Assembly (NCBI GenBank): GCA_020343515.1
Contig: CP070798.1
Span: forward strand, 230,258 to 269,984
DNA from: Thermoplasmatales archaeon
Lineage (GTDB): Archaea; Thermoplasmatota; E2; DHVEG-1
Direction: 5' to 3'
Length of the DNA stretch: 39,727 nt
Numbering within the stretch: position 1 is the first letter of the stretch; each line of letters begins with the position of its first letter. Below are positions 1 to 39,727 of this stretch, in pieces. The translations under genes were made by a program, and so were the position numbers. The notes below the pieces were generated by a model. The model was not told the origin of the DNA, made no database searches, and saw nothing but the letters and a program-made list of their open reading frames with translations.

Positions 1-11
1 ATTTAGATATT

Positions 12-58
12 CCTCGATAGAGCTAGAAATATTTTTGATATTTAAGGAGGTATCGAGG
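12..58. repeat. Inverted repeat beyond the nuclease-like gene
   Basis: CCTCGATA at 12-19 is matched perfectly by TATCGAGG at 51-58. A second pair, AAATAT at 27-32 and ATATTT at 38-43, is nested inside. The structure lies just past the stop codon of the - strand nuclease-like gene, so a transcription-end role is possible. The window edge prevents a look at what lies on the other side. Confidence 0.4.
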
Positions 59-73
59 GATATTTATTCTCTC

Positions 74-754
74 CTATGCAACTTCAATAAACTTCCTATC
101 AGAATATTGGAAACATTGTATATCATGCTTTCTAGCATATCCTAAAGCATCACCATCAAATTTTGAAGTGGAAACATATACTAACTCATCAAAACAGAAA
201 TCCTCAATGTCGGATTCATATGCATCTTTAATGTCTTCTGCTTTCTCCTTAAATTGATGCATGTCAGTACGTTTTATAGATGATTTTCGATTTTTACATT
301 CAATCCAAATATGCCTGTCATTTTTCCAATAGCCACCATCAATGAAAAGATGAACATCAATCTCGTAAGGTCTCTTCGATGTTTTTCCTTTTACTAGTTC
401 ATTATTTGTAGATTTTTCTGCTTGGAATTTTCTTTTAGCCCATTTAGCAACTACTTTTTCAAACTCTCCCCCTTTTTCCAGAACATCTTTTAATTTTTCA
501 GATTGTTTTTTCTTACGTTCCAGCTTTACTTTTCTATCTTCTTCAATCCTAGATTTTAGAAAATTTTCTAATTTTCGTATACCGATTTTTTTGCTTTCTT
601 TCAAGTCAGGGATAAGCTCGTCCCAACTAGTTGACTTGTTATAAATCACTCTATTTTGAGATAACCAATAAATGAAATCAGATTTTTTAACGTATTTTGA
701 ATCTCGTATTTTTTCCAACAGCTTTTCTTTTTCAGATTTAGTAAACCAACCCAT
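74..754 (-). CDS. PD-(D/E)XK nuclease-like protein (restriction endonuclease fold)
   Basis: The 226-residue protein has a Lys/Glu-rich N-terminal half, probably helical (about 1-95), followed by a compact nuclease-like core. The core starts with a GGEFEK helix (95-100), then has E131-I-D133, then a strand ending in E152-C-K154, and closes with a short segment. This spacing of Asp and ExK on neighbouring strands is the usual signature of the PD-(D/E)XK fold seen in Mrr-type and related restriction endonucleases, so metal-dependent DNA cleavage is the likely activity. No methyltransferase or restriction partner lies next to it, so calling it a restriction enzyme would go too far. The ATG at 754 is well supported by GGGAGG at 763-768, nine bases upstream. 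It is divergent from the broken gene at 877. Confidence 0.6.
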   Translation of the reverse strand: MGWFTKSEKEKLLEKIRDSKYVKKSDFIYWLSQNRVIYNKSTSWDELIPDLKESKKIGIRKLENFLKSRIEEDRKVKLERKKKQSEKLKDVLEKGGEFEKVVAKWAKRKFQAEKSTNNELVKGKTSKRPYEIDVHLFIDGGYWKNDRHIWIECKNRKSSIKRTDMHQFKEKAEDIKDAYESDIEDFCFDELVYVSTSKFDGDALGYARKHDIQCFQYSDRKFIEVA

Positions 755-876
755 TCAAATAGCCTCCCAAAGTCACTTTTGTATCATGTTTAGGCATTAA
801 AAGATTATGATTGTATGTTAAGCGATATATTTAAAAACAACTAGTATTTGAAACAAACGAGAGATTTAAATTGTAG

Positions 877-1480
877 GTGATTAAAATATTAGTGACTGTA
901 CTAGGTATAATACTGTCCGTCGTTTTTACAGTCGTTGCGACGTTTCTACTAACGATAAGAAAAATTATAAGATGTATTATTGTTCCTTCATTATCCTTAG
1001 TTGATGTATCTAAGGAAGTACAGGATAAAACTAAAATATCTTATAATGGAGAACCTGTGGAAAATCTTTCTTCGACAACAGTAAAATTTAGATTCTATCG
1101 TTTTTCTGGTCGATAACAAGAAAGATTATCCAGTCACTGGAATAGGCGCAAGTTTTTTTATCGAACCAAGAATTCGGAAACCGTTTGATAAATTCATCAA
1201 TGAAAAATGCAAAGTTAAGAGGAACTTAAATATGTTTCATGTTAAATGTGACGAGCTATTTTCCCATGAAACAGCATTCCTTGTTATTCCATTAACTGAA
1301 GGAAAATTAGAATACGAGGTTCGTAGTAGTGATAAGGAAGTAGAAGAGTCTTACTCACCAGATTATATATGTAGAATAAAGGGATGGCATGATAAAACCC
1401 CATTGAGAGTGAGGAAGGGGACATTAACAATAGAAGATACTGGTCAAGAGCATGGTAGATATATGGAATGGTTACAGTAA
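877..1480 (+). pseudogene. Broken membrane protein gene (frameshifted)
   Basis: Two overlapping open frames look like one gene. The first (from GTG 877 to 1116) encodes an N-terminal membrane helix (about residues 5-30) followed by a soluble strand-rich segment containing SYNGEPVENL. The second frame, one base over, is open from 1085 to 1480 but has no start before an internal ATG at 1232. It encodes a soluble domain ending in the residues GRYMEWLQ. The two frames overlap only between 1085 and 1116, so a single-base change there would join them into a protein of about 200 residues. A TATA-like stretch (ATATATTTAAAA) near 824-835 could serve as promoter. I do not recognise the family. Sequencing error or programmed shifting are alternatives to decay. 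Confidence 0.5.
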
Positions 1481-1550
1481 TTAGTATGCAAAGTCACTGC
1501 GGATGTATCAAAGGGACTTCAGACAGTTTCAATAGGTGAGGATGAGGTTC

Positions 1551-1952
1551 TCAATTACGATTTCGGCGCTTAAATTTTTCACGACGTTTAAATTCTTCAA
1601 TCTGTTTTTTGAGAATACGTCTTCTGTCTATTCCATAAAACTTATCTAATCTTCTATAAAGGTCCTGCTTTTCCTCCCTTTCAAGTTCCTCTTGCTCTTG
1701 GATAACTCGGTCTAAAGTCTGTTTCTCTACGTATTCAGCCATTTCTTCTTTTAGTACAGGTAGTAAGATTCCTTCACTCTCCAACATCTGCATGTTTTCT
1801 TTAAAAGTTAAATCAGGGTCTAAGTTGTCTAAAGCTACATCTACTATGCCTTGTTCTAAACCACCTGCATCAGGGTGACCAAGATTTCCTCTTCTTCGTG
1901 CAATTTTTTCGATAACATATCTCTGTAGTCCGATTGGCATTTTCTTAGCCAT
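1551..1952 (-). CDS. Uncharacterised small charged protein
   Basis: A protein of about 133 residues that I cannot assign. It is highly charged. The N-terminal part (1-60) contains a Gly/Asp-rich stretch (RRGNLGHPDAGG), and the C-terminal half is a continuous Glu/Lys/Arg-rich helix, probably a coiled coil, ending in a very basic tail. There is no signal peptide, membrane segment or Cys motif. The ATG at 1952 was chosen over an in-frame TTG at 1961 because no SD sequence favours the latter. The gene stands alone, divergent from the NAC operon. The protein could bind nucleic acid or ribosomes given its charge, but nothing in the sequence decides this. Confidence 0.5.
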   Translation of the reverse strand: MAKKMPIGLQRYVIEKIARRRGNLGHPDAGGLEQGIVDVALDNLDPDLTFKENMQMLESEGILLPVLKEEMAEYVEKQTLDRVIQEQEELEREEKQDLYRRLDKFYGIDRRRILKKQIEEFKRREKFKRRNRN

Positions 1953-2055
1953 CACACTCAATATCTAGTATCCAGTTAAAATATTCTCGGATAAACTACA
2001 AATAACATAAAATGCATTTACATTAGAGAAGTAGATATACAGAATTCTAAGGTGC

Positions 2056-2098
2056 TCTAATATATATTACTCGGCATCTTAAGGAATAATCTATATAT
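2056..2098 (+). promoter_or_regulatory. TATA-like promoter region of the NAC operon
   Basis: Two AT-rich TATA-like stretches (CTAATATATATTAC near 2057-2069 and CTATATATGC at 2091-2100) precede the NAC gene. The second lies about 25-30 bases before the start codon, which suggests a leaderless or very short-leadered transcript for the first gene of the operon. Confidence 0.4.
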
Positions 2099-2120
2099 GC
2101 TTCGGAATATTAGAAGGTAG

Positions 2121-2471
2121 ATGTATATGATGCCTGGATTGCCTGGAAGGATGAACCAACGGCAAATGAATCAAATGATGCGTAGACTTGGAATTAACAT
2201 AAAGAATATTGATAATGTTGAAAAAGTAATCATTCGAACTGATTCAAAAGAATACGTATTTGACGATGCAGAGGTAACAATAATGGAGGCTCAAGGGCAG
2301 AAAACCTTTCAGATTTCAGGAAAACCATTAGTCAAAGATAGGGGTAAAGACCAACTAGGAGAAGACATCAAACTAGTGGTAGACCAAACAGGGAAATCGG
2401 AGGAAGAGGCGCGAAAAGCACTTAAGGAAACTAACGGCGATATTGCTGAGGCAATACTAAAATTATCATAG
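2121..2471 (+). CDS. nac: Nascent polypeptide-associated complex protein (archaeal NAC)
   Basis: The 116-residue protein matches the archaeal NAC family in length and layout. A Met/Arg/Gln-rich N-terminus is followed by the NAC beta-barrel domain (about 17-75, containing NVEKVIIRTDSKEYVF) and a C-terminal UBA domain (about 80-116, ending GDIAEAILKLS). Archaeal NAC forms a homodimer that binds ribosomes and nascent chains. The annotated ATG at 2121 is only a few bases from GAAGGT. The ATG at 2127 or 2130 sits at better SD spacing, so the true protein may be two or three residues shorter. It opens an operon continuing through DUF167, Toprim, NreA and radical SAM genes. Confidence 0.95.
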   Translation: MYMMPGLPGRMNQRQMNQMMRRLGINIKNIDNVEKVIIRTDSKEYVFDDAEVTIMEAQGQKTFQISGKPLVKDRGKDQLGEDIKLVVDQTGKSEEEARKALKETNGDIAEAILKLS

Positions 2472-2493
2472 ACTTATATTTTATCTAGATGAT

Positions 2494-2814
2494 ATGAATT
2501 GCAAAAATGCAATTGGCATCACAAAAGGTGAAGTACGAATAAAATTACATGTCATACCAGGTTCTTCTCAATCTGTTTTTCCAGCGGGATATAACGAGTG
2601 GCGTAACAGTATAGAAATAAAAGTAAAAGCTAAGTCAAAAGAAGATAAAGCAAATAGCGCAGTGGTAGAGAAAATTGCAGCGTATTTCAATATTTCACCA
2701 AGAGATATATATATAGTATCAGGACAAAAAAGTAGAGGGAAGACAATTTCAATAAAAAATTTAGGGATAAAGGATGTTTGTAAAAAAATAGAGGAATCTT
2801 TACGTGAATTATGA
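2494..2814 (+). CDS. DUF167 (YggU-family) protein
   Basis: A 106-residue protein with the DUF167/YggU pattern. A conserved core, VIPGSSQ, is followed by a strand and helix with KAKSKEDKANSAVVE (about 45-60), then IVSGQKSRGKTISI near residue 80. The family is small, alpha/beta, found in bacteria, archaea and eukaryotes, and has no settled biochemical role. In archaea it often lies near information-processing genes, as here. It starts 22 bases after nac, and its last 11 bases overlap the Toprim gene, so co-translation is likely. Confidence 0.85.
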   Translation: MNCKNAIGITKGEVRIKLHVIPGSSQSVFPAGYNEWRNSIEIKVKAKSKEDKANSAVVEKIAAYFNISPRDIYIVSGQKSRGKTISIKNLGIKDVCKKIEESLREL

Positions 2815-3217
2815 AAAAACCTTAGAGGACTTGGAAAAGACAATTTCAGAGCTGAGGGAAGAAAACAAAACAGTACCAATAATTGTAGAGGGGGAAAAAG
2901 ATAGAGAAGCTCTAAGAAAGTTAGACATAATGGGAAAAATAATCCGTTTCAATGTTGGGATGTCTATTTTAAATTTTTGTGACATGATAGCTCAGAAATA
3001 CAAAAGTATTATACTACTAACAGATTGGGATAAAAAAGGCGGATACCTATGTTCTGTGATAAAGAAAAATCTGGAAAGCAGGGTAACGTGTAATACAAAA
3101 TATAGAAAGGTTTTTGCAAAAAAGTCTAAGATCCGTACGATTGAAGGGTTGCCGTCATGGATTAATACATTAAAATTGAAGGTTGAAGAGGGAAAAAGAA
3201 TACTTTCAATTTTCTAA
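2804..3217 (+). CDS. Small Toprim-domain protein
   Basis: A 137-residue protein consisting almost entirely of a Toprim fold. PIIVEGEKDREAL (about 25-37) provides the conserved Glu of the first motif, and ILLTDWDKKG (about 70-79) provides the DxD motif. Toprim domains coordinate Mg2+ in primases, topoisomerases, RNase M5 and OLD nucleases. A stand-alone version of this size is an archaeal group related to the RNase M5/DnaG Toprim, and its substrate is unknown. The start is GTG at 2804, inside the end of the DUF167 gene, with GAGGA about eight bases upstream. Its position between DUF167 and the repair gene nreA suggests a nucleic-acid role, which remains inference. Confidence 0.75.
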   Translation: MNYEKTLEDLEKTISELREENKTVPIIVEGEKDREALRKLDIMGKIIRFNVGMSILNFCDMIAQKYKSIILLTDWDKKGGYLCSVIKKNLESRVTCNTKYRKVFAKKSKIRTIEGLPSWINTLKLKVEEGKRILSIF

Positions 3218-3244
3218 AGTAAAATATAAAAAATATAAAATGGG

Positions 3245-4531
3245 ATGGGGAGAATGGTGCAAGATATTCTAAGAAATCAAAAAAAAACCCTCCCTAGTGA
3301 AAAGAAGACATCTACAAATATGTGTTTATTATGCAGGGGTACAAAGTTTTTATGCGGGAAATCAAGGTGTCCCGTAATTGTAAGGTATCATTCAAAGACA
3401 AAGGTAAAACCTTTGATAAGTACGTTGAGGCTAGGAGGTGCATCACCTCCAAGTGTTTTTGTAGGAAGAATAGGGTATCCCAAGGTGTCGGTCGGTCCCA
3501 TGATACCTCCCGTTAAGGGGGATACCTCCGTAATCGACACACCAGAGCTTTGGTTAAATAAAAGTATTGATGATATTGTTGATTTTCGATCACAACTTGT
3601 ACGTGGTAAATTTAAGGTAGATGTTTTTGATGTTGAAAATCCTCACAGAGTTGTTGAATTTACAAGAGAACTTGCACTATCAAAAAATTCTGTTTTTGCA
3701 GAAGCATTGTTTGAAAAAAAACCGTATGGCAGAGTTGCTTTCTATGATGAGATACAACCTCATGGTCCCTCCGCCCCAATAAGGATGCTCGATATTACAA
3801 ATCCGAAATATGATCACCATATAGAAAAGGCATTTTATGATACAGATCTTAAATCAAAAGATGCAGTTTTGGATATTTACAAAAGTGGCGTACGGGTTTC
3901 AAAGATACAGCGTGCCTTTAGCGTAGGTGCATTTGGCGTTAATAAGTATAGAAGGTTTGTCCCCACAAGATGGAGTATTACTGCAGTTGACTCACTCATT
4001 GGTAAAGAACTAATGAAAAAAACAAAACAGTATCCATCAATCAATGAATATAGGGTTTATTATCATAACCAGTTTGATAACCGCTGGGTAATACTAATGA
4101 CTCCAACGGAATGGCAGTACGAATTGATTGAAGCTTGGTATCCAAATACTACCTGGAATCCATATGGGAGCTCTATTTCGATTTTTAACAGTTATGAGTT
4201 TTATGATGGTAGAACAACCTACGCCGAAATCGGAGGTTGCTACTATGCAGCTCGGCTTGCAGTAAATGAACTGCTTAATGAAGAGGGACGACAGGCAGGC
4301 GTCGTGGTTTTGAGAGAAGCCCATCCTGGCTATATAATGCCAATAGGAGTATGGAATGTGAGAGAAAGCGTGAGGAGGGGTTTAAAACAAAAATATAATA
4401 AGTTTGACGCGTTGAGCGAAGCATTGCTTCAAGTTTCAGATATTATGGATATTCCCTTACAAAGATGGATAAGAAATAGTGCTGTTCTAAAAAATCAGCT
4501 TTACCAAAGAAGAATTGAGGATTTTTTGTGA
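3245..4531 (+). CDS. nreA: Nre-family DNA repair protein
   Basis: The 428-residue product matches the archaeal Nre family in length and content. It opens with a four-Cys zinc-finger-like cluster (C27, C30, C37, C42), followed by the family core with GGASPPSVFVGR-type and YPKVSVGPM motifs (about 64-86) and a long C-terminal domain. The last eight residues, QRRIEDFL (421-428), fit the PCNA-interacting PIP-box pattern Q-x-x-I-x-x-F-L. This agrees with the known interaction of haloarchaeal NreA with PCNA and its role in repair of DNA damage. The start ATG at 3245 could be replaced by ATG 3254. The next gene begins four bases after the stop. Confidence 0.9.
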   Translation: MGRMVQDILRNQKKTLPSEKKTSTNMCLLCRGTKFLCGKSRCPVIVRYHSKTKVKPLISTLRLGGASPPSVFVGRIGYPKVSVGPMIPPVKGDTSVIDTPELWLNKSIDDIVDFRSQLVRGKFKVDVFDVENPHRVVEFTRELALSKNSVFAEALFEKKPYGRVAFYDEIQPHGPSAPIRMLDITNPKYDHHIEKAFYDTDLKSKDAVLDIYKSGVRVSKIQRAFSVGAFGVNKYRRFVPTRWSITAVDSLIGKELMKKTKQYPSINEYRVYYHNQFDNRWVILMTPTEWQYELIEAWYPNTTWNPYGSSISIFNSYEFYDGRTTYAEIGGCYYAARLAVNELLNEEGRQAGVVVLREAHPGYIMPIGVWNVRESVRRGLKQKYNKFDALSEALLQVSDIMDIPLQRWIRNSAVLKNQLYQRRIEDFL

Positions 4532-4535
4532 TTGT

Positions 4536-5333
4536 ATGAAAACTAGGCGGATTACTTGTAAAACAGCTTTATCCCCCTCTGCATTACCAGGACTTGATTA
4601 TTCTCTAAACCCCTATAGAGGATGTGAGCATAATTGTGCCTATTGCTATGCTCCAAATATATTAAAGATGGAAAGAGAAAATTGGGGAAATTTTGTCGAT
4701 GTGAAAGCAAATATTCCCTTGGTTCTTTCAAAGGAAATTAAAAAAAAGAAGCGTGGTGTTGTAGGCATCTCCACTGTTACAGATCCGTACCAGCCAATAG
4801 AGAAGAAATATAAACTTACGCGATATTGTTTAGAACAACTTTTGAAACATGATTTTCCAATTAGTATTCAGACTAAATCTTCGCTAGTAACAAGAGATAT
4901 GGATATAGTATCAAAGTTTTCTGATAGTGAGGTAATAATAAGCATCACAACCCTTGATGATAATGAAAGAAAACTGCTTGAACCAAATTCATCGTCTATT
5001 GAAGAAAGGTTGGATGTCGTAAGTAAATATGCTGATGCGGGGGTAAAAACTGGCGTGTTTTTCGGTCCGATTTATCCTACTATTTCAGTTGATGATATTC
5101 CTAAAATAATTGATACTTTTATCACCTATGGCGCGTCTAAGATATGGATTGATTCTTTGCGTCTAAAGATGGGGGTTTGGGGTAGTATCAAAAAAAATAT
5201 TTTTAAAAATCAAAAAATGTACAAAATTTTTTCAAAAAACGTATTTGGAAATAAGGAGTATCACAAAGTATTAAGAAACGAGATTTTGAAAATAGGAGGA
5301 GAAAAGAACATAAAAATTGTCGACGCTTTTTAA
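4536..5333 (+). CDS. SPL-type radical SAM protein (COG1533-like)
   Basis: With the start at ATG 4536 the protein has 265 residues. The radical SAM cluster motif CxxxCxxC is C30-EHN-C34-AY-C37, set in the typical context LNPYRGCEHNCAYCYAP. This is the hallmark of the spore-photoproduct-lyase-like/COG1533 group, often annotated as DNA repair photolyase. It binds a [4Fe-4S] cluster and SAM. The rest forms a partial TIM barrel (DPYQPIE, then SIQTKS and GVFFGPIYPT). Real substrates of this archaeal group are not established. An in-frame TTG at 4515, inside nreA, would add seven residues but is less likely. Close linkage to nreA fits a shared DNA-repair theme (inference). Confidence 0.85.
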   Translation: MKTRRITCKTALSPSALPGLDYSLNPYRGCEHNCAYCYAPNILKMERENWGNFVDVKANIPLVLSKEIKKKKRGVVGISTVTDPYQPIEKKYKLTRYCLEQLLKHDFPISIQTKSSLVTRDMDIVSKFSDSEVIISITTLDDNERKLLEPNSSSIEERLDVVSKYADAGVKTGVFFGPIYPTISVDDIPKIIDTFITYGASKIWIDSLRLKMGVWGSIKKNIFKNQKMYKIFSKNVFGNKEYHKVLRNEILKIGGEKNIKIVDAF

Positions 5334-5446
5334 AATACCATCGATTTTGGCTACCAATTTAGCCTAACTATTTCGCCAGTATAGTTTAAGTATAAGAATT
5401 CTATTACTCAGAAATCTAATACTAAAATGAAATTTAAGTGATACAT

Positions 5447-6361
5447 ATGGCAAAAGCACGAACAAGAACTGCTGCAAGAAAAGTCAAAGATAAATGGCGA
5501 GCGAAAAATTGGTATCAAATACTGGCACCGACTTTATTTGATAATGCCCCAGTCTCTGAAACTTTAACAGACAAACCAAATAATTTGATTGGCAGAGTAA
5601 CCGAAGTATCTCTTCAGGATATAACAAACGATTTTAGAAAAGCTCATATTAAATTATTCTTTAAAATCGATAAGATTGAAGAGGGCAATGCTCTCACACA
5701 ATTTAAAGGACACACCCTAACATCAGATTACCTGAGGAGAATGATACGAAGAAGAAAATCCCGTGTTGACGGCGTATATGATGTTGAGACAAGAGACGGC
5801 GCCTATCTTAGGGTCAAACCATTTGCCATTACCGACAACCGTATACAAAATTCTCAAAAAAAGCTAATCAGAAACATTATGAAAGAAACCATTGTGAAAG
5901 AAGGAAAAGCAAAAACATTAAACGAGTTTCTTAGAGACACGTTAGACGAAAAAATAGGAAGTGAAATATACAAAAATTGTAAAAAATTCTATCCTGTAAA
6001 AAGAGTGGAGATATATAAAACTGAAATAAAGAGATCACCAATGAGAGAAGTTGAAGAGAAAAAACCTCCAAAAGAACCCAAAGAAGAAGCTCCAAAGGAA
6101 CCTAAAGAAGTTAAGAAAGAAGAAAAAGAAGAAAAACCTAAAGCAAAAAAAGAGATCGAAGAAGAAAAAGAGGCAGCAAAAAAGGAGGAAGTACCAAAGA
6201 CAAAAAAGAAGGCTAAAAAACCCATTGTGAAGAAAGAGGCTAAAACAAAAAAAGGTAAAACAACAAAAAAACCTGCCAAAGAAGATAAAGCTAAAAAAGA
6301 TGCAAAACCTGTAAAAAAAAGGAAAAGTGGCTCAAAAAAGCAGAAAAAAGAATCAAAGTAA
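5447..6361 (+). CDS. rps3ae: Ribosomal protein eS1 (S3Ae) with long Lys/Glu tail
   Basis: From ATG 5447 the product has 304 residues. Residues 1-198 are a normal archaeal S3Ae/eS1, including KDKWRAKNWYQILAP near the start and a conserved centre with SDYLRRMIRRRKSR. From residue 199 to 304 comes a low-complexity tail of Lys, Glu, Pro and Ala, first acidic-basic mixed and then strongly basic. Most archaeal S3Ae proteins end around 200-220 residues, so the tail is unusual. A GTG at 5438 would add three residues but lacks support. The gene stands alone, with about 100 bases of AT-rich leader before it. The tail should be solvent-exposed on the small subunit (inference). Confidence 0.93.
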   Translation: MAKARTRTAARKVKDKWRAKNWYQILAPTLFDNAPVSETLTDKPNNLIGRVTEVSLQDITNDFRKAHIKLFFKIDKIEEGNALTQFKGHTLTSDYLRRMIRRRKSRVDGVYDVETRDGAYLRVKPFAITDNRIQNSQKKLIRNIMKETIVKEGKAKTLNEFLRDTLDEKIGSEIYKNCKKFYPVKRVEIYKTEIKRSPMREVEEKKPPKEPKEEAPKEPKEVKKEEKEEKPKAKKEIEEEKEAAKKEEVPKTKKKAKKPIVKKEAKTKKGKTTKKPAKEDKAKKDAKPVKKRKSGSKKQKKESK

Positions 6362-6398
6362 ACTATTTGACATAGCGGTTACTACGAGTCAAAACATA

Positions 6399-6406
6399 TT
6401 TATATA
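6399..6406 (+). promoter_or_regulatory. TATA box of the C69-like gene
   Basis: TTTATATA lies about 30 bases upstream of the ATG at 6433, with no SD sequence before the ATG. The spacing predicts a leaderless or nearly leaderless mRNA. Confidence 0.55.
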
Positions 6407-6432
6407 CTTTCAAAGATATTATATATCATTGT

Positions 6433-8331
6433 ATGGTAAGATATAGCAAGATATTATCTGTTATTTTCATTACATTTCTTGTATCGAATGTCATTGTATC
6501 TATAAACGTAAAAAGTTGTAAGGATATAGTAGCAGTAGGAGATGCAACGGAAGGAGAGTATAACCTCCTATTAAAAGTAAGAGATCCAAGTAGGCCAGGA
6601 TTACAAGTTCTTTGTATTGTTCCTGAGGGTTATGAATATACGTATAATCATCCATGGACTGGAAAACCTATGGATTTCAAAACAGAGCATAGGTTCATCG
6701 GTGTCGCCACAAAAGGAGATACCATTCCAAATATCGTGAAGGCGGGAATGGCTCTAAGTGATGCAGGTATTGCATACAGCGATGCAGATACAGATTCAAA
6801 TTGGAAGAACCCTACAAGGAATGCCTGGGACGATTTTGACTGGATTAGATATGCCTGTGAAAAAGCAGGTGATGAAGATGAGGCAGTTTTGTTAATGACC
6901 GAAGATTGTGTAGATAAACTACATGCATCAGGGGTATCTGAAAATCTCTTTGTTGTTGGTCCAGAAAAAGCATTTGTGATAGAGGCGGATGCGTTTCATT
7001 ACAATGTGAAGGAAATAGACGACATTGTAATTATGAGCAATTATCCAAAAGAACTATGGAAAACGCAACTGCATAAAAAGCTCTCAATCGCATCCTCTTT
7101 TGATACTGAAAAAGAAAAATATGTTAGAAAATGGAGAACAGTGAGGTTAAACTCGCTATATGGGGTTAGAATTGTTGGTATTGGCGAGGATTGGATAATT
7201 GGTAGGCAGGTTCCATTTGCAAAAATCTACAATAAAATGATTAGAATAATGGGAACAAGAGTCAAAATACAACTTGGCGAAAGAAAAACTGTTGGAGATT
7301 ATAGTGTACGATTAATGGACATTGACGGTAAAAAAGCAAAGGTTTCAGTAAGCTATGTTTTTAAAGCATGGGAGGACAAAATGCTAGAACACATTGAATC
7401 CAGATATGGACATATCAACATAAAGGAAATGATAAACTGGTCTCGTCTCCATGAAGAGGATCTTGAAGATTTACGACCAATGTGTGAAGATTTAGTATCA
7501 TATGAAACAGTAATGATCTATAAGATACCCAAAGAGAACTATGACGTATTGAGTGGTGGATGGTTTTCTGCAAACCATGCATGTTCTTCAATCTATGTGC
7601 CAGTTCACATAGCTAATTCAGATATTTATGAACCATATAAAACAGGAGAAACAGCAGAGATATCACTCGAATTATTGGATCTGTATGGACATGGAAAATT
7701 AACCGCTGCATTTAGCAACGCAGAAGACGTTTTTTTAAGTGAAACTGAGGAACATGAAGAAATAGCAAATAGGCTAATAGAAAATAATTTGGCTATAGCA
7801 GAGTTTATAACAATTGTAGATACCAATATACAGGAACAAGCATGGCTGACTGGAAAAATATGGTCGGAAATAGGTAAAATTTCTAATCAAAAAAATAAGC
7901 AAGATATTATTGAAATAATCAGTGGCATCTGGGTGGAAAATTACTCTGCATCATTGGAGTCGATGGCCAGTGTAATTGACTCCCTCAGAAACATGTCAGA
8001 AACAAAAATTATCAATAAAATTATAGATATTGCCCTCAATATTTGTGAGTCAAGGCTTGATGCAGCACGAGCTATTGGAAAAAACACATCAACGTTATAT
8101 AATGAATACAAAAACGGCATGAAACTCATTGAAAAAGGCAACTATAAGGCAGGTTTTCAGTACATTACAAAAGCATTTCAGACAGCCGATATGCTCCTGA
8201 AAGGACAATCGTTTTCAGAAAAAAATACTGTTCCAGCGAACAATGGAAGACAAGGAATGGCCTTAGGGTTTATTGTAATTGTAGTTTTAGCTGTAATCTT
8301 TTTTATTGTTTTCACGAAGAAGAAAAGATAG
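6433..8331 (+). CDS. Membrane-anchored C69-like Ntn hydrolase (peptidase/amidase)
   Basis: The 632-residue protein starts with a hydrophobic signal sequence (about 5-27) directly followed by Cys29. In C69/acyl-CoA:IPN acyltransferase-like Ntn hydrolases, an N-terminal Cys exposed by processing is the nucleophile. The segment VSENLFVVGPEKAFVIEADA (near 170-190) and the following strand ending IVIMSNYP resemble the C69 core. A helical region (about 430-600) with a TPR-like stretch follows. The end has a single membrane helix (about 607-627) and a KKKR stop-transfer tail, so the enzyme should face outward, tethered at its C-terminus. The substrate is unknown, and peptides from surface proteins are one possibility. 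Confidence 0.7.
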   Translation: MVRYSKILSVIFITFLVSNVIVSINVKSCKDIVAVGDATEGEYNLLLKVRDPSRPGLQVLCIVPEGYEYTYNHPWTGKPMDFKTEHRFIGVATKGDTIPNIVKAGMALSDAGIAYSDADTDSNWKNPTRNAWDDFDWIRYACEKAGDEDEAVLLMTEDCVDKLHASGVSENLFVVGPEKAFVIEADAFHYNVKEIDDIVIMSNYPKELWKTQLHKKLSIASSFDTEKEKYVRKWRTVRLNSLYGVRIVGIGEDWIIGRQVPFAKIYNKMIRIMGTRVKIQLGERKTVGDYSVRLMDIDGKKAKVSVSYVFKAWEDKMLEHIESRYGHINIKEMINWSRLHEEDLEDLRPMCEDLVSYETVMIYKIPKENYDVLSGGWFSANHACSSIYVPVHIANSDIYEPYKTGETAEISLELLDLYGHGKLTAAFSNAEDVFLSETEEHEEIANRLIENNLAIAEFITIVDTNIQEQAWLTGKIWSEIGKISNQKNKQDIIEIISGIWVENYSASLESMASVIDSLRNMSETKIINKIIDIALNICESRLDAARAIGKNTSTLYNEYKNGMKLIEKGNYKAGFQYITKAFQTADMLLKGQSFSEKNTVPANNGRQGMALGFIVIVVLAVIFFIVFTKKKR

Positions 8332-8392
8332 TAATTTTTCTTATCAAAAATATTAAAAAAATCTTCACCATTAGTCTGATAGGGGTTTTTGA

Positions 8393-9778
8393 GTGACTGG
8401 TGAGACAAAAATAGTAATCATTGGGTGTGGTGCGGGTGGTGGAACCACTGCACAATTTGCAAGGAAGACAGATAGAAAAGCAATTGTAACAATATTTGAA
8501 CGGGGTAAATATCCACAGTATTCCAAATGTGGTCTGCCGTATGTAATCTCTGGTAAAATTCCAGAGTTTAAGGAGCTGATTGAATTTTCAGAAGATTGGT
8601 TTGAAAAAGAACGTATAGATCTTTTTTTAGAGACAACTGTTGATGAAATTAATAAAAAAAATCATACTGTTTTTGCCAAAAAAGGAAATGAAAGAATAAA
8701 AAAAGAATTTGACAAGCTAATACTTGCAACAGGTGCCACACCGTCTATACCACCTATAAAAAATATCAAGAAGAATGGCGAGTTGATAAAAGGGGCTCAT
8801 GTTCTACGAACTATTGATGATGGAAAACTTATTTCTTCAGATATAAAAAAAGGAAAAAAGGCAACAATACTTGGAGCGGGGTTGATTGGCCTCGAGATGG
8901 TAGATGCTCTTTCCAAGAAAGAAATGGATATAACAGTAGTAGAGGCCCTTCCTGAGATATTAGGAAATGCGCTTGATAACGACATGTGTGAACCCACTCT
9001 CAGAGTGTTACAAGAAAAAACCACTTTGTATACAAATCATGTTGCAACAAAAGTAAGCGAAGAGCATGGAACACTAAGGCATGTTTTCATTAAAGACAAC
9101 AAGACAAATGAAGAAAAAGAATTAGAGACAGATGTTCTTGTGATTGCTGTAGGTACTAAGCCAAATGTTTCATTAGCAAAAAGCATTGGATGTAAACTTG
9201 GGGAAACAGGTAGGATAACCATAAATGAAAAATCTGAAACTTCTGTGAAAAACGTTTACGCTGTCGGTGATTGTACAGAATACAAGGATTTTGTCACACA
9301 AAAGGCTGTCGGTATTGGTCTTGGAAGTATAGTTGTAAGACAAGGGATTGCAGCTGGCGTAAATGCGGCTGGTGGCAATTACATTTTACCTAAGGGAGTG
9401 TTGCTGACGCGTACATCAGAGATTTTTGGAGTGGAAGTAGCTGCTGTTGGTCCAGTGAAAAATGCTTTTGAAAAAATGCCAGTTATATACGGTAAGTTTA
9501 AAGGTTCTTCACTTCCAGAGTATTTTCCAGGCGGAAATCCCATAACAATAAAGGTGGGTGTTCATGAAGAAACAGGTAGAATAGTGTCAGCCCAGGCAGT
9601 TGGAAGCAATGCAGCACAACGGGTTAACGTATTTGCCTGCGCTATTTTCAATGGTGCAAACGTTGAGGATGTAAAAAAATTGGAAACAGCATATGCGCCG
9701 CCTATCGCCCCTCCCCTAGATGCTTTGACGCTAGCCTGTGATGTTGCTTCTCTAAAACTTGCAAGAAAAAAGGATTGA
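8393..9778 (+). CDS. CoA-disulfide reductase / NADH oxidase-like flavoprotein
   Basis: The 461-residue protein belongs to the pyridine nucleotide-disulfide reductase superfamily. The FAD-binding GxGxxG is IIGCGAGGGTT (9-19). A single redox Cys (C46 in YSKCGLPY) replaces the usual CxxxxC pair, as in CoA-disulfide reductases, NADH oxidases and persulfide reductases. A second dinucleotide site is ILGAGLIGLE, and the FAD-contacting segment is VYAVGDCTE. A C-terminal dimerisation domain completes it. Expected reactions are NAD(P)H-dependent reduction of CoA disulfides, sulfur or O2, and the family cannot be resolved further by eye. The start is GTG at 8393 with a GGGGT SD upstream. Its stop lies two bases before mre11, so the three genes are probably co-transcribed. 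Confidence 0.85.
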   Translation: MTGETKIVIIGCGAGGGTTAQFARKTDRKAIVTIFERGKYPQYSKCGLPYVISGKIPEFKELIEFSEDWFEKERIDLFLETTVDEINKKNHTVFAKKGNERIKKEFDKLILATGATPSIPPIKNIKKNGELIKGAHVLRTIDDGKLISSDIKKGKKATILGAGLIGLEMVDALSKKEMDITVVEALPEILGNALDNDMCEPTLRVLQEKTTLYTNHVATKVSEEHGTLRHVFIKDNKTNEEKELETDVLVIAVGTKPNVSLAKSIGCKLGETGRITINEKSETSVKNVYAVGDCTEYKDFVTQKAVGIGLGSIVVRQGIAAGVNAAGGNYILPKGVLLTRTSEIFGVEVAAVGPVKNAFEKMPVIYGKFKGSSLPEYFPGGNPITIKVGVHEETGRIVSAQAVGSNAAQRVNVFACAIFNGANVEDVKKLETAYAPPIAPPLDALTLACDVASLKLARKKD

Positions 9779-9779
9779 T

Positions 9780-10916
9780 ATGAAGATTTTACATGTTGCC
9801 GATACACATCTTGGCTTTTCTGCCTATAGGAAGTTAACGGAAGATGGGAAGAATCAAAGGGAGGTTGATGTGTATGATGCGTTCAACCAATGCGTTGATT
9901 ATGCTGTGAAATCAAAGCCAGATCTTGTGCTTCACGCTGGTGACCTATTTGATTCAGTAAGACCTACTAATCGAGCCATCACGGTGGCCATTCAACAAAT
10001 TCTGCGTCTTTCACAGGAAAAAATACCTTTTGTAGTGATATCTGGGAACCATGAAACTCCAAAGCTTAAAGAAACCGGCAACATCCTTACTATCTTTGAA
10101 CACCTTGATTTTGTGTATCCAATATACAATAATGGTTACGAGACAATTTCTTTTGAAATAGATGACAAGAAAATAACAATTCATGCAATTTCTCAGTGTG
10201 GGACAAAAAAAGATTTTAACGACAATTTGAAAGAGGTGGATATCGACAGTTCTTCAGATTTTAACATTTTTATGGCCCATGGAGCGGTAACTGGAATAAA
10301 AGAATTCAAAATGAACGAGTTTAACGAACTATTTATTCCTACAAACACCTTCGCCAAGAATTTTGACTACATTGCCCTGGGTCATTACCATAAATATACT
10401 GAGCTAAGGAAAAACGCTTTTTACTCTGGTTCTACTGAGAATTTAACATTTTCAGATATTGGGGGTAAAAAAGGATTTTTAGAGATTGAACCGGATAAAA
10501 AAATGAGACATACCTTTATCGAAGTAAATACCCGTCCCATGATAGATGCTCCTTGTATTGATTGTTCAAATCTAAGCATTGAGGAAGTAGTAAAAAATAT
10601 AAAAGATACAATTAGAAAAATAGAGCCGAAGGGCAAAATATTCCGTATACGGTTAGTAAACATTCCATCTCACATCTATAGAGGAATTGATTTTAATCAG
10701 ATAAGGGATCTGAGCAAGGGATCTGTTCATTTTGAGATAAAATCAGATGTTTTAAAAGAAGAAGAGTCACAGATTAGCGAGAATTATAAGATAGAATCCA
10801 TAGCAGGTGAATTTGAAAAATATCTGAGGAAACAGCAACTCCCCGACAAAGAGGTGTTATTAAAACTTGGTTTAGAGTATATTCAAAAAGTGGAGTCGAA
10901 AGATGAGGGTAAATGA
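9780..10916 (+). CDS. mre11: DNA double-strand break repair nuclease Mre11
   Basis: From ATG 9780 (AGGAT a few bases upstream) the protein has 378 residues. All phosphodiesterase motifs are present: D8-T-H10, GDLFD with D55 near 54-58, N90-H91, H167 in MAHG, and GHYH with H202 and H204. A capping domain occupies roughly 230-330, and the C-terminal helices (about 340-375) should bind the base of the Rad50 coiled coil. Mre11 provides Mn2+-dependent endo- and exonuclease activity in the Mre11-Rad50 complex that processes DNA ends. Its stop overlaps the rad50 start in an ATGA arrangement. The herA and nurA genes often found beside this pair are not in the window. Confidence 0.96.
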   Translation: MKILHVADTHLGFSAYRKLTEDGKNQREVDVYDAFNQCVDYAVKSKPDLVLHAGDLFDSVRPTNRAITVAIQQILRLSQEKIPFVVISGNHETPKLKETGNILTIFEHLDFVYPIYNNGYETISFEIDDKKITIHAISQCGTKKDFNDNLKEVDIDSSSDFNIFMAHGAVTGIKEFKMNEFNELFIPTNTFAKNFDYIALGHYHKYTELRKNAFYSGSTENLTFSDIGGKKGFLEIEPDKKMRHTFIEVNTRPMIDAPCIDCSNLSIEEVVKNIKDTIRKIEPKGKIFRIRLVNIPSHIYRGIDFNQIRDLSKGSVHFEIKSDVLKEEESQISENYKIESIAGEFEKYLRKQQLPDKEVLLKLGLEYIQKVESKDEGK

Positions 10917-13018
10917 TATTGAAATCTCTTAGGTTGAAAAATTTTAGGAAATTCAAAGATTCATTAATAGAATTTCCAGATGGGGTAACAGGTGTAGTAG
11001 GGCTTAATGGAGCAGGTAAATCAACCATTTTTGAGGCTATAGCATGGGTGTTGTATGGTGCTGTTGCTGCAAGAACATCGGCTGATCAGATAAAAAGTGA
11101 AAACGCGGATCATAAGGATACATGTCGGGTTGAGCTTGGGTTTATTTTTGGAGACGATAGCTACAGAGTTGTAAGGGAGATGTCTGGAAAAAGTATGGTT
11201 ATATCTGCCTCTGCAACAGTTAATGGTAAGCTGGCAGCCGATGGAGCTGAAATAGTAAGCCGGTTCATTCAAAAAAAACTAGGCATGGATTTTAAATCGT
11301 TTTTTACCTCGATATTTGCCAAGCAAAAAGAATTGAACGCTTTATCTTCAATGAACCCAAGTGAGAGACGACCACTAATTCTTAGGATGCTAGGGATAAG
11401 CGCGCTTGATGAAATAATCGCAGAGATACATTCAGATATTAGAGGCAAAAAAGATATCATAGAAAAACTGGAGTTGGACCTTGCAGATGAAAAAGGTGAA
11501 AAAAAGGTTGAAAAATTCAAAAACGAGATAAAAGAGTCAGGGAAGAAAAAAGAGGGAGTGGCAGAAATTATCAAACAGATACAAAAGAATATGTTGGCCA
11601 TTGAAAAAAGGTCAAGCTTGTATAAGAAAGAATGCGATGGGAATAAGATCGAGTATGAAAAAATATGTAAGAGTAAAGAACAGCTCGATGAAAAAAAGAT
11701 ATTGTTTGACAAGAAGAAAAGATTGATTGAAGAAATAAAAAATCTAGAGTTGAAGATTGAAAAAAGGCAGGAAAATATTAAAGAGGAGGAGAAAAAGCTA
11801 AAGAAATTTGAAAATCTGGAACAAGAGCTAAAACTTCTTGAAAAACGTAGGTTTGAAAATAATGGACAATTGGAAACAGTATTGAAAAAAATAGAACAGA
11901 AGAAAATAATGGTTGGCCGCATCAGAGACGATGTTGAAGAGTTAAAGACAAAAAAAGGATCTGTAGAAAAAATAGGTCCATCTGCCAAATGTCCAACATG
12001 TGAAAGAATTTTAGGTGAACAATACAACAAACTGGTGGAAACCTATGGTAATGAGATAGCTGAGAAAAACAATAAAATTGTATCATTGCAGGAGGAAAGT
12101 AAAAAAGTAGAAATAGAATATGACCGCCTTTCTAAAGAACGGCAGGCTCTGCAAAAAAAGAATAGCTATCTACAGGGCAAATGGGTTGAAAAAGAAAAAA
12201 TAAACACGACAGTACATGATTTGTCTAAAGAGGTAGAAAAAGAAGAGAAGGATTTGGAAAACAAAAAAAACGAACTTTCAAAAATTATTACTATAAAATT
12301 TGATGAAAAAGAGTACTTAACGGTAAAGGAAAAGGTTGATACATGTTATAAAAATTATCAAATATCGCTTGATGCACTCAATGAAATAAGGACTAAGTTG
12401 GAAAAACTTAAGCTAGACCAAGAGAAAAAAGAAGGAGAAAAAAATCTTGTTGTTCAACATATTAAAAACCTGGAACAGAAAATAGAGGCGCAACATGGAA
12501 TCATTAAAAAAATAAAAATAGAAAGCAAAAATCTGCAGCATATAAAAATGTTAGACGAGATCATGTCCTCATTCAGAACCTATCTGATTTCTCAGATAAG
12601 ACCAACACTATCTTTATATGCATCAGAGCTGTTTGATCAACTTACTAACGGGAAATACTCTGAAATAGAACTTGATGAAAACTATAACCTCATTGTATTT
12701 GACAATGGAGCGCCATACAACATTGAGCGTTTCTCAGGGGGGGAAGAGGACCTCGCAAATCTGTGTATCCGGCTTGCAATATCTGAAGTTATTACTGAAA
12801 AAGCAGGTAGCATATTTAATTTTATAATTCTCGATGAAATCTTTGGATCTCAAGACAACATAAGAAAACAAAACATCATAAAAGCATTAAGCAGATTTTC
12901 CTCAAAATTCAGACAGATATTTCTTATAACCCATGTAGAGGAGATTAAAAACTTTATGGAAAATGCAATTACAGTTTCTGAAGAAGAAAATGGGGAAAGT
13001 AAAATAAGAATAGAATGA
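10913..13018 (+). CDS. rad50: DNA double-strand break repair ATPase Rad50
   Basis: The 701-residue SMC-like ATPase has Walker A in VGLNGAGKST (K36), a long coiled coil interrupted by the zinc hook C360-P-T-C363, the ABC signature FSGGEED (S608-G609-G610-E611), and Walker B FIILDE (D641-E642) followed by the D-loop region. The zinc hook joins two Rad50 molecules through a shared Zn2+. The protein is shorter than the roughly 880-residue Pyrococcus enzyme, and the difference is in the coiled-coil arms. It partners with the Mre11 encoded immediately upstream in end resection and tethering. Translation is coupled through the four-base overlap, with GAGGGT as SD inside mre11. Confidence 0.96.
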   Translation: MILKSLRLKNFRKFKDSLIEFPDGVTGVVGLNGAGKSTIFEAIAWVLYGAVAARTSADQIKSENADHKDTCRVELGFIFGDDSYRVVREMSGKSMVISASATVNGKLAADGAEIVSRFIQKKLGMDFKSFFTSIFAKQKELNALSSMNPSERRPLILRMLGISALDEIIAEIHSDIRGKKDIIEKLELDLADEKGEKKVEKFKNEIKESGKKKEGVAEIIKQIQKNMLAIEKRSSLYKKECDGNKIEYEKICKSKEQLDEKKILFDKKKRLIEEIKNLELKIEKRQENIKEEEKKLKKFENLEQELKLLEKRRFENNGQLETVLKKIEQKKIMVGRIRDDVEELKTKKGSVEKIGPSAKCPTCERILGEQYNKLVETYGNEIAEKNNKIVSLQEESKKVEIEYDRLSKERQALQKKNSYLQGKWVEKEKINTTVHDLSKEVEKEEKDLENKKNELSKIITIKFDEKEYLTVKEKVDTCYKNYQISLDALNEIRTKLEKLKLDQEKKEGEKNLVVQHIKNLEQKIEAQHGIIKKIKIESKNLQHIKMLDEIMSSFRTYLISQIRPTLSLYASELFDQLTNGKYSEIELDENYNLIVFDNGAPYNIERFSGGEEDLANLCIRLAISEVITEKAGSIFNFIILDEIFGSQDNIRKQNIIKALSRFSSKFRQIFLITHVEEIKNFMENAITVSEEENGESKIRIE

Positions 13019-13104
13019 AGGATTTAATTTTAACTTTAACCTGCGAAGTTGGCTGTTTGAACAGTTTCCGTATGCGTTCCCGATACTGAGGAAAATATTG
13101 GAGC

Positions 13105-13117
13105 TATAGATATAAAC
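13105..13117 (+). promoter_or_regulatory. Possible promoter for the structured RNA region
   Basis: TATAGATATAAAC lies in the gap after rad50. A start about 25 bases downstream would fall in the pyrimidine-only run at 13123-13151, just before the two hairpins. No measurement supports its use. Confidence 0.3.
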
Positions 13118-13122
13118 TTAAA

Positions 13123-13297
13123 TTCTCTCTTCTCTCTCTTTTTTCCTTTCCATATACTAAACTACACTCCTTCCTTTATTCTATAGGAGGAGAGGGGATT
13201 TTAAAATATAAGGTGATGAGGCGAAGATTACATCAAATTTTATATTTCGGGAGGAGGAAATGAAAAAGAATAACCTCCAAAGTAATCTTACGCCTCA
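13123..13297 (+). ncRNA. Candidate structured RNA between rad50 and the B12 radical SAM gene
   Basis: This part of the 420-base gap is more structured than other gaps here. It begins with 29 pyrimidines in a row. Hairpin 1 pairs CTCCTTCCT (13167-13175) with AGGAGGAG (13185-13192), leaving one bulged T. Hairpin 2 pairs 13217-13231 with 13282-13297 as 15 pairs with a single bulged A (13290). In its loop GGAGG (13250-13254) can pair with CCTCC (13274-13278). An SD-like GGGAGGAGG precedes an ATG at 13260 that opens a 14-codon frame ending at 13304. The element could be an independent small RNA, a leader-peptide-like control or an unusual regulatory hairpin. Its strand is not certain. Confidence 0.45.
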
Positions 13298-13304
13298 AAT
13301 GTAA
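13260..13304 (+). CDS. Possible 14-residue mini-ORF in the hairpin
   Basis: ATG at 13260 follows a strong SD-like GGGAGGAGGAA and opens the peptide MKKNNLQSNLTPQM before TAA at 13302-13304. The SD lies in the loop, and the downstream stem arm lies inside the coding part, so translation and folding would exclude each other. The peptide is too short to judge for coding bias, and the downstream gene has its own TATA box, so this may be chance. Confidence 0.25.
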   Translation: MKKNNLQSNLTPQM

Positions 13305-13380
13305 CAACTATTAATTATCCTTAATAATACTTTCGCTTCAATTCAATAAATTACCATTCTTTCTCATTCCCTGAGGAGCA

Positions 13381-13396
13381 TTTATATATTATATAT
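13381..13396 (+). promoter_or_regulatory. TATA box of the B12-binding radical SAM gene
   Basis: TTTATATATTATATAT lies about 50 bases before the ATG at 13439. A start around 13410 would leave a leader of about 30 bases containing GAAGGCG. This promoter lies downstream of the hairpins, so the hairpins are probably not in this gene's leader. Confidence 0.5.
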
Positions 13397-13438
13397 CATA
13401 TGATCTTATAAAATATGTATAGAAGGCGAATATAGTAA

Positions 13439-14875
13439 ATGAAATTTCTTCTTATTAGACCTGGGGATCGGGAAAGCGATAAAAAACATTTAACGCTTGA
13501 ACCATCAACCGTCCCACCCTTAGGTTTGCTCTACTTAGGAGCGGCATTAGAACAACATGGCCATAACGTTGAAATCCTAGATTATTATATGGAGAACTTA
13601 TCAAGAGAAAAACTGAAAAATACTTTGTTGTCATCAGATGCTGTGGGGATGACTATCTGTACTGAAGACTTCAAACCCCACAGAGATATCTCAAGGATGA
13701 TCAAAGACCTGGATCCTGATATTCCATTGATAATCGGGGGGCCACATTGTACATATGTCAAAGAACGTTCTCTACAGGATATTCCCCTTGCAAATATTAG
13801 TGTTGTAGGTGAGGGAGAACATGTGATTCTTGATCTAGCAAGTTTTTTACAGGGAAAGAAAAACCTGGCTAATATTCAAGGCATCCACTACAGAAACAAT
13901 GGATCTATCACTTCAGGCAAACCACTGCAGGTAATCAATAACTTAGATGATGTGCCGTTTCCCGCGCGTCATCTCACTGAGAAATATGAATATGGTGATT
14001 TTCCCTTTGGTTTTCAACTGAAGAAGAAGGTGACTTCAACGATTACCAGCCGAGGATGCCCGTTTCACTGTAGATTTTGTACAAGATATGCTAATGTGGT
14101 TGATGGATGGGGATTTAGACAAAGGTCAGCCCGGAATATTTTACAAGAATTTGCAGAAATCGATGAGAAATATCACTCAATAAATATTGTCGATGATACC
14201 TTCCTAGCTGATAAGAAACGAGCTCATAAAATATTTGATGGGCTTATCGAAATGGGAAGGGAGCTTGAACTGGTGATTCATGGTGCACGAGTTGACTCGG
14301 CAGATAAAGAACTTTATCAGAAAATGAAGAAAGCAGGCGTCAAATATATCTACTTCGGACTTGAATCAGGAAATCAGGATGTTCTCGATTATTATAACAA
14401 GAACATAACTTTATCCCAAATTAAACAAGCAGTTAATTTAAGTAGGAAAATGAATTTTATAACAATAGGAAACTTCATATTCGGTGCTCCTATGGAGACG
14501 AAGGAGCATATTGAGAATACCATAAAATTCGCATGTTCTTTACCTCTTGATATCGCTGGTTTTGGACCGTTAATATACATCCTGGGATCTGAGTTATGGA
14601 ATGAAGCGGTGGAAAGCAAGAAAATATCAAAAGATATGGACGTGGTCTTTGCTGATTCAGAGAAAGGACTTGGAAATTTCACCAAGAAAGAACTAATAGA
14701 GTACACGATTATTGCATTTCAACGATTTTACTACAGACCCTCATATCTACTTAGTCAAATTTATAGAAGTATTTCACGAAATGACTATAGTCTATTATTT
14801 TATGGGTTGAAACTTCTTTTTTCGCTAAAAAAAGAATTGTCTATTATTCCAAAGATTCATATAAATGGAAATTAA
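13439..14875 (+). CDS. B12-binding-domain radical SAM protein
   Basis: The 478-residue protein has an N-terminal cobalamin-binding-like Rossmann domain (about 1-140, with PPLGLLYLGAALEQHGH and IIGGPHCTYV). A radical SAM domain follows, with the cluster motif C207-PFH-C211-RF-C214 in TSRGCPFHCRFC. Further conserved parts are NIVDDTF (about 246-252), YFGLESG and a C-terminal helical extension. This layout belongs to the large B12-dependent radical SAM class (BchE/HpnJ-like), which performs methylations, cyclisations and related chemistry on lipids or metabolites. The substrate cannot be told from sequence. It is followed by a secreted protein gene with a separate start 93 bases away, so no pathway context is evident. 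Confidence 0.85.
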   Translation: MKFLLIRPGDRESDKKHLTLEPSTVPPLGLLYLGAALEQHGHNVEILDYYMENLSREKLKNTLLSSDAVGMTICTEDFKPHRDISRMIKDLDPDIPLIIGGPHCTYVKERSLQDIPLANISVVGEGEHVILDLASFLQGKKNLANIQGIHYRNNGSITSGKPLQVINNLDDVPFPARHLTEKYEYGDFPFGFQLKKKVTSTITSRGCPFHCRFCTRYANVVDGWGFRQRSARNILQEFAEIDEKYHSINIVDDTFLADKKRAHKIFDGLIEMGRELELVIHGARVDSADKELYQKMKKAGVKYIYFGLESGNQDVLDYYNKNITLSQIKQAVNLSRKMNFITIGNFIFGAPMETKEHIENTIKFACSLPLDIAGFGPLIYILGSELWNEAVESKKISKDMDVVFADSEKGLGNFTKKELIEYTIIAFQRFYYRPSYLLSQIYRSISRNDYSLLFYGLKLLFSLKKELSIIPKIHINGN

Positions 14876-14968
14876 AGCAAACAACCTACCATTCAGAAGT
14901 TGAATCGTGGGAAGGTTGTAATACATTTGGAATTTGAGTTCAACTCAAGAACCATGTGACTTAGGTGT

Positions 14969-16153
14969 ATGAAAATGAATGATAAGAAATACCTTACAGT
15001 TGCTGCAATTCTCTTTTTTATTAGCTTGAGTGTTGTTTCATCAAGTGGTACTACAGCTATAAAACATTCTATTATGCCAAACTTCTATGGTAACACCTTG
15101 TATGTAGGTGGCGATGGTCCGGGGAACTACTCTAGGATTCAGGATGCAATTGATAATGCAAGCGATGGGATTACGGTTTTTGTCTATAACGGGACATATT
15201 ATGAAAATATATTGATCAATAAACAAATAGTTCTTAAGGGCGAAAATAAATATAATACTACTATTAACGGCCTAAGAAATGACGATACAGTAACTATAAC
15301 TTCTGCTAAGGTAATAGTGACAAGATTTAAAATAACAAATAGTAGCAATGATATAGAATCGGCATGGTGGAAAGCTGGAATAAGGGTTATAGGTTCTCAC
15401 ATCACTATTGACGATAATATAATATCAGACAATTTACTTGGAATATTTTGTAAGCAGGTAAAAAATCTGACAATTGTCAATAACATTTTTGAAAATGATG
15501 GCCTCAATTTCTATCCATATGATGGAGAAAATCTAAGGCCACCTCTAATAATAGAGCATTTCATACATACAATACAAAACAACACGGTGAATGGAAAACC
15601 TCTTTTATATTACGCGAATCAGGAGGATTTCGAAGTTCCATCTAATGTAGGTCAACTAATAGCTGTTAACTGCACAAAGATGAAAATTAGAAATTCATCC
15701 TTCTCGAACACAGACTTTATGGTTCTTATGGTTTTTTGCTCTGATTGCATAATCGAAAACTCGACTTTTATGAATAATGACGGAGTATTCAGTCTATTAG
15801 CATCTGATAATAATACTATCGAATTTAATAATATGTCAAACAATTTACATGGAATACTTCTGGATTACTATTCAAAGAATAATAGAATTCATCATAACCA
15901 CATCTCAAATAATATATACTGTGGGGCAATATGTGAATATCTCTCGAACTGGAACCAGATTTATTGCAACAATTTCATAAACAACCAAAAGAATGCTCAT
16001 TTCATCTTGCTATCATTATACAATAAATGGCATGCAAACTATTGGGATAAACCACGAGTGTTACCACATCTTATTACTGGAGTACCTGGATTATTTATTA
16101 CCTGTTGGTTCAATATAGATTGGTATCCAGCACAAGAACCATATGACATTTAG
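14969..16153 (+). CDS. Secreted right-handed beta-helix (NosD-like) protein
   Basis: The 394-residue protein starts with a signal peptide (about 7-28). Next comes YVGGDGPGNYSRIQDAIDNA (about 45-65), the usual entrance of archaeal parallel beta-helix proteins, and then many Asn-rich turns such as NNTIEFNNMSNN and NRIHHNHISNN. The C-terminal part contains WHANYWDKPR, a recurring ending in NosD/pectin-lyase-fold proteins of these archaea. Such helices bind glycans or act as surface structural proteins, and catalytic residues cannot be named. There is no membrane anchor, so it should be released or held non-covalently. The start ATG at 14969 is preceded by TTAGGTGT. It resembles the N-terminal domain of the gene at 26976-29147. 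Confidence 0.8.
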   Translation: MKMNDKKYLTVAAILFFISLSVVSSSGTTAIKHSIMPNFYGNTLYVGGDGPGNYSRIQDAIDNASDGITVFVYNGTYYENILINKQIVLKGENKYNTTINGLRNDDTVTITSAKVIVTRFKITNSSNDIESAWWKAGIRVIGSHITIDDNIISDNLLGIFCKQVKNLTIVNNIFENDGLNFYPYDGENLRPPLIIEHFIHTIQNNTVNGKPLLYYANQEDFEVPSNVGQLIAVNCTKMKIRNSSFSNTDFMVLMVFCSDCIIENSTFMNNDGVFSLLASDNNTIEFNNMSNNLHGILLDYYSKNNRIHHNHISNNIYCGAICEYLSNWNQIYCNNFINNQKNAHFILLSLYNKWHANYWDKPRVLPHLITGVPGLFITCWFNIDWYPAQEPYDI

Positions 16154-16328
16154 AATATCAGTAATTATCTGAAAAAATCCATTTAAATTAATTTTTTATT
16201 CAATGAAGGATACTTAAGAGAAATATCATCTTTTCTGGATTACGACCTCCCAATAACGCTAATCTACAAATCTAAGAATATAGCGAATAATTACAATAGG
16301 AACGGATTCATTTATTAGAAAAAGTAGT

Positions 16329-16349
16329 AGATTCTCTTTTAGAGAATCT
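16329..16349 (-). terminator. Hairpin with T-rich flank between convergent genes
   Basis: AGATTCTCT (16329-16337) and AGAGAATCT (16341-16349) form a perfect nine-pair stem with a three-base loop. On the - strand it follows the coiled-coil gene, and a TTTTT run comes a few bases later. It may end that transcript. Archaeal termination normally relies on T runs, so the hairpin could be incidental. Confidence 0.4.
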
Positions 16350-16392
16350 GAGGTTGCTCGATTAAATGTAGGCTTTTTATTTAACTCCACAC

Positions 16393-17334
16393 TTATTTTT
16401 TAAACCGTATTTTTTTCTTACGTTTCTTTTTTACTTCTTTTTTTTCTGGCGTTGTTGGAGGTTCTTCGGGCATCTTTTCTGGCATTGGACTTGATTTTGT
16501 TGTCTTACGTAAATGATCCACAGAACTAAACAGCTTGGTGAAGAGTTCTTCGTTAGAATCAAACCATTCCTGCCATCCTTTTACTTCTTCGTTTAGTCTT
16601 TTATTCTCGCTCTCTGTTTCTTCGTAGAGTCTAAATAACTTTGTGAGCCTTTCTTTCTCTTTTTCATATTCTTCCGAGACTTCTTCAAATCTCGTTTTAA
16701 ACTCTTCGAATTTTTCCATTGGTTTTAACTCTTCGACTTGAGCTTCCAGTGATTCTATTGTTTCATCTTTCGCGTTTAACTCATTCCTCAAACCATGTAT
16801 TGTTTCTTCCAAGCGATTTCGCATGTCATCAAATTCCTTTATTCTTTGTCTAGATTCTTCCAATTGTTGAAATTCCTGTTCTTTCTCTTCCAATTTCTGG
16901 GTTAATGTGGTTATTCTAGCAGTGGAATCCTCTTCAAATTGTTTTTTAGAACGATCAGTTTCTTTTAATCTTTCCTCTACTTCTAACACTCTTTTCTCCT
17001 GTAAAGATAACTCCTCTTCTTGATTTTTGTAGGCATCCCAAAGCTTAACAAGTCTTTCTTTTTCTTTTTCTAATTCTTCACTGTATTTCCTAGCCCCTTT
17101 TGCTGCTTCTTCCCTTAGACGTTCTGCATCTGAAAGACGATCTTCAAAATTTTGAATCATGCTATTAAATTTATTTACGCCGTCCAAATTCAATACATTT
17201 TGGATTTTAGCTAACTCCTCCATACCTTTAGTAAACGAACTTTTAATGGAATCGATTTCATTTGAAGCTTGTTGTAATCTCTCCATAAAAGTGTTTGCAT
17301 GCTTCACTTCTGATTCATTATTTTCTTCAGCCAT
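16393..17334 (-). CDS. Long coiled-coil protein of unknown function
   Basis: From ATG 17334 (GGAGG at 17342-17346, seven bases away) the protein has 313 residues. Residues of about 15-275 are almost pure heptad-type helix rich in Glu, Lys, Leu and Gln, interrupted by small breaks near 95 and 210 where the similar motifs ERLVKLWDAYKNQEEE and ERLTKLFRLYEETESE repeat. A Pro-rich linker (PEKMPEEPPTTPEKK) leads to a very basic C-terminal tail. There is no membrane segment. The gene is head to head with the ArvABC operon across a 194-base divergent promoter region. It could be a structural or scaffolding partner, but no family was recognised. Confidence 0.7.
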   Translation of the reverse strand: MAEENNESEVKHANTFMERLQQASNEIDSIKSSFTKGMEELAKIQNVLNLDGVNKFNSMIQNFEDRLSDAERLREEAAKGARKYSEELEKEKERLVKLWDAYKNQEEELSLQEKRVLEVEERLKETDRSKKQFEEDSTARITTLTQKLEEKEQEFQQLEESRQRIKEFDDMRNRLEETIHGLRNELNAKDETIESLEAQVEELKPMEKFEEFKTRFEEVSEEYEKEKERLTKLFRLYEETESENKRLNEEVKGWQEWFDSNEELFTKLFSSVDHLRKTTKSSPMPEKMPEEPPTTPEKKEVKKKRKKKIRFKK

Positions 17335-17381
17335 AATAATGCCTCCTCGCAAAATTTTAATGTGAAGAGAATGAACTTGTC

Positions 17382-17390
17382 TATATTTAA
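17382..17390 (-). promoter_or_regulatory. TATA box of the coiled-coil gene
   Basis: On the - strand this reads TTAAATATA, about 50 bases before the ATG at 17334. A transcript starting near 17360 would just include the GGAGG site. It lies in the shared divergent region with the ArvA promoter. Confidence 0.45.
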
Positions 17391-17478
17391 GGGTTATTAT
17401 TTATCTAACAATACTCCAACAGGTATTTATGATTTTAGGTGTAATTTAGAATCAAACCACTAAACTAATAAACCATAA

Positions 17479-17486
17479 TTAATATA
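17479..17486 (+). promoter_or_regulatory. TATA box and SD of the Arv/Oap operon
   Basis: TTAATATA predicts a start near 17509. The short leader then contains AGGAGG (17514-17519), nine bases before the ATG at 17529. Confidence 0.45.
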
Positions 17487-17528
17487 CTATTTTCTAGATT
17501 TGACCTAGTTGCTAGGAGGAATATTGGG

Positions 17529-18194
17529 ATGGGAATAATAAGAAGATTTAGACAGGGAAGATTTTCGCGTATCATTCAAAAAATTTTTGGTAAAAAACAT
17601 GCCAAAATTGGCATTTACGGCCCGCCAAATGTTGGAAAAACTACGCTAGCAAACCGGATTCTCAGAGAATGGACTGGGGATATTATGGGGAGTGTATCAG
17701 ATATTCCTCATGAGACAAGAAGAGCTAAATGGAAAACCAATATAAAGATAGATAATGGTGGTTCATCACTTACTATGGATCTAGTAGATACTCCTGGAAT
17801 ATCGACCAAAATAGACTATAAAGAGTTTATGAACACATATGGACTGAACAAAGAAGAATCGAGAGTGCGAGCGAAGGAAGCAACCGAGGGAGTTATAGAA
17901 GCAATAAGATGGCTAGAGGATATCGATGGCGTAGTGTTAGTTATGGATTCCACTAAAGATCCATTCACCCAAGTAAATGTTACCATCATAGGAAACCTAG
18001 AAGCAAGAGATCTGCCCGTCCTTATTGCAGCAAATAAGATTGATGCAGATGAGGCAAGCCCTGCCACATTAAAATCTGCGTTTCCTCAACATCCTGTCGT
18101 CCCTATTAGTGCATTAACCGGGTATAACACCGAAGATCTGTATAATAATATGGTAAAGCATTTCAGAAAAAAAAGACATAAAAAGAGGGGATGA
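17529..18194 (+). CDS. Era-like GTPase ArvA/OapA
   Basis: The 221-residue GTPase has all G motifs: G1 GPPNVGKT (31-38), a G2 region around DIPHETRR (58-65), G3 DTPG (87-90), G4 NKID (168-171) and G5 SAL (193-195). There is a short basic N-terminal segment (about 1-25) and a Lys/Arg-rich tail. It is the first gene of a three-gene set found in many Euryarchaeota, called OapA/ArvA, OapB/ArvB (DUF2073) and OapC/ArvC (DUF2072 zinc ribbon). A role in membrane or vesicle processes has been predicted in the literature, but its function is not established. Its stop overlaps the next start (ATGA). Confidence 0.88.
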   Translation: MGIIRRFRQGRFSRIIQKIFGKKHAKIGIYGPPNVGKTTLANRILREWTGDIMGSVSDIPHETRRAKWKTNIKIDNGGSSLTMDLVDTPGISTKIDYKEFMNTYGLNKEESRVRAKEATEGVIEAIRWLEDIDGVVLVMDSTKDPFTQVNVTIIGNLEARDLPVLIAANKIDADEASPATLKSAFPQHPVVPISALTGYNTEDLYNNMVKHFRKKRHKKRG

Positions 18195-18577
18195 AAGAAA
18201 TGGTAAAAAAGGAAAAGGGAATTTCATTCAACCTCATCTCACGCCAGAAATTAAATAATCTTTCGTCCTCGGAAAAACTTAAGTATATACTAAAAGAGGT
18301 TAAGAAAGGAAGGATCTTGGTACTTGAACATGGTCTTACGCCAACGGAACAAACATCTCTTATAGAGAATACTATGAAAGAGATAGACCATGACACATTT
18401 ATCGGTATCGAAATGGAAGGATATGAAGAAGAAAAGGCTAGCTTCTTCCAAAGAGTTTTCGGCATAATAAGAAAACCACGTATGACTGTAATAGGGCCTG
18501 CACATCTTTTAAAAACGGTACATAAAGATAATGATAGAATAGAAACCACGATAATCCCTGGTAGAGGAGTAGACTAA
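18191..18577 (+). CDS. DUF2073 protein ArvB/OapB
   Basis: A 128-residue alpha/beta protein matching the DUF2073 family: an N-terminal helix with SRQKLNNLSSSEKLKYILKE, then ILVLEHGLTPTEQTSLIE (about 42-59), FIGIEMEGYEE, and a C-terminal strand pair with MTVIGPAHLL. It always travels with the Era-like GTPase and the zinc-ribbon protein, so a complex is likely (inference from context). ATG 18191 overlaps the arvA stop by four bases, with GAGGGG directly upstream. ATG 18200 is a possible alternative. No membrane helix is present. The segment around EKASFFQRVFGIIRKPR is amphipathic. Confidence 0.85.
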   Translation: MKEMVKKEKGISFNLISRQKLNNLSSSEKLKYILKEVKKGRILVLEHGLTPTEQTSLIENTMKEIDHDTFIGIEMEGYEEEKASFFQRVFGIIRKPRMTVIGPAHLLKTVHKDNDRIETTIIPGRGVD

Positions 18578-19104
18578 TGCCTCATCAGTGTCTAAAATGT
18601 GGACGAATATTCGAAGAGGGATCTTCCCAACTGTTAAAAGGATGCCCAGAATGTGGTGGAAATCGGTTTTTCTTTACAAAACAGCCGTTAGATGAAAACG
18701 AGAGAAATATAATTAGCAACGAAGTAAATAAAGACATAACATCCAAAATCATGGAGACATTAGTGGAGAAAGATGTTTTTGACAAATCAGGAAAATGGGT
18801 GACAATTAAACCAAAGGAAATCCGCAAGTTAATCAAAGAGAAAATAATTGAAGAAGAAGTAAAAACAGATAAACAGGAACCAGTAGAAACAATAGACGAT
18901 GAACGGCGCATAGCAATCATTGAAAAAATCAAATCTGACGTAGAGAAAGATGATTCCCCAGAGACAATAGGAATTGAAAAACCTGGTAAATATAGTATAG
19001 ACCTTAAGGGTCTTTTAGAGGAAGAACCAATTATAATACAAAAAGATGGTTCATATACTATCCATTTACCTTCTGTTTTTAAAATGATTGATAAAAAGAA
19101 ATAA
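18577..19104 (+). CDS. Zinc-ribbon protein ArvC/OapC (DUF2072)
   Basis: The 175-residue protein begins with a zinc ribbon, C5-LK-C8 and C23-PE-C26. A charged linker follows (about 40-125, Glu/Lys-rich, with KSGKWVTIKPKEI). It ends in a small strand-rich domain with GKYSIDLKGLLEEEPIII and GSYTIHLPSVF, characteristic of OapC/ArvC. The gene overlaps the arvB stop by one base (TAATG), with GAGGAG upstream. It is the third and last gene of the operon, converging on ribH with a 57-base gap. Function is unknown. The fixed gene order argues for a shared complex with the GTPase. Confidence 0.85.
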   Translation: MPHQCLKCGRIFEEGSSQLLKGCPECGGNRFFFTKQPLDENERNIISNEVNKDITSKIMETLVEKDVFDKSGKWVTIKPKEIRKLIKEKIIEEEVKTDKQEPVETIDDERRIAIIEKIKSDVEKDDSPETIGIEKPGKYSIDLKGLLEEEPIIIQKDGSYTIHLPSVFKMIDKKK

Positions 19105-19161
19105 GAAATATCTTCACAGTTTTTACCAAAGACGCAGTTTTTTAAATCAAGAGAGAGCCAT

Positions 19162-19581
19162 CTATAGTTTTAACCTTCTATGGAGTTTTACCACCGTCTC
19201 AACAGCAGCTTTTGCCCGTTCTATCCTTTTTTGCGCCTGCAGCCTTGTCATACCCGGTCCAGAGATACCAAATCCCACAGGTTTATTATATTCTAGAGCC
19301 AAATCAGCTATCTTACGAGCAGCATGCTGTATGACAACATCGTCATGCTCTGTTTCCCCTTCGATAACTGCCCCAAGTGTTACAACACCATCAACATCCT
19401 TTCTTTCCAGCAGCTTTTTGACGGCAAGCCCCATATCAAATACACCAGGTACCTTAACAACCTGATTGATTTCAGCACCGAGAAACCGCGCGTGTTCCTT
19501 TGCTCGTTCAAGCATCATCATTGTTATGTCATAGTTAAATTCGGAAACAACAGCTCCAATTTTTATACCTTCTTTTACCAT
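19162..19581 (-). CDS. ribH: 6,7-dimethyl-8-ribityllumazine synthase
   Basis: From ATG 19581 (GGGAGG at 19591-19596, nine bases away) the enzyme has 139 residues, normal for the family. Conserved segments are VSEFNYDIT (substrate binding), the GAVIEGETEHDD loop with the catalytic His, and GFGISGPGMTRLQAQ near the C-terminus. It condenses 3,4-dihydroxy-2-butanone 4-phosphate with 5-amino-6-ribitylaminouracil, the penultimate step of riboflavin synthesis. An upstream in-frame start at 19626 would overlap ribC by 41 bases and lacks an SD site. It is the last gene of the ribB-ribL-ribC-ribH unit. Confidence 0.93.
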   Translation of the reverse strand: MVKEGIKIGAVVSEFNYDITMMMLERAKEHARFLGAEINQVVKVPGVFDMGLAVKKLLERKDVDGVVTLGAVIEGETEHDDVVIQHAARKIADLALEYNKPVGFGISGPGMTRLQAQKRIERAKAAVETVVKLHRRLKL

Positions 19582-19585
19582 TTTT

Positions 19586-20498
<913 letters not shown>

Positions 20499-20511
<13 letters not shown>

Positions 20512-21197
20512 TGTTTCCACGCCTGTATAATTTCTTTTCCTTCTAAGAAGACAAAATTGTTTTTTTCAGCATATCTTATAGCATCTTCCTTGGACAAGGC
20601 CCTACCGTTATTCCCCATGATTTCACACCCACTTCCAGCAGGGACAAGGCCTGCCATCTGCAGGGCAGCAATAACCAACTCAGTATGACCCTTACGTTCA
20701 TTAAGGAGATTCTCAGAAGCAACACACATGGGGACATGTCCGGGAGATCTAAACTCTCTACCAAATTCTTTTATGGCTGATTTGATGTCTAGATTATTGG
20801 TTTTTTTTATTAACTCAGCAAATTTCCGCATTGTGAGACTTCTATCCTTGTCAGTTATACCAGTAAACGTATCTCTATGATTAATGTAAAGAGAAAAGGA
20901 TGATTTTGTGTCATAAGGTATATCGTTAGGAGCAATTTCTTTTAAAACAGGGTAGCAGTCACTAATATCAGCATATAATTCAGCTAAAAAAGGGAGTTGT
21001 AGCCTATCTGCAACCTCTTTTGAGGTCATAAGAAATATGAGACCGCCACCATCTTTCCTCATTCTTTTTACTGATTCAGGTGTGACAAATTGAGATGCCA
21101 TGACAAAATCTGTTTCACCCTCTCTGTTTTCACTGTCATATATTAAGACAAACTTTCCTTTTTGTAGATCAGTCAAGGCCTTATTGATTTTTTTTAT
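20499..21197 (-). CDS. ribB: 3,4-dihydroxy-2-butanone-4-phosphate synthase (non-AUG start likely)
   Basis: The core matches RibB: VLIYDSENREGETD provides the acidic active-site loop, then DIPYDTKSSFS, HRDTFTGITDKDRSLT, FGREFRSPGHVP, and the C-terminal GHTELVIAAL. It makes the four-carbon precursor of lumazine from ribulose 5-phosphate. The first ordinary start is TTG at 21176. However, the frame continues upstream as IKKINKA, which matches the N-terminal helix expected of this family. A GGTGAG SD site sits three bases before an ATA at 21195-21197, seven codons ahead of the TTG. I therefore annotate from ATA (232 residues), with TTG 21176 (225 residues) as the conservative alternative. Confidence 0.85.
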
Positions 21198-21247
21198 AAA
21201 CTCACCCTAATTAATCAATTTATCCACATAAAATAAATTTTAGGTTA

Positions 21248-21469
21248 CTACTCAGAAATAAGTCGATTGTTTTGGCCTTTGTGTCGAGAGGCTAAATATC
21301 GAGTGACATATCCAGCTATCTTGTTTCTCATCAATTTACTGCCCACTTCAGTCAGTTTCTCAACTTCTTCTTTATTATGCTGAAAATCATCATGTTTAAA
21401 CTGATTCGAATGTTTTTTCACAAGCTCTATTGCAATGTTTTTTATATGCGTCTGTTTAATGTTACCCAG
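21248..21469 (-). CDS. rps17e: Ribosomal protein eS17 with a CTG start
   Basis: This 73-codon frame is easily missed because it has no ATG, GTG or TTG at its beginning. Its product reads (start)-GNIKQTHIKNIAIELV at the N-terminus, SKLMRNKIAGYVTRYLAS in the middle, and ends LISE. That is archaeal ribosomal protein S17e, whose family normally begins Met-Gly-Asn-Ile. The Met position is occupied by CTG (21467-21469). It is preceded by GGTGAT (21473-21478) at three bases, good for SD pairing. Upstream the frame is open but has no usual start. The stop is TAG at 21248-21250. ribB follows 50 bases later, so the gene probably heads the riboflavin unit. Confidence 0.9.
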   Translation of the reverse strand: MGNIKQTHIKNIAIELVKKHSNQFKHDDFQHNKEEVEKLTEVGSKLMRNKIAGYVTRYLASRHKGQNNRLISE

Positions 21470-21508
21470 GTAATCACCTTTAAGTTGCAGGGAGTCGAAA
21501 TGAGATTT

Positions 21509-21520
21509 TTATATATAAAT
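21509..21520. promoter_or_regulatory. Palindromic TATA box between eS17 and uppS
   Basis: TTTATATATAAA is a perfect palindrome. On the - strand it predicts a start near 21487, giving eS17 a leader of about 18 bases that contains the GGTGAT site. On the + strand a start near 21541 would serve uppS. A second possible + strand TATA element is CTATTTATAG at 21555-21564. Confidence 0.5.
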
Positions 21521-21739
21521 GTATACTACTCACTACTCTCAGGCCAATCTTAATCTATTTATAGTAGAACTCATTTCAAAAAATGGGGTAGTAAAATAGG
21601 TTCTAAAAAACCATCATTAAAAACCATAGCAGGAAAAAAAATCAATGAGTTTGAAGAACATGCTATTCAAAGCAATGCAGGACGAAAAATATTAACAAAG
21701 ATATATCAATCTGACATATACAAATATTTTTCAAAAAAG

Positions 21740-22486
21740 ATGAGTAAATTTAGAGACTACAAGCTTTCTGAGGAAATTAAACAACATCCAGTTCCAGAAC
21801 ATGTTGCTATAATAATGGATGGAAACCGTCGTTTCGCAAAAAGTCTTGGTCTCTCTACAAAAGCAGGTCATCTTTTTGGAAGAGATAAGATAGAAGATGT
21901 TCTAGATTGGTGTTTTGAACTAGGCATCAATGTACTTACAATCTATGCATTTTCTACAGAGAATTTTAATAGAAGCTCAGATGAAGTCACTACGCTGATG
22001 AGTCTTTGTAAACAAGAATTAGAAAAAGCTGCAAAAGATTCTCGAATCCATAAAAATAAGGTAAAAGTAAGGGTAATAGGTGACCTTGACTCCCTACCTG
22101 AAGAAATCAAACAATCCGCAAATGAAATCGTTGAATCAACTAAAAAATATGACAACTATTTTTTCAACATCGCACTGGCATATGGGGGGCGGGAAGAAAT
22201 TGTTGAGGCGATACAACAAATTGCTGGCGATGTTAAAAAAGGCAGGTTAGAAATAAGAGATATCTCTCAATCAACAGTATCCTCATACCTCTACACAAAC
22301 GGGATACCAGATCCAGACCTTATACTGAGAACCTCCGGAGAAGAACGGATATCAAATTTCCTCCTTTGGCAACTTGCATACTCAGAACTCTATTTCTCAG
22401 ATGTATATTGGCCAGCATTTCAAAAAAGAGACTTTCTTAAGGCAATAAAAACGTATCAGAATAGGATGAGAAGATTTGGGAAATAA
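21740..22486 (+). CDS. uppS: Cis-prenyl (undecaprenyl-type) diphosphate synthase
   Basis: From ATG 21740 the enzyme has 248 residues and all family motifs: IIMDGNRRFAKSLGL (with D27 and N29-R30-R31), YAFSTENFNRS, and the C-terminal RTSGEERISNF and YSELYFSDVYWP. It makes the long-chain prenyl diphosphate that becomes the lipid carrier for glycosylation, relevant to the many Asn-X-Thr/Ser sites in the surface proteins further on. No SD precedes this ATG. The frame stays open upstream to 21554 without ATG, GTG or TTG. A start at ATA 21596, or an ATG at 21583 put in frame by removing one G, would add about 48-52 Lys-rich residues. Confidence 0.92.
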   Translation: MSKFRDYKLSEEIKQHPVPEHVAIIMDGNRRFAKSLGLSTKAGHLFGRDKIEDVLDWCFELGINVLTIYAFSTENFNRSSDEVTTLMSLCKQELEKAAKDSRIHKNKVKVRVIGDLDSLPEEIKQSANEIVESTKKYDNYFFNIALAYGGREEIVEAIQQIAGDVKKGRLEIRDISQSTVSSYLYTNGIPDPDLILRTSGEERISNFLLWQLAYSELYFSDVYWPAFQKRDFLKAIKTYQNRMRRFGK

Positions 22487-22499
22487 AATCGTTTCTTCA

Positions 22500-22787
22500 T
22501 TATTTACCATTTTTTTCAATGATTTCTGATTCGTTACCCCTTTCAACTTCTTCAGCAATCTCTGCTAATTTTGCAAATTGACAATAGAAAAAATAAGAAA
22601 TAATTCCTAATCCTAAAAATAATATCGAGAAAGCAAGAATAATCCCCGCCAAGTTTTCATCAATGAGAGAAACAATCAATTGAATAATATAAAAAATAAG
22701 GAGTATTGAGCCGAAAAGTAAAAAGAATTTACAAAAAAAACCAGTTTTTAAATCGCTATGTGCAGATATATTTCTATTTTTTACCAT
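22500..22787 (-). CDS. Small two-helix membrane protein
   Basis: From ATG 22787 the protein has 95 residues. It has a short polar N-terminus, two hydrophobic helices (about 18-40 and 48-70) joined by a short loop (SLIDENLAG), and an acidic C-terminal tail ending in EIIEKNGK. The start overlaps the prefoldin stop (ATGA), so it is co-translated with prefoldin beta. No family was recognised. It may be a membrane attachment factor or merely a passenger of the operon. Confidence 0.65.
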   Translation of the reverse strand: MVKNRNISAHSDLKTGFFCKFFLLFGSILLIFYIIQLIVSLIDENLAGIILAFSILFLGLGIISYFFYCQFAKLAEIAEEVERGNESEIIEKNGK

Positions 22788-23152
22788 CAAGTTTCCTTGC
22801 CAGCAAGTTTGAGAGCATTTTGAATCTTGCTTTGTAATTCATTTAGTTTTTCCTGACTCCTCCCTTCTTGTTTCTCCAATGTGGTTTTTCTTAATTCTAG
22901 AGATTCTTTGTTAGACATCAACTCTTTTTTAATATCGCTTTTTGCTTTTGTTTTTATAAGTAACGCTCCTACGCTTTTATAGATAGGTGTTCCTTCAGCT
23001 GTTTTTTCTAATTCTTTTAGTGCCTCTTCAGTTTCTCTTAGTTGTAACTCTATTTGTTGACGTTGCTGTGCAATTATTTGAACTTGAGTTTTCAACTGTT
23101 GAAATCTGTTTATCTGATCCTGAAGCTGTGGGGAAAATTCTTCTTCAACCAT
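22787..23152 (-). CDS. pfdB: Prefoldin beta subunit
   Basis: The 121-residue protein is a typical archaeal prefoldin beta: two long helices forming an antiparallel coiled coil (about 5-50 and 72-115) linked by the beta hairpin region GTPIYKSVGALLIKTK (about 54-69). Six subunits (two alpha, four beta) build the jellyfish-shaped chaperone that passes unfolded protein to the thermosome. The prefoldin alpha gene is not in the window. The ATG at 23152 has GAGGTC about six bases upstream. Confidence 0.93.
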   Translation of the reverse strand: MVEEEFSPQLQDQINRFQQLKTQVQIIAQQRQQIELQLRETEEALKELEKTAEGTPIYKSVGALLIKTKAKSDIKKELMSNKESLELRKTTLEKQEGRSQEKLNELQSKIQNALKLAGKET

Positions 23153-23384
23153 ATTTGACCTCGCTTTTTTACTTGTAATGCAAGGTTTGCTTTTTAAAAG
23201 TATTCCTAGGTTATTTCAAATTTTTGTCAAATTTTTCTTTAACTTTATACTCCTTATTTTTTAGTTTTTATAGAAAGAAAAACAATAGAAATTGTACTAC
23301 AAAATATAATAGAAAATATTATATAGAAAGATACAAATATACTAGAATAGATTAGAGGCAACGGTATTAATCTGGGGATAAATT

Positions 23385-26306
23385 ATGAAAAAGAATGATA
23401 AAGTAATCGCAATAATTGGGGTTTTGATACTTGTTGTTGCATCAATTGGAATATATACATGGAAGGATCAGGAAACAACAGTGAGTGCCTCCAACATTGA
23501 TGATTTTTTTTATGTTTCTGGCAGCCTTTCAAATGCGCCAAATGCAGTAGTTGTTTCAGACTCAGACCCCTTCTACACCTTGATTGCTACGCCATTGACA
23601 GTTCATTACGATGAAGATGGAGATAAAGAAATTATTCCGCTCTACATTCAAAACTTCAGTAACCCGTCCCGAAGTGTTGAAAGAGCCATACAACAAATTG
23701 GAAAGAATGTGAATGAGTTTGTTGATCATACTATGTCTGCAGAAGAATGGTCCCTAGAAATTGCAAAAAAACATTGGGCTAAAAGCGACGCAGTTCTACT
23801 TATCGAAAACAATGAATCTGCGTATAACTTAGGGGTGATTGCAACACCATTAGCATCCTATCTGAGTATTCCTGTAATAATTACAGATGAATTAAACCCT
23901 GAGGTAAGGGAAGTATTAAGTAAACTTGGTGTGGAAAAAACCTTGGTATGCGGTAAAAACATAGAAGGCTATGGAAGTGTTTTAAAATTTGAAAACGTCG
24001 ACCAAATTGTTGATGCTACCATCAAGCTTCTAATGCAAAAGTTTGGCAACATTGATTACATCACATTAACAAATCCAATAGATGCCTGGCCACCTGAAGT
24101 TTTAGATAGCAAAGTACATTATTTTGGGCCTACCGTGGTACCATCAACTGCAAGCACCCAACTTATACAATATGCGATGGGTGGGCCTAAATTTATAGAA
24201 GGTTGGAGTTTTACTATTCCAAAGGATTACAAATATGCCCTCGTCAAATTCGAAGGAATAAATTTGGATTCGGATGACGTAGAGGAATTGGGAGATTCGG
24301 TATCTTTCCAAGCCGGTCCAAATCTTCCTGATCTTCCTGCTGGCCTCCAAGAATATGAATTATTCGTTGGGGGTACCGCAGCTGGTGGTGTACCCTTAAG
24401 AGACGAAAGTGGTAAGTTAACTACGGATAGACTGTGTGCCGAAACCGTCTTGTATGATCGAGGCGGTGTAGAATACAACATTAAAGCCCATGGTGAGTGG
24501 TTAGCAAAAAAAGAAGGGGAGATATCAGCAAAAGTCGTTATCGAGAAGCTGGAAGACCCTGTTTATCCTATGATGAAAGGACTTTCCTCGTTAGCACCCT
24601 ATTTGACCGCCTATCATAAAGGCATAGTGTTTGGTAAGCCAGAGTTTGCCTTCACTGCCGACGATGATGTGCTGACAAAGAGGGGAAAAACATGTCCTGG
24701 TTTCTACGTTCCCCGGAGAAATCCAATATTGACAGAAATATCTAATGAACATGTCTTTGACAAAATACATGATCCTTTGAACAACCTCCTAGCTAAACTT
24801 GCGAACATTGACATAACTATAGAACAAAATCTTGAGGGTTTGCGTGAATATTACAGCAAAAATCCTGTCTATATCGCCTTGGTTGGTGGTGCTACAGTTC
24901 TGCCTCAATACATATTTCAGAATTACGTAGAACCTGCCGACGTAGAAGAGACACATTACTACGTTGGTGGAGGGACACCAAGCGATGTAATTTATGGCAA
25001 TATAGATCCCGTTAAATATGATTGGGAAAATTTAGCAGGTGATATGTACACCCATCCTTATCCAATGCAGGAAAATCTCGTTGGAAGAATAACTGGTTGG
25101 GACACCCAAGACGCGAGCGCACTAATCGCTCGAACTGTATTTTACAATGAAATTATTGACCGGTTAGGTGACTGGAAGGATAATTTTGGTATTTTAATCG
25201 GAGCCGGCCAAGATTTCCAAAAACCACTTTTTAGATATTTGATCTTTGGAGATTTACTTGGGTTGACACCACGTGGTGAACCAATGAAATACCCAACTGG
25301 ATACGGTGTTATTAGTGGAAAACGAACCGAGGAAGAAGTAGCGAAACCTATGGAATTCAACTTATACCCAGCATACAACGAAAAAGCAATGAGACAAGGT
25401 TTCAGTGGAGATTCTATAAATCGATTAAAAAAGGTTACGCTTCTAAACAGGTTTTTCTTTCATAAACGCCAAGTGAATAAGCTGGTTGGTAAAGGTGCCG
25501 TTGAAGGTGGAGAAATAATGGAAAAGAGTAATTTTATATGGGCAAACGCTCATGGTAACCAGCATGGTTTTGGGATGGCAGGCGTAGATTTGACGGCAGC
25601 AGGTCTCGGCGGTCGAGTGGTTCATCGGGTGCTTAAGAAAATCTTACCTATCTATATGGGGGGATTTTTAGGGCCAGGATCCTCTTTAGGGGCCCTCGGT
25701 GATTATTACACGAGAGGAGTTGAGAATATGGAATTTGGACCCTCATTTATGTGGCTTGAAAGTTGTATCTGTGGAAAAATAGATGGTATGTACCCTCAGA
25801 TGAACGTTGGCCAGGCGCTCTTACATGCAGGGGTGACCTCGCTAATCGCATCACCAACTGGTTCTAACATTGCGGGGGGATATCTTGAGCCGAAAAACAG
25901 AATGTATGATACGCCATTCTCAGTATTACGGTCTCGTATAAATGCAAATAACGACGCCAAACAGGGCATTTATCCCGAACCGCATTTCGGCTATAAGATA
26001 TTTACAGATTTATGCGAAGATTTAAAGAAAAACAATGTCAGTATAGGAATGGCGTTCAGAAATGCCAAAAATAGATATTTACCGGAAGATGCAGATTGGG
26101 AGCTCTGGTGGTCACCACCATTAGTTATCACAGGCAATCCATCGCTCGATATAGAAATGAGAAATAACTACATTGAAAGGATGAAGAGTACTGTAGGTGG
26201 CGGGAAAGGACCAATGCTCGAAAATAAATATACCTCTTATCAAGAATATCTACTATTCGGTGATCCAGCGTTCAACCCATATGAACCAATCAATGAAGGC
26301 AGATAA
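23385..26306 (+). CDS. Large gingipain-like (C25) secreted peptidase homologue
   Basis: The 973-residue protein has an N-terminal membrane helix or signal (about 7-24). A domain similar to cell-wall-binding repeats follows (about 40-210, with NLGVIATPLASYLSIPVIITDELNPEV-type repeats and LVCGKNIEGYG). The C25-like catalytic region contains His723 in ANAHGNQHG and Cys794 in LESCICG, matching the His-Gly and Ser-Cys arrangement of gingipain-type Cys peptidases. C25 enzymes are exported and cut after basic residues, but the specificity here is unknown. No C-terminal anchor is visible, so the N-terminal helix may hold it to the membrane. The gene converges on the surface-protein region, making a processing role possible (inference). 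Confidence 0.7.
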   Translation: MKKNDKVIAIIGVLILVVASIGIYTWKDQETTVSASNIDDFFYVSGSLSNAPNAVVVSDSDPFYTLIATPLTVHYDEDGDKEIIPLYIQNFSNPSRSVERAIQQIGKNVNEFVDHTMSAEEWSLEIAKKHWAKSDAVLLIENNESAYNLGVIATPLASYLSIPVIITDELNPEVREVLSKLGVEKTLVCGKNIEGYGSVLKFENVDQIVDATIKLLMQKFGNIDYITLTNPIDAWPPEVLDSKVHYFGPTVVPSTASTQLIQYAMGGPKFIEGWSFTIPKDYKYALVKFEGINLDSDDVEELGDSVSFQAGPNLPDLPAGLQEYELFVGGTAAGGVPLRDESGKLTTDRLCAETVLYDRGGVEYNIKAHGEWLAKKEGEISAKVVIEKLEDPVYPMMKGLSSLAPYLTAYHKGIVFGKPEFAFTADDDVLTKRGKTCPGFYVPRRNPILTEISNEHVFDKIHDPLNNLLAKLANIDITIEQNLEGLREYYSKNPVYIALVGGATVLPQYIFQNYVEPADVEETHYYVGGGTPSDVIYGNIDPVKYDWENLAGDMYTHPYPMQENLVGRITGWDTQDASALIARTVFYNEIIDRLGDWKDNFGILIGAGQDFQKPLFRYLIFGDLLGLTPRGEPMKYPTGYGVISGKRTEEEVAKPMEFNLYPAYNEKAMRQGFSGDSINRLKKVTLLNRFFFHKRQVNKLVGKGAVEGGEIMEKSNFIWANAHGNQHGFGMAGVDLTAAGLGGRVVHRVLKKILPIYMGGFLGPGSSLGALGDYYTRGVENMEFGPSFMWLESCICGKIDGMYPQMNVGQALLHAGVTSLIASPTGSNIAGGYLEPKNRMYDTPFSVLRSRINANNDAKQGIYPEPHFGYKIFTDLCEDLKKNNVSIGMAFRNAKNRYLPEDADWELWWSPPLVITGNPSLDIEMRNNYIERMKSTVGGGKGPMLENKYTSYQEYLLFGDPAFNPYEPINEGR

Positions 26307-26353
26307 CTGCTTCTAACGATACAAACCAAAAGCTATTTATCTACAAAAATACG

Positions 26354-26950
26354 TCATTTTTTACTCATTTTCTTCTTATAAAATAGGATTCCTAGAAGTA
26401 ACAGAGTTATTGCCATAGCTGCTATAAAAATGTAATATATGGCATAATAATTTGAGTTGGAATTATTAAAGGAATCATTAATTGCTGCTTTTTGGGGGGT
26501 GTCTATATACACTCGAGTTGCATATTCATATTCAAAGATGTCACCGCCGCCATTATGTTCGTCCAGTTGAAAGGTAACCCATGCCTCCCAATGTTGATCC
26601 AGTAGTTCTTTGTTTTCAGGGATATCTAGATGGATATAAAACATTGCAGCACTTGCTGGTGATATTACTAGCCATTTTGGTTCTACATCAACCCAGGATA
26701 AATCTGGTATGAATGTTCTATTAGGTCTCAGATAGGATATAGGGTTTGGATGTTCGAGATACCATGTTACGTTAATATTGTAGTTGTTGTTGTTTGTTAT
26801 TGTTATATTTTTTGAAGTATTACCGTGTATGAACTCATTGTCCATCTTTATCTTTAGTTCTAGCGGGTCAAAAGTTATAGTTGCGTTGCCAAATGTAGAA
26901 AAAAATAGAGAGAGTAATAGTAGTATAGGCAAAGTAAGTGTTTTTTTCAT
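26354..26950 (-). CDS. Ig-like surface protein with C-terminal membrane anchor (paralogue A)
   Basis: From ATG 26950 the protein has 198 residues: a signal peptide (about 1-23), one Ig-like beta-sandwich (about 24-155), an Asn/Ser-rich linker, one membrane helix (about 170-190) and a KKKMSKK tail. It shares the elements IPDLSW, DIPENK and WE(A/T)WV with the gene at 29682-30323, so the two are paralogues. The fold order resembles the membrane-anchored DUF916-type proteins that accompany WxL surface proteins in Gram-positive bacteria, but this is only analogy. It follows the beta-helix gene by 25 bases and is probably its operon partner. GGAG is a weak SD nine bases before the ATG. Confidence 0.7.
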   Translation of the reverse strand: MKKTLTLPILLLLSLFFSTFGNATITFDPLELKIKMDNEFIHGNTSKNITITNNNNYNINVTWYLEHPNPISYLRPNRTFIPDLSWVDVEPKWLVISPASAAMFYIHLDIPENKELLDQHWEAWVTFQLDEHNGGGDIFEYEYATRVYIDTPQKAAINDSFNNSNSNYYAIYYIFIAAMAITLLLLGILFYKKKMSKK

Positions 26951-26975
26951 ATACCATGTCTCCACATTTCAGTTT

Positions 26976-29147
26976 TTATTCTTCTCTAGAGAGGAGTTCG
27001 TCTACCTGTTCTTCTATGTCGCTGATGTCTTTTAGTTTACTTGTTTTTTCCTCGGGGGTTGTTGTTTCCTTCTTCCCCTCAATTGTGGTGTATTCGATTT
27101 GATCTTCTAGTTGATGGAGTTGTTCCATGTAAACTTCTACATCTTGTTGTATATGTTGTAGTAGGTTCTTTGTTTGACTGATCATTTCTACTGTATCTTT
27201 ATCAATGACACGTGTTCTTGAAGGTTCCTTAATCGATGGAGGTTTAATAATTTCCTCACGTTTTTTAAATATCTTATATTTCCAATATTTAAATCTTGTA
27301 AAGTATAGGGTAATAATTAATATGATGAGCAGTATCGCTAGGGTTATAGGTATCCAGATTATAAGTGGTAATATTTCTTCTTCGTATGGGGACATGGATC
27401 CATCTGCTGTGTTGTATATGTAATCCCATGTGCCATCTCCGTTTTCATCGATGAAATAGTTTTCTTTGTGTTTTTCTGCTGCCGTCGTGATATCGCCTGT
27501 GGGTTCGTAGAAGATGTCGTAGACGCCATTTTGGGTTACATCTACGAGATAGTATGGCTTTCCAGTGATGTAAACTTTCTTTGCATCCGATCCATTCTTT
27601 GGATTTGATCCAAGACGTGTTTCAATTGTATCTCTGAGATTGTCGTCATCGTCGTCAACATCTCCAGTATATTTTCCAGATGGTGAATCCTCATCGGGTA
27701 TGTCGTCGCCATCTGTATCAAGTGGGTGCCTGCTTGGGTCTTTTGTATCTGTTTCATAGGATAGTTCCATCTCGTCATTATACCCATCGTTGTCATCATC
27801 GATGTCCACAGAATCAGGTGTACGATCGCGGTCTGTGTCCAATGGGTAGTTATCTAGGTCATATGGATCGGTACCATATTGTTGCTCCTCTTCGTCTGAC
27901 CATCCATCTCCATCCGTGTCTATGAACGTGGTGTCAATTAAGAACGTAACAGCAGCGTATCTGCTAGTTGTGTTGTCAGTGCCTATTGCCCTTACATAGA
28001 ATGTGTGAACACCATTTGTAAGGTTATATGGTGATGTCCAACCTGATGTGTCGCCGACATATGTTTCTGGTCTACTGTTTATTTTGACGTAGTATCCTTT
28101 TACGCCTTTGCTATACACCGACTGACTCCAGATGAATGAAGGTGTGTCATCCCATGTTGGAGTAACCTGTTCCACACCAGTAGGTAATGTTATTTCATCT
28201 GGAAGTATTATGGAGGTTAATGGGAATCTATCTATATTTCCCTCAGATATTGTATAAGGCGTGTCCCAAATTTCATCTCCATTTGTATCTACGCCTGTGT
28301 ATTGGTTCCAATAGTTGCCTTTAATACCGTTATCCCATGTGTTGTTTCCTTGAGCCTTTGCGTCTATATCGTTTTTCCAGAAGTTGTTAAGGTAAACGAG
28401 ATTGTTGTTTGAGTTTTGCCAGATGTACACACCTAAGTCATTAACATAAATATTGCATTTAGATACTAGATTGGCATATGAATTAATGCGAATGTCAATA
28501 GCAATTTCGTTGTTAAATATGTTACAGTTTAGTATCTTATTATCATGAGATCTTATTAGAGCTAAAACACCAACAGTAAATCCGTATATGTCACAATCCT
28601 TGATTGTATTGTTATGTCCTTGTAACTCGACGCCAGTGCCAGATGATTCAACTCCGATAATGTTACAATTGGATATAATGGCAAAGGAAGCTCTTATCCG
28701 AATGCCAATATTTTTCTTGGCAGCTTCTATAATGGAGTGAGAGATATTACACCAATCACTGTCTGGTTTAACGAATATCGCGTATTCTCCTGGATCTATC
28801 AATTTAAGGTTACGGATATCTACATGTGAACTTTCTAAAATGAAGCCATTATTGCCTCCAAAGTCGATTATAGTAGTAGTTTCTTTATCTCCTACTATCG
28901 TTACTTTTTTCCTTATCTCCAGATTGTTTTCTGTATAGACGCCTTCTTTTATTCTAATGATGTCGTTTGAGTTGGCGTTGTCGATGGCATCTTGAATGTT
29001 GATGTACTCGCCACTTCCATTGATATCAACTATTAAAATTTCTTGAGATGTAGGAGGCACGGATTGTATTGTGGATGAAAGAGTTATGAATAAGAATAAG
29101 AATGTTGCTAGGAAGGTAATTGCTTGGACTCCTAGTCCCCTGTTCAT
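26976..29147 (-). CDS. Beta-helix / Ca-repeat surface protein with cytoplasmic coiled coil
   Basis: The 723-residue protein has, in order: a signal peptide (about 8-28), a NosD-like right-handed beta helix (about 37-310, starting IVDINGSGEYINIQDAIDNA), a Fn3/Ig-like domain (about 325-405), Asp-rich thrombospondin-type-3-like repeats (about 407-530, DTDGDGWSDEEEQQYGTDP), a short domain to 585, a membrane helix (about 590-615) and a basic stop followed by about 105 cytoplasmic residues ending in a Glu-rich coiled coil. The Asp-rich repeats should bind Ca2+. A large ligand-type ectodomain linked to a cytoplasmic coil suggests either attachment of the cell surface to an internal structure or signalling (inference). 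The start overlaps the stop of the regulator gene (ATGA). Confidence 0.8.
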   Translation of the reverse strand: MNRGLGVQAITFLATFLFLFITLSSTIQSVPPTSQEILIVDINGSGEYINIQDAIDNANSNDIIRIKEGVYTENNLEIRKKVTIVGDKETTTIIDFGGNNGFILESSHVDIRNLKLIDPGEYAIFVKPDSDWCNISHSIIEAAKKNIGIRIRASFAIISNCNIIGVESSGTGVELQGHNNTIKDCDIYGFTVGVLALIRSHDNKILNCNIFNNEIAIDIRINSYANLVSKCNIYVNDLGVYIWQNSNNNLVYLNNFWKNDIDAKAQGNNTWDNGIKGNYWNQYTGVDTNGDEIWDTPYTISEGNIDRFPLTSIILPDEITLPTGVEQVTPTWDDTPSFIWSQSVYSKGVKGYYVKINSRPETYVGDTSGWTSPYNLTNGVHTFYVRAIGTDNTTSRYAAVTFLIDTTFIDTDGDGWSDEEEQQYGTDPYDLDNYPLDTDRDRTPDSVDIDDDNDGYNDEMELSYETDTKDPSRHPLDTDGDDIPDEDSPSGKYTGDVDDDDDNLRDTIETRLGSNPKNGSDAKKVYITGKPYYLVDVTQNGVYDIFYEPTGDITTAAEKHKENYFIDENGDGTWDYIYNTADGSMSPYEEEILPLIIWIPITLAILLIILIITLYFTRFKYWKYKIFKKREEIIKPPSIKEPSRTRVIDKDTVEMISQTKNLLQHIQQDVEVYMEQLHQLEDQIEYTTIEGKKETTTPEEKTSKLKDISDIEEQVDELLSREE

Positions 29148-29332
29148 TTCTTCCCCCCCTCCTTTTTCTTTTTTATTCCCATAGCCCTTAGGAGTCCTTT
29201 TTCGGTTAGGTAGATTAGGACTATGTTTTTGACCACTTCAGCCTCAGAGTTTCCTAGTTCACCTACTTGTTGTTTTATTATCTCCCGGATAATTGGGGGG
29301 AAGCCGACTGGAAACCTCTGGATTTTACCCAT
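29144..29332 (-). CDS. Ribbon-helix-helix-like small regulator
   Basis: The 62-residue protein has a predicted strand (KIQRFPVGFP, 3-12), helix 1 (PIIREIIKQQVGEL), a turn (GNSE) and helix 2 (AEVVKNIVLIYLTEKGL), followed by a Lys/Gly-rich tail. Size and strand-helix-helix order fit MetJ/Arc-type DNA-binding dimers. Such proteins bind tandem palindromic sites, and the promoter here carries four copies of CATATATG. The gene is first in the unit with the beta-helix and Ig-like surface proteins. With TATA centred 28 bases upstream of the ATG, the mRNA is expected to be leaderless. Autoregulation is inferred from site position, not shown. Confidence 0.7.
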   Translation of the reverse strand: MGKIQRFPVGFPPIIREIIKQQVGELGNSEAEVVKNIVLIYLTEKGLLRAMGIKKKKEGGKK

Positions 29333-29334
29333 GT

Positions 29335-29421
29335 GTGAGTCATATATGAATCACTTATTTAAATACTTTTTTACCATATATGATTCTTATTTTATTCATA
29401 TATGAATCATATATGACTCAC
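29335..29421. promoter_or_regulatory. Four-site phased operator array with central TATA box
   Basis: The palindromic core CATATATG occurs four times: 29341-29348, 29375-29382, 29397-29404 and 29408-29415. Centre distances are 34, 22 and 11 bases, close to multiples of one helical turn. The first copy lies in a 20-base near-perfect palindrome, GTGAGTCATATATGAATCAC (29335-29354), between the TATA box (TATTTAAATA, 29356-29365) and the start codon of the ribbon-helix-helix gene. The last two overlap as a back-to-back pair flanked by ATTC and GACTCAC. Sites on both sides of the TATA box would block TBP or polymerase, as expected for repression. Confidence 0.7.
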
Positions 29422-29681
29422 ATAAGGAGAAATATTTTAAAAAATATGGTAAAAAAGCCAACAGATTACAAAATTTGACTAAAATCACTACTATATTCTG
29501 CAATGCAGTGTATGAAAAAATATAGTTTGAAGGGGTATACATTTTTGAAAAGAAACATAGTGCAGTACAGGCATAAGATGTTATATTAATACAGAGCAAC
29601 TAAGAAGCTTTTGTTCACAGATTATATTTAAGGAGAAAAAGAAAGTTTTTAGGATTCGAGTTTTCTTATCTCAGAGTCACT
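29422..29681. other. Gap without a recognisable gene
   Basis: I see no gene here. The stretch is AT-rich, contains the small palindrome CTGCAATGCAG near 29496 and an AT-rich palindromic run around 29434-29449. It separates the operator array from the stop codon of the Ig-like gene at 29682. The open frames in it have no homologue-like features or ribosome site. Confidence 0.4.
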
Positions 29682-30323
29682 CTATTTCTTCTTTTTAATA
29701 TAGAAAATAGCAGGTCTATCTGCTTTGATATTCCTTTTCTTTTTAATATAGAAAAAAGTCGTAAATAATGCTATCAAGCATATTATAAATCCAAATGTGG
29801 GATATAGAATATATGGTGCTGGCAGTGTCCCAGATGTTATCGTTCTCTTTGGAGTATGAATAAAGAGTTTTACAGCGAGCTGAATTTGGAGCAATGTACC
29901 ACCCAAGATAGATCTCAACCTAGGTGTTACGACAACCCATGTCTCCCAGCTTTCATTACAATGTAACGTTTTTTTATTCTCGGGTATATCTACAAGGACT
30001 TCTATTTCATTATAAGAATGAGCAGGGGTATCTAACGTTTCAGGGAGAAGTTTAACCCATGATAAATCAGGTATCCTCGTGTAATTTTCTTCCATCCCAT
30101 AAGGGTGTATTACTTCTGCAGATGCCGTGATTTCCCGAGAAAAGGGATTAGTAATCTTGATTTTATAGTGAATTTCTTTTTCAGGGTAGTCCTCAATGGT
30201 AATATATAATTTCGCTGGGGATACCTGTATGCCACTTTTGACACGGGGAGTAGCTACTAGAAGAATGTTTCCTGCTACAAACAGAAAAAGGAAAAGTAGC
30301 AATATTAGCCTTCTCACATCCAT
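29682..30323 (-). CDS. Ig-like surface protein with C-terminal membrane anchor (paralogue B)
   Basis: The 213-residue protein has a signal peptide (about 5-25), an Ig-like domain starting IQVSPAKLYITIEDYPEKE (about 32-50) with IPDLSWVKLLPE and VLVDIPENKKTL, a Thr/Ser linker, a membrane helix (about 172-192) and a basic tail. The domain is paralogous to the gene at 26354-26950. The tail is odd: a 19-base sequence, TTCTTTTTAATATAGAAAA on the + strand (29689-29707 and 29737-29755), is repeated 48 bases apart, so the peptide FYIKKK occurs twice just before the stop. GGAGG abuts the ATG, so the GTG at 30317, two codons later, may be the real start. It appears to be a separate transcript with an AT-rich TTTTTAAAAT element near 30371. 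Confidence 0.65.
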   Translation of the reverse strand: MDVRRLILLLFLFLFVAGNILLVATPRVKSGIQVSPAKLYITIEDYPEKEIHYKIKITNPFSREITASAEVIHPYGMEENYTRIPDLSWVKLLPETLDTPAHSYNEIEVLVDIPENKKTLHCNESWETWVVVTPRLRSILGGTLLQIQLAVKLFIHTPKRTITSGTLPAPYILYPTFGFIICLIALFTTFFYIKKKRNIKADRPAIFYIKKKK

Positions 30324-30688
30324 CCTCCATAGTAAGAAACCGATTATCTTGAAAGGAGAAGTGTTATGCGTTTTTAAAATTTTCTAAAAGCATCCCTTAA
30401 AGGATTATTCTCTATTGTGAATGTACAGGCTTTTTAGATGGCCTGGGAATTATTTAAAAGAATAAAGGACTATCATATGGGTTTGCAGGAGTCTTTGATT
30501 CTCGTTGAAGAATCCATTATTATTTTCACATCAACATAATCAATAGTTTTTTGAATGTGTATCAGATCCTAAAACGATGTCTAGAATATTGGAGAGGCAA
30601 CAGTTGTTTTTTAAAGTTTGAAAAACTTGAAATATAAATTAAAGAAGGAGTGGCTTTCTTCTTTATAATCCATTGCTTATCATATTAC
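30324..30688. other. Intergenic region with small hairpins
   Basis: No convincing gene lies in these 365 bases. At the left is the likely promoter of the Ig-like gene (TTTTTAAAAT near 30371). At the right, beyond the stop of the gene at 30689, two hairpins follow each other: AAGTTT/AAACTT (30614-30628) and AAAGAAG/CTTCTTT (30641-30664). These may mark the 3' end of the neighbouring - strand transcript. A 20-codon + strand frame from the ATG at 30477 has no support. Confidence 0.4.
30641..30664 (-). terminator. Hairpin after the small surface protein gene
   Basis: AAAGAAG (30641-30647) pairs with CTTCTTT (30658-30664) across a ten-base loop, 25 bases past the stop codon at 30689. On the - strand it is followed by an AT-rich stretch. 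It is a plausible transcript end, but weak. Confidence 0.35.
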
Positions 30689-31201
30689 TTATGATAGTGC
30701 TCCTGTGATATTGATTCTGGTCTTCTGCCAACCAAAATCTGTGGAACCGCTCCCGAGTTCCAAATTGACACCAAACGTTACAGTACCACCACCACCGGCC
30801 AAGCTATTGACCCACGATGTATTAGTATTGGTTATCTGTTGAGCGTTGCTACCCGTAACATTTAGGCAATATTCATCTTGACTAGGGCTACCTGTATTAT
30901 TAAGGGTCATGTCACCGCTATCTGTAGTTGTATTCGCAAAGATGTATACATCAGCTGCTACAGTGCCATTGTTGTAAAGCGTATAAGTAGTATCAGTCGC
31001 TCCTTCCTGAGGCCAATTTTGCTCAGTTGAAAAGGTGACCGTGCTAAAATTTGCGGTTTCCGGCCATACATCTAAATCTATTGATCCTTGTGGGTCAAAA
31101 GTTACCGTAATCTTATCGTTTGTCGCAGCAAGAACTACAGGGGTGATAGCTGTGATGAACATAACTGAAACTAACAAAACAAATATTTTCTTAATTCTCA
31201 T
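30689..31201 (-). CDS. Small secreted beta-rich surface protein (possible filament subunit)
   Basis: From ATG 31201 the protein has 170 residues: a signal peptide (about 1-25, ending VVLAATND) followed by one strand-rich domain of about 145 residues starting KITVTFDPQGSIDLDVWPET, with many Thr, Asn and Gly, several N-glycosylation-type sites and no membrane anchor. The domain resembles the C-terminal 130 residues of the giant protein at 33325-38952 in its run of strands and its NNGT, AADVYIFAN-type and GGGG elements. Size and plan recall TasA/archaeal bundling-pilin-like secreted jelly-roll proteins, but this is a suggestion without a diagnostic motif. The leader carries GGATGGGATGGAAAC directly before ATG, similar to that of the PKD protein gene. 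Confidence 0.65.
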   Translation of the reverse strand: MRIKKIFVLLVSVMFITAITPVVLAATNDKITVTFDPQGSIDLDVWPETANFSTVTFSTEQNWPQEGATDTTYTLYNNGTVAADVYIFANTTTDSGDMTLNNTGSPSQDEYCLNVTGSNAQQITNTNTSWVNSLAGGGGTVTFGVNLELGSGSTDFGWQKTRINITGALS

Positions 31202-31293
31202 GTTTCCATCCCATCCAATTTGCATCCCATACTGCTGTCCTATCTTAATCTATGATTCAACCTAGAGTGCAAAATTAAAAAGAGGAACGGAGT

Positions 31294-31315
31294 TTTTAAA
31301 GCTTTCGCTTTAAAA
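31294..31315 (-). terminator. Perfect 9-bp hairpin with GAAA tetraloop on the - strand
   Basis: TTTTAAAGC (31294-31302) and GCTTTAAAA (31307-31315) form a perfect stem. Read on the - strand the loop is GAAA, a stable GNRA tetraloop closed by C-G. A T-rich tract (TTTTTAATTTT) follows about 15 bases later on that strand. It lies between the PKD gene and the small surface protein gene and could end the first transcript or act as a processing hairpin. Confidence 0.45.
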
Positions 31316-31433
31316 TCTTAAAACCTATATCAACTAGTCTGTTCAGGTCTTTGTAATGATTACTTTATATTTATTTTCGGACCTTTTTTGTAAATGCTTT
31401 TTCTTGTTTTAGGTTTAGGTTTTTTCTTAGGCG

Positions 31434-32633
31434 TTAAAGTTTTTTCTTTTGAAACCATAGTTTGGATACTTTTTTCTTTGTTGTCTGCAATTTTTTATAT
31501 TTGCGGAGTCGGTACAACATGATGATAGTAGTTAAAATAATGGCAAGTAGGTAAGGGATAATCGATAGCATGAACAGTCTTTCTTCATCTTCTACATCGG
31601 GTTCTTCTTCCTCCTCTCCCGTCTCATTAACGGTGATATAGGCTTTTGTTACGGAACTATTGGTAAGATTATCGTTATCTGCAACGGTAAGGATTATGGT
31701 ATAATTTCCTGCTTTTTCATATGCATGTATCGGGTTTTGTAAATATGATGTCTGATTATCGCCGAAATACCAGGTATAGTTAACTATTGTGCCATCAGGA
31801 TCATAGCTCCCAGTGCTATTAAACGTGATATTTTCATAGATCAACCCATGATAGGGACCATTGGCTTGTGCTACTGGCAGCTGGAGAGGTGGCTCTAATG
31901 GTATAATAGTGATATTATGGTACGCTATTGCCGTAGCATTTTCATTGTCCTTTACCTGTAATTTTATCGTATAATTACCAGGAGACAAAAAGATATGATC
32001 AATAATAACATCAGTCCCCCAATCCGTGTCAAATAACCCATCGTTGTTGAAATCCCATCGGTACCCTGTGATGTTACCATCAGGATCATAGCTCTCATTA
32101 GCATAGAAAATCAGGGTTTCATTAACATATCCCATAGATGGCCCTGTGATGTTAGCGACAGGTGGTAGATTATCTGGAGGGGGAGGCGGTGGAAGAGATA
32201 ATGCAGTTGTAAAATTCCATATCTCAGAGACGTTTTCATATTCTGAATCATTTGCTATTGCGTACCAGCGGTAGGTTGTATTTTCTTGTAAACCACTCCA
32301 TGTGGTTGAAGCCGTTGACCAATCTGCAGGTACGTTATAATCTACTCCTATGAGTGAGTCGTCTGATGCGTCATAGAAATATGCATCTACGGTGGAGCTG
32401 GTTTCGTCGTAGACATTTACGCTAAGTGTCACTGTGGTTTCAACATCTTTTGTTCCGTTTGAAGGATTGGGGTTTATAGGTTGGGATGGTGGTTTGTTTA
32501 AACTAGGGTCAAATGAGACTATAATCTGATCGCTGGCCAATGTTGTTGGTATGAAAAACAGAAGTAAGATTAAAATAATAAAGGAAATAATGGATACAAA
32601 AATTTTTCTTTTTTCCATTTTTTTTCCTTTCAT
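31434..32633 (-). CDS. PKD-domain surface protein with C-terminal membrane anchor
   Basis: From ATG 32633 the protein has 399 residues: a signal peptide (about 10-29), then DQIIVSFDPS, a Fn3-like domain (about 38-135, with TYRWYAIANDSE), a Pro-rich linker (LPPPPPPDN), two PKD domains (about 148-235 and 242-325, with SYDPDGNITGYRWDFNNDG and SYDPDGTIVNYTWYFGDNQ), an acidic hinge, one membrane helix (about 350-370) and a very basic cytoplasmic tail. PKD domains are stiff spacers in archaeal surface-layer and adhesive proteins. The alternative ATG at 32618 has AAAGG at seven bases. The 32633 start was preferred because its leader shares TTGGATGGAAAC with the small surface protein gene. Confidence 0.8.
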   Translation of the reverse strand: MKGKKMEKRKIFVSIISFIILILLLFFIPTTLASDQIIVSFDPSLNKPPSQPINPNPSNGTKDVETTVTLSVNVYDETSSTVDAYFYDASDDSLIGVDYNVPADWSTASTTWSGLQENTTYRWYAIANDSEYENVSEIWNFTTALSLPPPPPPDNLPPVANITGPSMGYVNETLIFYANESYDPDGNITGYRWDFNNDGLFDTDWGTDVIIDHIFLSPGNYTIKLQVKDNENATAIAYHNITIIPLEPPLQLPVAQANGPYHGLIYENITFNSTGSYDPDGTIVNYTWYFGDNQTSYLQNPIHAYEKAGNYTIILTVADNDNLTNSSVTKAYITVNETGEEEEEPDVEDEERLFMLSIIPYLLAIILTTIIMLYRLRKYKKLQTTKKKVSKLWFQKKKL

Positions 32634-32822
32634 TTCGTTTCCATCCAATTTTTGGAATTCTTTTGATTCCACGAATATATTGATAATTGATAGCACGATA
32701 CATTCTTTCACTAATTGTATTTAAAGTTACTCCGTTAAAATTGTAAAATTGGAGAATTTGCATTTTGATAAAATGGCAAATTGGATAATCATTAAACAAT
32801 CATAAATATTTATAATAAAATA

Positions 32823-32830
32823 TTTATATC
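32823..32830 (+). promoter_or_regulatory. TATA box of the HExxH membrane protein gene
   Basis: TTTATATC about 25-30 bases before the ATG at 32853, in a very AT-rich region, with no SD before the ATG. A leaderless transcript is expected. Confidence 0.5.
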
Positions 32831-32852
32831 AAAATATTATTTTATATATTAT

Positions 32853-33227
32853 ATGAAGATAAATAACAAGCAAAAAATAAGATTACACATAATACTCATA
32901 ATATTTTTACTTTCATCCGTCGTTATCATTGCGACTACCCCATTACATGAAGCTGCACACTGGATCATGTCAGATATTGATCCATACAGTAAACCTGTTG
33001 AAATCCATCTTTTTGATGGTAAATACTTCCAAAACGGACAACACATCCTCTCATCAGCCCTAGGATGCATAATAGTAAAAGAACGCTACCCTGGCTCTTT
33101 TAAGGATAGACCCCTATGGGTAGATCCAATTCAAGAACTAATATGTATCTCCATCCAAATCATACTAACATGCATAATTGTTTCAAAAACACTTTCATTG
33201 TTAATGAGCAAAAAACCAAATTTTTAG
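32853..33227 (+). CDS. Small membrane protein with HExxH motif
   Basis: The 124-residue protein has a first membrane helix (about 10-28) leading straight into LHEAAHWIMSD, with the zinc-metallopeptidase signature H32-E33-A34-A35-H36. A polar domain (about 40-92, with IHLFDGKYFQNGQHILSSALGC) follows, then a second membrane helix (about 94-115) and a short tail. HExxH at the membrane border recalls site-2-protease (M50) enzymes, but the protein is much smaller and the third zinc ligand is not obvious. It is the only + strand gene within the surface region, divergent from the PKD gene and convergent with the giant gene. Whether it is an active peptidase is open. Confidence 0.6.
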   Translation: MKINNKQKIRLHIILIIFLLSSVVIIATTPLHEAAHWIMSDIDPYSKPVEIHLFDGKYFQNGQHILSSALGCIIVKERYPGSFKDRPLWVDPIQELICISIQIILTCIIVSKTLSLLMSKKPNF

Positions 33228-33324
33228 TTTAATTATCATGATAACTTATTTGTTGCCATCGAGATATAATGGTATTTTGAGGTATCCCTCGTATTATTTT
33301 ATATTATATGTACGTGCCTTATTT

Positions 33325-36300
33325 TTATGATGCTACAGACTTAAAGGTGATAGTAAAGGACAATGGGTCATTTTTGGATGTTGAGGTAGCCATAATCAAG
33401 TTCAAATCAAAAGTCTGCCAGGAATCTATAGCTAGGTTTGTGACAAACGTATTAAATGTAGTGTTGATGTTCGTCCAACTGCCACCACCGCTCAGGTTAT
33501 ATTGAACGCTAAAGTTATCATGTCCGGGAGTTGAGTTGAGTTTCCATTCTGCCCCAGTTGTCGCATTAGTAGCGTTGCTTGCTTTGATTAGTATGCTCAG
33601 TGCAATGTTTCCTTCGTGCGTAAGGTTGAAATAAAAACCTGTTGTAACATTGGAGCTACCCATTAATACATCTCCTTGATTCCACTGTGATGGTGTAACA
33701 TTTATTGATGTGTTCTCAATCCAATGACATATGGCATCAGCAGTATTGGGGGCTGTTTCATTTGGTGAACCTGATTTATTTCCGATGCTGTAAAATTCAT
33801 AGTAGCCTGTACTATTTGGAAAGTCAAAGTCCCAAGACCATGGACTTGCTGTATCTGGATTTTGACTCGAGTTATCCCATTCCATCCATGCTTCTTCATT
33901 ACCCATACTTATGAATGTTGATTGATTATTTTGATTGTTATAACATGTGTTTATCCAACTGGCATTTCTTGATATATTTGAGATACGGACTTCATCGATA
34001 TACCCAGGGAAATCATAAGTAGACTGGGGAAAGGATATGTACAATACATCCGAGTTACCGGTTATACTACCAGTATAACTACCTGAATCGATGGACGTGC
34101 CATTTAAAAATAAGGTTGAATCACCGCTACTGCTATAATTAACTGCACAATGCTGCCATTCATTTAATTGAAGTACATTATTTACAGTATCAAAGACTTC
34201 GGTATTATCCAAATAAAATGTTAGGTCGTTAGTACCGCCACCACCGCCAAAATAATACGATGTTTGATAACCAAATAATCCTTTTTCAACTATCCTATTC
34301 CATTGGCCTGTGTTTTGTGTTGGGTAAACCCAGAATGAGATCGTCATTTCGTTCCTTAGATCCAAGCTCGAGTGGTGAGGTACCGAGATATAATCGCCGT
34401 TTCCATCGAACTGTTGACCACCATTGATTTGGCCTAGCTGACCGGTATCTGAGACATAATCATCACCATGATTATTTTTTGATGTTGAATCGTTATAGAG
34501 TCCGATGTTTCCCGTCCCTGATTCTTCCTCATCCAGATGCCAGACACCTACATAATTATGATCCCAAACACCTGTCTGATTCTGCTGGTCGCTGCATCTG
34601 CTGTTCCCATAGTAAATATAGATATCAGTATCAGATGATGAAATCACACTGGTTAAATTAACCCAAGCTATGAGATTACCAGTTCCGCTGGTATAATTTT
34701 CTATTTCATGATTCAGTTTTGTCCCAGTAGCATTAGTAAATACAATATCGTCTCCATCAGCTTGTGCTTTGTTTGAGAGATTAGTGCTTGTTATATTTAC
34801 TAATATTGGAAAGTTAGCTAGATCATCATCAACTTGACTGGAATTAACAGTCAATTTCATTCTTGATGTCCATGATTCATTCCACCATGTTGAATTATCA
34901 CTAGTGTATCGATACCAGAGGGTGACGTTATCTACAGGAGTAACATTTGAGGCAGTAATAGTTAAAGGAGACGTTAAAACCTCATAAGGAGTAATAGTAT
35001 CAACAGATGTATTCAAAACTTCAGTAGTAAAATAAAACCAGAAAGTAGCATTGTCAATACTATCATTTATTGCAACCCTCCACCAATAAGTAGTACCATA
35101 TGCATTTGCCTGATTAAAAGTCCAATTTAAAGTTGAGTTAGCAGAAACACTTGTATTGGTTTGCCTAAGCACCCATGACCCAGATGAATTCTCATACCAA
35201 AATACTGCCAAAGTATCACCATTACTATCATTAGCCCAGATCTGACACAATGATTGCAGGTTTACACCTGTGGACCCGTTAGCTGGAGAAATAACCTCTG
35301 CTGTTGGTATATTATTGGTTTTATTACTTGCACTAGCATTGGAATCTGACCATTGATGAAGTGTAGGATCATAAGTCCAATTAGTATAACTCCAAACCTG
35401 GTAATAGTAGGTTGTACCCTGAGATAGACTGGAGTGTTCATAGCTGGTTCCTGTGCTGTTATAGATTTCTGATCCCTGGTTTCGAGGCCAATTTGCTGTG
35501 GTGTTGTATTCTATGTAGGTAGTGTTTGCTCCTGTTCCAATGGTCCATGTGAGGTAGATTGTGTTGCTATTGTTTGATTGTGCTGTGAGGCTTGTTGGAG
35601 GTTGTGGTTTTGTAAGGAATGCGCTGTCACTTCCTGTATCTGAACCATATGTGTTGTTAGCGAATGCTCGATAGTGATAAAGCTGTCCAGGTGAAAGACT
35701 ACCTATTCCAGTAGAAAATTCATCATTTGTATTTTTAGTTTGATTTGATGTATTGGTTCCATAATTTGTTGTTGTTCCATATTCAAATCGGACTGTACAT
35801 GACTCTCCTCCTTCATCATAGAGATATCCTCGTAATGTTGCATTGTTTTCTTCGACACCAGTAGATATATTGGTGGTTACTTGCGGTGCTGCAGTTTGTA
35901 TCGTGGTGAAATGGAAGGTTGCACTGGTGTTAGTATCAAGTTCATCATTAACAGTGACATACCACCAATAGGTCTTCCCAGTATTGCTATAGTTAGTATT
36001 TGTCTGATGATACGTTCCATTGTTTACACTGGTATTAGTTCCGAAAACCTGCCAGGTACCACTACTGTTGCTATACCAGATAATAGTCATAGTCTCTCCA
36101 TGTAGATCATTTATGGTTATATTCATCTGTGGAGTAAGTGGTACATTAGTACTTCCATTGCTTGGGCCTTCATTGGTAATTATTGGTAGTATGTTGTATT
36201 TACATATAGCATCTGCATTATCTGGATTAGTTTCGTTTGGTGACCCTGATTTTCTCCCGATGCTGTAGAATTCATAATAACCAGTGCCATTTGGGAAGTT

Positions 36301-38952
36301 AAAAGTCCAATTCCATGGACTTACTATATCGGTTCCGTATAGATTCCATGTATCCTTTCCTGTATATGTTTCCTCACTATCGAAATTAAGGAAGGTTGTA
36401 AGATTATTCTGATTATTATACTCAGTATTAATCCAACTAATATTCCTACGAATAGAAGACATCCTAGCTTCCTGTATATAGCCATCAAAACAACGATTTT
36501 CAGCCCCATCACCAACATTACCTAAAGTGAAAAATTCATGAGGTGGACTACCATACAATGTACTACCGGAGACAGTAAGACCTGATCCCTGTAAAACTCC
36601 GTTCTTATAAATTCTAACTGTGTCGTCATCTGAACCATCCCAGGTTAAAACCACATAAATCCATTGGTTATTCTCCATCGAAGCTGGCTGATAACCATTT
36701 GTATTAGATGTATCTGTTCTAAACCTGCAACCCAATGTATTTGCACCTGTTCCAGTACATCTCATTAAGATTGTATTATCAGTTAGTCCGCCACCCCATG
36801 ATTTTCCCCAGAGTCGGTCATCGCCAGCGGCATTTCCGTAAATCCAGACTGAACCTGTTACTGCACTCCAAGCACTGCTTAGATCTTGTGATGAAATTCT
36901 GTCACCTGTAGCGCCGTCAACATTGAAATCTTGTGCATAGCCAAATTTTCCGTTTACTCTGTCTGGTGTTTCAGTCGCATCACCAAGTCCACCACTATCA
37001 TCATCTTTTCCTCCAGTACCGTTACAAGCATTGCTTGAACTGTCTTTATATTCATCAGTAGTCCCATTACCATCCTCTTGTAAATGCCATATGATTTCGT
37101 AATCTGAGTCCCATGTATTTGCGACATTTTCTTGACTGCTGCAGGCACTATTATTATAGTACATCCAAATTTTGGTATCAACACTGCTACTAAGGCTAGT
37201 TACATTTACCCATGCTGCTATTTGACCAGTTGAATTGTTGAATAGCGCTATTTCATGGTTGAGTTGTGTTGTATTATCTGAGTATTGTATAAACGCAATA
37301 TCATCACCGTTCTCCTGAGCATCACTCGCGAGATCAGAATCAGAAGACTCATAAATCAAAACAGGGAAGTTAATAAGATCACTAACAACCTGAGAAGAAT
37401 TAATTGTGATAAGTTTACGATTACCCCAATTAGCATTCCACCATGTACTACCTTCGAAATCAAAGTCATTACCATCAGTTGATAATAACAAATAACTTAT
37501 TTTACCAGAGGGAGATGATCGGCCTGTTTTTATATCCTCCCAACTTGGGGTCTTAAACCAAATACGAACAGTTATAGGACCATCTAATCTAATAGATCTG
37601 GAATAAGAAATACTATCCAAGCTTCTAATATACAATGGTAATCTATTGCGTAAAATATCAATACGTCTCTCAATTAAGGACTTACCTTTACCAGCAGCAA
37701 ACACTATTGGATTTTCTTCATTAAATGAGTTCGCCAACTGACTATAAGGTTTATTCTCACCAATAATCTCAAATCTCTCAACAGATAAATCACTAGAAAA
37801 CATAGGAGCAAAAATAGCATAAGAACTATTCAAGCCACTAATAGTCCTCTCAACAAAGAAACTAGTACCAGGAACAACATAAACTTTCTCATCAATCACT
37901 GGATCAATAATAGATACCTCAGAAATATTATCAGTAACATTTTCAACAGGATTACTTATAACAGACACTACAAGAACCTCTTCAGTAGACTCATTCATAT
38001 AGGACACATTCGCTAAAACAGTATAATCACCAGCAACATCAGGAACAAACTCATAATCAAAACTACCCTCTGACACGTTCGCAACATCAGATAAATTAAC
38101 ATCAGAACCAGCAATAAGAAGACTCGCAGATGTGTTTATCAACGAATTATTATACGAAACAACACCGCTGATCAACACAGATTCATTAATGACATAGACC
38201 AGCTTATCACTCTGCAAAGCAAGATTTAAACCAGTAGAAATAATTGTTACATTTTCCCCTGCAGATGTCCCATTTGTCCCTGTCTCTAAAGATTGATTAT
38301 CATCAGGGATTTCTTCAGGTAGGACACTTAATCTAACACCAGTAGAGTAAGACGTATTATTCATATCAAGTGCTACAATCGTAACAATATGTTCACCAGG
38401 AATAACATCATGAACAAACCAAACGCCCTGCCATAAATCCAACGGAGTAGAATTATCAACAAGCATTAAATCAATAACATCAACACCTGCCATATCGGCA
38501 GATACAGAAGTAACATTATACACATCAGGAATAGTAACATTCACAAACATAGTATCATTATTAAAGATGTTTTCAGGGCTAAGAGAAACAGAAACATCAG
38601 AACCAAAATCACCATACACAGGTGGTAATATATACGGTATCGCAGCCAATACTACAAATAAAGCCAATGCCACTGCTAGAATCTTCTTTATATGTAGCCT
38701 CTTGTTGGTTATGTTACGGACTTTTCGTCTTCCTCTGTATCTCCGACGTCTGTGAGTAGGATATTTCTTTCCAACTCTTTTAGTATATGAAGGAACCTTG
38801 TGTTTAATTAGAACCCTATCAACAAGATAATCAATATTATCAACACGATTAAAGGAGGATTTGTCAGAATAAATACGATTTGGAGATTGATAGCCATCAC
38901 TATCTATCTCCCCATGTATTGTTTCTATTTTCTGTATTTTTTCCTTTGCCAT
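33325..38952 (-). CDS. Giant modular surface protein with repeated DUF2341 and LamG-like modules
   Basis: The 1875-residue protein starts with an unusual cytoplasmic segment (1-90) containing the basic run RRRRYRGRRK (68-77), followed by a membrane helix (about 91-110). The outer part has Ig-like domains (about 115-400), then module 1: DUF2341 (about 504-600, WWNANWGNRKLITIN) and a LamG/concanavalin-like domain (about 640-830), ending with SPWNWTFNFPNGTGYYEFYS (near 875). Fn3-type repeats follow (about 920-1340). Module 2 repeats DUF2341 (about 1350), LamG (about 1480-1665) and the SPWSWDFDFPNSTGYYEFYS block. The C-terminal 130 residues resemble the small secreted protein. There is no C-terminal anchor. 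LamG suggests glycan binding. The zinc-ribbon gene ends 19 bases upstream. Confidence 0.85.
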   Translation of the reverse strand: MAKEKIQKIETIHGEIDSDGYQSPNRIYSDKSSFNRVDNIDYLVDRVLIKHKVPSYTKRVGKKYPTHRRRRYRGRRKVRNITNKRLHIKKILAVALALFVVLAAIPYILPPVYGDFGSDVSVSLSPENIFNNDTMFVNVTIPDVYNVTSVSADMAGVDVIDLMLVDNSTPLDLWQGVWFVHDVIPGEHIVTIVALDMNNTSYSTGVRLSVLPEEIPDDNQSLETGTNGTSAGENVTIISTGLNLALQSDKLVYVINESVLISGVVSYNNSLINTSASLLIAGSDVNLSDVANVSEGSFDYEFVPDVAGDYTVLANVSYMNESTEEVLVVSVISNPVENVTDNISEVSIIDPVIDEKVYVVPGTSFFVERTISGLNSSYAIFAPMFSSDLSVERFEIIGENKPYSQLANSFNEENPIVFAAGKGKSLIERRIDILRNRLPLYIRSLDSISYSRSIRLDGPITVRIWFKTPSWEDIKTGRSSPSGKISYLLLSTDGNDFDFEGSTWWNANWGNRKLITINSSQVVSDLINFPVLIYESSDSDLASDAQENGDDIAFIQYSDNTTQLNHEIALFNNSTGQIAAWVNVTSLSSSVDTKIWMYYNNSACSSQENVANTWDSDYEIIWHLQEDGNGTTDEYKDSSSNACNGTGGKDDDSGGLGDATETPDRVNGKFGYAQDFNVDGATGDRISSQDLSSAWSAVTGSVWIYGNAAGDDRLWGKSWGGGLTDNTILMRCTGTGANTLGCRFRTDTSNTNGYQPASMENNQWIYVVLTWDGSDDDTVRIYKNGVLQGSGLTVSGSTLYGSPPHEFFTLGNVGDGAENRCFDGYIQEARMSSIRRNISWINTEYNNQNNLTTFLNFDSEETYTGKDTWNLYGTDIVSPWNWTFNFPNGTGYYEFYSIGRKSGSPNETNPDNADAICKYNILPIITNEGPSNGSTNVPLTPQMNITINDLHGETMTIIWYSNSSGTWQVFGTNTSVNNGTYHQTNTNYSNTGKTYWWYVTVNDELDTNTSATFHFTTIQTAAPQVTTNISTGVEENNATLRGYLYDEGGESCTVRFEYGTTTNYGTNTSNQTKNTNDEFSTGIGSLSPGQLYHYRAFANNTYGSDTGSDSAFLTKPQPPTSLTAQSNNSNTIYLTWTIGTGANTTYIEYNTTANWPRNQGSEIYNSTGTSYEHSSLSQGTTYYYQVWSYTNWTYDPTLHQWSDSNASASNKTNNIPTAEVISPANGSTGVNLQSLCQIWANDSNGDTLAVFWYENSSGSWVLRQTNTSVSANSTLNWTFNQANAYGTTYWWRVAINDSIDNATFWFYFTTEVLNTSVDTITPYEVLTSPLTITASNVTPVDNVTLWYRYTSDNSTWWNESWTSRMKLTVNSSQVDDDLANFPILVNITSTNLSNKAQADGDDIVFTNATGTKLNHEIENYTSGTGNLIAWVNLTSVISSSDTDIYIYYGNSRCSDQQNQTGVWDHNYVGVWHLDEEESGTGNIGLYNDSTSKNNHGDDYVSDTGQLGQINGGQQFDGNGDYISVPHHSSLDLRNEMTISFWVYPTQNTGQWNRIVEKGLFGYQTSYYFGGGGGTNDLTFYLDNTEVFDTVNNVLQLNEWQHCAVNYSSSGDSTLFLNGTSIDSGSYTGSITGNSDVLYISFPQSTYDFPGYIDEVRISNISRNASWINTCYNNQNNQSTFISMGNEEAWMEWDNSSQNPDTASPWSWDFDFPNSTGYYEFYSIGNKSGSPNETAPNTADAICHWIENTSINVTPSQWNQGDVLMGSSNVTTGFYFNLTHEGNIALSILIKASNATNATTGAEWKLNSTPGHDNFSVQYNLSGGGSWTNINTTFNTFVTNLAIDSWQTFDLNLIMATSTSKNDPLSFTITFKSVAS

Positions 38953-38971
38953 TTCATATCACATTTTTTTA

Positions 38972-39613
38972 TTATCCTGCTGGAAAAGAGCGTTGCTTCC
39001 GGCTACGCTCTAAGCTATTTCTATCGAGAAATTCCCAGCAAAACACGTCATGTTTGTTGATTATATTACAAAATTCTTTGAAAAAAATCTCATCCTTTCT
39101 AATCAAATCAATACAATAAGTCTTGCCAAATTTATTCTCTAAAATTTTTAATGCTCGCCAATATGAGACAGGTTTTTGAGAAAGAATCGGAAGAGTCTTG
39201 GTTATCTGTGATAATAGTTGATCACAAAAATCACGTGCCTCTGAAAATGTAATGATCCTGTCAAAATCTTTTTCATAATGCTTAATCCAATGGTGAATGG
39301 TTTGCCTAGAAACATCCCGGTCATTTATATTCAGATATTGTAACCAATGGTTGACAAACTCCCTGAATTTTCGCATGTTAGAAAATTCAGGGATCTTCCG
39401 ACGGAAGTACAAAAGATAAGCAATAATTGGGAAAGGAATACTTGTTGGTGGGTATCCTTTTGCAGAATCTTCATAAAAATATTTGTGACAAGCTGTGCAA
39501 AAAAACTGTAATTTGCCCTTATGATGATGCTCATTCTTAACTACTTTATCACGGGTACAGTATGGACAAGATAACAATAGTTTTTTATCTACCCCTCTTC
39601 GTGAATTACCCAT
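38972..39613 (-). CDS. Transposase-like zinc-ribbon/HTH protein, probably a regulator
   Basis: From ATG 39613 the protein has 213 residues. A zinc ribbon (C16-PY-C19 and C39-TA-C42) with HHHKGKLQFFCTACHKYF matches the N-terminal region of IS1/ISA1214-type transposases. A helix-turn-helix-like region (about 95-120, DVSRQTIHHWIKHYEKDFD) follows. The last 90 residues are helical, with no recognisable DDE catalytic triad, and no inverted terminal repeats or target duplications flank the gene. It lies 19 bases before the giant gene on the same strand, so it is probably co-transcribed. A domesticated DNA-binding protein that regulates the surface region is the best reading. A decayed transposase is the alternative. 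Confidence 0.6.
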   Translation of the reverse strand: MGNSRRGVDKKLLLSCPYCTRDKVVKNEHHHKGKLQFFCTACHKYFYEDSAKGYPPTSIPFPIIAYLLYFRRKIPEFSNMRKFREFVNHWLQYLNINDRDVSRQTIHHWIKHYEKDFDRIITFSEARDFCDQLLSQITKTLPILSQKPVSYWRALKILENKFGKTYCIDLIRKDEIFFKEFCNIINKHDVFCWEFLDRNSLERSRKQRSFPAG

Positions 39614-39625
39614 CCCGCTCAATGT

Positions 39626-39657
39626 ATGTAACAAAAATTAGTTTATAAAAGTTACAT
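39626..39657. promoter_or_regulatory. TATA box inside an inverted repeat
   Basis: ATGTAAC (39626-39632) and GTTACAT (39651-39657) are perfect inverted copies flanking TTTATAAA (39642-39649). The TATA box is about 32 bases before the ATG at 39613, giving a short leader or none. A dimeric regulator bound across both arms would cover the TATA box and start site. Confidence 0.5.
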
Positions 39658-39727
39658 TTTATTTAAGATATAAATAAGTTATAAATTTTCTGTTTTTCAA
39701 ATTTTTTATAGCCATCCCTCTCAAATC

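Follow-up and report, generated by a model that had tools for sequence, protein, structure and literature searches.

Here, we report that the promoter of the gene for a putative regulator of 62 residues, located in the 39.7-kb stretch of DNA from an archaeon of the Thermoplasmatota that was analysed (the window), carries a tandem, helically phased array of palindromic boxes around its core elements. The conserved unit of the array is a 7-bp palindrome, TGANTCA, with a strict 11-bp period, and the regulator, its operator and the surface-protein gene behind them are inherited together. The exclusivity of the array, across 16 related genomes, to the gene of a small putative DNA-binding protein strongly suggests a self-contained and self-regulating switch of a known general type. 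As far as sequence can tell, the best reading is that of an autoregulatory ribbon-helix-helix (RHH) repressor with a private phased operator, i.e., a known kind of system.

The operator-like array and its repeat unit

The original prediction had described four copies of an 8-base palindrome, spaced 34, 22 and 11 bp apart, around the TATA box of the regulator gene, and an exact count agrees with it. The window contains exactly four copies of CATATATG, at 29341, 29375, 29397 and 29408 (span 29341-29415), and four copies within the 110 bp before the start codon were reached in none of 20,000 dinucleotide shuffles (mean 0.018). The taking of this 8-mer as the repeat had to be corrected, however. 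CATATATG is the junction TCA-TATA-TGA formed between two boxes with a TATA spacer, and we rejected it as the binding unit because several relatives have CATATGTG instead, with both flanking TGANTCA boxes intact. Additional distal boxes are invisible to a search with CATATATG.

The proximal pair of boxes sits between the TATA-like element TATTTAAATA (29356..29365, minus strand), which was recognised from the sequence, and the start codon. Proximal box 1 (TGAATCA, 29347..29353) is supported by both sequence and conservation, lies directly downstream of the TATA box and has its centre at -18; proximal box 2 (TGAGTCA, 29336..29342) has its centre at -7 from the start codon, and an equivalent box is present in nearly all orthologous promoters. 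In the orthologues, too, a TATA-like stretch lies ahead of the proximal boxes. The distal block is located upstream of the TATA box and was delineated from the sequence together with the promoter comparison: box 3 (TGATTCT, 29381..29387) and box 4 (TTATTCA, 29392..29398), each with one mismatch, are followed by box 5 (TGAATCA, 29403..29409) and box 6 (TGACTCA, 29414..29420), and the centre-to-centre distance along boxes 3 to 6 is exactly 11 bp.

A conserved TCTCCTTA (29423..29430, minus strand) borders the array on its distal side, immediately beyond box 6. The CTCCTT within it is found in 10 of the 16 orthologous promoters, compared with a shuffle mean of 0.36 and a shuffle maximum of 3. The complement of TCTCCTTA resembles an outward-facing Shine-Dalgarno sequence; inspection of the flanking DNA by eye showed no conserved reading frame that faces outward.

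The 16 orthologous promoters that we compared come from orthologues in 12 genome records and from relatives of the host genome. Together they hold 73 exact TGANTCA boxes, against 3.3 in shuffles, and 55 pairs of boxes exactly 11 bp apart, against 0.5 in shuffles, which bears out the helical phasing proposed earlier. The centre base of TGANTCA is free and the 4-bp spacers between adjacent exact boxes vary (TATA 16, TATG 7, CATA 6, CATG 1, AATT 1) around constant boxes, as expected for a dyad. The centres of the proximal pair are at -18/-7 or, in promoters with a short leader, at about -32/-21. More variable is the distal block, from about two boxes in one promoter (L028) to about eight in another (L024, degenerate boxes counted). 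The distance from the distal to the proximal boxes is 11n+1 or 11n+2 in 14 of the 16 promoters, with L043 and L025 as unclear cases and the block distance of L018 taken from its box list; the helical phase is thus kept despite the changing length of the array. At the genus level, the differences between arrays amount to exactly 11 and 22 bp, again with the phase kept.

The surface locus and its inheritance

The gene of the putative RHH regulator (29144..29332, minus strand; 62 aa by translation) is single-copy, i.e., it has one match in its own genome. Its stop overlaps by 4 bp (ATGA) with the start of the gene for a secreted right-handed beta-helix (NosD-like) surface protein of 723 aa (26976..29147, minus strand; Pfam Beta_helix/NosD). 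The coordinates thus agree with the earlier description of an array around the TATA box of a gene that overlaps a surface-protein gene, and the overlap is also present in the orthologous loci compared. After a gap of 10 bp follows the gene of a putative signal-peptide/membrane protein of 203 aa (26354..26965, minus strand), which is probably the last gene of the operon. The order of these three genes is kept in most orthologous loci.

The surroundings hold several further features. A conserved surface-gene cluster extends over 26354-38952 of the window, with a 1875-aa LamG/DUF2341 protein, a PKD protein, proteins of 178 and 213 aa, the regulator, the NosD-like protein and the 203-aa protein as its members. 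The 203- and 213-aa proteins resemble paralogues, and part of the 1875-aa protein is matched by relatives of the 178-aa protein. We also considered whether the 178-aa protein is TasA-like, for which PDB and NCBIfam searches gave no support. A convergent gene that adjoins the surface operon (23385-26306, plus strand) encodes 973 aa, including a peptidase C25 (gingipain-type) domain. In one relative (L027, 5183-6073), the NosD-like gene is shortened to 296 aa and unrelated genes come after it, with the regulator and the array intact. Tandem duplicates of the regulator gene were found in two genomes, with at least three copies in G013; the duplicated loci are L040 (1501-1867), L036 (129-504) and L025 (4804-5165), and the first copy of L025 is strongly diverged and perhaps decaying. 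A literature search on the lineage and the operon found nothing relevant.

We searched 45 genomes of the family and 74 others of the phylum (119 in all), with genome-wide counts derived from pattern searches; absences are soft, since many of the assemblies are incomplete. Among the matches listed, which cover the distant genomes less fully, exact TGANTCATATNTGANTC, the double box with a TATN spacer, was present in 16 of the 119 genomes. These are the same 16 that carry the gene, and the site was always beside it. The proposal of a self-contained regulator-operator pair, co-conserved in relatives, therefore holds in 16 of 16 gene-bearing genomes, and the case that would speak against it, unrelated genes preceded by the array where the regulator is missing, was seen in neither the family nor the phylum genomes among the matches listed. 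Exact TGANTCANNNNTGANTCA, the double box with any spacer, was found beside the gene in all 15 carriers among the 45 family genomes; its off-locus occurrences were three single matches with non-TATN spacers (G003, G010 and G032), and the reversed control gave matches in two genomes. Array and gene coincide in 15 of the 45 family genomes (Fisher p = 3e-12, without correction for relatedness). The surface gene has the same distribution across the family as the regulator (15 genomes), apart from a partial match in one further genome, and the 178-aa neighbour occurs in 13 genomes, all of them carriers. This co-occurrence indicates that the locus is an accessory block that brings its own regulator and operator. 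A search of the host genome for further arrays yielded four near matches off the locus, all of them single and three of them inside genes, and a genome-wide regulon was rejected for this reason.

The putative regulator and its distant homologues

An 18-row alignment of the regulator has 22 invariant residues. From structural modelling, the 62-aa protein is likely to adopt an RHH fold. The AF2 model built on a shallow alignment was poor (pLDDT 70), and the inclusion of distant homologues improved it to a pLDDT of 85.6, with an extended N-terminus and helices at residues 13-21 and 30-59. Please note that this model is a monomer, in which the ribbon cannot form. Its Foldseek matches are largely RHH proteins, i.e., CopG, ParD and PrpA, and the first model also matched Arc, PutA and NikR; the TM-scores to the target reach 0.71, with E-values of 1 or more, none of them significant. 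The RHH-like character that had been proposed for this protein is therefore suggested by the kind of fold that is matched and not by sequence profiles. Pfam gave no match, RHH profiles included, for any of the 18 members, NCBIfam gave no family match, RHH included, for the 62-aa protein of the window, and the curated RHH profiles thus remained unmatched. A distant homologue approached RHH_1 (E 0.11) and ParG (E 0.05), both below the cut-off, and a search of solved structures by sequence returned nothing meaningful.

Profile searches tie the regulator family in both directions (E ~1e-8) to a group of proteins with KRVQVTF-type strands. For all nine distant homologues examined (L124, L125, L126, L127, L128, L130, L131, L144 and L145), the next gene downstream encodes a DNA methyltransferase, often with an overlap. 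One of them is on a Methanothrix plasmid, one is in a virus of Methanobacteriales, and one has an MjaI-type endonuclease gene nearby; a search for relatives of the regulator in viral contigs gave none that was confirmed. TGANTCA is absent from the 80 bp before the gene in all nine. In four of the nine, the start codon is preceded by two copies of TGTGT at a distance of 11 bp (shuffle mean 0.017), two of these four being paralogues in one genome. These different boxes suggest a controller family whose box changes with the protein. At the window locus itself there is no adjacent methyltransferase or endonuclease gene, as a restriction-modification controller would have. We tentatively propose, at somewhat under an even chance, an unnamed family of archaeal RHH controllers upstream of methyltransferases, one branch of which would have been recruited for the control of a surface operon, where TGTGT would have given way to TGANTCA as the box. 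We infer the direction of this recruitment, from restriction-modification to the surface operon.

Proposed control and its alternatives

RHH dimers on tandem short palindromes are known from MetJ and from Arc/Mnt; the Arc dimers are placed about 11 bp apart on one face, and the boxes of MetJ are 8 bp apart, with a corepressor needed. In comparison, the 62-aa protein has no detected sequence similarity to these proteins and no effector domain. The classical C proteins of restriction-modification systems are helix-turn-helix proteins. Like C proteins, and like omega and PaaR of toxin-antitoxin systems (PMC3874152), the 62-aa protein would be a small autoregulator heading its operon, whereas the gene controlled here encodes a surface protein. 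AmrZ is an autoregulating RHH protein that binds as a dimer of dimers to two half sites 5 bp apart, has multiple targets and carries a C-terminal domain (PMC3325190); here, 4 bp separate the 7-bp boxes. SvtR, AvtR and F55 are small RHH regulators of archaeal viruses that repress their own promoter (PMC5569661). F55 binds tandem repeats that overlap the TSS and the BRE, with the 11-letter consensus ATAGATAGAGT, SvtR and AvtR are believed to form oligomers on the DNA from distal sites to the TATA box, and RHH proteins have been described that fill several operator sites in a cooperative manner and extend toward the BRE/TATA (PMC5569661). The 62-aa gene differs from these in that it is chromosomal, heads a surface operon, uses a TGANTCA box and has up to about eight distal boxes, and no other target of its product was seen in the genome.

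Given the RHH precedents that bind several sites (PMC5569661), negative autoregulation with one dimer per box is the simplest reading, and we consider it likely that the 62-aa protein is an RHH autoregulator of its own operon, which would repress cooperatively from the TGANTCA boxes at this sole surface locus. The operon under its control would comprise the regulator, the beta-helix protein and the 203-aa membrane protein. Each box would be bound by one RHH dimer through the two-stranded beta ribbon, and the 11-bp period, about one helical turn, would bring adjacent dimers into lateral contact. With both proximal boxes occupied, the gap between the TATA box and the transcription start, which is predicted near 29334, would be filled and TFB or RNA polymerase blocked, and the row of distal boxes may raise the local concentration and make the binding cooperative. 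The outcome would be tight negative autoregulation of one surface locus, the only target of the protein, possibly responsive to an inducing signal.

A role in activation is conceivable as well for the distal boxes, which lie upstream of the TATA box. Distal dimers would then recruit TBP/TFB and activate at low levels of the protein, and the filling of the proximal boxes at high levels would repress, which together give a concentration-dependent set point. The boxes flank the TATA box on both sides with the phase conserved, and AvtR, from an archaeal virus, does activate at low and repress at high concentration (PMC5569661). However, the best conserved pair overlaps the TATA-to-start region, i.e., the position for repression, and we hold such a dual action to be unlikely, though it is the strongest of the alternatives. 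It is improbable that another DNA-binding protein, e.g., a global regulator, occupies the boxes and that the 62-aa protein has a different role. Since genes and boxes are passed on as one unit, their co-occurrence does not count as independent proof in this matter; it fits binding by the 62-aa protein as well as another factor with the locus travelling as a block, and cannot separate the two. A global regulator, on the other hand, should have sites elsewhere, while the double box is confined to this promoter, and the distant homologues do without TGANTCA, some of them with their own 11-bp-spaced boxes.

In ParR/parC of plasmid R1, an RHH protein has its own promoter surrounded by blocks of 11-bp repeats, on which it acts. 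The window array recalls such a partition centromere or architectural site in its phased repeats flanking the core promoter and in the adjacent RHH-like gene, but no ParM/ParA-like gene, i.e., no motor ATPase, was seen among the neighbours, which encode secreted surface proteins. The locus, moreover, is accessory and lies on a chromosome, not on a plasmid, so that this explanation is very improbable. A chance or simple functionless repeat can be practically dismissed, as the array region is AT-rich but both the shuffles and the conservation across 16 genomes contradict it.

In the reading that we prefer, the autoregulatory RHH repressor, the locus offers a clean and testable regulator-operator pair in an archaeal lineage that was encountered here largely as metagenome assemblies. 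Its operator is available for comparison in 16 natural variants, and the locus points to a small protein family outside all Pfam and NCBIfam models. If the link to the methyltransferase controllers is true, a controller of the restriction-modification type can turn to the control of the cell surface, and the locus would be a case of a box that changes together with its protein.
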